48,895 nt of DNA from assembly GCA_016926255.1 (NCBI GenBank), contig JAFGOY010000020.1:1-48895 (forward strand), in the 5' to 3' direction. A model generated the notes under the pieces. That model was not told the DNA's origin, did not search any database, and was given only the letters and a program-made list of their open reading frames with translations. Source of the DNA: Anaerolineae bacterium (GTDB lineage: Bacteria; Chloroflexota; Anaerolineae; Aggregatilineales; UBA3940). The position numbers and the translations under genes were made by a program. This document shows, one piece after another, positions 1 to 48,895 of the stretch (its first letter is position 1; each line of letters opens with the position of its first letter).

Positions 1-1
1 C

Positions 2-94
2 TGTGACACGACCGTCGGCGGGGCAACCAATGTCGAAGACGCAGCCTTCCTCCACGTCCTGGCAGGCGACGTCACCATCAACGTCACACCGTAA
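2..94 (+). CDS. C-terminal end of an unknown protein (partial)
   Basis: The frame is open from the window edge to a TAA at 92-94 and gives about 30 residues ending LAGDVTINVTP. The start lies outside the window. The piece is rich in Thr, Val, Gly and Asp, as in the beta-strand end of an exported or cell-surface protein, but it is too short to assign. A strong hairpin 35 bases downstream (129-161) fits the end of a plus-strand transcription unit and is the main reason for treating this frame as real. Confidence 0.45.
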   Translation, partial: CDTTVGGATNVEDAAFLHVLAGDVTINVTP

Positions 95-128
95 CACAAC
101 GACAACCAGTCATCTGGCAATACATAGT

Positions 129-161
129 AAGGGGTGCAATCGCAGAATGCGAGCACCCCTT
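129..161 (+). terminator. Strong stem-loop after the partial first gene
   Basis: The outer arms AAGGGGTGC (129-137) and GCACCCCTT (153-161) pair perfectly. Inside them TCGCA (140-144) and TGCGA (148-152) pair around a GAA loop, leaving an AA bulge. The stem totals 14 base pairs. The 3' tail has only a short T stretch, so it may be a terminator of low U content or an mRNA-end stabiliser. It lies between a plus-strand gene end and a minus-strand gene end. Confidence 0.5.
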
Positions 162-310
162 CACTGTAAACATGATCCTACTTTAAACCAGTGACGTGTT
201 ACCCGAACAATCCATCAGCCAACAGTATTGATCGTTCGCGAGGCATAGAATTTAACGATAGTTCTGATCGACCCTTTTCCTTTTAGTGAGCCTCGTGATT
301 GTCTTAGCAG

Positions 311-335
311 CAAGTGGCGTCTGGCGCGCCACTTG
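311..335 (-). terminator. Stem-loop downstream of the pentapeptide-repeat gene
   Basis: CAAGTGGCG (311-319) and CGCCACTTG (327-335) form a perfect 9-bp stem with a 7-base loop, 22 bases past the stop of the minus-strand pentapeptide gene. There is no run of U on the minus strand after it, so termination is likely but not certain. Confidence 0.45.
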
Positions 336-356
336 TTGTATATCAATACCTCGTTA

Positions 357-1409
357 TCAAACGATGATATACCCCTTCTCATCGACCTCAACCGTTTCTC
401 GCCACTCCTCAAAAACCATCCGCCAGTCGATTTCCGATTCCTCGCTATCTTCTCTTCCTGGCATCTGGGTACCATCCGGCAGGATTGCCCCCTCCAGCGT
501 TTCGACAAGTTCGAGTTGTTCCAACGATACGGTTACATTTTGCAGGTTGGTTCCCATAAAAACCGCCTGCTGAAGATTGGCTCCTCTCAGGTCTACCTGC
601 TGGAGATTGGCCTCACTCAAAACCGCCTGCTGAAGATCGGCTCCCCTCAAATTCGCCTGTTCGAGATCGGCCCGGTACATCACCGCCTGCTGGAGATTGG
701 CCGTCAGCAGGTTCACCTGGCGAAGATTGGCCGTCAGCATATTGGCCTGCCGTAAGTTGGCCTCGCTCAAAATCGCTTCTTGAAGATTGGCCCCTCTCAA
801 ATAAACCTGCCGGAGGTTAGCCCAGCGCATATCAGCCTTTTGTAGATTAGCCCCCCTCAAATACGCCTGTAACAGATTGGCTCCCGTCAAATCCGACTCT
901 TGCAAGCTCGCCCAGCGCAGATCGGCCTGTTGGAGATTGGCCTTCAACAGTGAGGCTCCCTGCAAATTCGCTTCACGCAAATGAGCCTGACGCAGGTTTA
1001 CCTCACTCAAATCCGCCTGCTGGAGGTTAGCCTCCGTCAAATCTGCCTGCCACAGGTTGGCCCCACTCAAGTTAGCCTTGACTATGCCCCCATTGAGCAG
1101 CCACTTTTCCTGGCGGAGAATTCGAACAGCCTCAATCGCCAATGTATTATCATAACTTCCCATCTGAAGAATGAGGCGCTTCTTTTCTTCTTCACGGGTC
1201 TGCAAGCGATTCAATCCATTAATGATCAGAACGATAATTCCAATTCCAAATAACTCCGTGCTGATGTTGGAGTAGTATTCGTCCAGCACGCTGGTCATAT
1301 TACGGTCCGTGACCACCCCCCAGGTGCCCATGATCAGCGCCAACAACACAAACAGACTACCGGCTACCATAACAATATTCTGACCAAGAAAGTCCCTGAA
1401 TTTCTTCAT
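357..1409 (-). CDS. Membrane-anchored pentapeptide-repeat protein
   Basis: The product is 350 aa. Residues 11-33 and about 49-66 are hydrophobic helices, so the N-terminus forms a two-TM hairpin. A charged linker (about 70-110) follows. Residues 112-291 are 36 uninterrupted pentapeptides of the A(D/N)LXX type, enough for about nine coils of a right-handed quadrilateral beta-helix. A short acidic tail begins with LEGAILPDGT, a common ending in cyanobacterial and Chloroflexota pentapeptide proteins. Such rods act as scaffolds or DNA/protein mimics; no enzyme domain is visible. Membrane anchoring suggests a role at the inner face of the cytoplasmic membrane, but the function is unknown. It stands alone, with a hairpin after its stop. 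Confidence 0.85.
   Translation of the reverse strand: MKKFRDFLGQNIVMVAGSLFVLLALIMGTWGVVTDRNMTSVLDEYYSNISTELFGIGIIVLIINGLNRLQTREEEKKRLILQMGSYDNTLAIEAVRILRQEKWLLNGGIVKANLSGANLWQADLTEANLQQADLSEVNLRQAHLREANLQGASLLKANLQQADLRWASLQESDLTGANLLQAYLRGANLQKADMRWANLRQVYLRGANLQEAILSEANLRQANMLTANLRQVNLLTANLQQAVMYRADLEQANLRGADLQQAVLSEANLQQVDLRGANLQQAVFMGTNLQNVTVSLEQLELVETLEGAILPDGTQMPGREDSEESEIDWRMVFEEWRETVEVDEKGYIIV
537..1076 (-). repeat. DNA tandem repeats encoding 36 pentapeptides
   Basis: Read on the minus strand this stretch is 36 consecutive 15-base units encoding ANLQQ-like pentapeptides, often pairing into about 30-base units such as ANLRQ-ADLSE. It lies wholly inside the pentapeptide gene and keeps frame throughout. 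Units differ at third positions and at residues 4-5 of each pentapeptide, so the array is old or under selection rather than freshly expanded. Confidence 0.8.
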
Positions 1410-1589
1410 CTGACTTTCGCTCCCCTATTTATTCGATAAACGAATTCCAATCAATTATGTCTTATTCATCCTGGAATCGCATGCCAAAGATCGTACGAGT
1501 TTGTCAACAACTGATCTGTTAAATCCTGACCAACCGCTATATATAGTTTACCCCGGCGAACGAGGATGAGAAACCTACATCATATACAA

Positions 1590-1610
1590 CACATTTCGAG
1601 CACAAATGTG
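1590..1610 (-). terminator. Weak AT-rich hairpin after priA
   Basis: CACATTT (1590-1596) and AAATGTG (1604-1610) form a 7-bp stem 13 bases past the priA stop. The minus-strand 3' flank is only partly T-rich (GTTGTATATG). It is a possible terminator. The rest of the stretch between priA and the pentapeptide gene (1410-1623) holds nothing else I can name. Confidence 0.3.
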
Positions 1611-1623
1611 ATGCATGTCCTTG

Positions 1624-4194
1624 CTACAGCAAAGAAACCGGGTCGACGTCAATATGCAGCGCAGGAGACGAATTTATGCCCTCCAGGATCACTGTCGGGT
1701 TGGCTCCCCGAACAATTACATGCCATCGATAGAGCTTATCCCGGCGCGGGTAAAAGCACGGAGCAGGCCCGATCAACGAGGTCTGGACTAACTTCCGTTC
1801 CATAATTCGCTGCGACAGCAAATCGTGTATGCGAATCGCTTCCCGCCGCGCCTGTTCGGCTGTCTTCTCCCGGATGACCAGACGAACCAACCGCGCATAA
1901 GGTGGATAACCCAACTCGGATCGATATCGTATTTCCTGATCGTAGAACGTCTGGTAATCATGTTCAGAAGCCGCCCGGATCGCGTAGTGATCGGGATCAT
2001 AGGTCTGGAGGAGCACCTTCCCGCCAAGCAAGCCCCGCCCGGCTCGCCCGGCCACCTGGGTCAGCAGTTGAAAGGTCCGTTCCCCGCTGCGGTAATCAGG
2101 GAGATAGATTGCCGTATCGGCGCTGATCACCCCGACGAGCGTCACCAGCGGCAGGTCGAGACCCTTGGCAACCATCTGGGTGCCGATCAGAATGTCGGCA
2201 TCGTGATCGATGAACCGCTGCAGCAGCTGCTCGTGAACGTCCTTCCCCCCGGTTGTATCCTGATCCCAGCGAATAATCCGCGCCTGCGGGAAACGTTTAG
2301 CGACTTCGCTCTCGACGCGTTCCGTCCCGCCCCCGAAAAACTTGATCTGATCCGAGCCGCAGTTGGGGCATACCTGGGGGTGTTCGGTTCTGTAGTCACA
2401 ATGATGGCAAACCAGCATCCCCTGAGACTCGCCGTAAGTGTGCCATGTCAGGGGGATATCACAATGCGGGCAGGTCATCACGTACCCGCACATCCGGCAA
2501 AACACATACGTCGACGATCCACGCCGGTTGAGGAACAGGATCGCCTGCTCGCTGCGATCCAGCGTCTCATCGACCGCCGCCATCAGCGCCCGGCTGAAGA
2601 TTGAACGGTTCCCGGCCCGAAGCTCGTGCCGCATATCGACGATCTGCACCGGCGGTAGGTCGACCATCACCGCTTCTTCTGGGTCGCCGGGTTGGTGGAT
2701 GTAGCGGGGCTGATCGATATGGTAGAACATGGCCTGCGTCTGAATCGCCTGACGGTGCCCCATGATGCGGGCGGGAAGATCGAGCCGGATGAAATCGCCC
2801 GATTCGGGGCTACTCAGGGGAACCGATCGAGCATAAGTCGCCACGTTGGGCGTGGCACTCCCCATGATGACTAAAGCCCCATGCAATCGAGCTAACTCAA
2901 CTGCCGTAGGCTGGGTGTGATAATAGGGAGGCGGGATGGGTGGGGTCTGCTTGTAGCTGTCGTCGTGGCACTCGTCGATCACGATCAGGCCGAGGTTTTT
3001 GAACGGCGTAAACAGAGCAGATCTCGGCCCGACGACCAGATCGAGCTGGCCGGAGCGCGCCCGCCGCCAGGTGTCATAACGCTCACCGGCTGATAATCTG
3101 CTGTGTACCAATCCCATCCGGCCCGGAAACCGCGCCCCGAAACGGCGAATCGTTTGCGGCGTCAGCGCGATTTCGGGCACAAGGATGATCGCGCTCCGCC
3201 CCTGCCCGATCACATGCTCGACGGCCCGCAGGTACAGTTCAGTCTTTCCCGAACCGGTGACACCGTGCAGCAGAAAGGGCTGCGGCGCATCATCCTGATC
3301 CAGCGCTGTCCTGATCGCTTCCCAGGCCAGTGCCTGATGGGAAGTCAGGCGCGGCGGCGTATCGGGGATAAAGGTTCTCCCGGCCAGCGGGTCGCGCCAG
3401 ATTTCTTCCTCGTAGAGCGTCACAAGGTCATCTTCAGCCAGCGTCCGCAGATCAGTGATACCACTCCCATCAACCGCCGAATAGATATCGCCAACCGGCA
3501 GTGCCTCTTGGCTATCGGCCAATAACCTCAGAATCGACGACCGCCGCAGGGCTGCCGGATGCCGGGTTTTCGGCAGATCGTCGAGATTGAAATGCCGATC
3601 AATTGCGCTCTCTACTTCCTGCGGCGAAATTCCCAGCGCGGCGATCCGAACCTGTTTCGCCTGGATCGAGGGAGGGTCGAGCACCGGTTCGCGGATCAGC
3701 AACCCCCGGTCGACCAGTTGTGTCACCGCCATCCGCCAGTCACGCCGGGGCAGCGACCGGGCGACCTGGCGGCCACGCAGCGCGCCACGTCTGCCAAACA
3801 GTTTGAGCATCCGGGATTGTGTATCACTATCGGCGTGGATCAGTTCAGGATCGATGACCGGTGTAATCAGAATGTCCCCGCGTTTTGACAGCCCCGGCGG
3901 GACAAACAGCCTGACACAGTCCGACAGCGGCGCTAAATACGTCTCGCTGAGCCAGCGGGCCAGATCAAGATGCACCTTTCCGACAACAGGCTGCCGGTCG
4001 ATCAGTGCCTCAACGGGTTTGGTATTGGGAACCGGCGAACGCAAAGAAAAGCCCAGGATCACGCCCTGCGCCTTCTGATTGCCAAAAGACACTTCCACCA
4101 GGTGCCCGATCTCAAGCCGACCGGCCAGTTCAGAAGGAATATGATAGTGGAATGTCCCTTCGACGGGTAAATTGACCAGCACTTCGGCAAACAT
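1624..4194 (-). CDS. priA: Primosomal protein N' (replication restart helicase PriA)
   Basis: PriA is a 3'-5' superfamily 2 DNA helicase that recognises stalled or collapsed forks and reloads the replicative helicase. The product has 856 aa. It shows the N-terminal fork-binding domain, Walker A GVTGSGKT (about 311-318), a DEAH-like box read as DECH (about 407-410), and the zinc-binding cysteine cluster (CxxC pairs between about 564 and 612, including CRMCG, CPHC, CHHC and CPNCG) that is diagnostic for PriA. The C-terminal helicase motifs (GTQMVAKGLDLP, QVAGRAGRG) are intact. Length is slightly above the usual 730-820 aa. Its ATG follows a leader with a TATAAT box and a 12-bp palindrome. It stands alone rather than in a def-fmt operon. 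Confidence 0.95.
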   Translation of the reverse strand: MFAEVLVNLPVEGTFHYHIPSELAGRLEIGHLVEVSFGNQKAQGVILGFSLRSPVPNTKPVEALIDRQPVVGKVHLDLARWLSETYLAPLSDCVRLFVPPGLSKRGDILITPVIDPELIHADSDTQSRMLKLFGRRGALRGRQVARSLPRRDWRMAVTQLVDRGLLIREPVLDPPSIQAKQVRIAALGISPQEVESAIDRHFNLDDLPKTRHPAALRRSSILRLLADSQEALPVGDIYSAVDGSGITDLRTLAEDDLVTLYEEEIWRDPLAGRTFIPDTPPRLTSHQALAWEAIRTALDQDDAPQPFLLHGVTGSGKTELYLRAVEHVIGQGRSAIILVPEIALTPQTIRRFGARFPGRMGLVHSRLSAGERYDTWRRARSGQLDLVVGPRSALFTPFKNLGLIVIDECHDDSYKQTPPIPPPYYHTQPTAVELARLHGALVIMGSATPNVATYARSVPLSSPESGDFIRLDLPARIMGHRQAIQTQAMFYHIDQPRYIHQPGDPEEAVMVDLPPVQIVDMRHELRAGNRSIFSRALMAAVDETLDRSEQAILFLNRRGSSTYVFCRMCGYVMTCPHCDIPLTWHTYGESQGMLVCHHCDYRTEHPQVCPNCGSDQIKFFGGGTERVESEVAKRFPQARIIRWDQDTTGGKDVHEQLLQRFIDHDADILIGTQMVAKGLDLPLVTLVGVISADTAIYLPDYRSGERTFQLLTQVAGRAGRGLLGGKVLLQTYDPDHYAIRAASEHDYQTFYDQEIRYRSELGYPPYARLVRLVIREKTAEQARREAIRIHDLLSQRIMERKLVQTSLIGPAPCFYPRRDKLYRWHVIVRGANPTVILEGINSSPALHIDVDPVSLL

Positions 4195-4203
4195 TTGGTG
4201 GCC

Positions 4204-4215
4204 TTCTGATCAGAA
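4204..4215. promoter_or_regulatory. 12-bp perfect palindrome in the priA leader
   Basis: TTCTGATCAGAA is a perfect palindrome 9 bases upstream of the priA ATG and downstream of a TATAAT box (4231-4236, minus strand). That is a typical operator position for a dimeric repressor. The regulator is unknown and a single 12-bp palindrome can arise by chance. Confidence 0.3.
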
Positions 4216-4230
4216 ATACATCTATGCTAG

Positions 4231-4236
4231 ATTATA
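4231..4236 (-). promoter_or_regulatory. Candidate -10 box of priA
   Basis: On the minus strand this reads TATAAT, a perfect -10 hexamer about 37 bases upstream of the priA start. No good -35 is seen at 16-18 bases. A small inverted repeat CCTC-GAGG lies just upstream in the spacer. Confidence 0.35.
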
Positions 4237-4413
4237 CCCTCAGCAGAGGAGTCGCTGCCGCGAATCGGACAGTTTATTAGAAATTCATTAGAAAAAACCG
4301 GCGTATATCTACGAAACTTTTTAGTCAGATGTCCGTATGGTATATTTGACACGTTTTACAATTGAATAGGGGAGGGTGGAGGGCGCAGATGGTGGATTTT
4401 TCCTACCAAACGG

Positions 4414-4438
4414 CCTGTTGTTGCAACAGGTTGTTTTG
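4414..4438 (+). terminator. Hairpin with T-rich tail in the leader of the regulator gene
   Basis: CCTGTTG (4414-4420), loop TTG, CAACAGG (4424-4430), then TTGTTTTG. It faces the downstream regulator gene and lies about 165 bases before its start. It could be an attenuator or the end of a short leader transcript. The stem is modest (7 bp), so the call is tentative. Confidence 0.35.
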
Positions 4439-4603
4439 ATTCATGCCCCCGCAGCACTGATAAATTAGCCTGTTATCAATCACCCTCATCAATACCCGCA
4501 GCCTGTGGGTACCCCTGTCCGGAACCTGTTGTTAAATAGAATCAGGTAGTCAGCGATTGGCTGGCGATAGATTCGGTATGTATACGTAATGGAGGCATCG
4601 TCG

Positions 4604-5356
4604 ATGTTAGGGCTATATGACACGCGTATTTATGTAATTGAGCGCGATATCTATGCCCGGCAGGCAATTGTCAGTTACCTGAGTTGGGATCGCCGCACCC
4701 GTGTCGTGGGTCAGGCGAGCAGCCCCCAGGAAATGTTGGCGGAACTCAAAGAGAACCCCGACCTGGAACGCCTTGATATCGTGGTATTGGATACTGGCCT
4801 GGCAGCCAATGCAGAGGGATTGGCCGCACTCGTCAAATTGGTCCAGCACCATGCGCCGGAGGTTAGCGTGACCTGTCTTTCTTCAGTGGCCGACCGGGCG
4901 ATGGTTCTCGCCGCGAAGAAGGCCGGGGCACAGGCATTCCTGGTTCGTGAGCATGTAGGCATTGGCTTGCCCAGTGCAATATACTTCTCGATGTGGCATA
5001 TTTTTGTAGTGACTCAAGATATCGCCGATTTACTGAAAGACACCGAAAAACCAGGAACCTACACCGCCCTTCCGGAGCGTCGAAACTACCCGCGCCTGAC
5101 CCAGCGGATCGAACAGGCGCTCTGGCTGTGCGTGGTAGAGGGACTTCCAGCTGAACGTGCGGCAGAGGAGATGGGAGTCAGCAAAAGCACCGTTCGCAGC
5201 TATATCAAAGAGGGATACCGTATTCTCGAAGCAGCCGACGATACGATCTATCCACCTTCTGTATCGCCAGCCGAACGCGCCTTTTTGCGCTACAGCGCCC
5301 TGGAGTTCGATAATGTAATCGCCGATCTGAGAGACCCCTGGCAGCCAGCGGCATAA
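4604..5356 (+). CDS. Receiver-like domain plus helix-turn-helix regulator
   Basis: The ATG at 4604 is preferred because GGAGG (4591-4595) lies 8 bases upstream; the in-frame ATG at 4589 would place that Shine-Dalgarno inside the gene. The product is 250 aa. Residues 1-120 look like a response-regulator receiver: an acidic pair in VIERD, the phospho-acceptor Asp in VVLDTG, and a Ser pair in CLSS, but the conserved Lys after the last strand is Arg (FLVREH). Residues about 160-210 form a sigma-region-4/LuxR-like HTH (AAEEMGVSKSTVRSYI). No histidine kinase is adjacent, so it is an orphan. DNA-binding regulation is inferred; the target and signal are unknown. Confidence 0.7.
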   Translation: MLGLYDTRIYVIERDIYARQAIVSYLSWDRRTRVVGQASSPQEMLAELKENPDLERLDIVVLDTGLAANAEGLAALVKLVQHHAPEVSVTCLSSVADRAMVLAAKKAGAQAFLVREHVGIGLPSAIYFSMWHIFVVTQDIADLLKDTEKPGTYTALPERRNYPRLTQRIEQALWLCVVEGLPAERAAEEMGVSKSTVRSYIKEGYRILEAADDTIYPPSVSPAERAFLRYSALEFDNVIADLRDPWQPAA

Positions 5357-5412
5357 CAGGTCAGGCAAAACTATATAATCTGTTTTGATTTGCTTCGATA
5401 AGGAAACCCGCT

Positions 5413-6801
5413 TTGACCGACACATCCCGTCAATCCAGTGTACGCCATGTCCTGATCTGGACAATGGTAGCAAATCTTGCCGTTGCAATCGCAAAAACCA
5501 TCGTTGGGTTGATCGCGCAGTCGCTGGCGATGATCAGCGACGGCGTTCACTCTTCATTGGATGCAACAAACAACGTAATCGGATTGGTTGCAACCACAAT
5601 CGCCGCCCGCCCACCGGACAGCGATCACCCCTACGGGCATCGACGCTTTGAAACGCTCGCAACGATGCTGATCGGCGTGTCTCTGACCTTGACAGCCTGG
5701 GAGATCGGTAAAGCCGGAGTGAGCCGTCTCCGCGAGGGGACAACACCTGAGATCACAACCGTCAGCTTTGTCGTGATGATCTGCACCATATTCATCAACA
5801 TTGCCGTTTCTACCTATGAAAAGCGAATGGGCAAGAAGCTGAATTCAGAAATACTGGTGGCCGATTCGGCACACACCCGCAGCGACATTTTTGTCTCACT
5901 GACGGTGCTGGCCAGCCTGGTTGCTACCCGGTTGGGCTGGGGATGGATCGACGCGGCTGCTGCACTGGTAGTTGTCATACTGATTGGCCGGGCGGCCTGG
6001 CACGTTTTGCGCCCCTCGGTCGATATTCTGGTCGACCGGGCTGCACTTGAGGAAAATGTGGTAACCAGCATCGTTCAGAAAATTCCGGGCGTACACCGGG
6101 TAGCGCGTGTTCGCAGCCGGGGCCCGCGTGACGAGATATACCTCGACCTGGACATCGAAATCGCTGCGCCAACGACCGCCGCTCATAGCGCCAACATCGC
6201 CCGCGAAATCCGTGCTGCCCTCGGAAAACAATTCAGCGGACTTAAAGACATCCAGGTTTATTTTCTACCGCTACAGGAGAATACTCCCCAGGACTACGCG
6301 CTGACTGCCCGCGCCGAAGCCGACGCGCTTGGCCTCGGCGTGCATGAAGTGATCCCCTTCACTACCCCGCTAGGGCTGGGACTTGAAATGCATGTCGAGG
6401 TTCCTCCCGACCAGTCTGTTGGCGAGGCGCATATCGTTGTATCGAATTTTGAGGAACGGCTGCGAAATGCCATCCCTGAGTTAAAGAGGGTGGTCACCCA
6501 TATCGAGCCATTCCATACACACGAGGATGTTCCACTCTATACACCCACCGCCCATGAACTGGCCCGCAGCGCCTTGAAGATCGCCCGTGAAGTATCTCCG
6601 GAAAACCACTGGCACGATATAGGCATACGCGCCGAATCCGACGGCGGTTACGCGGTGAGCATGCACTGCACCGTCGACCATGATACGCCGCTGGATGAGG
6701 CCCATCGTCTTGCGGAAGAAGTCGAGACACACGTCCGGCGCGAGATCCCCGAAATCCACCGGGTGACGATCCATACCGAACCGCCGGAGGAGCACTTTTA
6801 G
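5413..6801 (+). CDS. Cation diffusion facilitator with three C-terminal cytoplasmic domains
   Basis: Translation probably starts at TTG 5413, because AAGGA (5400-5404) sits 8 bases upstream. The product is 462 aa; typical bacterial CDF exporters have about 300. Residues 1-205 carry the six-TM CDF core with the two metal-site motifs HxxxD, H46/D50 in TM2 (SDGVHSSLD) and H154/D158 in TM5 (DSAHTRSD), the pattern of zinc-type CDFs. After the membrane part come three alpha/beta modules resembling the CDF dimerisation domain (about 213-287, 295-370 and 378-459), the last two His-rich. It likely exports Zn2+ or a similar divalent ion by proton antiport. Its 3' end overlaps the convergent tsaD by a few bases. 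Confidence 0.88.
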   Translation: MTDTSRQSSVRHVLIWTMVANLAVAIAKTIVGLIAQSLAMISDGVHSSLDATNNVIGLVATTIAARPPDSDHPYGHRRFETLATMLIGVSLTLTAWEIGKAGVSRLREGTTPEITTVSFVVMICTIFINIAVSTYEKRMGKKLNSEILVADSAHTRSDIFVSLTVLASLVATRLGWGWIDAAAALVVVILIGRAAWHVLRPSVDILVDRAALEENVVTSIVQKIPGVHRVARVRSRGPRDEIYLDLDIEIAAPTTAAHSANIAREIRAALGKQFSGLKDIQVYFLPLQENTPQDYALTARAEADALGLGVHEVIPFTTPLGLGLEMHVEVPPDQSVGEAHIVVSNFEERLRNAIPELKRVVTHIEPFHTHEDVPLYTPTAHELARSALKIAREVSPENHWHDIGIRAESDGGYAVSMHCTVDHDTPLDEAHRLAEEVETHVRREIPEIHRVTIHTEPPEEHF

Positions 6802-7892
6802 CTAATCTCTGTCAGGGGCCAGGTCGGGCGCACGTCAAAGTCAGGCGCGTCGGTTTGACCGGCCTTGAAGCGGTGATAACCGGCAGCCGCAATCATTGCG
6901 GCGTTGTCGGTACACAGCGACAGCGGCGGGACGCGCACGGGGCGCCCCGCCCGTGTGATCATGGTCGCACGGAGCGCCGCATTCGCCGAAACGCCCCCGG
7001 CGACGAAGATTTCTTTTGCATCAAATTCTTTTGCCGCTCGCACTGTCTTCCCCACCAGCACATCGACTACTGCTGCCTGGAAGCTGGCTGCAAGATCGGC
7101 CACCGGGAAATCGGGAGGCAGCGGCTGATCAAGTTGGTAGCCAGGGATCATCGCCTGTAGGGTGCGCAGGACAGCGGTCTTCAGCCCGGAGAAGCTGAAG
7201 TTGTAATTACGTTCGCCCTGATTGCTTTTCAACCAGACGCGCGGGAAGTCGAAGGCCGCCGGGTCGCCTTTTCCCGCCGCTGCCTGAATAGACGGCCCAC
7301 CGGGGTAAGGCAGTCCCAGCAGGCGGCCCACCTTGTCGAAGGCTTCCCCTGCCGCATCGTCCAGCGTTCCCCCCAGCCGCTCGTAGCGCCCGTGGTCGGT
7401 CATCAGCACCAACTCGGTGTGCCCTCCAGAGACGACCAGAACGATCACCGGGAACTCAATCAGGAGGCTTTCACCAGTGGCATTTACCGGTGTATCATCA
7501 GGTAGAAAACGATACTCAGGTCCAGCCAGCCAGAGCGAATAGATATGGCCTTCCAGGTGATTCACGCCAATGATCGGGAGCCTGCGCCCAATCGATAGAC
7601 CCTTCGCCATGTTCACACCGACCACCAGCGACCCGGCCAATCCGGGGCCGCGCGTCACGGCGACCGCATCGACCGAATCGAGGATCAGGTCGGCCTGTTG
7701 TAACGCCTGCTCGACGACGGGATAAATCTGCTCAATATGTGCGCGGGAAGCGATTTCCGGGAAAACGCCCCCGTACTGCGCATGGATGTCGATCTGGGAT
7801 GAGACGACGTTCGAACGGATTTCTTTTCCATCGACAACCACCGCTGCCGAAGTCTCGTCACAGGATGATTCAATACCGAGAATGACTGTCAT
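6798..7892 (-). CDS. tsaD: tRNA N6-threonylcarbamoyladenosine synthase subunit TsaD
   Basis: TsaD transfers threonylcarbamoyl from TC-AMP to A37 of ANN-decoding tRNAs, together with TsaB and TsaE (not in this window). The product is 364 aa, slightly longer than the usual 330-345 because of an insert after HLEGHIYS (near residues 140-150). The ASKHA fold is clear: GIESSCDET at the N-terminus, metal-binding HLEGH, phosphate loop VSGGHTEL, GGVSANAAL and the terminal DNAAMIA. The stop overlaps the convergent CDF gene. There is no clear Shine-Dalgarno before the ATG. Confidence 0.96.
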   Translation of the reverse strand: MTVILGIESSCDETSAAVVVDGKEIRSNVVSSQIDIHAQYGGVFPEIASRAHIEQIYPVVEQALQQADLILDSVDAVAVTRGPGLAGSLVVGVNMAKGLSIGRRLPIIGVNHLEGHIYSLWLAGPEYRFLPDDTPVNATGESLLIEFPVIVLVVSGGHTELVLMTDHGRYERLGGTLDDAAGEAFDKVGRLLGLPYPGGPSIQAAAGKGDPAAFDFPRVWLKSNQGERNYNFSFSGLKTAVLRTLQAMIPGYQLDQPLPPDFPVADLAASFQAAVVDVLVGKTVRAAKEFDAKEIFVAGGVSANAALRATMITRAGRPVRVPPLSLCTDNAAMIAAAGYHRFKAGQTDAPDFDVRPTWPLTEIS

Positions 7893-7994
7893 AACTTTTG
7901 CATTAATCCGATAAAATAGAAATGTCGATATTATCTGTTTGTATCAAGAGAGTATACCGGGTGATTTTTTAGACGACTACGGGAGGGAGCAGCA

Positions 7995-8666
7995 ATGTGC
8001 GGACGGATGACATTTACCATCAACTTGAGCGAACTGGCAGGTGTATTTCCCTGGCTGATCGTGCCCGATGTGCAGGTCGCCCCACGCTACAACGTCGCAC
8101 CGACCCAGCCGGTGCCTGTCGTTGCCAATGACGGGCAGCAGCGGCTCGACTTTTTCACCTGGGGCCTGATCCCTTCCTGGGCAAAAGACCCCAGAATGGG
8201 CAGCCGGATGATCAACGCCCGTGCGGAGACAGTCGCCGAGAAGCCTGCCTACCGCGCCGCCTACCGACGCAGACGTTGCCTGGTTCTGGCTGATGGATTC
8301 TACGAATGGCGCAAAGAACCCGGATCAGGAGGCAAAACGCCGATGTATATTCGCCTGGAGTCGAGGGAGCCTTTTGCGCTTGCGGGCCTGTGGGAGCGCT
8401 GGCAGTCGCCACACGGGGACGAAATCCTGTCGTGCACCATCATCACCACAACACCCAATTCCCTGCTCGCCCCCATCCACGATCGCATGCCGGTGATACT
8501 GCCGTCCAACACCTATGACGAGTGGCTTGATCCGGGAGAAAAACAACCACCGGCATTGGATCATTTGCTGAAACCCTATCCGCCCGGCGAGATGGAAACC
8601 TACGCCGTCACGCCGCTTGTCAACAGCCCAACCAATGACAGCCCGGAGTGCATTACCCCGGCCTGA
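7995..8666 (+). CDS. SRAP-domain protein (YedK/HMCES family)
   Basis: SRAP proteins covalently trap abasic sites in single-stranded DNA through the amino-terminal cysteine, forming a thiazolidine crosslink that shields the site. The product is 223 aa, the normal length. The catalytic set is intact: C2 (exposed after Met removal, MCGR), N74 (INARAET), E104 (GFYEWRK) and H162 (PIHDRMPVI). GGGAGG lies 7 bases before the ATG. It is divergent from tsaD, sharing a 102-base intergenic region where I see no firm promoter pair. Confidence 0.93.
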   Translation: MCGRMTFTINLSELAGVFPWLIVPDVQVAPRYNVAPTQPVPVVANDGQQRLDFFTWGLIPSWAKDPRMGSRMINARAETVAEKPAYRAAYRRRRCLVLADGFYEWRKEPGSGGKTPMYIRLESREPFALAGLWERWQSPHGDEILSCTIITTTPNSLLAPIHDRMPVILPSNTYDEWLDPGEKQPPALDHLLKPYPPGEMETYAVTPLVNSPTNDSPECITPA

Positions 8667-8702
8667 TAAATGTCTGATGTGCTTCGCAGAAAGGAGATTG
8701 CC

Positions 8703-9731
8703 ATGAAATTGGTATCGTATGTCAACCTGCCGCTTGAGCCGGAGACATTCTCCGTCAAGTTGGGTGCCATGATCGGCGAGGAGTGTATTATCGACCTGAC
8801 CGTCGCCCAGACCTGGGCGCAGGGCGCGCGAAACTTCATTGCCCGCGAGCTTCCAACTTCGGTACTGGCGCTTCTCCGGAACTGGGACGACGACAGTCAG
8901 CACCTCGAGGCGTTGATCGAACTGCTGCCAGGGACAGAATGCCTAGGGTTGAAAGGCTCCGGGAGACTACCTGTAGCCTATCCGCGCGGTGATGTGTTCC
9001 TGCTGCCGCCGCTGCCCAATATCCTCAGCCTGAGAGATTTCTATGGCTTCGAGCAGCACGTCAGGGAGTCTTTCAGGCAGCACGGCAAAGCCGTTCCGCG
9101 CGAGTGGTACGATATCCCCGTGTTTTGCTACGGTAATCCCTACACCCTCCTGGGGCCTGATCAGCCGCTGCCAATGCCCGCAGGCGGCACCGATCTCGAT
9201 TTCGAACTTGAAATCGCCTGCGTCATCGGGAAGGATGGGATCGACATTCCACCGGAGGAGGCGAATGACTACATCGCAGGTTATATGATCATGAACGATT
9301 GGAGCCTGCGCGACATGCAGCAGCAGGAAATGCGAGTCGGCCTCGGCCCAGCCAAAGGCAAGGACTTTGGCACATCGTTCGGCCCAGCACTAGTCACTCC
9401 CAGGGAACTCGAAGCCAGGCAGATCGACGAAGGCGTTGGCCTGCGCTATGACCTGGAGATGATTGCCAGGGTGAATGGTGAAGAACGGTCACGCGGGAAT
9501 TTCGCCGAGATCCACTGGACTTTTGCCGAGATGATCGCCCGCGCCTCTCAGAACGTGATGCTCCACCCCGGCGAAGTGATTGGCTCCGGGACAGTCGGGA
9601 CGGGCTGTTTGCTCGAAGCAGGCGCGGCGGATACCGGGGAGTGGCTCAAGCCGGGCGACTGGGTCGAACTGGAAGTCGAATGCCTGGGTCGACTGACGAC
9701 CGAGATTCTGCCGCCCGATCAGGCGGGTTGA
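8703..9731 (+). CDS. Fumarylacetoacetate hydrolase family protein
   Basis: The start at 8703 is chosen because AAAGGAG lies 6 bases upstream; an in-frame ATG at 8670 has no such site. The product is 342 aa. The FAH catalytic barrel covers about residues 120-335, with the acidic metal-binding residues in DFELEIACVIG and the GSGTVGTGC segment near the end. Family members hydrolyse or decarboxylate beta-diketo acids and hydroxy-oxo-dienoates using Mg2+ or Mn2+. The substrate cannot be read from sequence, and the neighbours (SRAP, upp) do not define a catabolic pathway. The N-terminal 90 residues look like the FAH cap domain. Confidence 0.88.
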   Translation: MKLVSYVNLPLEPETFSVKLGAMIGEECIIDLTVAQTWAQGARNFIARELPTSVLALLRNWDDDSQHLEALIELLPGTECLGLKGSGRLPVAYPRGDVFLLPPLPNILSLRDFYGFEQHVRESFRQHGKAVPREWYDIPVFCYGNPYTLLGPDQPLPMPAGGTDLDFELEIACVIGKDGIDIPPEEANDYIAGYMIMNDWSLRDMQQQEMRVGLGPAKGKDFGTSFGPALVTPRELEARQIDEGVGLRYDLEMIARVNGEERSRGNFAEIHWTFAEMIARASQNVMLHPGEVIGSGTVGTGCLLEAGAADTGEWLKPGDWVELEVECLGRLTTEILPPDQAG

Positions 9732-9748
9732 CGCTGGGGAATCGCTGC

Positions 9749-9777
9749 TTGCCGACCAACTGATCCCGGCGTACAAT
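9749..9777 (+). promoter_or_regulatory. Sigma-70-type promoter of upp
   Basis: TTGCCG (9749-9754), a 17-base spacer and TACAAT (9772-9777) form a good housekeeping-type promoter. Transcription would begin near 9784, giving a leader of about 30 bases that contains AAGGAGG just before the upp ATG. Confidence 0.6.
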
Positions 9778-9815
9778 CACACCGGCTCACCAAATATAAG
9801 GAGGAACCAGACGCG

Positions 9816-10442
9816 ATGCAGGGCGTTCATATCTCCAACCATCCACTGGTAAAGCATAAGCTGACCATTCTTCGTGATAAGAGCACCAATTCGACACAGT
9901 TCCGCCAACTGGTAAGGGAACTCGCCATTTTGCTGTGTTATGAGGCCACCCAGGATATGGCCCTTGAACCCAAATCGGTCGAGACACCGATGGGGCAAGC
10001 CGAAGGTGCCGAGTTGAAGGAGCGGATCGGGCTGGTACCGATCCTGCGGGCCGGGCTGGGGATGGTAAACGGGGTGTGGGAAATGATGCCCTCGTCCGAG
10101 GTCTGGCATATCGGCCTGTACCGCGACGAAGAAACACTGCGCCCGGTCGAATATTACAACAAACTCCCCGTCGACCCGACCGTTCAGGTCTGCCTGATCC
10201 TCGACCCGATGCTGGCGACCGGCGGATCGGCGGTGGCAACCGTCGATATCCTCAAAGAATGGGGAGCACGCCGGATCAAATTCGTTGGGCTGATCGCCGC
10301 GCCTGAGGGTGTCAGAGCGTTGCACGATGCTCACCCCGACGTTCCCATTCATATCGCCACCATCGACGAACGTTTGAACGATATAGGGTTTATCGTCCCC
10401 GGCCTGGGTGATGCAGGAGACAGGCAGTTTGGAACAGGCTAG
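9816..10442 (+). CDS. upp: Uracil phosphoribosyltransferase
   Basis: The enzyme makes UMP from uracil and PRPP (pyrimidine salvage). The product is 208 aa, exactly the family size. The PRPP-binding loop LDPMLATGGSA, the VPILRAGLGM segment and the C-terminal uracil-binding region IDERLNDIGFIVPGLGDAGDR are all present. AAGGAGG precedes the ATG. The 3' end overlaps the start of the WecA-like gene, so the two are probably translationally coupled. Uracil phosphoribosyltransferase and a UDP-sugar-using transferase could share a link through UMP, but that is speculation. Confidence 0.97.
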   Translation: MQGVHISNHPLVKHKLTILRDKSTNSTQFRQLVRELAILLCYEATQDMALEPKSVETPMGQAEGAELKERIGLVPILRAGLGMVNGVWEMMPSSEVWHIGLYRDEETLRPVEYYNKLPVDPTVQVCLILDPMLATGGSAVATVDILKEWGARRIKFVGLIAAPEGVRALHDAHPDVPIHIATIDERLNDIGFIVPGLGDAGDRQFGTG

Positions 10443-11541
10443 CAACCAGCCCTTTCCGCTGGGAGTCTTTGCGATCACATTCGGTGTGGCGTTTCTCCTT
10501 GCACTGATCCTGACGCCGCTCTCCCGCAAGCTGGGTGAGAAATGGAAAGTCGTCGCTGTTCCCGGTGGACGCCGCCAGCATTCGCAGCCAGTATCGAGGA
10601 TCGGTGGGTTAGCGATTTACATCGCATTCGTCGCCGCCGTGATCCTCTCGCAGCTTTTCGTTGTGAACCCGGCAGCGCCCGGATCGAACCTGCCGGGCAG
10701 CCTGACCATCTATCGGTTCGATCCCAAAGAAGTGATCCGGCTGGCAGGACTGCTGATCGGCGGCACGCTTATTTTCCTGGTCGGCCTGTACGACGACTGG
10801 CGAGAACTTTCTCCGGTGCCCCAATACATCGCCCAGGTGATCGCCGCCGGGATCGCCGTCGGCTTTCTGATCTTCATCGAGTATGTGAACAATCCCTTCA
10901 CCGGGCAGCAAACCCAGAATTTCCCCTATCTGATCACGGCGACGATCAGCCTTTTCTGGCTCGGCCTGATGATGAACACCGTCAACTGGCTGGATGGTCT
11001 GGACGGACTGTCGACCGGCGTCGTGGCGATTGCCTGCGTGGTGCTGTTTGCCAACGGCGTCTTCCGGCTCGATCCGCCACAGCACAGCGTCGCCCTGCTG
11101 CCGTTGGCGCTGCTCGGCGCGACGCTCGGCTTTCTGCCGTTCAATTTTTCACCAGCACGTGTCTTTCTCGGCTCGTCGGGGGCGTTTTTCCTTGGCTTTT
11201 CGCTTGGCGTGTTGAGCATCATCGGCGGGGCAAAGATGGCGTCGATCCTGCTGGTAATGGGCCTCCCGCTGCTGGATGTCGCGTGGCAGATTTTCAGCAG
11301 GATCTCGAGAGGGAAAAACCCGGTTCAGGGCGACCGGGGACACCTGCATTTCCGACTGCATGATCAGGGCTTCTCGCAGCGCCAGATCGTGATCGGCTAT
11401 TACGTGTTTTGCGCTGCTTTCGGCGGGCTGGCGCTGTTCATCTCCTCGCGGCTCTACAAGCTTATCGCGCTGGTCGTGATGGGCGCGATCTGTCTCGCGG
11501 GTTTCATCTGGCTCACCCGGCAGGACCGCAAGGTAGGGTAA
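10429..11541 (+). CDS. WecA/MraY-family undecaprenyl-phosphate sugar-1-phosphate transferase
   Basis: The start is placed at TTG 10429, 9 bases after AGGAG (10415-10419). ATG 10411 and GTG 10408 are in frame upstream but lack a site, so the choice is not certain. The product is about 370 aa with 10-11 predicted TM helices. Family landmarks are present: the Asp pair in GLYDDW, the substrate motif NTVNWLDGLDGL, and the cytoplasmic HLHF after GDRG. It transfers a sugar-1-phosphate from a UDP-sugar to undecaprenyl phosphate, initiating peptidoglycan, teichoic-acid-like or O-glycan synthesis. The lack of mur neighbours and the length favour WecA/TagO over MraY. It may serve the polysaccharide locus further along. 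Confidence 0.85.
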   Translation: MEQASNQPFPLGVFAITFGVAFLLALILTPLSRKLGEKWKVVAVPGGRRQHSQPVSRIGGLAIYIAFVAAVILSQLFVVNPAAPGSNLPGSLTIYRFDPKEVIRLAGLLIGGTLIFLVGLYDDWRELSPVPQYIAQVIAAGIAVGFLIFIEYVNNPFTGQQTQNFPYLITATISLFWLGLMMNTVNWLDGLDGLSTGVVAIACVVLFANGVFRLDPPQHSVALLPLALLGATLGFLPFNFSPARVFLGSSGAFFLGFSLGVLSIIGGAKMASILLVMGLPLLDVAWQIFSRISRGKNPVQGDRGHLHFRLHDQGFSQRQIVIGYYVFCAAFGGLALFISSRLYKLIALVVMGAICLAGFIWLTRQDRKVG

Positions 11542-11546
11542 ACCCG

Positions 11547-12314
11547 CTACTTGTACTCCAACTCGCGATCCAGCACCCGGCTGAAGATCACTTCCGAAAG
11601 ACTGATCAGCCCCATCATGAAAAGATCGACCACCAGCGCCGAGATAAAGGCAAAACTCAGCCACTTCGCCAGCCGCGCAAACGGCTCTTCGAGAAGATAA
11701 TTCAACACCACTCTAAGATCGAGGATCAGCAGGAAAATGGTTATCGCCGCCACTGCGCCCGCCAGCAGCCACCAGTTGATCCGGTCATGCTCTTCGGGGA
11801 GCATCGCATTGGCAATGGCGAAGATCAGGTAAAACCACAACCAGAAATCGGGGGCGGACATAAACGTATTGAACCCGACACCGATGGCCGGCAGGTCACC
11901 GGTTGCCAGCGATGAGATCAGGGCATCGGTATCGAAATGCGAACCACCGATCAGGCTGATCACGAGAATCCCTGTCACCAGCGGGATCATACCGACAAGC
12001 GAAGCACGGACGATATCGGTATTCTTATCAATCTCCACCAGCCCCAACCGGATCACGCCACCGCGCTGTTTCTCAGGCCAGATGCGGAACTTCTTGATCT
12101 TCACCCGCAGCGCCTGGGCCAGCACCCACTGGCTCAACTCGTGGAGCACCACCCCCGGCAGCAACGCCAGATAATAGATCAGCACAGCCGCCTGGGGATT
12201 GTTGGTCAACAGCAGCCCCAGTCCCTGAACGTGCCGGTGAATCCAGCGTTCAACTTGAACCAGGGGCCAGATCGCTATGGCGGCCAATAACCAGGGCAGT
12301 AACCACTCAGGCAT
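11547..12314 (-). CDS. M50-like multi-pass membrane protein with altered zinc motif
   Basis: The product is 255 aa with about six hydrophobic segments. The second carries LPGVVLHELSQW, which aligns with the HExxH zinc motif of site-2/M50 proteases but has Gln62 in place of the second His (H58, E59, Q62). An ANAMLPEEHDR segment near residue 165-175 sits where M50 proteins carry their third metal ligand (Asp). Chloroflexota contain a family of such M50-like proteins of unknown role. Either zinc binding uses another ligand or this is a pseudoprotease. It converges with the WecA-like gene (5 bases between the stops). Confidence 0.65.
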   Translation of the reverse strand: MPEWLLPWLLAAIAIWPLVQVERWIHRHVQGLGLLLTNNPQAAVLIYYLALLPGVVLHELSQWVLAQALRVKIKKFRIWPEKQRGGVIRLGLVEIDKNTDIVRASLVGMIPLVTGILVISLIGGSHFDTDALISSLATGDLPAIGVGFNTFMSAPDFWLWFYLIFAIANAMLPEEHDRINWWLLAGAVAAITIFLLILDLRVVLNYLLEEPFARLAKWLSFAFISALVVDLFMMGLISLSEVIFSRVLDRELEYK

Positions 12315-12426
12315 AGGCTGTCAATCCTTGACTATCCCGCATCAACCTGAAAGCATTATAGGGCACGGGGGCTTATCACTACAACTCATTACGATTCATC
12401 CCTGGAAGTGGTTGCTCATAGGATGC

Positions 12427-12450
12427 AAAAAGGCGCACCGAAGTGCGCCC
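12427..12450 (-). terminator. Intrinsic terminator after tpiA
   Basis: On the minus strand GGCGCAC, loop TTCG, GTGCGCC, followed by TTTTT. The 7-bp GC stem with a UUCG tetraloop and a U run is a textbook Rho-independent terminator, 20 bases past the tpiA stop. Confidence 0.92.
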
Positions 12451-12470
12451 TGATATGGTAAGCCGGGTGA

Positions 12471-13241
12471 CTAGAGGCCCCGAACCTCGGCAGAGACACG
12501 AACCAAAGTAATGAAATCCTCGGCTTTGAGCGATGCGCCGCCGATCAAACCGCCATCGATCTCCGGCTGTTCCATCAACTCCTTGACGTTAGAGGGTTTC
12601 ATGCTGCCGCCGTACTGGATGATCATCGCCTGGGCGACGGCATCCCCGTAGATAGTCGCCAGCGTCGCACGAACGACCTGCCCGATGATGCGGTTGGCGT
12701 CTTCGGGGGTCGCGGCCAGCCCGGTGCCAATTGCCCAGATCGGCTCGTAGGCCACGACGATGCCCTTAGCCTGCTCGGCGGTGATCCCCTCAAAACCGGC
12801 TTTCACCTGCCCGCTGACGAACGCCTCGGTTTCACCCGCCTGGTTCTGTTCCAGGCTTTCGCCAACAGCGACAATAGGTTTCAGGCCGTGAGCAAGCGCC
12901 GCCTTGATCTTCTTATTGACCGTCTCATCGGTTTCACCAAAATAGGCCCGGCGCTCTGAGTGGCCGATGATCACATAATCGACCAGTTCCTTGAGCATCA
13001 CCGGCGAGACTTCGCCGGTATAAGCACCGCTGTCTTCCCAGTACATATTCTGCGCACCGACTTTGACCGTCGAACCCTTCAGCGCCTCAGAAACCGCCGC
13101 CAGCGCCGTGAACGGTGTACATACCGCCTGGGTGACACCCGGATAATCGGCGAGAGGTCCCTTGACCGCGTTGACGAGTTCCAGCGCCTCGGCAACGGTT
13201 TTATTCATTTTCCAGTTCCCAGCTATGAATGGCTTACGCAT
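12471..13241 (-). CDS. tpiA: Triosephosphate isomerase
   Basis: The enzyme interconverts dihydroxyacetone phosphate and glyceraldehyde 3-phosphate. The product is 256 aa. Signature residues are GNWKMNKT (substrate Asn/Lys), IIGHSERR (catalytic His) and AYEPIWAIGTG (catalytic Glu, closing loop 6), with the phosphate-binding GGSMKPSN near the end. It is the last gene of gap-pgk-tpiA. AGAAGGAG lies upstream of the ATG. A terminator-like hairpin lies between it and pgk (13291-13323), so it may be partly uncoupled. Confidence 0.98.
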   Translation of the reverse strand: MRKPFIAGNWKMNKTVAEALELVNAVKGPLADYPGVTQAVCTPFTALAAVSEALKGSTVKVGAQNMYWEDSGAYTGEVSPVMLKELVDYVIIGHSERRAYFGETDETVNKKIKAALAHGLKPIVAVGESLEQNQAGETEAFVSGQVKAGFEGITAEQAKGIVVAYEPIWAIGTGLAATPEDANRIIGQVVRATLATIYGDAVAQAMIIQYGGSMKPSNVKELMEQPEIDGGLIGGASLKAEDFITLVRVSAEVRGL

Positions 13242-13290
13242 GGGTTTTTCTCCTTCTCTAATACAAGATGTCTAGATCATATCACAGTTA

Positions 13291-13323
13291 GAAAACGAGC
13301 CAGCCTGTAACATGGCTGGCTCG
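13291..13323 (-). terminator. Stem-loop between pgk and tpiA
   Basis: CGAGCCAGCC (13296-13305) and GGCTGGCTCG (13314-13323) pair perfectly over 10 bp with an 8-base loop. On the minus strand the stem is followed by TTTTC. It lies 24 bases past the pgk stop and 50 bases before tpiA, so it can reduce read-through into tpiA or act as an mRNA processing or stability element. Confidence 0.7.
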
Positions 13324-13347
13324 CATAAAACTTTCCTGTGGCCTGCC

Positions 13348-14535
13348 CTACTTGTCGTTCAGGGCGGCCAGACCGGGGAGGACTTTGCCTTCCATCATTT
13401 CCAGGCTGGCACCCCCACCCGTGCTGACGTGGGTGACTTTGTCGGCCAGCCCGGCCTGGTTGATCGCCGAAGCCGAGTCGCCACCGCCGATGATCGTCAG
13501 TGCACCGGCAGCGGTTCGTTCAGCGAGAACCTCCGCAACGGCGAACGTACCTTTGGCAAACGGGGCCATTTCAAAAACGCCCATTGGCCCGTTCCAGGCA
13601 ATCGTCATCGCGTCGGAGAGTTTATCACTGTACAACTTGACCGTTTCCTCGCCAATATCGAGGAGACGCCAGCCGTCGGGCACTCCGTCGGCAACCTTGA
13701 TCGTTTTGGTGTTGGCTGCTGCATCAAAGGCATCGGCAATCACACCGTCGACCGGCAGGATCAGCTTATCGCCAGCTTTGGCGAGAATAGCCTTTGCCGT
13801 ATCGATGGACTCAGCTTCGACCAGCGAGTCACCCATTGCGATCCCCTGCGCGGCGAAGAAAGTATTCGCCATGCCGCCGCCGATCAACACCATATCGGCT
13901 TTATCGAGCAGGTTTTCGGTCACTTCAATCTTGCCAGAAATCTTCGCCCCACCGAGGATGGCGGCGAAAGGCCGCTTCGGGTTGTCGAGCGCGTTGCCCA
14001 GGAATTCGATCTCCTTTTCCATCAGGAGGCCAGCGACCGCCGGTAGATACCGGGTCACTCCCTCGGTGCTGGAGTGAGCGCGGTGCGCCGATCCAAAAGC
14101 GTCATTGACGTAGATATCGCCCAGTTTGGCTAGCTTCTCGGCAATTTCGAGGTCGTTTTTCGTCTCGCCCGCGTAAAAGCGCGTATTCTCAAGGACAAGC
14201 ACGCCGCCGTCGGGGAGATCGGCGACTGCCTTTTCGGCTACCTCGCCGATGCAATCGTCGGCAAAGGCCACGTCGATGCCCAGCTTTTCGGCCAGAATCG
14301 GCACCACCGGCTTGAGTGAGAATTCCGGGTTGCGCTCGCCTTTCGGACGCCCTAGGTGCGACATCAGGATCAGCGCCCTGGGTTTCTGGTCGAGGATCGC
14401 CCGTAAGGTCGGAAGCGCCGCAACTATTCGCGTGTCGTCGGCGACTTCGCCATTTTGAATCGGCACGTTGAAGTCAACGCGCACAAGAACACGTTTACCT
14501 TTCAGGTCAACATCACGAATCGTCTTTTTATTCAT
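13348..14535 (-). CDS. pgk: Phosphoglycerate kinase
   Basis: The enzyme transfers phosphate from 1,3-bisphosphoglycerate to ADP. The product is 395 aa, the usual length. [10 protein letters not shown] at the N-terminus, the SHLGRPKG substrate loop, AHSSTEGV, the GGAKISGK hinge region and the C-terminal nucleotide-binding IIGGGDSAS are all present. It lies between gap and tpiA, the classic order. A palindromic repeat occupies the short space between it and gap. Confidence 0.98.
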
Positions 14536-14562
14536 TTAGAATGTCGCTCCCAGAGACAATCC

Positions 14563-14600
14563 GTAAGGGCGGAAATCTATAAAAGGAAATCCGCCCCTAC
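14563..14600. repeat. Imperfect GTAGGGGCGGA palindrome between gap and pgk
   Basis: GTAAGGGCGGA (14563-14573) and TCCGCCCCTAC (14590-14600) are inverted copies with one mismatch and a 16-base AT-rich loop. GTAGGGGCGGR words in inverted pairs are common as dispersed palindromes in Chloroflexota and cyanobacteria (recalled, not searched). Within this operon it may act as an mRNA-processing or attenuation stem. Confidence 0.5.
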
Positions 14601-14623
14601 AGTCGCTATCAAGGTAACAGAGT

Positions 14624-15634
<1,011 letters not shown>

Positions 15635-15646
15635 TAGAGTTTCTCC

Positions 15647-15675
15647 TTATCAACAAACTATTTTGATAGTGTCAA
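15647..15675 (-). promoter_or_regulatory. Promoter-like pair just upstream of gap
   Basis: On the minus strand TTGACA (15670-15675), a 17-base spacer and TGATAA (15647-15652). The hexamers are good, but transcription would begin near 15640, downstream of the AAGGAG ribosome binding site (15643-15648). The message would then be almost leaderless, or the match is fortuitous and the true start lies further upstream. Confidence 0.35.
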
Positions 15676-15702
15676 TAATATGCTAATGCGCCGCGTTTTC
15701 AT

Positions 15703-17034
15703 CTATGTGGTGGCATCTTCCGATGCTTCCACCAGATTGATAACAGCCTGCGCCAACAACCGAGAATCATGCCGCCAGGGATACTGTTGATCCACCAGCG
15801 GGCTGCTGACAATCCTGGCCCCTGAGCCAGAATTGCCGTTACTCATTCCTAATTGAACATACGCGAAATTCGCATCGGCGTCCAGTGCAGGATAGTAGTC
15901 GTTTACCAGTACAACGTCAAACAATCCAGGCCCGACCTGCCGTTCAATCGCCCTGACATGATCGATAACGCTGAACCCGCTCGTTTCCCCGGATTGGGTA
16001 GCGACGTTGCAGACATAAACCCGGAGCGCACGGGTGCGGCGGATCGCCTCGACGATGCCCGGCACGAGCAGGTTTGGCAGGATGCTGGTGAACAGGCTCC
16101 CAGGGCCGATCACGACGATATCGGCAGCCAGGATTGCCTTCACCGCATCGGGGTAAGCCGGGGCGTTCTCCGGTTCGAGGAACACCCGCTCGATAGCCCC
16201 CTCGATCTCAGGGATAGCCGACTCCCCCTCGACGCGCCGCGTCTGGCTGGACGGCTCGTCGCGCAGATCGGCCATCAGGGTAACGTCTTCCAGCGTAGAA
16301 GGAAGCACCTGCCCCCTGATCGCCAGCACCCGGCTGCTTTCGATTAGCGCCTGTTCGAAGCTCCCGGTGACGCTGCTCAACGCAGTGATGAATAGGTTCC
16401 CGAAGCTGTGGCCTTCCAACCCGCCTTCGCCAAACCGGTACTGGAAAAGCTGGGTCATCAGGTTTTCGTTGCGGGCCAGTGCCGCGATATTGTTGCGGAA
16501 GTCGCCGGGCGGCAGCACGCCCAGGTCGCGCCGTAGCCTGCCCGAACTTCCCCCGTCGTCGGCAACGGTAACGATTGCTGTCAGGTTCGAGGTGAAGTCT
16601 TTCAGGCCGCGCAGCAGGGCGGGAAGCCCGGTGCCGCCCCCTATCGCAACGATCTTCGGGCCGCGCTGGAGATGGCGCTGTTCGACCAGTGTCTCGATCA
16701 ACCGGTCCCTGCCAACATCCCAGGGGCTGAGGATCGTCCGGCTGATACGGTACATTGCCAGTACAACCAGCGCTGCCCCCACAACACCGGCCAGGACAGC
16801 CCGCAGCCAGAGCGGTGCGCCGCCAAGGGTCAGGATCGATTCGACAGGAGGTACAGGATAAGTTCTGAAGAAATGGAGCAGTAGAATGCCGAAGCCAAGC
16901 CCCAGCGCGGTAACGCCAAAAAATAAAACAATCAGCCAACGCTTAACACCAATACCGGGTGTTAGCCACATCAACAGTGTTCGCGCGGGTGTACGTTCGC
17001 TGTGCTTCAAGGTCTGCTCGCGAGGTTCAGGCAA
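15703..17034 (-). CDS. yvcK: YvcK-family (CofD-like) protein with N-terminal membrane segment
   Basis: YvcK/MgfK proteins bind UDP-sugars and are needed for growth on gluconeogenic carbon sources and for cell-envelope homeostasis. The product is up to 443 aa. Residues about 124-430 form the CofD-like fold with IVAIGGGTGLPALLRGL, TVADDGGSSGRLRRDLG, GDFRNNIAALA and IVIGPGSLFTSILPNL. The N-terminal 110 residues add two TM helices (about 33-54 and 74-93), an anchored form seen in Chloroflexota. The first in-frame start is TTG 17034; an ATG at 16971 would give 422 aa. Neither has a strong Shine-Dalgarno. It sits directly upstream of the gap operon. Confidence 0.9.
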   Translation of the reverse strand: MPEPREQTLKHSERTPARTLLMWLTPGIGVKRWLIVLFFGVTALGLGFGILLLHFFRTYPVPPVESILTLGGAPLWLRAVLAGVVGAALVVLAMYRISRTILSPWDVGRDRLIETLVEQRHLQRGPKIVAIGGGTGLPALLRGLKDFTSNLTAIVTVADDGGSSGRLRRDLGVLPPGDFRNNIAALARNENLMTQLFQYRFGEGGLEGHSFGNLFITALSSVTGSFEQALIESSRVLAIRGQVLPSTLEDVTLMADLRDEPSSQTRRVEGESAIPEIEGAIERVFLEPENAPAYPDAVKAILAADIVVIGPGSLFTSILPNLLVPGIVEAIRRTRALRVYVCNVATQSGETSGFSVIDHVRAIERQVGPGLFDVVLVNDYYPALDADANFAYVQLGMSNGNSGSGARIVSSPLVDQQYPWRHDSRLLAQAVINLVEASEDATT

Positions 17035-17354
17035 TAAACAGGTATCGGCGGGATAATACAGGAAATGAGCCGTCCCGTATTGACACGAACGGCTTCCCCT
17101 GTACTATGATTCATCCCATCCACCGCCGCCATGATACCCACTCTACTACCTGCTGTCAACGGGTTTGACGACCGCAAACTCGATGATCTGATGTTTTGCA
17201 TTCACCTGATCTGACATTCAGCGCAGCACCGCTCGACAAACTGGCCTTGAATGTTGGCTGTTTCAATGATACAACTTGTGATGAACTTGAATAAACGACT
17301 TTCTTCTCTGGAGAAACAGAGATTATTCACTTTGTAGCTGTGAAGGAGCAAGCA
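17035..17354. other. Divergent intergenic region between yvcK and phosphoglycerate mutase
   Basis: These 320 bases have no convincing gene. They hold a promoter-like pair facing the mutase (TTGAAT 17247-17252, 17 bases, TACAAC 17270-17275) and a leader hairpin TCTCTG-GAGAAA-CAGAGA (17305-17322). I see no clear promoter for yvcK. Confidence 0.4.
17247..17275 (+). promoter_or_regulatory. Candidate promoter of the phosphoglycerate mutase gene
   Basis: TTGAAT (17247-17252), a 17-base spacer and TACAAC (17270-17275), each four matches to consensus. It would give a 70-base leader containing the TCTCTG/CAGAGA hairpin at 17305-17322. Confidence 0.35.
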
Positions 17355-18584
17355 ATGGCAAACTTTGACCTGATGCGCCGGTTAACAAAAGATACAGGCG
17401 GAAAGATCGTCTTTCTGGTGATGGACGGGTTGGGTGGTCTTCCCCTTCAAGTTGATGGCCAGACCGAGTTAGAAGCGGCCACCACGCCCAATTTAGATCG
17501 TCTGGCACGTGAAGGCAGCAACGGATTGTCAATCCCGATCTCGCGCGGCGTCGAACCGGGCAGCGGCCCGGCTCACCTGGCCCTCTTCGGCTACGATCCG
17601 CTGGTCTACGATGTCGGGCGCGGAGCGCTCTCAGCCGCCGGGGTTGGCCTCGATGTTCAACCAGGTGATGTCGCCGCACGCGGCAACTTTGCTACCATAG
17701 ATGAAAACGGTCTGATCTCCGACCGGCGGGCTGGCCGGATCGCTACCGAGAAGGCTGAAGAAGCCTGCGAAACATTGAGCACCATCGAACTGCCCGGCGT
17801 TGAACTGACCGTCAGAGAAGTCAAGGAGCATCGCTTCGCAATCGTGCTGCGGGGCGAGGGGCTGGATCACCGCATTCTCGATACCGACCCCCTCAAGGTC
17901 GGATTGGCTCCCTTACCGGCAAAACCCTGGCCGGAAGCCGCCGATGACCCGGCGGCACTGCACACCGCCGATCTCGTCAACCAGTTCATCGCCCAGGCAG
18001 GAGAGAAACTCAAAGGACATTACCCCGCAAACTTCGTCAACATGCGCGGCTTTGCCTGCGATCCAGAACTGCCGAAATTCCAGGATGTCTACAAGCTCAA
18101 CCCGGCCTGCATGGCTGTCTACCCAATGTATAAGGGAGTCAGCAAGCTGGTTGGGATGGACATCCTCGACTCCGACGCACACGACACGCCGCTCGACGAG
18201 TTCAACCGGGTGGCCGATGTCTGGGATAAATACGACTTCTTCTTCATCCACATCAAGTACACCGACAGCCGGGGCGAAGATGGCCTGTTCAACGAGAAGG
18301 TCGCCGTCATTGAGCAGGTCGACGCGGCATTACCGGCTCTGGTAGATCTGGCCCCCGATGTACTGGTGGTAACCGGCGATCACTCCACACCAGCAAAGAT
18401 GGCTTCGCACTCGTTCCATCCGGTGCCAACCCTGATCTGGGCACCCGCCACCCACATGCGCGACCGGGTCACTGGCTTTGGGGAACGGGAATGCATGACC
18501 GGCGCGCTCGGCCAGTTCCCCGCCGACGAGTTGATCCAGCTTGCGCTGGGCCACGCCGGGCGTCTGGGACGCTACGGCGCGTAA
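17355..18584 (+). CDS. apgM: 2,3-bisphosphoglycerate-independent phosphoglycerate mutase, archaeal type
   Basis: The enzyme converts 3-phosphoglycerate and 2-phosphoglycerate using two metal ions of the alkaline-phosphatase fold. ATG 17355 is chosen because AAGGAG (17343-17348) lies 6 bases upstream; the in-frame GTG at 17340 would absorb it. The product is 409 aa, the size of ApgM (about 400) rather than of GpmI (about 510). VMDGLGG gives the first metal-binding Asp, EPGSGPAHLALFGYDP the catalytic Ser region, and VTGDHSTP with SHSFHPVP the C-terminal metal ligands. It completes lower glycolysis beside the divergent gap-pgk-tpiA block. A strong terminator follows. Confidence 0.95.
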   Translation: MANFDLMRRLTKDTGGKIVFLVMDGLGGLPLQVDGQTELEAATTPNLDRLAREGSNGLSIPISRGVEPGSGPAHLALFGYDPLVYDVGRGALSAAGVGLDVQPGDVAARGNFATIDENGLISDRRAGRIATEKAEEACETLSTIELPGVELTVREVKEHRFAIVLRGEGLDHRILDTDPLKVGLAPLPAKPWPEAADDPAALHTADLVNQFIAQAGEKLKGHYPANFVNMRGFACDPELPKFQDVYKLNPACMAVYPMYKGVSKLVGMDILDSDAHDTPLDEFNRVADVWDKYDFFFIHIKYTDSRGEDGLFNEKVAVIEQVDAALPALVDLAPDVLVVTGDHSTPAKMASHSFHPVPTLIWAPATHMRDRVTGFGERECMTGALGQFPADELIQLALGHAGRLGRYGA

Positions 18585-18606
18585 AGACCAACACAATCAC
18601 TACAGA

Positions 18607-18639
18607 GGGCAGGTCATTCCGATCTGCCCTTTTTCTTTT
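18607..18639 (+). terminator. Intrinsic terminator after apgM
   Basis: GGGCAGGTC (18607-18615), loop ATTCC, GATCTGCCC (18621-18629; one G-U pair), then TTTTTCTTTT. It is a clear Rho-independent terminator 22 bases past the stop. It overlaps the last codons of the convergent DUF1461 gene. Confidence 0.88.
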
Positions 18640-19333
18640 CCAGCCGCCACATGATCACACCCAGTACCGCCGCTTCGAGCAGCGCCCCGCCAAACATCAG
18701 CGCAAAGGCATCGGTCCAGAAGCGCTCCGGGAACAGCCTGATCAGCGTGTCTGAAGTTGGAAAGAGCCAGGTGTCACCCGTGAAGAACATCGCGTGGAAC
18801 TGGGTGAACAACCAGCGGAACGACGTGACGACCGCGATCAGCCCGGCGACGATCAACCCGGCGGTCAGCAGGCTTCCAGAAAGCAGGCCGGTTCGGAGTT
18901 TCTGGCGATCCGAGAGATACAGCAGCACCCCACACACGATCCAGATGCCTATCGCCGAATACCCAGACCGGGACAGGCCCTTCGTCACGACTTTCACGTC
19001 GACCATGTGTGAAAGTTCGCGTTCGTTGTAAAGCGGATCGCCGTTCGGGAACGTCATATCGCCCAGATAGTCGATCTCCTCGTTGTTGAAGAGATAGGCC
19101 AGCGCGGGCGGCGCATATTCCAATCGATCTTCCCGTGTAAACCCGAACGGGTCGTCCGGAAGCCAGGGGCGGTTGTACTCCCAGCGCAGGAAAGCCCCGG
19201 TCATCAGCAACCGTGCATTGACCAGCACCAGCAGCAGCGGCAGAACTGCCGCCAGGTAAACCTGCAAGATCGACGTCAGCCAGCCGGGGAGATTTAATTT
19301 CGCCTGTTCGCGTTTATTAGAAGTTTGTTCCAT
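18614..19333 (-). CDS. DUF1461 / TIGR01906 family integral membrane protein
   Basis: The product is 239 aa. It has one N-terminal TM helix (about 22-45), a roughly 75-residue outside loop with YNERELSHMVDVK, then three TM helices (about 127-142, 150-172, 213-232). The FHAMFFTGDTWLFP and DTLIRLFPERFWTDA motifs are characteristic of TIGR01906. The function is unknown. It starts 12 bases after the spermidine-synthase-like gene ends, so the two are co-transcribed. An AGGAAAG site precedes the ATG. Confidence 0.85.
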   Translation of the reverse strand: MEQTSNKREQAKLNLPGWLTSILQVYLAAVLPLLLVLVNARLLMTGAFLRWEYNRPWLPDDPFGFTREDRLEYAPPALAYLFNNEEIDYLGDMTFPNGDPLYNERELSHMVDVKVVTKGLSRSGYSAIGIWIVCGVLLYLSDRQKLRTGLLSGSLLTAGLIVAGLIAVVTSFRWLFTQFHAMFFTGDTWLFPTSDTLIRLFPERFWTDAFALMFGGALLEAAVLGVIMWRLEKKKGRSE

Positions 19334-19345
19334 TAGTCCACTTTC

Positions 19346-20923
19346 CTATTGGCAGGGCAGCTCGTTCCCGCCACTCAATACAAAATTTACGACCAGGAGA
19401 TCGGTCATCAGTTCGGTCGGGGCGCGGTCGTCGGTCATGATCCGCCCACCGGTCGGCGTGGGCCGGATTTGTTCGTAGGCGGTCGTCAGCACTTTTGGCA
19501 GGACTGGCTGCACGTCCGCGCCGAGTAAATCCCGGTTGGCGATCAGGTTCTCCGGGACGGTCGGCTGGACGGTCGCCACCAGGATGCTGTTGCAGGTATG
19601 AGGCACATCGATCACATGCACCGATGGAAAAACCTGTCCCAGCGTCGCACTGAATGCCTCGATCAGCCGCCGATCATCAACGGTGCGCCCGACGTTGATC
19701 GCCAGCACGCCGCGCTCACTGAGATGCTCGCGTATCTCCTGAAAGAACTCAACCGTCGTCAGGTGCCAGGGGATATAGGGCAGCCGGTAGGCGTCGACGC
19801 CTACCACGTCGTAGGTCTTGTCGCTGGCTGCCAGCGCATAGCGCCCATCCTGCACGATGACGTTCAGATTGGGTTCATCCATATCGAAATAATCGCGGCC
19901 CGCCTGCACAATGTCCGGGTCGATCTCGATCCCGTCGACCGGGATCGGGCCGAAAACCTGCGTGTACTGCTTCGGAACCGTCCCGGCGGCCAGCCCGACC
20001 ATCGCCATGCTGGTAACGTCGGCAGGCGTGTGTGGCGGCGCGTTGAAGAACGGAGCCGCTAGGTAATAATCCCAGGTGCCGCCCGTTTCGATATAGTCCG
20101 GGTAGTCGGGGAAATACATCGAGTGAATCCCCTGTCCCTCGTTGAGGAACAGGATGTTCGCCTCGCCCCAGCGCACGACCTGGATGTAGTTGTAGGCCGA
20201 TTCGTCTTCGTGGAGCAGTATCATCCCTTCAGGAACCGGTCGCAGGGTGCCGGGCAGCGCGAAGATCGCCAGCAGGATGTGAACGACGGGCATCCAGGCA
20301 TAGCGCAGCATCTTCTTCCAATCGACCACTCCATAGCCGGTCAGCCCGACCACCAACAGCAGACCGGACAGCAGCATAAACGTCAGGTTGGTGCCAATGG
20401 TCGGGATCAGCACCAGCACGGGCAAGAACGTCCCGATGATGCTGCCGATGGTCGAGATGGCATACATCCGGCCTGAAATTCCCCCCGCGCCGGAGGCATC
20501 CTCGATTGCCAGCCGGATCGCAAAGGGCGAGACGATCCCCAGCAGCGTCACCGGGACGGCAAACAGGATCATCATCACGCCGAATGAGCCAACCAGCACG
20601 GCAGCGTTGATATTGAACACCGACCCGGCGGCTACTCGCAGCACCGGGCGGGCAAGAGCCGGGATCAGCCCGGCGCTGAAAGCCCCCCACAGCACAACCC
20701 GGTAGAACGTTTCGACATAAGGCGAACGGTCGGCGAGGCGTCCACCGATGAAGTAGCCCGCCGTGAGATACAGCAGGATCAACCCGATGATATTCGCCCA
20801 CACGATATTGCTCGTACCGAACACCGTTCCCAGCAGCCGCGAGGCGCTCAACTCAAGCCCCAGCGACAGCAGCCCGGAAGTAAAGACAACCACATATAGA
20901 TACCGACGCTGTTTTTCTGACAA
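19346..20923 (-). CDS. Fused multi-TM / spermidine-synthase-like protein
   Basis: The product is 525 aa. The N-terminal half (about 1-230) has seven or eight TM helices. The C-terminal half resembles spermidine synthase SpeE: GIEIDPDIVQAGRDYF, VIVQDGRYAL and GVDAYRLPYIPWHL. The usual GGGDG S-adenosyl loop is replaced by VGLAAGTV, so aminopropyl transfer is doubtful; related fused proteins are widespread and uncharacterised. The start is TTG 20923, 5 bases after GAAGGGGGG. It forms an operon with the DUF1461 protein and is divergent from ruvB. Confidence 0.8.
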   Translation of the reverse strand: MSEKQRRYLYVVVFTSGLLSLGLELSASRLLGTVFGTSNIVWANIIGLILLYLTAGYFIGGRLADRSPYVETFYRVVLWGAFSAGLIPALARPVLRVAAGSVFNINAAVLVGSFGVMMILFAVPVTLLGIVSPFAIRLAIEDASGAGGISGRMYAISTIGSIIGTFLPVLVLIPTIGTNLTFMLLSGLLLVVGLTGYGVVDWKKMLRYAWMPVVHILLAIFALPGTLRPVPEGMILLHEDESAYNYIQVVRWGEANILFLNEGQGIHSMYFPDYPDYIETGGTWDYYLAAPFFNAPPHTPADVTSMAMVGLAAGTVPKQYTQVFGPIPVDGIEIDPDIVQAGRDYFDMDEPNLNVIVQDGRYALAASDKTYDVVGVDAYRLPYIPWHLTTVEFFQEIREHLSERGVLAINVGRTVDDRRLIEAFSATLGQVFPSVHVIDVPHTCNSILVATVQPTVPENLIANRDLLGADVQPVLPKVLTTAYEQIRPTPTGGRIMTDDRAPTELMTDLLVVNFVLSGGNELPCQ

Positions 20924-21015
20924 GATCGCCCCCCTTCATTTGCGGCTCAAAGATTATAGCCGCCCCAACGAACGGAGAAAAACGGATATGACTTTGCCCC
21001 AATAGCGATGATGGG

Positions 21016-21077
21016 GTTTGGGGCGCAGCCCAAACTCCTAAGCAGCTAATGTAGCTGCCGCAGCCGAAGACGGCTGC
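21016..21077. repeat. Three tandem perfect hairpins between divergent genes
   Basis: Hairpin 1 is GTTTGGG-(6)-CCCAAAC (21016-21035), hairpin 2 GCAGCTA-ATG-TAGCTGC (21042-21058), hairpin 3 GCAGCCG-AAGA-CGGCTGC (21060-21077). All are 7-bp perfect stems in a 62-base block. It lies upstream of both ruvB and the spermidine-synthase-like gene, so simple termination does not explain it. The pattern is that of dispersed extragenic palindromes (REP/BIME-like). Confidence 0.6.
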
Positions 21078-21106
21078 CCGTTTCAGGCAGGTTTGCCCCG
21101 TTGCGC

Positions 21107-21112
21107 TATAAT
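21107..21112 (+). promoter_or_regulatory. Candidate -10 box of ruvB
   Basis: A perfect TATAAT directly after the hairpin block. The -35 at proper spacing is weak (TTCAGG near 21082). Transcription would begin about 30 bases before the ruvB ATG. Confidence 0.35.
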
Positions 21113-21150
21113 CAGCACAGTTGGAACCATCAGCACGCGAAGGACGGGGT

Positions 21151-22191
21151 ATGTCAGAATCCGAACAAGACGACCGCCTGGTTTCCGGGAAGAAACAAAC
21201 CGAAGAACACACCAACGTCGACGCTGCCCTGCGCCCGCGCTCGCTGAGTGACATCTACGGGCAGGATTCGCTCGTCGAGCAGTTACAGATTCTTCTCGAC
21301 GCCGCCAAAGGGCGCGGCGAGGCGCTCGATCACATCCTGTTCTACGGGCCGCCCGGTCTCGGCAAAACGTCCCTGAGCCACGTGATGGCTTACGAGATGG
21401 GCGTCAACATCCGGGTGACCGCCGGGCCGGTGATCGAACGAGCCGGTGACCTGGCGGCCATCCTGACCAACCTCCGCAAAGGCGATATCCTGTTCATCGA
21501 TGAGGTGCATCGGCTGGGACGGGCGGTCGAAGAAGTGCTTTACCCGGCGATGGAGGACTTCGCGCTCGATATCGTGATCGGCAAAGGCCCCAGCGCCCGC
21601 AACATCCGCCTGAAGCTGCCGCGCTTCACCGTGATCGGCGCGACCACCCGCCTGGCCCTGATGACCGCTCCCCTCCGCGCCCGCTTCGGCGCGGTCTACC
21701 GTCTCGACTTCTACGGCGAAGAGGCGCTGGTCAAGATCATCAACCGCGCCGCCGGGATGCTTGACGTGCCCCTCGATTCAGCCGGGGCCACCGAGATCGC
21801 CCGCCGGGCACGTGGCACACCGCGTATCGCCCTGCGCCTGCTACGCCGGGTGCGTGACTACGCCCAGGTTCGGGCCGATGGGGTGATCACCAAAACGGTG
21901 GCGGATGAAGCCCTCAGCCTGATGGAGATCGACGCCCTCGGCCTGGATGACGTCGACCGCCGCGTCCTGGAGACAATCATCGAAAAGTTTGGCGGCGGCC
22001 CGGTCGGGTTGGAGACCATCGCCGCTGCAATCAGCGAGGAAGCCGACACGATCATGGATGTCTACGAGCCGTTTTTGCTCCAGCTCGGCTTCATCGAACG
22101 GACACCACGCGGGCGCACGGCCACACCGCTGGCCTACCGGCATCTTGGCCTCGAACCGGACGGCGCGGCTGGTCAACCCCGGTTGTTGTAA
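21151..22191 (+). CDS. ruvB: Holliday junction branch migration helicase RuvB
   Basis: RuvB is the hexameric AAA+ motor that drives branch migration with RuvA before RuvC cleavage. The product is 346 aa from ATG 21151 (preceded by AAGGAC and GGGG); a TTG at 21121 is in frame but less likely. Walker [10 protein letters not shown], Walker [10 protein letters not shown], sensor 1 [11 protein letters not shown], the arginine finger region APLRARFG and the C-terminal winged helix ([26 protein letters not shown]) are intact. It heads a compact unit with the DUF2905 gene and queA, an association seen in many bacteria. Confidence 0.97.
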
Positions 22192-22203
22192 GGCTGCGAA
22201 CCG

Positions 22204-22461
22204 ATGCAGTTTTTCGAACTCAACACGCTGGCTAAATGGCTGATCGTGATCGGGGTGGGGATCGCCACGCTGGGGATACTCCTGTTCCTGCTTGGCAAAA
22301 TTCCCGGCCTGAACCGCCTCGGCCAGCTTCCCGGCGACATTCGTTACCAGAGTCCCGACGGGCGCGTCTCGTGCTTCATCCCCGTCGTCAGTTCGATCCT
22401 GATCAGCGTGATCTTCACTATAGTCTTGAACATCGTCCTTCGGATTATCAACCGCCCATGA
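22204..22461 (+). CDS. DUF2905 small membrane protein
   Basis: The product is 85 aa: one TM helix (about 12-30), the conserved loop GKIPGLNRLGQLPGDI, and a second TM helix (about 57-80). This is the DUF2905 pattern. These proteins are commonly found between ruvB and queA; their function is unknown. Its TGA overlaps the queA ATG (ATGA at 22458-22461). Confidence 0.9.
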   Translation: MQFFELNTLAKWLIVIGVGIATLGILLFLLGKIPGLNRLGQLPGDIRYQSPDGRVSCFIPVVSSILISVIFTIVLNIVLRIINRP

Positions 22462-23531
22462 AAACCAGTGACTTCGATTACCATCTCCCGCCGGAGCAGA
22501 TCGCCCAGACGCCGGTCGAGCCGCGTGACTCGTCTCGTCTGCTGGTGCTCAATCGAGGCGACGGCAGCCTCGTCCACCGCCATTTTCGTGACATCGGTGA
22601 ATATCTCAAGCCCGGCGATGTGCTGGTCTTCAACCAGACACGGGTCATTCCTGCCCGCCTGCACGGGCAGAAGGTCGATACCGGGGGCAGGGTCGAGTTC
22701 CTGCTGCTCAAACGCGAAGGCGATCAAACCTGGCGCGGATTGATCGGCGGTAAGCGTGTCAGCGAAGGCACCCGCCTGCGCTTTGCCGGGGCCGATGGCG
22801 AAGCAGTCGAGGGGACGGTCACCGCCGAAGGCGAACGCTCGGAGCGAGTGGTTCGATTTGATCAGCCGCTTACGCCGCTGCTCCCATCGGTGGGCGAGGT
22901 GCCGCTGCCACCCTACATTCACGAAACTCTCAATAATCCAGAACGCTACCAGACGGTCTACGCCCACCACGACGGATCGTCCGCTGCGCCGACCGCCGGG
23001 CTGCACTTTACCCCCGAACTGCTGATCGACCTGCGCCGCAGCGGGGTAGAGATGGCCTACTGTACGCTCCATATCGGGCTGGACACGTTCCAGCCGGTCA
23101 CCGTCGAAGATATCGAAAAGCACCACATGCACACCGAATGGGCGCAGCTAACCCCCGAAGCAGCACGGGCGATCAACGAGGCGAAGCTGTCCGGTGGGCG
23201 GATCATCGCCGTTGGCACGACCAGCGTCCGAACACTGGAATCCGCCGCGCTGCACAGCGCCGGAGTCGACGATCCCTACGCCGCCGAAGGAGATATGTGC
23301 CCCTGGCGACCGGTCGCCGCTTTCGAAGATAACACGAACCTGTTCATCCATCCCGGCTACCGCTTCCGCGTGGTCGACGTGATGATCACGAATTTCCACC
23401 TGCCCCGCTCCACGCTGCTGATGCTGGTCAGCGCCTTTGCCGGGCGCGAGCACATCCTGAACGCTTACGCGGAGGCCCGGCAGGAAGGCTACCGCTTTTA
23501 CTCATTTGGCGACGCCATGTTGATCGCCTGA
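22458..23531 (+). CDS. queA: S-adenosylmethionine:tRNA ribosyltransferase-isomerase
   Basis: QueA adds the epoxycyclopentanediol ring, derived from the ribose of SAM, to 7-aminomethyl-7-deazaguanine at tRNA position 34, giving epoxyqueuosine. The product is 357 aa from ATG 22458, which overlaps the DUF2905 stop. Family motifs are the N-terminal DFDYHLPPEQIAQTP, DVLVFNQTRVIPARLHG, SAAPTAGLHFTPELL, HIGLDTFQPV and NFHLPRSTLLMLVSAFAG. Translational coupling to the upstream gene is likely. The polysaccharide locus begins 22 bases later. Confidence 0.97.
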   Translation: MKTSDFDYHLPPEQIAQTPVEPRDSSRLLVLNRGDGSLVHRHFRDIGEYLKPGDVLVFNQTRVIPARLHGQKVDTGGRVEFLLLKREGDQTWRGLIGGKRVSEGTRLRFAGADGEAVEGTVTAEGERSERVVRFDQPLTPLLPSVGEVPLPPYIHETLNNPERYQTVYAHHDGSSAAPTAGLHFTPELLIDLRRSGVEMAYCTLHIGLDTFQPVTVEDIEKHHMHTEWAQLTPEAARAINEAKLSGGRIIAVGTTSVRTLESAALHSAGVDDPYAAEGDMCPWRPVAAFEDNTNLFIHPGYRFRVVDVMITNFHLPRSTLLMLVSAFAGREHILNAYAEARQEGYRFYSFGDAMLIA

Positions 23532-23553
23532 TCGGGCCGTGAAGGGTTTTTCC

Positions 23554-24696
23554 ATGAGCCGCCTGCTGATCGTTTCCCACACGGCACATTACCGGCGAGG
23601 GCCGGAGATCGTCGGCTGGGGGCCGACCGTCCGCGAGATCGAACAGCTTGCCCGGCTGTTCGACGAAGTCGTCCACATCGCCCCACTGCACCCGGTCGAT
23701 GCGCCTGCGAGTGCCCAACCTTACCATGCCCCCAATATCACTCTATGTGATGTCCCCCCGGCGGGTGGATCAAATCTGCGGGACAAGCTCGACATTTTCC
23801 GAAAGTATCCGGGCTACTTCTCCGCGATCAATGCGGAACTGGCCCACGCTGATGCCGTCCATGTGCGCTGCCCGGCCAACATCGCGCTGCTCGCAATCCT
23901 GATCCTGGCCTTTCGCCGCCACCCCGCCCGGCGATGGATCAAATACGGCGGCACCTGGGGCGGAAAGCAGGCCGCGCTGACCTCCCGATTCCAGCGCTGG
24001 TGGCTGAGGCGGAATTTCAGCCGGGCAGAGGTAACGGTCAACGGCACCTGGCCCGATCAGCCGCCGCACATTCACTCGTTCGACAATCCATGCCTGACGG
24101 CGGAGGAACTCGCCGAAGGCCGGAAAGCGGCGTCGGTCAAACAGATCGAAACTCCGGTCAGGCTGATTTTTGCCGGTCGGCTGGAACCGGCCAAAGGCGT
24201 CGAGCAGGCGCTCCGCGTCATCGCCGAAGTGAACCGGCGGGGCACTCCCGCGTTCCTTGATCTGGCAGGCAATGGCCCCGACCGCCCTCGATATGAACGG
24301 CTGGCCGGGGAACTTCAAATCACCGACCGCATCAACTTTCACGGCTGGTTGACCCGCAGCGAGTTGAGCCATTTATATACCCAGGCGCATATCAGCCTCT
24401 TCCCCAGCCTGAGCGAAGGCTGGCCCAAAGCGCTCGGCGAGGCGATGGCCTATGGGATCGTCCCGGCTGCCAGCAGCGTCGGCAGCATTCCCTACTATCT
24501 GAATCGATTCGGCACCGGTCGGACATTTTCGCCGGATGATGTTGCGGGTTTTACGGAAGCTGTATTATGGTATCATCAGAATCAAGAAGCATGGAAAGCC
24601 GAATCGGAACTGGCCGTTTCCGCGGCCACCGCCTTTAGCTATGATGCTTACCTGGCCGCCGTCGGTGAGATATTGGGGTTAACAGACAATGGCTGA
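23554..24696 (+). CDS. GT4-family glycosyltransferase
   Basis: The product is 380 aa; the ATG has GAAGGG 7 bases upstream. It has the GT-B fold: an N-terminal acceptor domain (MSRLLIVSHTAHYRRG start) and a C-terminal GT4 donor domain with RLIFAGRLEPAKGVEQAL, FHGWLTRSELSHLY and the nucleotide-sugar motif LSEGWPKALGEAMAYG containing the two conserved Glu. It likely adds one sugar to a lipid-linked glycan at the inner membrane face. The donor cannot be predicted. Its last codons overlap the O-antigen ligase-like gene. Confidence 0.88.
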   Translation: MSRLLIVSHTAHYRRGPEIVGWGPTVREIEQLARLFDEVVHIAPLHPVDAPASAQPYHAPNITLCDVPPAGGSNLRDKLDIFRKYPGYFSAINAELAHADAVHVRCPANIALLAILILAFRRHPARRWIKYGGTWGGKQAALTSRFQRWWLRRNFSRAEVTVNGTWPDQPPHIHSFDNPCLTAEELAEGRKAASVKQIETPVRLIFAGRLEPAKGVEQALRVIAEVNRRGTPAFLDLAGNGPDRPRYERLAGELQITDRINFHGWLTRSELSHLYTQAHISLFPSLSEGWPKALGEAMAYGIVPAASSVGSIPYYLNRFGTGRTFSPDDVAGFTEAVLWYHQNQEAWKAESELAVSAATAFSYDAYLAAVGEILGLTDNG

Positions 24697-26164
24697 TCGC
24701 AACGCTTCTTTTCCCGGCAGGCAGCGGTTTTCCACACTGCCTGCCGTTCGGGAAACAAAAGACTCTCAAATTGATACATTGTTTTCGCCCCGTGCGTTCA
24801 CCTGGTTGGTTATTGGTCATGTTGTGCTGGCTGCCGTTACCCAGATCGCGCCGAGAATCGCCATCATCCATGCCTTGATCACACTCGCAATCAGCTTTTT
24901 ATGGGCGCTCTCAAAAGAGCACCCGGAGCGAATCATCTATGCCACCGCATATGTTTCCGGAGTTGAAGTATGGTGGCGGATGAACGAAGTCTGGAATCTT
25001 CTACCCTGGGAACTAGGTAAATACACGCTGATTGGCCTCTTCATCCTGGCGATTCTGCAATTGAAGAAGGCAAAATTGAACATGATGGCGCTGCTCTTTG
25101 TCGTCGCCCTAACGATCCCCTCTCTCCAGTCTCTTACCGGCTCCAGCCTTGAAGAGTTTCGAGAGCAGATTGTATTCAACCTGGGCGGACACATTGTCCT
25201 CCTTTTTGGCGCAACCTATTTTTCGAATATCGAGATCGACAAGGACAGCTTACAGAAACTACTCCTTGCCCTGACACTGCCTGTCATTTTGGCCGCGACG
25301 ATGGCTTTGCTGACGATCGCCAATCTGCGTTCGTCGGGGGAGTTGATCTGGTCAGCCGGGGCATCCAGTGTATTGGCCAGTGCCTGGAACGGGGCAAATC
25401 AGACCTCCTCAGTGCTCGGTTTGGGGCTGACAGCGATCTGGCTTCTACTGCTGTTCTGGAAACATGAGCGAGGCGAACTCATCAAGTTGATTGCACTGGG
25501 AGGATGGTTTCTTGTCCAGGCTCTGCTGACTTTCTCGCGCGGCGGCGTGTTCACCGCTGCACTTGCCGGGCTGGCCGCAACCGCACATATATTCGGCAAG
25601 AGCAAGAAAACAGTACGGAATATTTTTCTGGGGATAATTGTTATCGCGGTATTTTCTTACATTGTGCTGCCTCAACTCGATCAACTCACCGGGGGAAGCC
25701 TGAGTCAGCGTTTCAGCGACACCGATCCAACCGGGCGGGATGTCATCGTCCTGACCGATCTGGAGGCGTTTTTAGAAAATCCGTTGTGGGGTGTTGGCCC
25801 TGGGGGAATGCCCTCATACCGGACTCGTCAGGGGATACGCTACCTGGCAGCGCATACCGAATATTCACGAATGCTCGCCGAACATGGGCTGCTGGGAGCG
25901 TTCGCCCTGATATTATTGGGGATTATGTGTTGGGATAATTACTGGCATTCGGAGAAGGTTCCGGCAACCAGAGCGGTTAAGATTGCATTGATGGCATGGG
26001 CGCTCTTATATATGACCCACTCTGCGACACGGCTTGTTGCGCCCGCATTTATGTTGAGTGTCACCTTCGCCCAGTTCCGGATGACGGAGACTCTGCCCCA
26101 ACTGGAAGGACCTGCCAAGCCGTTTCCCCGCGTACCTCCTGTTCGGTCATATCATCAACGATGA
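24689..26164 (+). CDS. O-antigen ligase/polymerase-like membrane protein
   Basis: The product is 491 aa with about 11-12 TM helices. The region at about residues 270-400 (LTFSRGGVFTAALAGLAA, then the large outside loop with WGVGPGGMPSYR and AHTEYSRMLAEHGLLG) is the Wzy_C/WaaL pattern, where the loop His and Arg act in glycan transfer from polyprenyl diphosphate. In a locus with a Wzz-type kinase it more likely serves as the repeat-unit polymerase (Wzy), but ligase activity cannot be excluded. The Shine-Dalgarno is weak and it is coupled to the upstream glycosyltransferase. Confidence 0.82.
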   Translation: MADRNASFPGRQRFSTLPAVRETKDSQIDTLFSPRAFTWLVIGHVVLAAVTQIAPRIAIIHALITLAISFLWALSKEHPERIIYATAYVSGVEVWWRMNEVWNLLPWELGKYTLIGLFILAILQLKKAKLNMMALLFVVALTIPSLQSLTGSSLEEFREQIVFNLGGHIVLLFGATYFSNIEIDKDSLQKLLLALTLPVILAATMALLTIANLRSSGELIWSAGASSVLASAWNGANQTSSVLGLGLTAIWLLLLFWKHERGELIKLIALGGWFLVQALLTFSRGGVFTAALAGLAATAHIFGKSKKTVRNIFLGIIVIAVFSYIVLPQLDQLTGGSLSQRFSDTDPTGRDVIVLTDLEAFLENPLWGVGPGGMPSYRTRQGIRYLAAHTEYSRMLAEHGLLGAFALILLGIMCWDNYWHSEKVPATRAVKIALMAWALLYMTHSATRLVAPAFMLSVTFAQFRMTETLPQLEGPAKPFPRVPPVRSYHQR

Positions 26165-27204
26165 TTAAGCCCGGCCTGTTGATGATCAGCAGCGGTTTCG
26201 TCGCCTCCCGGCATAATTACCGGGGGATGTGCCAGGAACTCGCCGACCGGTTGGGTGAGTCCGGCTACCGGATTATCACATCGTCCAGAGCCGGGCGTGT
26301 CATCCGCCCGTTCGATATGCTCTACACGGTTTGGAGGTATCGCAATCGTTATAACGTTGTCCTGGTCGATGTGTTCAGCGGGTGGGCATTCCTGTGGGCG
26401 GAGGCTGTCTGCCGATTACTGGATCGCCTTGGGAAAAGCTGCATCCTCGTTCTCCGGGGCGGAAATCTGCCCGCCTTTGCCGCGCGGCATCCCGCCAGGG
26501 TCAGGAAGCTCCTTAATCTCGCCGACCGGATCACGACACCTTCGAGCTATCTTCAGGATCAACTTAAGCCGTACAGCCAGCATATCGAACTAATCCCCAA
26601 CGCGCTCGACCTGCAAACCTATCCCTTCACCCTGCGAGACAAACCCGTACCGCGCCTGATCTGGCTGCGGGCCTTGCACCGGGTCTATAATCCGGCACTG
26701 GCCATCCAGGTCACCGCCGCACTGCGTGACGAATTCCCCGCTATCCATCTGACCCTGGTTGGCCCGGACAAACGGGATGGCAGCCGCGAGGAACTGCTCC
26801 GGCTGATAGACGACCTGGGCATCACCGCCCGGGTGGAACTCCCTGGCGGCGTTCCAAAACACGAAGTGCCGACCTGGTTGAATCGGGGCGATATTTTCCT
26901 GAACACAACTACCATAGACAATACCCCGGTCAGCGTTCTGGAAGCGCAGGCATGCGGCCTGTGTGTCGTCAGCACTGATGTGGGAGGGATTCCCTACCTG
27001 CTGGAAGACGAGCGCGACTCGCTGCTCGTTCCATCCGGCGACCCCATCGCACTGCAAACCGCCATCAGGCGGATATTGACCGAACCGGGACTGGCGGCGA
27101 CATTGTCACAAAACGCCCACCGCAAAGTCAAGAATCTGGATTGGCCGGTGGTTCTCCCCCAGTGGGAAACACTGATCGATGAAGTCGCCACCGCGCGCAA
27201 ATAA
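26161..27204 (+). CDS. GT4-family glycosyltransferase
   Basis: The start is ATG 26161, overlapping the previous TGA as ATGA. The product is 347 aa. The N-terminal domain includes a hydrophobic stretch around VVLVDVFSGWAFLWAEAVCRLL. The C-terminal GT4 domain has RLIWLRALHRVYNPALAI, LPGGVPKHEVPTWLNRGDI and TPVSVLEAQACGLCVVSTDVGG, with the second Glu of the usual ExxxxxE pair in place. It is predicted to act on the cytoplasmic face, extending the glycan. Confidence 0.87.
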   Translation: MIKPGLLMISSGFVASRHNYRGMCQELADRLGESGYRIITSSRAGRVIRPFDMLYTVWRYRNRYNVVLVDVFSGWAFLWAEAVCRLLDRLGKSCILVLRGGNLPAFAARHPARVRKLLNLADRITTPSSYLQDQLKPYSQHIELIPNALDLQTYPFTLRDKPVPRLIWLRALHRVYNPALAIQVTAALRDEFPAIHLTLVGPDKRDGSREELLRLIDDLGITARVELPGGVPKHEVPTWLNRGDIFLNTTTIDNTPVSVLEAQACGLCVVSTDVGGIPYLLEDERDSLLVPSGDPIALQTAIRRILTEPGLAATLSQNAHRKVKNLDWPVVLPQWETLIDEVATARK

Positions 27205-27205
27205 C

Positions 27206-28558
27206 ATGAGCAAAACACCTATCTCCACCCTTTATACCCGCTTCGTTCGCGGGATTGCTCTCCCGCTCGGCGACTGGTTGATCGGCCAGCGGATGATCGC
27301 CCGCCTGCGCTTCCTCGAAAAAGCGCAGTGGTGGGATCGGGAACAGTTGATCGCTCACCGTGATCAACTGTTGTCTGAAACGATAAAGATTGCCTATCAC
27401 GAGGTTCCACTCTACCGCGAGTTGATGGACGAAGCCGGGGTATTGCCACAGAATATCCGCTCGCCGGGCGATCTCTCGAAGCTGCCTATCGTTACCAAAG
27501 ATATGCTTCGAAACGGCTATCCACAGCGCACTACCCGCGAAACGGCGCAAAAAACCTATGAGGAATGTACCTCCGGCTCGACCGGGTCGCCTTTCTGCGT
27601 GAGGGAAGACCCGGAGACGACCGGCTGGTACCGGGCGTCGTTTATGCTCGCACTCGAGTGGGCAGGCTGGCAGATCGGAGAGCCGCATTTCCAGACCGGC
27701 ATGACCCTCGACCGCAAGCGCTGGCGATGGGTCAAGGATAAACTGCTGCGCTGTCACTACGTCTCAGCCTATGACCTGACCGACGTCGCGCTTGATCGAC
27801 ACCTGGCAGCCATCGAGAAAAAGCGCATCCGGCTAATCGGCGGCTACCCCGGCAGCATCTATCACCTTGCCCAGCGTGCCGCCGAACTGGGATGGAACCA
27901 GCCGATCCGCTCGGCGGTCACCTGGGGAGACAATCTCTATGATCATTACCGGGTGGCTATTGAGCAGGCATTCCACACGCAGGTATTCGATACCTACGGC
28001 TGCGCCGAGGGGATTCAAGTCGCCGCCCAGTGCGAACAGGGAAACTATCACGTTCACAACCTCGATGTAATCGTCGAGTACCTGGACGGCGAAGATCGGC
28101 CCGTGCCGCCCGGCGAAAGAGGCCATCTCATTCTGACCCGGCTGCATCCCGGCCCCATGCCGCTGATCCGCTACCGGGTCGGCGACACGGGTGTATCAGC
28201 GGGTCAGCGGGTCTGTGACTGTGGACGTGGCTTCGAAATGATGGAATCGGTCGAAGGACGCGATACGGATATCATCGTCACCCCGGCAGGCAACCGGCTG
28301 ATCGTCCATTTCTTTACCGGCCTCATTGAGCATTTCCGCGAGGTGAAATCGTTTCAGGTAGTGCAGCGCGAACCCGATTCGATCCTGCTGCGGATCGCGC
28401 CCGCTGCGGATTATACTCCGGAGATCGGAGAGCAGATTGTCAGGCAGTTGAAGGAAAAAGGCGCCGACTGCACAATACAGGTCGAACTGGTCGACAATAT
28501 CCCCCTGACGTCCGGCGGGAAGCGGCGTTTTGTCATCTCAGAATTACCTCATCGTTGA
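27206..28558 (+). CDS. CapK/PaaK-like AMP-forming ligase
   Basis: The product is 450 aa from ATG 27206, one base past the previous stop. The adenylate-forming fold is shown by the P-loop ECTSGSTGSPF, GGYPGSIYHLA, VTWGDNLYDHYR, VFDTYGCAEG and YRVGDTGV, with a CDCGRGF Cys pair, as in phenylacetate-CoA ligase relatives. CapK-type proteins occur in capsule and exopolysaccharide loci and may activate an acyl group for transfer to a sugar, though no adjacent acyltransferase is visible. The acid substrate is unknown. Confidence 0.85.
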   Translation: MSKTPISTLYTRFVRGIALPLGDWLIGQRMIARLRFLEKAQWWDREQLIAHRDQLLSETIKIAYHEVPLYRELMDEAGVLPQNIRSPGDLSKLPIVTKDMLRNGYPQRTTRETAQKTYEECTSGSTGSPFCVREDPETTGWYRASFMLALEWAGWQIGEPHFQTGMTLDRKRWRWVKDKLLRCHYVSAYDLTDVALDRHLAAIEKKRIRLIGGYPGSIYHLAQRAAELGWNQPIRSAVTWGDNLYDHYRVAIEQAFHTQVFDTYGCAEGIQVAAQCEQGNYHVHNLDVIVEYLDGEDRPVPPGERGHLILTRLHPGPMPLIRYRVGDTGVSAGQRVCDCGRGFEMMESVEGRDTDIIVTPAGNRLIVHFFTGLIEHFREVKSFQVVQREPDSILLRIAPAADYTPEIGEQIVRQLKEKGADCTIQVELVDNIPLTSGGKRRFVISELPHR

Positions 28559-28573
28559 AACGGATCACCGTCA

Positions 28574-29824
28574 ATGAAACAGGCCTCAACCCTGAAGGTT
28601 GCTATCCTCGTGTTTTTCGCCGCGATCCTCATCTCGATCATCTTCTGGGTGGCGCTGCCCGTCCGGTTCGAGATCGCGACCAGCACCGATTTCGACAATT
28701 ACTATAGGTCGGTGGCAATGGCCCTGCTGAACGGGGAAGGGTTTACCACCCACGATCAGTATCCGGCAATACGCTACACACCCGGCTACCCGCTGATCCT
28801 CGCCGGAGTGTTCGGTACAGCGAACTTCCTGGGGATACCGGAGCAAATCGCTCTATCGATCTTCATTCTGCTCGGCAGTGGGCTGGCCGCCGTATTGATA
28901 TTCCTGCTGGCCTCAAGCATCTGGGAACCGTGCCCGGCGCTGATCGCCGCCGCATTGTGGACGACCTATCCTTTTGCCCTGATCGTTTTCCGGCAGGCCA
29001 CTGCCGCCCTCCCATTTATCATCGCATTCTATGGCGCGCTGCTCTTGTTCTGGACTCACATCCGCAGGCAGAGTCGATCCGGGTGGGCCTATCTTGTCGT
29101 AGGGCTGTTGATCGGGATCGCCACATTGATCCGGCCCGTCGCCATCTGGATCGGCCTGCTTTTCGCCACGATCCTGATCGCCTCACTGTGCAAGGTACCG
29201 TTCTCGCGCCGCTTGCTTCTTGCCGGGCTGTTAATCGCGGCCAACCTGATAACCATCCTCCCCTGGCAGATGTGGGTCACCACCCAGACCAACGAATCCG
29301 TCCTGCTGACTACCGGCGGCGTGCCGAGCATCCGCGACGGGCTGACCTTTGCCGCCGCCGACAAAGACCGCGCCGATGTTGCCGTTCCCCCTGACGTTCT
29401 GATCCTGCAACAGTCCATCCTCGACCAGTACGCCGATCTCCACTCCTTCGGCGATGTCATCCACACGATGTGGGGACATCTCAAAACGGAACCGCTGGCG
29501 GTCATCGAACTGTTTGTCATCAAGGCCGCCCGAAGCTGGTATGGCACCGACAGCCAGCAGTACGACCGCTGGATACTGCTCGTCCAGATTCCTTATCTGA
29601 TCGCCATCGGCTGGGGCCTGATTGCCACATTGAGGCACAATCAACCGGCCCGGTGGTTAGGGAGCATCATCCTGTTGATTGGTTTATACTTCTGGGAAAT
29701 GACTATTCTGGTATTATCAATTTTGCGCTATATGATACCTGCCATTGGCCTGCTGTTTATCCTGGTTCCGGCCATCTTCTACAAACCGGTCGGCCAGAAC
29801 GTCGAAGCGAACCATGCCGGATAA
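28574..29824 (+). CDS. GT39/ArnT-like membrane glycosyltransferase
   Basis: The product is 416 aa with about nine TM helices. The first outside loop carries TSTDFDNYYRSVAMALLNG and RYTPGYPLILAG, the region where GT39/GT83 (PMT_2) enzymes have their catalytic acidic residue. These GT-C enzymes use polyprenyl-phosphate sugars on the outer membrane face. In this locus it could add a side-branch sugar to the exported repeat. Its end overlaps the GT2 gene by 11 bases. Confidence 0.78.
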   Translation: MKQASTLKVAILVFFAAILISIIFWVALPVRFEIATSTDFDNYYRSVAMALLNGEGFTTHDQYPAIRYTPGYPLILAGVFGTANFLGIPEQIALSIFILLGSGLAAVLIFLLASSIWEPCPALIAAALWTTYPFALIVFRQATAALPFIIAFYGALLLFWTHIRRQSRSGWAYLVVGLLIGIATLIRPVAIWIGLLFATILIASLCKVPFSRRLLLAGLLIAANLITILPWQMWVTTQTNESVLLTTGGVPSIRDGLTFAAADKDRADVAVPPDVLILQQSILDQYADLHSFGDVIHTMWGHLKTEPLAVIELFVIKAARSWYGTDSQQYDRWILLVQIPYLIAIGWGLIATLRHNQPARWLGSIILLIGLYFWEMTILVLSILRYMIPAIGLLFILVPAIFYKPVGQNVEANHAG

Positions 29825-30824
29825 CCGTCCAACCGTCACGATCATTATGCCCATCCGCAACGAGGCCGATTTCATTGCCCGGAGCCTCGGCGCGGTGCTG
29901 GCGCAGGACTACCCCGCCAGGTTGATCGACATCCTGATCGCCGATGGAATGTCCAGCGATGGAACCCGCGAGATCATCGGGGAGATCGCAGCCGCACAAC
30001 CGGATCGCAGGCTGGTGCTGATCGACAACCCTGGTCAGATCGTCCCCACCGGACTGAACACCTCCCTGAAATATGCCCAGGGCCAGATCATCATCCGGGT
30101 CGATGGTCACTGCGAGATCGCCCCGGATTACGTATCGAACTGCGTGGCTCATTTGAACAACGGCGAAGCCGACGCCGTCGGCGGGTCGATCAAGACGACT
30201 GCTGAGACGACGGTCGGACAGGTGATTGCCGCTGCGATGAGTTCGCCGTTTGGCGTGGGTGGATCGGCTTTTCGAACGGTCAGCAACAAGACGATGTTGG
30301 TCGATACGGTGCCCTTCCCTGCCTACACCCGCGCTGTGATCGAGCGCACCGGCCCCTTCGATGAGGAGCTGGTACGCAATCAGGATGACGAATACAACTA
30401 CCGGCTGCGCAAGCTAGGCGGCACAATCCTGCTTGCCGCCAATATTCACTCGACCTACACCAGCCGCAGCACGCTGTTGTCGCTGTGGAGGCAGTATTAT
30501 CAATACGGGTTTTACAAGGTACGGGTCATCCAGAAGCATCCCATGCAGGCCCGCCCGCGCCAGTTCGCACCGCTGCTATTCGTCCTTTCGCTGATCAGCG
30601 GAATCGTTCTCGCCGTTTTCGTCCCAGTCGTCCGAATCCTGCTCATAGCGCTGATCGTGGCCTATATTCTGGCAAATCTCACCGCCTCGCTGATCACCGC
30701 CCAGCGAGCGGACTGGCGGCTGCTGCCCCTGCTGCCGGTCGCGTTTGTCATTCTCCACATCAGTTATGGGCTTGGCTTTCTGATCGGCCTGATCCGCTTT
30801 GCCAGCCACTGGTGGGATCGATGA
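29814..30824 (+). CDS. GT2-family glycosyltransferase with C-terminal membrane helices
   Basis: The product is 336 aa from ATG 29814. The GT-A domain begins VTIIMPIRNEADFI, with the metal-binding DXD-like RVDGHCEI at about 95-102 and the acceptor motif RNQDDEYNYR. Three TM helices follow residue 255. It is similar in plan to ExoA of succinoglycan synthesis. It likely adds a sugar on the inner face of the membrane. ATGA overlap links it to the downstream methyltransferase. Confidence 0.86.
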   Translation: MPDNRPTVTIIMPIRNEADFIARSLGAVLAQDYPARLIDILIADGMSSDGTREIIGEIAAAQPDRRLVLIDNPGQIVPTGLNTSLKYAQGQIIIRVDGHCEIAPDYVSNCVAHLNNGEADAVGGSIKTTAETTVGQVIAAAMSSPFGVGGSAFRTVSNKTMLVDTVPFPAYTRAVIERTGPFDEELVRNQDDEYNYRLRKLGGTILLAANIHSTYTSRSTLLSLWRQYYQYGFYKVRVIQKHPMQARPRQFAPLLFVLSLISGIVLAVFVPVVRILLIALIVAYILANLTASLITAQRADWRLLPLLPVAFVILHISYGLGFLIGLIRFASHWWDR

Positions 30825-31510
30825 GCAGAGACCTGGATCGCCTTCGCCGCGAATATGCCCGGAGATCGTCGGCAGACGGCCGCCGCTATTCGCTAGCGAA
30901 CCCGTCCCATCTCTACACCGTCCAGCGGCGTCAGCGGGCGACCGTTGGGATGCTGCAGCGGTATGGCATATCGCTGACGGGAAAACGTATTCTCGAAATC
31001 GGCTGTGGGCACGGCGAAATTCTCTACGAGTATCTGGGCTATTGTGCCGGTTCGAGCCAGCTTCACGGCAGCGATTTGATCTTCGACCGCGTCGAAAAGA
31101 CGCATGTCTGGTTACCCCAAATACCGCTCACTTGCGCCGACGGCCAATCGCTGCCCTACGCGGCCAGCAGCTTCGACCTTGTGCTGCAATACACCGTCCT
31201 CACCTCGATCCTTGACGACGGGATCAAGCGCAACCTCGCCGCCGAGATGTGCCGTGTGGTGAAGCCAGACGGCGCGATCGTCTGGTACGATTTCTGGCTG
31301 AACCCCACAAATCCCCACGCAAAAGGCATCCGCCCACCGGAGATACGGTGGTTGTTCCCCGGCTGCGACATCCATCTGCGCCGGGTGACCCTCGCCCCGC
31401 CGATCACCCGGCTGCTGATCCCGCCTTTCTGGGGGATAGCTTCGCTTCTGGAAAATCTCAGGATTTTTGACACCCACTACCTGGCTTTGATCCGCCCAAA
31501 GAAAACCTAA
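30821..31510 (+). CDS. SAM-dependent class I methyltransferase
   Basis: The product is 229 aa from ATG 30821, which overlaps the previous stop. SAM-binding motif I is ILEIGCGHGEIL (about 56-67), followed by HGSDLIFDRVEK, SLPYAASSFDLVLQYTVLT (motif IV region) and VVKPDGAIVWYDFW. The setting suggests O-methylation of a sugar or of the glycan end, which can cap chain growth. The substrate is not shown by sequence. The C-terminal part (LAPPITRLLIPPFWG) is somewhat hydrophobic and may touch the membrane. Confidence 0.85.
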   Translation: MSRDLDRLRREYARRSSADGRRYSLANPSHLYTVQRRQRATVGMLQRYGISLTGKRILEIGCGHGEILYEYLGYCAGSSQLHGSDLIFDRVEKTHVWLPQIPLTCADGQSLPYAASSFDLVLQYTVLTSILDDGIKRNLAAEMCRVVKPDGAIVWYDFWLNPTNPHAKGIRPPEIRWLFPGCDIHLRRVTLAPPITRLLIPPFWGIASLLENLRIFDTHYLALIRPKKT

Positions 31511-31522
31511 CAGGTTCAGTCT

Positions 31523-33262
31523 ATGCCCATAAAACGTGGTTTAACCATTACCTTCGATGCCTCCGCCCCGACGGAGCCAGTCGCCGATGTGTGGCAGATT
31601 GCGCCAGATTCCGCACTCGTCCACCATCGGCCCGATCAGGCCACGTTTACTGCGCTCGAAACGCCGGACAGCGTTGCCTGCTGCTATGGGGAACTCCTCA
31701 GCTACGGTGATGGGGGATCGACCGAACAGTGTTTGCGCTGCGCCCTTACCGATTGGGAAGCGGGGAAACTTCAAGCCGACCGGTTGAACGGGCGATTTGT
31801 GATCGTGATCGGCGATAAGAACAATCAGGAGTGGCACCTGATCACCGATCGGGTAGGGGCGATGCATGTCTACGCCGTCTGGCGCGGAGATCGGGTGGCA
31901 CGAATAGGGACGGATTTGCCATCGCTGGCCCTCGAAGCCTCGGCGCGTGAACTCGACCGGCAGGCAGTCGCCTCTTTCTTCGCGTTCGGCTTCTTCCTTA
32001 ACGACCGGACATACTACACCGATATCCGGATTCTGCTGCCCCGTTCGATCTACCACTTCGACAGGCAGGGCAGGCAGATCGATCACCATTTCTACTTCGA
32101 CTGGCACCACACCGCCGATCCCGACCGCACCTATGATGAAACCATCGAGGAATACGATTCGCTGCTGTGTCAGGCTGCCCGGCGATGCACCGCCAGCGGT
32201 CGAACCGTTCTCCCGCTCTCCGGCGGCCTAGATTCGCGCTCACTCGCAGCGATGGCTCCGCCGGGGCCTTCGACGGTGTCCTATTCCTACGGTTATTCAC
32301 CGGATTCGGTCGAGACTCGGTTGGCCTCCCGGATCGCCCGTGTACGGGGATTCTCTTATACAGGCCACATCATCGGTCCTTATCTCTTCAACCGCCTGCC
32401 CGAAATCACGCTAGTCCTGCACGGCAGCCAGGATATCCCGACCGCGCGGCAGGTATCGATCAGTGAGTGGTTGCACCAGCACGCCGACGCGGTGCTCAGC
32501 GGGCTGTGGGGCGACGTGTGGTGCGATCAGATGGGGCTGGCCGATGGTTTACCAGGTGATAAGACACTCGGCGAGTACACGTATCACAAAATGGCGAAGC
32601 GGGGCCGGGGCTGGTTGCTCGATCAGGTATGCAGGCCGCATCTTGAAGTAAATGACATTGAAGAAATGCTTTCCGAGAAAGTCGCTACCGGGCTTGGCGA
32701 GTTCGAGCAGATCGCCGATCTCGACTTCCGGCTGAAGATTTACAAAACATCGCGTTGGTCGTTCCGCTGGTCGAATGCCAGCCTGCGCGGGTTCGAGATC
32801 GGGGCGGTGCCGCGCATCCCCTATTACGATATTGATTTGATCGATTTTTTCTGCACCGTTCCAACCGAATTTGTGCGCGATCGCCGCATACAGATCGATC
32901 ACCTCAAACGCTTTGCCCCCGACCTGGCACGAATCCGCTGGCAGGCCGCAGAAGCCAATCTCTATCTGGCGCGTCACGGCACTTTGATCAGCCTGCCGCG
33001 GCGAGCCGCCGCGAAAATCGGGCGGACGCTGACAGGCCAGAAGGTGATCGAACGCAACTGGGAGGTGCAGTTCCTTTCACTGGAAGGTCGGCAGGGCTTG
33101 CGCGACTGGCTGCTGGCTCCGGGACTGAGCCTTCACGATCACGTCTCCCGGCAGACGATCAACGAACTATTGATGGCATTCTTCCAGAAACCAGATGCCG
33201 CCAGCGGTTACACCGTGTCGATGCTGCTCACTTTTTCCGCCTGGCTGGAGGCGGCCCAATAA
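31523..33262 (+). CDS. Asparagine-synthase-like amidotransferase, glutaminase Cys absent
   Basis: The product is 579 aa. The C-terminal ATP pyrophosphatase half has the PP-loop LPLSGGLDSRSL (about 231-242) and VSYSYGYSPDS. The N-terminal half has an Ntn-like fold (FVIVIGDKNNQEWHLITDR) but starts MPIKRG, so the nucleophilic Cys2 of class II glutaminases is missing. It cannot release ammonia from glutamine in the usual way and must use free ammonia, another amine or another chemistry. Similar AsnB-like proteins occur in glycan and lasso-peptide loci. No RiPP partner is seen here, so a role in amidating a uronic acid or amino sugar is the better guess. Confidence 0.8.
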   Translation: MPIKRGLTITFDASAPTEPVADVWQIAPDSALVHHRPDQATFTALETPDSVACCYGELLSYGDGGSTEQCLRCALTDWEAGKLQADRLNGRFVIVIGDKNNQEWHLITDRVGAMHVYAVWRGDRVARIGTDLPSLALEASARELDRQAVASFFAFGFFLNDRTYYTDIRILLPRSIYHFDRQGRQIDHHFYFDWHHTADPDRTYDETIEEYDSLLCQAARRCTASGRTVLPLSGGLDSRSLAAMAPPGPSTVSYSYGYSPDSVETRLASRIARVRGFSYTGHIIGPYLFNRLPEITLVLHGSQDIPTARQVSISEWLHQHADAVLSGLWGDVWCDQMGLADGLPGDKTLGEYTYHKMAKRGRGWLLDQVCRPHLEVNDIEEMLSEKVATGLGEFEQIADLDFRLKIYKTSRWSFRWSNASLRGFEIGAVPRIPYYDIDLIDFFCTVPTEFVRDRRIQIDHLKRFAPDLARIRWQAAEANLYLARHGTLISLPRRAAAKIGRTLTGQKVIERNWEVQFLSLEGRQGLRDWLLAPGLSLHDHVSRQTINELLMAFFQKPDAASGYTVSMLLTFSAWLEAAQ

Positions 33263-33323
33263 CCCGGATTGGCGTATTCGTCGAAGCTGGACGGAACCAC
33301 ATACGCGGGGTAAACCGACCCGC

Positions 33324-34985
33324 TCAGTAGTACCGGTAATAGTAGTACTGGCTGTACCCATCGCCCGATATCGACGCCCTGTTCAGCACCACACCCAGTA
33401 AATTCGCCCCGGACTGCATGATCTGTTCGGTTGCTTTCTTCAATACGTCGACTCGCGTCGTCTGGGCATGGGCAACCAGCAGCACAGCGTCACATACACT
33501 TGCCATCAGCGTCGCATCGGCGACGGCGAACAGCGGCGGGCTATCGAAAATGACCATATCCGAGTGATGCGACAGGTCGCGGATCAACTCGGCCATTCTC
33601 GACGAGCCAAGTAGGTCAGCCGGGTTTGGCGGCAGCGGGCCGCTCGGCATCAAATACAGATTGTTGATCCCCGTCGCCAGCACATGATCGCCGATTCCCC
33701 CGCCCCCTTCCTCCAGTAATGCAGTGGTCACGCCGCGTGTATTCGATTGTTCGAACAGCTTGTGAATCGACGGGCGGCGCAGGTCGGTATCGACCAGGAT
33801 GACCCGTTTTCCAGACTGGGCTATCGCTACAGCGAGGTTGGCGGCAGTGGTGGTTTTCCCTTCAACCGGGCTGCTGCTTGTAACCAGCATTGTCCTGATC
33901 GGCTTGTCACCGGTAGAAAAGTCCAGGTTCGTACGCAGGACGCGGTATGCTTCGGCTATCGGCGAACGCGGCTGGCGTTCCGTTACAAGTTTCTCCGGGA
34001 GCTGGCTGCCCTTTATCTCAGCGATAACACCCAGCGTCGGCACGCCGATCTGCTTCTCGATGGTTTCGCTGGATTCGATGACCGATGCCCGGAAATAGTT
34101 GATCAGAAAGGCGATCCCAAAAGCAAAAAATGCTCCTGCGCCAGCGCCCTGCGCGGCGTTCAGCGCCTTTTTAGGCTGCGTGGTTACGAGCTGCCCGTAC
34201 AGGGCTGTCTCCACAACCGTAAGCACGTCCGTCGACTGGGCGGCCAGAATACGCACATTTTCTGCGCTCTCCAGAAGCGTATCATAGCGGGTTTGCAACC
34301 GTTCAAGCTGAACCTGTTCAAGGTTTCGCTGGAACAGCTTCTCGCCAAGATCGGCCTTGATTTGTTCGCGTTCGGCTTCCTGGAGTGCGGTCAGACCGCC
34401 GTATTCCTCCTCGATGGTATCCAGTTCCTCCAATCGCTCTTCCATATCTGAGATTTCGACATCAAACTCATAGACACTGATATGGGCTTCTTCGAGATCA
34501 AGTAGAAGCTGCGAAATTTCCGCTTGAATGTCCTCCATCGAAGTCGAATATCGGCCCAACTGCGTGTTCACGTTTTCACTGATGAACACGATGACGATCT
34601 CGTTGGCAATATCGGCGGCGCGCTGGGGATCGGTATCGCGCACGGTTATATCAAGCAGATTGGTGCCTTTTTGAGTAGACACACTGAGCTGCGTCGCCAG
34701 CATGTCAGGGCTGGTCTGCAAACCCAGATTTTCAATGACTTTCATCAGCAAGGGGCGCGAACGCATCAATTCTCCATATGTTGCCGCCAGCGTTTCCCCC
34801 CGTGTGATCGTATCGACGTCTGGCAGTTCCTGATTACCCTGGCTGAGGAGAACCGTTGTCGTTGCAGCATATTCAGGAGTCGGATCTGGCGTGAAGTAAT
34901 AAGCAGCGCCGCCCGCTAATATGGCACAGATAATGATCAACCACCATGACCGGCGCAGCAACCTCAGGATATCTTTTAGTTCCAA
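33324..34985 (-). CDS. Wzz-type chain-length regulator fused to tyrosine autokinase (BY-kinase)
   Basis: Starts at TTG 34985, 7 bases after AAAGGAG; a TTG two codons earlier lies too close to that site. The product is 553 aa. Wzz domain: TM about 14-32, coiled-coil loop about 150-250, second TM about 265-290. BY-kinase domain: Walker A GKTTTAANL (about 373-381), Walker A' VILVDTDLRRP, Walker B MVIFDSPP. The C-terminal tail ends in seven tyrosines among the last ten residues (YSQYYYYRYY), the autophosphorylation cluster. Its phosphorylation cycle controls glycan chain length and export. It is transcribed away from the phosphatase-like gene. Confidence 0.93.
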   Translation of the reverse strand: MELKDILRLLRRSWWLIIICAILAGGAAYYFTPDPTPEYAATTTVLLSQGNQELPDVDTITRGETLAATYGELMRSRPLLMKVIENLGLQTSPDMLATQLSVSTQKGTNLLDITVRDTDPQRAADIANEIVIVFISENVNTQLGRYSTSMEDIQAEISQLLLDLEEAHISVYEFDVEISDMEERLEELDTIEEEYGGLTALQEAEREQIKADLGEKLFQRNLEQVQLERLQTRYDTLLESAENVRILAAQSTDVLTVVETALYGQLVTTQPKKALNAAQGAGAGAFFAFGIAFLINYFRASVIESSETIEKQIGVPTLGVIAEIKGSQLPEKLVTERQPRSPIAEAYRVLRTNLDFSTGDKPIRTMLVTSSSPVEGKTTTAANLAVAIAQSGKRVILVDTDLRRPSIHKLFEQSNTRGVTTALLEEGGGGIGDHVLATGINNLYLMPSGPLPPNPADLLGSSRMAELIRDLSHHSDMVIFDSPPLFAVADATLMASVCDAVLLVAHAQTTRVDVLKKATEQIMQSGANLLGVVLNRASISGDGYSQYYYYRYY

Positions 34986-35072
34986 CGACAAACTCCTTTA
35001 CACCAAGCCGTTGACGCGTATCACTTCCTTCTTCCGCGATTATATCACTGCGAACTATCCAGGGCATAGTAG

Positions 35073-35078
35073 TATAAT
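35073..35078 (+). promoter_or_regulatory. Candidate -10 box for the VanJ-like gene
   Basis: A perfect TATAAT 35 bases before the ATG at 35114. No good -35 is seen at 16-18 bases. The region is the divergent spacer shared with the BY-kinase gene. Confidence 0.35.
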
Positions 35079-35113
35079 GGTTTCAGCTTGCCATCTATCG
35101 CGTAGATAACCAG

Positions 35114-36181
35114 ATGATCAATCACAAAGCCGAAGTTAACCATCATACTGCCGGTCTTTCCCGTTACAAACCGATCATGCGTGTCTTGCTGGTTTGTATT
35201 GATCTGTACAGTGGATCGATCCTTTTATATTTACTTTTCCGTCTGATCAAAAAGCCACGCTTCTGGATCGTCGATGCCGCCAGCCTGGTTCTACCCTGGT
35301 TGCTCTTGATCAGCGTACCACTGCTGATCCTCGCCCTGGTAAAGCGCTCGCGGCGGCATATTCTATCAACCGGGGTCATTGCTACAGCGTTTATCGTGCT
35401 TTACGGCGGCCTGTTTCTTCCGCCCGCACCACAATCGGAGAGATGTGTTCCATCTAGCGACTGCCTGCCGGTTGCCGTTATGACGATCAACAGCGGCGCA
35501 GGGCTGGCCGATCCAGACTCGCTGGTCACCGTCCTGCGCGATTCGGGCGCTGACTTGATCGGCTTGCAGGAACTGTCCATCGAACAGGCCGACCAACTTG
35601 AGGCCGATCTTGCCAGTGACTATCCATACCAGGCTCTCTATCCCCTGGGTTTCGAAGGGCGGGGATTGATCAGCCGGTATCCGATCATAAGTCATACCCT
35701 TTTCTACCCAGAGAAAGAATACCTCCCCTACCTGATCGCAACGGTTGACATCAACAGCACACCGTTGACTGTCATTGTCTACCATATCAAACCTGCGGTT
35801 TTTCTTGTACAGGGTTTGAAGACACAGTTGTTACCGGAATGGCCCACTGACGAAGCGTTCATCGGGACGGCGCAAAGCCTGGCTCCAACCGTCATCCTGG
35901 GGGATTTCAATACCGTTGATCAGAGTGACAAGTATCGTCAACTGCGGCAGGCCGGGTTTACCGACGCCTTCCGCGAAGCAGGCTGGGGATTCGGCCTGAC
36001 ATTTCCATCCAGGGCCGATGGCTGGCGCAGTCTGCCCGACTTTCCCCTTCTGCGGATCGACTATATCTGGGTGACTGGTGATATTAGCGTGTCACGGGCC
36101 TGGGTAGGCGACAGGACAGGCTCCGATCATTTGCCTGTGCAGGCAGAATTGTTCATAAGAACAAACCGGGATACAGATTAA
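35114..36181 (+). CDS. VanJ-like membrane endonuclease/exonuclease/phosphatase-family protein
   Basis: The product is 355 aa. Three N-terminal TM helices (about 22-42, 51-77, 82-103) precede an outside EEP domain: VAVMTINSGAG, the Mg-ligand Glu in LIGLQELS, VILGDFNTV, LRIDYIWVTG and the terminal SDHLPV. The three-TM plus EEP layout matches VanJ, a membrane phosphatase acting on undecaprenyl (pyro)phosphate intermediates in Streptomyces. Recycling the polyprenyl carrier fits the surrounding glycan locus. This is inferred from architecture. No clear Shine-Dalgarno precedes the ATG. Confidence 0.75.
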   Translation: MINHKAEVNHHTAGLSRYKPIMRVLLVCIDLYSGSILLYLLFRLIKKPRFWIVDAASLVLPWLLLISVPLLILALVKRSRRHILSTGVIATAFIVLYGGLFLPPAPQSERCVPSSDCLPVAVMTINSGAGLADPDSLVTVLRDSGADLIGLQELSIEQADQLEADLASDYPYQALYPLGFEGRGLISRYPIISHTLFYPEKEYLPYLIATVDINSTPLTVIVYHIKPAVFLVQGLKTQLLPEWPTDEAFIGTAQSLAPTVILGDFNTVDQSDKYRQLRQAGFTDAFREAGWGFGLTFPSRADGWRSLPDFPLLRIDYIWVTGDISVSRAWVGDRTGSDHLPVQAELFIRTNRDTD

Positions 36182-36201
36182 CCTTACCGGGCAGGATGAT
36201 A

Positions 36202-36789
36202 ATGATAAAACGTGTCTTTGATGTTGTGGTCAGTGCGGCGGCGCTGCTGATTCTGTCACCATTTCTGCTGCTGATCGCGCTGAGCATCCGCCTCGACTCG
36301 CCCGGCCCGGCCCTGTTTTGCGGTCGGCGGGTTGGCCTGAATGGGGTTGAGTTCAAGCTGTTCAAATTCAGGACGATGGTCGAGGGAGCGGACAAACTGG
36401 GGCCGGGCATCACAACCGGAGAGGATCAGCGGATCACCAGAGTTGGCCGGTTTTTGAGACGCACCAAACTCGACGAGCTTCCCCAATTGATCAACATTTT
36501 GTGTGGCGATATGAGCCTGGTTGGGCCGCGCCCCGAAGACCCGCGCTATGTCGATCTGTATACACCCGAACAGCGCCAGATTCTCCGGGTAAGGCCGGGG
36601 ATCACCAGCCCGGCCTCGATCCGCTACCGCGATGAGCAGTCCCAGCTTACCGGCTCCGATTGGGAAACCCACTATATCAACGAGGTCATGCCTGAGAAGC
36701 TGTCGATAGACTTGCAATACGTTCAGAATGTAAGCTTCTGGCTCGATCTCAGGATACTGTTCGAGACGCTATTTGCCCTCCTGCATTGA
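36202..36789 (+). CDS. Small polyprenyl-phosphate sugar-1-phosphate transferase
   Basis: The start at ATG 36202 is favoured because AGGA lies 5 bases upstream; ATG 36196 is also in frame. The product is 195 aa. It has a single reentrant N-terminal hydrophobic segment, then the cytoplasmic catalytic core with KLFKFRTMVEGAD and TKLDELPQLINI (the Asp-Glu dyad), and GDMSLVGPRPEDP. This is the minimal PglC/WcaJ C-terminal type that puts the first sugar phosphate on undecaprenyl phosphate. It is the likely initiating enzyme of the locus. Its 3' end overlaps the convergent SDR by 21 bases. Confidence 0.93.
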   Translation: MIKRVFDVVVSAAALLILSPFLLLIALSIRLDSPGPALFCGRRVGLNGVEFKLFKFRTMVEGADKLGPGITTGEDQRITRVGRFLRRTKLDELPQLINILCGDMSLVGPRPEDPRYVDLYTPEQRQILRVRPGITSPASIRYRDEQSQLTGSDWETHYINEVMPEKLSIDLQYVQNVSFWLDLRILFETLFALLH

Positions 36790-37566
36790 CTTCGCCCGGC
36801 GGGTAAAGAGCGCCCTGATCCGCCCGACCGGGCTGCGCAGGATATAAGCCGCAGTCTGGTAGAATGCTCCCGGCACGACGATCACTTTGTTACGGTCGAG
36901 CGCCTTCAATGAGGTACCGACGACATAATCGACGTTTTGCCATGACCAGGAGGGATAGCGTGAGCGGCTAAAACCTTTGATTTCTTCGGTATCGTGAAAC
37001 TCGGTGACGGTAAATCCCGGACAGAGTGCCTGAATCTTTACCCCGGTTCCAAGCATTTCATTGGCCAGATTGGTCGAGAAAGCATTGAGAAAGGCTTTCG
37101 TGGCGCTGTACATCGTGCGCCCGCCATAGGACATAAAACCCGCCACCGATGATACGTTGATCACTACTCCTTTCCCGTGTTCGATCATACCCGGCAGGGC
37201 GGCGCGGGTGATGCGCATCGTCGCTGTAATGTGAACGTCGAGCATCGACTGGCTTTTCTCTACGGGAATCTCGGCGAAGGTTCCCCGCAGGCCAAACCCG
37301 GCATTGTTGACCAGTATCTCCAGACCGCTGGCGGAAGCCGCCCGGTTTTCGACCTTTTCCATCCCTTCCCGCCTGGAAAGGTCGGCGGGCAGGACTTCTA
37401 CCTCGATGCCGTGTCGATCCATGAGTTCTGCGGCCAACTCTTTGAGCCGCTCCTCGCGCCGGGCGGTGATGATCAGATCATAGCCCTGCGCGGCCAGCTT
37501 CCGGGCAAAAGTCTCCCCGATTCCACTTGATGCCCCGGTGATCAGCGCCAGTGGTCGTGCTGTCAT
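36769..37566 (-). CDS. Short-chain dehydrogenase/reductase
   Basis: The start at 37566 has CAGGAGA upstream; an earlier in-frame start at 37629 lacks one. The product is 265 aa. NAD(P) loop TGASSGIG, NNAGFG, the catalytic Ser (INVSSVAG) and YSATKA (Tyr-x-x-x-Lys) are all present. It belongs to the classical SDR family (DltE/YqjQ-like). It faces the polysaccharide genes from the opposite strand. The substrate is unknown; a sugar or lipid carbonyl is possible. Confidence 0.9.
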   Translation of the reverse strand: MTARPLALITGASSGIGETFARKLAAQGYDLIITARREERLKELAAELMDRHGIEVEVLPADLSRREGMEKVENRAASASGLEILVNNAGFGLRGTFAEIPVEKSQSMLDVHITATMRITRAALPGMIEHGKGVVINVSSVAGFMSYGGRTMYSATKAFLNAFSTNLANEMLGTGVKIQALCPGFTVTEFHDTEEIKGFSRSRYPSWSWQNVDYVVGTSLKALDRNKVIVVPGAFYQTAAYILRSPVGRIRALFTRRAKSMQEGK

Positions 37567-37667
37567 AATGTTTCTCCTGTCGTTTGCATGACTATGGCCA
37601 GTCACGGCTGTTTTCTCGATCAGACCCAATTGGTTACAATTTCGCCAGCATACACAAAAGGATGCAC

Positions 37668-38441
37668 ATGCACAACGAGAACGATCACCCTGTCGAAGTG
37701 CCTCTGGACGAATACGGCGAGGGCTATTTCCAATCCTACAACTACGCAGATCGGCCCCTGAACCGGTTCAGTATGTACTGGTTCGCCCGCCGGTATTATG
37801 CCCGGCTGATTCGCCGGTTCGCCCCTAAAGAACCTGTCACCGGGCGCGCAATCGAACTCGGATCGGGGCTGGGTCACCTGTTGGGGCTGCTGGTCAACCA
37901 TTTCGACTGCTATGGCATCGACATCGCCCACTACGCCGCCGCGCAAACGAAAGCGAATGCGCCCGGATCAACCGCGTTCGTCGCTTCGGCTGACCAGCTC
38001 GACCTGTTCGCCGATCAATCGTTCGATGTCGTCGTCGCGCTCCACCTCGTCGAGCATCTGGTCGATCCGCCGGGCTGCTTGGCTCACATCAATCGTATGC
38101 TCACCGACGACGGCCTACTGCTCTTCGCGACACCCAATCCCGATTACACACTCCGTCACCTGAAGAAACCCGATCTTATTCCCGATGCCATATCGAAAGA
38201 CCCGACTCATATCAACGTCCACCCGCCGGAAACATGGCATCGCTGGGCAGAAGAAAACGGATTCCGGGTGATCCGCCAGTTCGGCGACGGGTTATGGGAC
38301 GTCCCTTACCTGCCGCTGCTGCCCAAATCGATCCAGTTTGCCATGTTCGGCTTTCCCAGCCTGATCCAGGTGTTAACCAATACGACACTCATCCCCATAT
38401 CGCTGGGCGTCAATACCATCACCATTGCACGCAAGGAGTAG
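37668..38441 (+). CDS. SAM-dependent methyltransferase
   Basis: ATG 37668 lies 5 bases after AAAAGGA; the ATG at 37662 overlaps that site. The product is 257 aa. Motif I is AIELGSGLGHLLGLL (about 62-76), followed by YGIDIAHYAA, SFDVVVALHLVEHLVDPPG and LLLFATPNPDY. It belongs to the broad class I (UbiE-like) group often found in glycan clusters. A TACAAT box (37635-37640) lies about 28 bases upstream with no strong -35. It is followed after 3 bases by an SDR gene. Confidence 0.85.
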   Translation: MHNENDHPVEVPLDEYGEGYFQSYNYADRPLNRFSMYWFARRYYARLIRRFAPKEPVTGRAIELGSGLGHLLGLLVNHFDCYGIDIAHYAAAQTKANAPGSTAFVASADQLDLFADQSFDVVVALHLVEHLVDPPGCLAHINRMLTDDGLLLFATPNPDYTLRHLKKPDLIPDAISKDPTHINVHPPETWHRWAEENGFRVIRQFGDGLWDVPYLPLLPKSIQFAMFGFPSLIQVLTNTTLIPISLGVNTITIARKE

Positions 38442-38444
38442 AGT

Positions 38445-39350
38445 ATGTCACCGACTACTATTGTTTTACTAATCGTGCTGGGGATCATCGCCGCTGCGGT
38501 GATCATCCCCTGGCTGGTCAATCGCATCCGGCTGATCGCAAATCCCGGTTTCTACCAGCAGAAAGTGATTATGATCACCGGTGCTTCGCGTGGAATCGGG
38601 CGGGAGCTGGCTCTTTCGTTTGCCGCACACGGCGCGAATCTTGTCCTCGCTGCCCGCAGCGTCGATGAATTGCACGCCGTCGCTGCCGAGTGCCGCGAAA
38701 AGCACCCGGATACTGACATACTGATCATCCCCACCGATGTCACTGAGAAAGCCCAACTGCAAAACCTCGTCGATTCCGCTCTGAAGCACTTCGGCCAGAT
38801 CGATATTTTGATCAACAACGCCGGTATCCGGCAGGGTGGACAGTTCGTCGAATCAACCATGAAAGAGTTGGAAGTCAACCTGGTTGCCCCGCTGAACCTG
38901 ACCCAGATCGCGCTGCCCGGAATGTTCGAACGCCACGCCGGGACGATTGTCAATATTGCATCGGCGGCGGGCCGCTTGGCCGAGCCGCATTTTGTGATGT
39001 ACGGCGTGAGCAAACACGGCATGATCGGTTTCGGTGATGGCCTACGCCGCGAATTGTATGGAACCAGGGTCAGGGTGATCACCGTCAAGTTGGATTTTAT
39101 CAACACGGATATGGTCACCGAGATCGGCCCAAGTTACCGCCGGATGGGCATGCCGATGCTTTCGACAAAGCGCGTCGCGCGGAGGGTTTTATCCGGGATC
39201 GCCCTGGGGAAAAACTACATCAATGTGGGCTGGCTCTCCAGTTTTGCGGCACAGATCGGGGTGATCGCACCCTGGGTGATCGATATCTATTTCCGGCTGT
39301 TCATGCCGAAAGAGTTCGCAGAAGCCGCAAAGCGCCAGTTTTCGGAATAA
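38445..39350 (+). CDS. Membrane-anchored short-chain dehydrogenase/reductase
   Basis: The product is 301 aa. An N-terminal TM helix (about 5-25) anchors it. The SDR domain follows, with TGASRGIG, NNAGIR, VNIASAAG and the catalytic YGVSKHG. A hydrophobic C-terminal stretch (VIDIYFRLFMP) may be a second membrane contact. AAGGAG overlaps the end of the previous gene. Such membrane SDRs often reduce lipid or retinol-like substrates, but one in a glycan locus could act on a polyprenyl-linked intermediate. It is the last gene of the locus. Confidence 0.88.
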   Translation: MSPTTIVLLIVLGIIAAAVIIPWLVNRIRLIANPGFYQQKVIMITGASRGIGRELALSFAAHGANLVLAARSVDELHAVAAECREKHPDTDILIIPTDVTEKAQLQNLVDSALKHFGQIDILINNAGIRQGGQFVESTMKELEVNLVAPLNLTQIALPGMFERHAGTIVNIASAAGRLAEPHFVMYGVSKHGMIGFGDGLRRELYGTRVRVITVKLDFINTDMVTEIGPSYRRMGMPMLSTKRVARRVLSGIALGKNYINVGWLSSFAAQIGVIAPWVIDIYFRLFMPKEFAEAAKRQFSE

Positions 39351-39362
39351 CAGGGATCGTGA

Positions 39363-40355
39363 TCAGCGTTTTCTCGTAACCCTGAGGATGACGAAGACTG
39401 CAATCACCACAACAACCAACAGTCCTATTCCAATGACAATAACGGCGATGGTCATAAATGGCAGTTGCGAACCGCCTGCCGGGGTTTCGGTTGCCGCAAA
39501 GGTCGAGACCCCGGTTTCGACAGCCAAGGTACCCGAAACCGATGGACTGGCAGTCACCACATTGGCCGTATCTTCGTCGCGCCCGGCATCAGTTTCGCCT
39601 TCTACGCCCCCGGCACCTATCCCCATGGGAGATGATGTCGGCAGTGGCGCTGCTGGCGCAGGAGCCTCTACCTGTTCCTCCTCAGGGGCTGAAGCCTCAG
39701 CCTGAACCTCTGATTCTTCCGATGGCAGCGCCTCCAGGGCTGCTCCTTCTCCCGCTGGTTCTTCCGTCAAAGGGATTTCGGCTTCTACCGCCGGTTCCGC
39801 CGGGGCCTCTTCTTCTACAAACTCGTCAAAAGTCTCAAGTTCAGGCGGGGCAGCTTCGTAGGCTTCTTCCCCTTCTGGTGCTTCTTCTGCCATCTCTTCC
39901 TCGGCGGGTTCTTCTTCCGCATCTTTTGCAGAAGGTTCTGCGGCAGTTGCTTCTTCGACCATATCCGCCGGGGCCGCTGCTTCCTGCATTGCCACCTGCC
40001 CGATGCCGGGAGGCGCGCCACGGCTCAAAAAGACGAACGCACCCACACACAGCAGCAGGATCGCCGCAGCGCCAACCGCCGCCATGATCGCGGTCGGTAT
40101 TCCCAGCCGATCCCAGAACGAGACCCTGGCCGGTTTGCCATAACGAGCCGGGTCGAGCGTGAAATTGCGCGGGGCGCGGATACGTTCCGCCATCCCCATC
40201 AACGCGACCGTCACCCGTGTGGCATCTAACTCCGCCCGCAGCGCCGGTTCCTGGGCCAGACGGCACTCAAACGCCGTACGCTCTTCGGTGGAGAGTTCCC
40301 CGTCGAGGTAAGCATTGAGAGTTATTAAATCGCGTTCACTGATTAATTCGGTCAT
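39363..40355 (-). CDS. Two-TM anti-sigma factor with a long acidic linker
   Basis: The product is 330 aa. Residues 1-60 look like an anti-sigma N-terminus (NAYLDGELSTEERTAFECRLA) but lack the HxxxCxxC zinc-finger motif. TM1 is about 87-111. Residues about 120-290 are extremely rich in Glu, Ala and Pro, with long acidic runs. TM2 is about 302-325, with a basic tail RVTRKR. An acidic low-complexity outside loop between two TM helices is unusual for an anti-sigma factor and may be the sensory or surface-attachment part. It is transcribed with the sigma gene (62 bases apart). Confidence 0.8.
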   Translation of the reverse strand: MTELISERDLITLNAYLDGELSTEERTAFECRLAQEPALRAELDATRVTVALMGMAERIRAPRNFTLDPARYGKPARVSFWDRLGIPTAIMAAVGAAAILLLCVGAFVFLSRGAPPGIGQVAMQEAAAPADMVEEATAAEPSAKDAEEEPAEEEMAEEAPEGEEAYEAAPPELETFDEFVEEEAPAEPAVEAEIPLTEEPAGEGAALEALPSEESEVQAEASAPEEEQVEAPAPAAPLPTSSPMGIGAGGVEGETDAGRDEDTANVVTASPSVSGTLAVETGVSTFAATETPAGGSQLPFMTIAVIVIGIGLLVVVVIAVFVILRVTRKR

Positions 40356-40417
40356 TTCCTGCTTTTCACGATAGCACTGAGTTCATCCGTTGAAGCCGTC
40401 TCCAGAGTTGTGTCCTG

Positions 40418-41020
40418 TCATATGCTTTCATCAGTAAGACGGTACTCCACCGGTAAAAGTTCCGAGAAGCCCTGCAAGCACTCCCGCAAGCTCCTCCGCG
40501 ACCGGCTCAGGCGTGACTTGACCGTCCCCAGCGCCACGCCGACAATCCCGGAGATCTCGTCATAGCTGAAACCTTCTACATCCGATAGGATCGCCACCAC
40601 CCGCTGATCTTCTGAAAGGCCCTGTAAACAGGCAAGGATTGCCTTTTGCAAATCCATACGCTGCGCGTAAGTCTCAGGATTGTCACTATGCGTGGCAAAT
40701 GACACCGAATCGGGTGTTTCGTCTTCAACGTAGAGCGCATCCAGCGATGCCTTCGGACGGCGTTTCCGGCGGCGCAGTTCATCGTAGCAGGCATTGGTGA
40801 CGATCCTCAGCAGCCACGCCTTGAACGATCCCCCGCGAAAACTTCCCAGCGCACGATAGGCGGAGATGAACGCCTCCTGGGTGGCATCCGCTGCCGAATC
40901 GGAATCGCCCATGATCCGGTAGGCCACACCGAAGGCCTGATCCTGATAGTGCAGCACCAGTCGATTGTAAGAATCGACATCGCCCTGTTGAGCCTGTTGA
41001 ATTAACGCTGCTTCGTCCAT
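40418..41020 (-). CDS. ECF-type RNA polymerase sigma factor
   Basis: The product is 200 aa from ATG 41020 (GGGAG 3 bases upstream, a tight spacing); an upstream in-frame start at 41071 would overlap the promoter. Region 2 includes ADATQEAFISAYRAL and WLLRIVTNACYDELRRRKRR. Region 4 includes LSEDQRVVAIL and YDEISGIVGVALGTVKSRLSRSR. It is held off by the downstream anti-sigma gene and is divergent from tRNA-Leu. The signal is unknown. Confidence 0.93.
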   Translation of the reverse strand: MDEAALIQQAQQGDVDSYNRLVLHYQDQAFGVAYRIMGDSDSAADATQEAFISAYRALGSFRGGSFKAWLLRIVTNACYDELRRRKRRPKASLDALYVEDETPDSVSFATHSDNPETYAQRMDLQKAILACLQGLSEDQRVVAILSDVEGFSYDEISGIVGVALGTVKSRLSRSRRSLRECLQGFSELLPVEYRLTDESI

Positions 41021-41078
41021 TATCTCCCGATCGTTATTATGCGATCTAAACCGCGTCGCAGTGCATAGCACGCATCAA

Positions 41079-41084
41079 ATTGTA
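41079..41084 (-). promoter_or_regulatory. Extended -10 box of the sigma/anti-sigma operon
   Basis: On the minus strand the sequence is TGATACAAT, an extended -10 (TGn plus TACAAT). The -35 is weak (CTGCCG-like at 16 bases). The box lies 13 bases from the -35 of the divergent tRNA promoter. Confidence 0.4.
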
Positions 41085-41096
41085 TCACAAAAAAGA

Positions 41097-41125
41097 TTGA
41101 CGGCAGACCCCGATTGCCGTATACT
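41097..41125 (+). promoter_or_regulatory. Strong sigma-70 promoter of tRNA-Leu
   Basis: TTGACG (41097-41102), a spacer of exactly 17 bases and TATACT (41120-41125). Transcription would start near 41132, six bases before the mature tRNA 5' end. It is the best promoter in the window. Confidence 0.75.
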
Positions 41126-41137
41126 TGCGACTCAAGC

Positions 41138-41219
41138 GCCGGAGTGTTGGAACTGGCAGACAAGATCGACTCAAACTCGATTGCCTTCGGGCGTGTGGGT
41201 TCGAATCCCACCTCCGGCA
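41138..41219 (+). tRNA. tRNA-Leu, anticodon CAA
   Basis: Acceptor stem GCCGGAG / CTCCGGC plus discriminator A; D-arm with GTT/GAC stem; anticodon stem ATCGA / TCGAT around the loop CTCAAAC (anticodon CAA, reads UUG); long variable arm (GCC TTC GGGC type), as expected for Leu; T-arm GTGGG / CCCAC with TTCGAAT. About 82 nt. CCA is not encoded, so it must be added by the nucleotidyltransferase. A T-rich tract at about 41262-41268 lies downstream without a clear stem. Confidence 0.95.
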
Positions 41220-41246
41220 TTGCTGAGGTCCAGATCACGGTATAAT
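41220..41246 (+). promoter_or_regulatory. Candidate promoter of the paralogue pair
   Basis: TTGCTG (41220-41225), a 15-base spacer (short) and a perfect TATAAT (41241-41246). It begins directly after the tRNA. The transcript would start about 35 bases before the GTG at 41287. Confidence 0.4.
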
Positions 41247-41286
41247 ACGGGTCAGGGCCTTATTTTTTTACACCGAGGACGTATCT

Positions 41287-41661
41287 GTGCAACGCACACT
41301 GCTTGTCTTACTGGTTGGCCTGGGACTGGGCGCTCTGGGGGGGGCCGTATTCGGCTGGCTGGTTCCCATCCAGGATGTCAGCACCGGGTTCTATGAACTG
41401 CACCCTAACTATAAGGCCGACTATACGGTGATGGTGGGGGCGGCCTATGCCGCCGACGGCGATTGGGACAAAGCCCAGGCCCGCCTGGGCCGCCTGGCCG
41501 AACCCGACCCGGCCACTTATGTCGTCACACTGGCCGAACAGTACATCGCCGAAGGGCGAAATCCAAACGACATTCGCAACCTGGTCGCAATGGCAGTGCG
41601 TTTTGGGTATACCACCCCTCCAATGCAGTTGTATATTTCACCACCTGATTCAGAGCAGTAG
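41287..41661 (+). CDS. Membrane-anchored protein, first of a paralogous pair
   Basis: The product is 124 aa from GTG 41287, with GAGG 8 bases upstream. An N-terminal TM helix with small residues (LLVGLGLGALGG) is followed by an outside helical region: YTVMVGAAYAADGDWDKAQARL, then GRNPNDIRNL. Residues 3-120 align along their length with the N-terminal part of the next gene, so the two are tandem duplicates. The helical part resembles a short TPR-like repeat. A run of eight G (41337-41344) lies in the TM codons. Function unknown. Confidence 0.75.
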   Translation: MQRTLLVLLVGLGLGALGGAVFGWLVPIQDVSTGFYELHPNYKADYTVMVGAAYAADGDWDKAQARLGRLAEPDPATYVVTLAEQYIAEGRNPNDIRNLVAMAVRFGYTTPPMQLYISPPDSEQ

Positions 41662-41664
41662 CCC

Positions 41665-42555
41665 ATGCAAGAAGACTCACCTCGTTTCCCCTGGATAGCG
41701 CTTCTCATCGGCCTTGTGATCGGTATTGCCGGCGGCCTCTATTATGGTTGGTATCTCAACCCGGTCGACTGGGTCAATATTGGCCCGGACAAGCTCAACG
41801 CAGAAGATCAACAGGAATATATCCTGCTGGTTGCCGAAGCGTATCTACAGGAACAGGAGATCGCACGGGCCAGCGCCCGCCTTGCTGCATTGGATACCCA
41901 TGACATCGCCGAGCTGGTCAGCCTCCAGGCCGACGAAGCTCTGCTCAGGGGCGACGACCCTAACGAAGTCCGCGCCCTGACGACACTGGCCGAAGCATTG
42001 GGGGCCAGCCCGATGGCCGCCGAGGTTTTTTCAGGCACGACGGCACCGGCAACCCTGGATGAAGAAAGGACCGTTACCCCAACCTTCGAAGGAATCGCCA
42101 GCCCAACACCGCCAACTATCGGTGACACGACGGATACCCCAACGCCCACCCAGGAAACGCTGACTCCCACCCCGCAGATCATCAGCGAAACCGATCTGAG
42201 CCTTGTCGAGCGCGAGACGGTGTGCGAAGCCGGGGAAGGTTCAGGCCAGATCGAGATACTGGTCTTGAATCGGGATGAGATCGGCATCCCGGCAGTTGAG
42301 GTTCGTGTTGAATGGGGGGGAGAAGACGCAGACACGTTCTTTACCGGGTTAAATCCGGGCGTCGATCCGGGTTACGCCGATTTCAGCATGGTCGTCGACC
42401 GGGTTTATTCGGTCACCCTCGTCGGTCTGACAGAACCGGTCGTCGGCCTCGACAGCAGCAATTGCACCACCGATTCCGGCGAAGAATCCATCCCCACCTA
42501 CCGGCTGACGTTTTCCCCCAACAATAACAATGACGATGCCACCGTCGACGAATAA
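41665..42555 (+). CDS. Membrane-anchored paralogue with Thr/Pro linker and beta domain
   Basis: The product is 296 aa. Residues 8-110 repeat the plan of the preceding protein (LLIGLVIGIAGG...YYGWY, EYILLVAEAYLQ, ARASARLAAL, DDPNEVRAL). Residues about 125-172 are a TPTP-rich linker of the kind found in Chloroflexota surface proteins. Residues about 175-285 form a predicted beta domain with two Cys, VEVRVEWGGEDADTFFTGLNP and GYADFSMVVDRVYSVTLVG. It is probably exported with an N-terminal anchor. It starts 3 bases after the first gene stops. A run of seven G lies at 42314-42320. Ligand and function unknown. Confidence 0.8.
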   Translation: MQEDSPRFPWIALLIGLVIGIAGGLYYGWYLNPVDWVNIGPDKLNAEDQQEYILLVAEAYLQEQEIARASARLAALDTHDIAELVSLQADEALLRGDDPNEVRALTTLAEALGASPMAAEVFSGTTAPATLDEERTVTPTFEGIASPTPPTIGDTTDTPTPTQETLTPTPQIISETDLSLVERETVCEAGEGSGQIEILVLNRDEIGIPAVEVRVEWGGEDADTFFTGLNPGVDPGYADFSMVVDRVYSVTLVGLTEPVVGLDSSNCTTDSGEESIPTYRLTFSPNNNNDDATVDE

Positions 42556-42571
42556 CCCGGCAGGATCAATA

Positions 42572-42599
42572 CAGGTGGAAAAACGGACCTTCCCACCTG
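42572..42599. terminator. Stem-loop between convergent genes
   Basis: CAGGTGG (42572-42578) and CCACCTG (42593-42599), with inner GAA/TTC pairing possible. It lies between two convergent stops and could terminate both directions. No U run follows on either strand. Confidence 0.4.
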
Positions 42600-42630
42600 C
42601 ACAAAATATCGAATCCGGTTGTAAAATGAC

Positions 42631-43284
42631 CTACTGGCTCGCCATCGCCTGCACTAGCTCACGGAAAGCAGTTTTGTAGTCCTCGGAGAAATCGAACCGG
42701 GGAATTCGCCGCAGATCGTCGGGAACCTCGCAGGCTTCGACCTGAGCAATGAAGACCGGTTTGCGCTCGCTACGGAAGAATTGCCAGCCTTTCTCGACTT
42801 CCGATTCGTCAAGCGCCGCCCCTGAAAGTACGACAACCATCTGGCTGCATTCTTCCAGTGCCGGGTGGACGCCGCTTGCCCAACTCACTTCGCCGGTCGG
42901 ATCGTTTGCCTCATACCAGGTAGCGATCCCCGTTTTCTGCAAATCTTCGGCAAGCTGTCCGGCAATCTGAGAATCGTCCGGACTGCTGTTGATATACGCC
43001 GCATAGCTGTTCTGCGCACGACCTTTTCCCTTGCGGGACTGCCCTGCGATCTCTTTGAACTGGCTGGTATCGGGCTGAACCATCCCCCGGTGTGCATCCG
43101 TGCGTCCCATCCGAAAGATGGTCGACCCGCAGATTTCACACTCGCCGCGAGTGCCGGGCGCGCCGCGTTTGGTCCAGACCGGGTTTGGATCAACCATCAC
43201 AACGGTCTGTTTACAGCGCACACAATAGGCTTCAATTTCTTCTGGTTCGTCGTATTCGTCGTGATGATGACCTTCGTCGTGCAT
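42631..43284 (-). CDS. DUF5679 zinc ribbon fused to a TIR domain
   Basis: The start at 43284 has AAAGG 5 bases upstream; the in-frame GTG at 43299 would absorb it. The product is 217 aa. The N-terminus is His-rich (HHH at 6-8). Residues 18-60 match DUF5679 with zinc ligands C21, C24, C49 and C52. A 30-residue linker follows, then a TIR domain (about 94-205): YAAYINSS, LAEDLQKTGIATWYEAND, MVVVLSGAALDESE, KPVFIAQVEAC, RRIPRFDF. At the position where bacterial TIR NADases have the catalytic Glu before Trp, this protein has Gly166 (EKGWQFF). It may be a protein-interaction TIR or an inactive NADase. It stands alone. Confidence 0.78.
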   Translation of the reverse strand: MHDEGHHHDEYDEPEEIEAYCVRCKQTVVMVDPNPVWTKRGAPGTRGECEICGSTIFRMGRTDAHRGMVQPDTSQFKEIAGQSRKGKGRAQNSYAAYINSSPDDSQIAGQLAEDLQKTGIATWYEANDPTGEVSWASGVHPALEECSQMVVVLSGAALDESEVEKGWQFFRSERKPVFIAQVEACEVPDDLRRIPRFDFSEDYKTAFRELVQAMASQ

Positions 43285-43366
43285 AGTGACCTTTCCCACT
43301 GAACAGTTATATCCTCACTGCTCAGTGTAGCCGAACCTAAACTCAGGAGCAAACTGGCCGGGATTA

Positions 43367-43395
43367 TAGACACAAGACTCTCCTCGTGTTACACT
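43367..43395 (+). promoter_or_regulatory. Promoter giving a leaderless esterase mRNA
   Basis: TAGACA (43367-43372, five of six), a 17-base spacer and TACACT (43390-43395, four of six). Transcription would begin at 43402-43403, on the A of the ATG at 43403. No Shine-Dalgarno is present upstream of that ATG, which supports leaderless translation. Confidence 0.45.
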
Positions 43396-43402
43396 GCCCC
43401 AC

Positions 43403-44218
43403 ATGCAAAAAACCACACTGCTTCAGGGGGCTTCCCCGTTCTTCTATACCGGGAATAGAACCGGCTGTCTGCTGCTGCACGGATTGACCGGCAGTCCATT
43501 CGAGATGCGTTGGCTGGGGCAGCACCTCAACGCACAAGGATACACTGTCTACGGCCCCCGGCTGCCGGGGCATGGAACAGACCCCCGTGACTTGCAGCAG
43601 GTTTCCTGGCGGGAATGGTATTTCTGCGCGCTGGATGGCTATCACCTGCTCCGCGAGCGGTGCGATCGGGTATTCGTGATGGGGCTGTCGATGGGCGGCG
43701 CGTTGACCCTCCTGTTAGCCTCCAATGAGGCAGTCGATGGGCTGATTGCCTTCTCCACTCCCTATGACCTGCAATCGCAGGTCAAGCGCCCACTGCATGC
43801 ATTGCTTCCTCTACTCCCTTCGATCATGTGGGCAATCCCTACTATCGCCAAGGGCGGTACGCCAGAAAGGGTGAACTCCTTCGAGCAATACGTTCGTGAG
43901 GAAGCGCATCGTCGCGGTGAGGAATTTTCAGGCCGGGGCAACTATGGAACCTGGGTTACCGCTGCTGTCTGGGAGCTATACAAGCTGCTGCGCGAAATGC
44001 GCAGCGGCCTCGACCGGATTACCGCGCCCGCCCTGCTCATCTGCTCGAAAAGTGATCATACTGTCACACCGCCCAACAGCCAGCAAATCTATAATGCGCT
44101 GGGAACAGAGCATAAAAGGCTCGTTCTGCTTGAGAACAGCAATCACAACGTAACCATCCATACCGAAAACCAACTTGTTTTTGATACCGTCTCCAGCTTC
44201 ATCGAAGAGAATCGCTGA
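43403..44218 (+). CDS. Alpha/beta hydrolase (Est30/monoacylglycerol-lipase type)
   Basis: The product is 271 aa, the size of Est30-like carboxylesterases. LLLHGLTGSPFEM gives the oxyanion loop, GLSMGGAL the nucleophile elbow (Ser), CSKSDHTV the Asp and SNHNVT the His. It hydrolyses short- to medium-chain esters or monoglycerides. The ATG lies at the predicted transcription start. Its TGA overlaps the ATG of the MFS transporter by one base, so the two are co-translated. Confidence 0.9.
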   Translation: MQKTTLLQGASPFFYTGNRTGCLLLHGLTGSPFEMRWLGQHLNAQGYTVYGPRLPGHGTDPRDLQQVSWREWYFCALDGYHLLRERCDRVFVMGLSMGGALTLLLASNEAVDGLIAFSTPYDLQSQVKRPLHALLPLLPSIMWAIPTIAKGGTPERVNSFEQYVREEAHRRGEEFSGRGNYGTWVTAAVWELYKLLREMRSGLDRITAPALLICSKSDHTVTPPNSQQIYNALGTEHKRLVLLENSNHNVTIHTENQLVFDTVSSFIEENR

Positions 44219-45414
44219 TGTTCAAACGGCTCGGAAGAAACAATCAACTGGTCATGCTGGCGCTGTTTGTCTGGGCACTCGGTGAAGGGTTGTGGTATAT
44301 CAATTTCAGGCAGTTGTATCTGGTCGAATTAGGGGCGACCGAGGCACAGGTCGGACTGGTCTTGGCCATCGAATCCATTGTCCGTGCCTGCCTCCCGATC
44401 CCCGCCGGATATCTCGCCGACCGGATCGGCTCGCAGCGGGTGATGGTCGCCTCCTGGTTCATCGGAACGATTGGGCCTTTGGTCTGCGTCCTGGCACCTT
44501 CCTGGCAGTGGGCCGTACCGGGCCTGCTCATCTATTCACTTTCGGGGTTTTCGGTTCCCGCTATCAGCGCCTATGTCTTACAGAATGCCTCAAATCACAA
44601 TACACCCGATACTTCTGACGGCGTATTGGGGCTTGTTTATGCCGTTTATCCCGCCGGGTTGATACTCTCCCCCTCGCTGGGAGGAATCATCGCCGACCGG
44701 TTCGGCCTGCGGGCCTGCTTCTGGATATCGCTTGTTATTTTTATCGCGTCAACCAGTATAGTCATCCAAACCAGACCGGTTGAAGATCAGCAGCCCCAGA
44801 CCGCACAAAAGCCTGAAAACCTGTTCCGAAACAAGGCTTTCAACCTGTCCATGATTTATTTTGCAGTGGTGTTCCTGGGGGTTTTCGTCGGGATGCAGCT
44901 TCTCCCTAACTATTTACAGGAAACCCGGCAGTTCACCTACTCACGAATTGGGATGCTGTATTCGTTTGCGTCGCTGGGGATGGTTCTGATCAATCTCCTG
45001 GTGAGCCGGGTCAACCCGCGCTGGAACTTCGCCCTGATCCTGGTGTTTTACTGCCTGGCGGTCTTCGGAATCTGGAAAACGGCAAATCCGGTCTTTCTGA
45101 TCCTCTCCTTCGCCGCGTTGGGATCGAACGCCGTCGTGCGGACTATCGCGACGGCTCGGATGGCTGATATCACCGATCCGAGCAATCATGCACTGGCCTT
45201 TGGCGTCATCGAAACGATTATGTCGATTGCGCTGGCCGTCAGTTCGGCGATAGCCGGAGCTTTGTTCGTCAAAACACCGGGACACGATCTCCCGCTTATC
45301 GCTGCACTTGCATCGGTCAGCATACTGGCGGTAGGCTGGTTGATCATACGCCGCTGGATGCTGCCCGAAGCCGGTTCGCTTGATGTACAGGCAGCCGCCG
45401 CCGGAAGTCGATAG
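44218..45414 (+). CDS. Major facilitator superfamily transporter
   Basis: The product is 398 aa with twelve predicted TM helices in two six-helix bundles. The intracellular loop 2-3 has the MFS motif A pattern (AGYLADRIGSQRVM). The second half has AFGVIETIMSIALAVS, typical of the drug/H+ antiporter branch. The substrate is unknown. It is coupled to the esterase and may move that enzyme's substrate or product. Confidence 0.9.
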   Translation: MFKRLGRNNQLVMLALFVWALGEGLWYINFRQLYLVELGATEAQVGLVLAIESIVRACLPIPAGYLADRIGSQRVMVASWFIGTIGPLVCVLAPSWQWAVPGLLIYSLSGFSVPAISAYVLQNASNHNTPDTSDGVLGLVYAVYPAGLILSPSLGGIIADRFGLRACFWISLVIFIASTSIVIQTRPVEDQQPQTAQKPENLFRNKAFNLSMIYFAVVFLGVFVGMQLLPNYLQETRQFTYSRIGMLYSFASLGMVLINLLVSRVNPRWNFALILVFYCLAVFGIWKTANPVFLILSFAALGSNAVVRTIATARMADITDPSNHALAFGVIETIMSIALAVSSAIAGALFVKTPGHDLPLIAALASVSILAVGWLIIRRWMLPEAGSLDVQAAAAGSR

Positions 45415-45438
45415 TCGGTATATCGAAAGGATAGATCA

Positions 45439-46410
45439 TTGGGACAGATCGAGTTGGGATGGGGGCTTGATATCATCCTCTGGTTCCAGTCGTGGCGCAC
45501 GCCTCTCGTCACGGTATTTTTCTCCGTTTTCGACTTTGCCGGTCAAGCCGAGTTCTATTTGCTCGTGCTGCCACTGATCTACTGGTGCTTTGACGCCGTT
45601 CTTGGCCAGCAGCTTGGCTTGTTTTTCATGATTTCCTACTGGAGCAATTCGCTGTTCAAGTCTCTCTGGAAACGGCCCCGCCCGTATATGGTGTCCAAGG
45701 AGGTGAATGCAGTCATGCACACGGCGGGTTACGGCATTCCCAGCGGACATACCCAGGGTGCGACACAGCTCTGGGGATTTGTAGCCTTAAAAGAAAAACG
45801 CCGCTGGGTGACCATCGCCGCCTCGGTATGGATCGCACTTATGGCGATCTCCCGAATGGCGCTTGGCGAACATTACCCGCAGGATGTCGCGGCAGGTTTG
45901 GCGATTGGCCTGCTCTGGCTGGGCGGATATGCCTGGTTTGAGCCGAAGCTCATCCCCTGGATCAAGGATCGAGGCCTGAGCACACAGATCGCGCTGGTCG
46001 TTGGCGCGGCGGCGGTGATGCTCGTTCTCCATCCCCTTGTGATCCGGGCAACCGTGCCGCCGATGACTCCCCCCGATCTCACCTATGACGATCTCATCTC
46101 GCCGTCGGTCACTTCAATTGCTGCTTTCCTGGGCCTGGGGATCGGATTTGCGCTCGAAACCCGCTACGTTCGCTTCGACGCTGGCGGAAAGTGGTGGAAG
46201 CGTGGGCTGCGGTTCCTGCTTGGTTTTCTGGGCGTGATCGTGCTGCGTTATGGGCTGAAAGTCCTTCTTGGCGACTCCGGGCCGGTGATTCTGCTGCGAA
46301 TGATCCGTTACAGTCTGATCGGCTTGTGGGCGGGCTTTGGCGCGCCGCTGGCTTTTGTTAAAATAGGACTTGCAACTCGAAGAGGTGGAACAGCCTATGT
46401 TGAACAATAA
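45439..46410 (+). CDS. PAP2-family membrane phosphatase
   Basis: Starts at TTG 45439 after AAAGGA. The product is 323 aa. The three catalytic blocks are KSLWKRPRPY, GIPSGHTQGA and RMALGEHYPQDVAAG. About eight TM helices; the C-terminal third (residues 170-323) extends beyond the usual PAP2 core. Likely substrates are phosphatidic acid or undecaprenyl pyrophosphate, the latter linking it to the glycan genes. Its end overlaps the next gene. Confidence 0.92.
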   Translation: MGQIELGWGLDIILWFQSWRTPLVTVFFSVFDFAGQAEFYLLVLPLIYWCFDAVLGQQLGLFFMISYWSNSLFKSLWKRPRPYMVSKEVNAVMHTAGYGIPSGHTQGATQLWGFVALKEKRRWVTIAASVWIALMAISRMALGEHYPQDVAAGLAIGLLWLGGYAWFEPKLIPWIKDRGLSTQIALVVGAAAVMLVLHPLVIRATVPPMTPPDLTYDDLISPSVTSIAAFLGLGIGFALETRYVRFDAGGKWWKRGLRFLLGFLGVIVLRYGLKVLLGDSGPVILLRMIRYSLIGLWAGFGAPLAFVKIGLATRRGGTAYVEQ

Positions 46411-47782
46411 GCTGGTGTATGGATTTCTGGCCGCAATCCTCATTGTTTTTGCTTTGATTGGTACGCTCTACGCGGTAGAAACTCCACCCTGGCAGGCTCC
46501 CGACGAACCAGCTCATTTCAATTACATTGAGCAGTTGGTCAAAGCCCGGGAACTGCCGGTGCTTTCAGCCGGAGACTGGGATTCGCCTTATCTCGAACAG
46601 TTAAAAGCCGAGCAGTTTCCCCCCGATGCCGATCTTTCCCCCATCGAATACGAGGATCACCAGCCGCCGCTTTATTACCTGCTCGCCTCAACGATCTATC
46701 GGCTCTCTGGCGGCAGTCTGCTCCCCCTGCGGTTGCTGTCCGTCATTTTTGGGATGGGTATCGTACTGGCTGCATACTACACCATTGCCCGGCTCTTCCC
46801 CGCCCACAGGCCGGTTGCACTGGCCGTTGCTGCCTTTGTCGCCTTCGTCCCCCAGCATATCGCCATGTTGAGCAGCGTCAATAACGACAGTCTCGCTGAA
46901 CTGGTGATCGCCGTCCTGATGGTCGTCGCCGTGACTTACCTCGGCAACCCGGTCAATCCTTCCCGGAGAACCCAGGAACTCGAAGCCCTGAGTCTGTCAT
47001 CGCGGCCTCACTCGGCGGCATTGGGTGGATTGGTCGGGATTGCTTTTATCACCAAGCTGACCATTTACGGCCCGGCGGTCGTCATCGCCGGAATAGCGAT
47101 TATCCTCCGCTGGCGCATCGAAAATCAGCCTGTCCGCTGGCTGCTGAAACAGATCGCCTGGGCTGCGGGATTGGCCCTGCTGATCGGCGCTACCTGGTGG
47201 ATACGCAATATCAGCATCTACGGTTGGCCCGATTTCTTGGGCCAGATCACCCACGAAAGCGTAGTAATCGGGCAGCTTCGCACCACCAGCCTGATCGCGG
47301 AGACGAGCTTTCCCGCCTATCTCTGGCAGCTTGTCGCCACCACTTATCGCAGCTTCTGGGGGCAGTTCGGCTGGATGAGCGTCCCGATGCCCCGCCGCGT
47401 TTACCTGATGCTTGGCCTGTTCCTCGCCATCGACCTGGTTGGCTTGATTATCCTGCTGGTCAAGTCAAAGGCAACTGAAACCAGCCGGGTTGTGCGCGCC
47501 GGGATCGTGGCGCTGCTCCTCGGTTTTCTCACCACCGGCCTGCAATACCTCTATTACAACACGACCTTTGTCCAGTTCCAGGGTCGCTACCTTTTCCCGG
47601 CCCTGATCCCGATCGGGCTGATCGTTGTCACCGGGTTGTGGGGGTGGAAAATCCTGCTGGAAGGCTGGCTCAAACACGAACGCTGGCAGCGGGTTCTGCC
47701 CTGGTTTCCCCTGCTGGCAGTAAGCTGGCTCCCACTGTTGTCCGTCTACGCACTGTTCAATTTCATCATCCCTAACCTGTGA
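46397..47782 (+). CDS. GT39-like membrane glycosyltransferase
   Basis: ATG 46397 has GGTGG 8 bases upstream. The product is 461 aa with about eleven TM helices. The first outside loop has the GT39/PMT_2 pattern TPPWQAPDEPAHFNYIEQLV, including the acidic pair used in catalysis by GT-C enzymes. LPNDS-like loops and IRNISIYGWPDFLG follow. Dolichyl/polyprenyl-phosphate sugar donor use is inferred. The gene overlaps the PAP2 gene at its start and the methyltransferase at its end, forming a tight unit. Confidence 0.82.
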   Translation: MLNNKLVYGFLAAILIVFALIGTLYAVETPPWQAPDEPAHFNYIEQLVKARELPVLSAGDWDSPYLEQLKAEQFPPDADLSPIEYEDHQPPLYYLLASTIYRLSGGSLLPLRLLSVIFGMGIVLAAYYTIARLFPAHRPVALAVAAFVAFVPQHIAMLSSVNNDSLAELVIAVLMVVAVTYLGNPVNPSRRTQELEALSLSSRPHSAALGGLVGIAFITKLTIYGPAVVIAGIAIILRWRIENQPVRWLLKQIAWAAGLALLIGATWWIRNISIYGWPDFLGQITHESVVIGQLRTTSLIAETSFPAYLWQLVATTYRSFWGQFGWMSVPMPRRVYLMLGLFLAIDLVGLIILLVKSKATETSRVVRAGIVALLLGFLTTGLQYLYYNTTFVQFQGRYLFPALIPIGLIVVTGLWGWKILLEGWLKHERWQRVLPWFPLLAVSWLPLLSVYALFNFIIPNL

Positions 47783-48828
47783 TGATCTATGAAGCCGAAG
47801 TCCTCCCCGGCTTGAAACCTTTTGCGATATCCGAACTGCGCGGGCGTTTTCGCCAGTCTATCGATCTTTTCCCTGACGAAAACCCGGATCGGCTCCCCTT
47901 CCAGTTCGACGGGCCAGTCGCTGATCTGCTGGAACTGCGAACGGTGGTCTCCATCTACACGGTGCTGGCATTCGACATTCCCCGCCCTAAAGCGCTGCTC
48001 GGTCACCAGCATTTCACCCGACTGATCAAACGGATCGACCGGTTAATCGAGTCGTTCCCGGCTGGCACATTCCGCACCTTTCGAATCAGTGCGGCAGGAA
48101 AGGAGTCGTCGGTTTTCTCGCGCCTGATCGACGAACTTCAACGCAGCACCAGGCTGACCCACTCCCCGGACGACGCCGACCTGTTCATGCGGGTTCGCCC
48201 GGCGGCGATCCACCGGCAGGGGTGGGAAGTGCTGATCCGCTTATCACCCCGTCCGCTCGCCACCCGCCAGTGGCGCGTCTGCGATCTCCCCGGCGCATTG
48301 AATGCCACCATCGCCGCTGCCATGATCGACCTGACCCACCCGCAGAACGGGGATCGGTTCCTCAACCTGATGTGCGGCTCCGGCACACTGCTGATCGAAC
48401 GCCTGCTGCGATGCCCGGCTGCGGTTGTTACTGGCTGCGATATTGATCACGACGTCTTGGCCTGCGCCGCCGAGAACATCGCTCGGAGCGGGCTGGTCGA
48501 TCTGATCACAACCAGCCGGATGGACGCCGCCTGCCCCGGTTTTCCCGGCGGCTATTTCGACGTAATCTGTGCCGATCTGCCCTGGGGTGTGCTGGTCGGG
48601 TCGCATCAAAGCAACGCCGATCTCTACCCAGCGGTGCTCGAAGAAGCCGCACGGATAGCAGCACCACAGGCCCGAATGGTCATTATCACCCAGGAAATCC
48701 GGCTGTTCGAAGACGTGATCGAACGATATACAAAGCTGTGGAAATTGGAGCAGGTCGTCAGGGTTTTTCAGGGCGGGCTGCACCCGTGTATTTACTCGTT
48801 CGAGCGCCAGTCAAGACCACCCGCATAG
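47782..48828 (+). CDS. Trm14/THUMP-type RNA N2-guanine methyltransferase
   Basis: ATG 47782 overlaps the previous TGA; the GTG at 47779 is an alternative. The product is 348 aa. The N-terminal half (about 1-150) resembles a THUMP-containing RNA-binding region. The C-terminal Rossmann methyltransferase has LNLMCGSGTLLIERL (motif I, about 193-207), GCDIDHDVLACAAENI and the catalytic motif ADLPWGV (in place of NPPYG), as in Trm14/TrmN and THUMPD proteins that make m2G in tRNA. Its stop codon lies in the loop of the first of three hairpins at the right edge. Confidence 0.88.
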   Translation: MIYEAEVLPGLKPFAISELRGRFRQSIDLFPDENPDRLPFQFDGPVADLLELRTVVSIYTVLAFDIPRPKALLGHQHFTRLIKRIDRLIESFPAGTFRTFRISAAGKESSVFSRLIDELQRSTRLTHSPDDADLFMRVRPAAIHRQGWEVLIRLSPRPLATRQWRVCDLPGALNATIAAAMIDLTHPQNGDRFLNLMCGSGTLLIERLLRCPAAVVTGCDIDHDVLACAAENIARSGLVDLITTSRMDAACPGFPGGYFDVICADLPWGVLVGSHQSNADLYPAVLEEAARIAAPQARMVIITQEIRLFEDVIERYTKLWKLEQVVRVFQGGLHPCIYSFERQSRPPA

Positions 48829-48887
48829 CGGGTGGCTTGCTCTAGCCCTATAAGGGCTTGTTACTAGCAGCGCCTCAAGACGCTGCT
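48817..48887. repeat. Three tandem hairpins at the right edge
   Basis: Hairpin 1: CCACCCGC-ATA-GCGGGTGG (48817-48835). Hairpin 2: AGCCCT-ATA-AGGGCT (48844-48858). Hairpin 3: AGCAGCG-(8)-CGCTGCT (48866-48887). The first two share an ATA loop. Words of this kind occur at the ends of IS200/IS605-type elements and in REP-like repeats of Chloroflexota (recalled, not searched). The window ends before any transposase could be seen. Hairpin 1 overlaps the methyltransferase stop. Confidence 0.6.
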
Positions 48888-48895
48888 TTCACTTC

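Follow-up and report, generated by a model that had tools for sequence, protein, structure and literature searches.

A conserved ribbon-TIR fusion protein of the Aggregatilineales that lacks the residues of TIR NADases and probably has a non-catalytic binding role

The window analyzed here, a stretch of 48,895 nucleotides from contig JAFGOY010000020.1 of an Anaerolineae bacterium (order Aggregatilineales of the Chloroflexota, assembly GCA_016926255.1), carries a gene for a protein in which a four-cysteine DUF5679 zinc ribbon is joined to a TIR domain. Re-reading of the sequence confirmed the open reading frame, strand, coordinates and cysteine numbering given by the first-pass annotation, which had been made from the letters alone. 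The start codon is the ATG at 43284, with GGAAAGG five bases upstream; an alternative GTG start lies at 43299 within the same listed open reading frame. From N- to C-terminus the protein consists of an acidic tail, the ribbon, a basic linker and a TIR_2 domain; the Pfam match to DUF5679 (PF18930) spans residues 20-59 at 46.3 bits (cut-off 27), and that to TIR_2 (PF13676) spans residues 101-211 at 52.4 bits (gathering cut-off 28). The features are as follows.

42631..43284, minus strand: DUF5679-TIR coding sequence, 217 amino acids plus stop (open reading frame list, Pfam, ortholog alignment)
43228..43284, minus strand: acidic N-terminal tail, residues 1-19 (net charge over 54 orthologs)
43090..43227, minus strand: DUF5679 four-Cys zinc ribbon with conserved tail to His65, residues 20-65 (Pfam, alignment)
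43006..43089, minus strand: variable, mostly basic linker, residues 66-93 (mean net charge +2.9)
42634..43002, minus strand: TIR_2 domain, residues 95-217 (Pfam, profile alignment, fold match)
42856..42882, minus strand: family-specific motif W135-A-x-G-V-H140-P141-A-L143 (conservation in the ortholog alignment)
42787..42789, minus strand: codon GGC for Gly166, at the TIR catalytic-Glu position (alignment and control TIRs)

Neighboring genes in the window encode an alpha/beta hydrolase, an MFS transporter and an ECF sigma factor, with housekeeping and polysaccharide genes further off. Only two methyltransferase-type proteins among ten neighbors were matched by PADLOC; PADLOC and neighbor annotation together gave no clear defense context at the locus, and known defense families matched the fusion protein only partially and weakly, through TIR-bearing models. 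Two small proteins encoded side by side on the plus strand (41287-41658 and 41665-42552) resemble each other in their hydrophobic N-termini; the first shows weak TPR-like matches, and in two genomes of this family a relative of the 41665-42552 protein is encoded next to the fusion.

The fusion is present in 57 of 101 genomes (its own genome with its family and order, full-length and truncated matches counted together), always as a single copy and in one case as two pieces on separate contigs. Among 400 genomes sampled from the phylum and 396 from the class, full-length fusion matches fell within the Aggregatilineales only; outside the order, profile matches were to the ribbon alone, in reading frames as long as topoisomerase I or in small stand-alone proteins, or to separate TIR domains. 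The survey of Chloroflexota fusions and their neighbors that the first-pass annotation had proposed thus places the fusion in one order without fixed neighbors: across 16 loci, namely the window and the 15 of 20 retrieved regions in which the gene was recovered, no fixed neighbor or operon partner was found beyond the closest kin, at family level. A contig scan with one protein as query found one relative, plasmid and phage records held no match to the fusion protein, and scans of viral contigs for TIR relatives gave nothing usable for deepening the alignment.

Descent within the order is vertical, since in a gene tree of 55 orthologs each of six families forms one clade (5 changes, the minimum possible being 5); the same tree rules out acquisition by horizontal transfer or on mobile elements inside the order. 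Values of dN/dS lie between 0.03 and 0.29 in the pairs tested and below 0.08 in most close pairs, indicating strong purifying selection. Some genera of the order lack the fusion, which is what could be said for a gene in the course of being lost; such decay is nevertheless extremely improbable, being contradicted by dN/dS well below 1, by reading frames that are intact and full-length in the orthologs listed, and by the invariance of the cysteine and TIR motif positions.

Conservation is strict in the ribbon, where Cys21, Cys24, Cys49, Cys52 and His65 are found in all 57 orthologs with data. The N-terminal tail was described in the first-pass annotation as His-rich, a trait that turns out to be peculiar to this copy (the mean over 54 orthologs is 0.9 His); the conserved property is acidity, with a mean net charge of -8.7 and an acidic tail in nearly all orthologs. 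Topoisomerase I in these bacteria, including that of the same genome (L050, G000:C78:54734-54853), has a DUF5679 ribbon at its N-terminus with the same four cysteines and the same signatures (G-x-P-x-T-[KR]-G, RMG and a His), carried there on a topoisomerase and in the fusion on a TIR domain. This analogy is loose, because the ribbon is N-terminal in this genome and the well-studied topoisomerase I ribbons are C-terminal (PMC9369019). In two families of the order (f3 and f8) the TIR fusion is the sole DUF5679 match found, so that the topoisomerase ribbon is either absent or unrecognised there. Stand-alone DUF5679 ribbons also occur: two (L182, G059:C76:89857-89976; L183, G047:C56:43694-43813) lie in open frames of 94 and 89 amino acids with a C-terminal tail rich in Lys and Ala, and further ones of 50-75 amino acids are spread through this order and the phylum at large. 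Judging by its Cys pattern and by the ribbons of topoisomerase I, we infer that DUF5679 would bind zinc or nucleic acid.

The most distinctive feature of the TIR domain is what it lacks. All 42 control TIR_2 domains with data, drawn from the same genome and relatives and biased toward high-scoring TIRs, carry the Glu on which NADase function depends in every prokaryotic TIR examined (PMC7282519). That Glu is found in 1 of 56 orthologs of the fusion, where the column of residue 166 reads Ala in 44, Gly in 4, Ser in 3, Asn in 2 and Asp, Glu and Thr in one each. The first-pass annotation had noted that Gly166 (codon GGC) stands where other TIRs have their catalytic Glu; this holds, and the loss proves to be family-wide. 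In a profile-profile alignment to the TIRs of the same genome (99.3% probability), Gly166 lies opposite the invariant Glu and Glu162 opposite the Trp of WxxxE; by phmmer, the helix-C Glu of the controls aligns with the catalytic Glu of AbTIR (E208).

The loss extends to other residues. Ser140 and Asp167 of AbTIR, numbered as in PMC11374754, are both required for its NADase activity (PMC11374754), and align with the Ser of an FxS motif and the Asp of a WxD motif that are retained in 41 and 39 of the 42 controls, respectively. In the fusion, position 99, equivalent to S140, is Asn in 38 orthologs (this copy among them) and Ala in 13, with Ser in only 1 of 58; position 125, equivalent to D167, is Asp in 15 of 57 and Glu in this copy. 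Position 162, equivalent to W204 of AbTIR, is Trp in none of 56 orthologs, a loss that weighs less because this Trp is missing from most control TIRs as well. Taking the four NADase residues together (the Glu, S140, D167 and W204), 41 of 56 orthologs have none, 14 keep one and 1 keeps two. The sole ortholog with Glu at the catalytic position (L114, G059:C25) also has Asp at the D167 position; it is a natural candidate for activity that was kept or recovered.

Could the protein still process NAD by means of a different catalytic acid? Asp114 and Asp104 are strongly conserved among the orthologs, and some Glu occurs within residues 162-166 in 30 of 56. None of the Glu residues in the helix is conserved, however; D104 is a general TIR position, common to Glu-bearing TIRs; and the prokaryotic TIRs studied to date depend on the Glu of this helix (PMC7282519). 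We regard such an enzyme as very unlikely. The particular candidates E162 and E164, either of which in the catalytic pocket would have undone the reading given in the first-pass annotation, are ruled out as substitutes, since in the alignment Glu is found at these positions in only 4 and 15 of the 56 orthologs and no other Glu is conserved nearby.

AlphaFold was given two sequences only, for the full protein and for the TIR part alike. The model of the full protein contains a four-strand ribbon of moderate quality and no formed TIR (mean pLDDT 41), and the TIR part alone yields a TIR-like model of low confidence (mean pLDDT 58.7, pTM 0.51), in which residue 166 lies inside the helix corresponding to helix C. 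The best matches of this model among solved structures are the SPARTA TIR (Z 9.8) and SARM1 (Z 9.4), with some unrelated folds close behind (Z 9.0-9.5); Foldseek agrees on the TIR fold with modest E-values. The low-confidence model supports the TIR fold, which is already clear from the sequence, and does not extend to side-chain positions.

While the NADase residues have gone, other positions have become fixed. All 56 orthologs share W135, P141, K175, P188, R192 and R196, and 55 of them have H140. Trp135, hydrophobic residue 139 and the pair A142-L143 are usual for TIR domains, whereas H140 and P141 occupy two positions that vary among the control TIRs, and R196 lies opposite an aromatic residue in the aligned TIR. 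The difference is clear in comparison with the Glu-bearing TIR_2 domains of the same genomes (the xEDEWxYx type; L153, L156, L158), which belong to the same Pfam family, share the fold and have a similar helix C (VEDEWQYYL in the relatives, VEKGWQFFR here): in the fusion the catalytic Glu and the counterpart of S140 are missing, as is mostly that of D167, and H140, P141, R192 and R196 are fixed and a ribbon stands at the N-terminus.

These fixed residues might form a remodelled pocket, in which H140, K175, R192 and R196 bind NAD, ADP-ribose or some other nucleotide, leave it intact and signal its binding to the ribbon. The invariant His, Lys and Arg residues, with H140 and R196 standing where canonical TIRs carry other residues, would suit such a ligand sensor, but most orthologs have lost the counterparts of AbTIR S140 and D167, two further residues on which NADase activity depends, and we consider such a sensor quite unlikely. 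For the same reason, the suggestion made in the first-pass annotation of a sensor that binds NAD and does not cleave it is weakened.

As read from the sequences, then, this is a protein whose ribbon is conserved, whose NADase residues are jointly absent, whose TIR domain has acquired fixed positions of its own and whose gene descends vertically under selection. The loss of the catalytic residues, together with the intact inheritance of the dead version across the order, suggests a binding or regulatory part rather than an enzyme, and we consider it probable that the protein is a conserved, vertically inherited pseudo-TIR with a non-catalytic binding role. Of the first-pass proposal of a signaling or scaffolding role without catalysis, the loss of catalysis is well supported by the sequence; a scaffolding or signaling role fits and would follow from it by inference. 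The TIR domain would no longer cleave NAD and would serve as a binding module that contacts either other TIR domains or, via the newly fixed positions, a different partner. More tentatively, the topoisomerase I-type ribbon and the basic linker may anchor the protein to nucleic acid or RNA polymerase, a tether that we think possible but doubtful, and the protein so anchored would then regulate or assemble complexes there. Counting against the pseudo-TIR reading are the Glu and Asp of L114, the low pLDDT of the TIR model (58.7) and the lack of a conserved operon partner pointing to a pathway.

A more specific form of the binding role is that of a heterotypic regulator, which would join or cap active TIR assemblies of the same cell and restrain or tune their NADase activity, in the manner of sensor TIRs that lack the Glu, such as plant RRS1, and are paired with active partners. 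About a dozen other TIR_2 matches are present in the genome, nearly all with the catalytic Glu, and TIRs work by self-association (PMC7282519); the plant TIRs without the catalytic Glu, a minority, appear to belong mostly to the sensor type, which relies on an active partner (PMC7282519). Open reading frames and Pfam reveal no active TIR gene next to the fusion gene in the window, however, and the number of TIRs per genome does not clearly differ with and without the fusion gene (median 11 vs 7, P 0.18). We judge this form of the binding role unlikely. One genome of the order (G040, 7.6 Mb) has 66 TIR_2 matches, far above its relatives.

Precedents for a pseudo-TIR with a binding role exist in eukaryotes. 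MyD88 and the TIR domains of TLRs have a TIR fold without the catalytic Glu that is used for binding. The same is true of the plant protein RRS1 (PMC7282519), much as we propose here. The fusion differs from all of these in its domain partners and in having its own fixed motif, with no sign of a shared loss. Literature searches, from whose scope most subscription papers fell outside, returned no paper on DUF5679 by name and nothing on point for bacterial pseudoenzyme TIRs.

Bacterial TIR domains have mostly been studied as NAD-consuming enzymes of defense or virulence. If our reading is correct, the fusion would give bacteria an equivalent of the non-enzymatic animal and plant TIRs, one that is single-copy, vertically inherited and strongly selected, and would offer a simple system for asking what a TIR does when it is not cutting NAD. 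A bolder version, which we hold to be rather improbable, is that a dead TIR was domesticated in this order and became a permanent regulator on the chromosome, one that restrains the active TIR NADases of its own cell or, via the topoisomerase-type ribbon, couples TIR-type assembly to the machinery of transcription or DNA topology.
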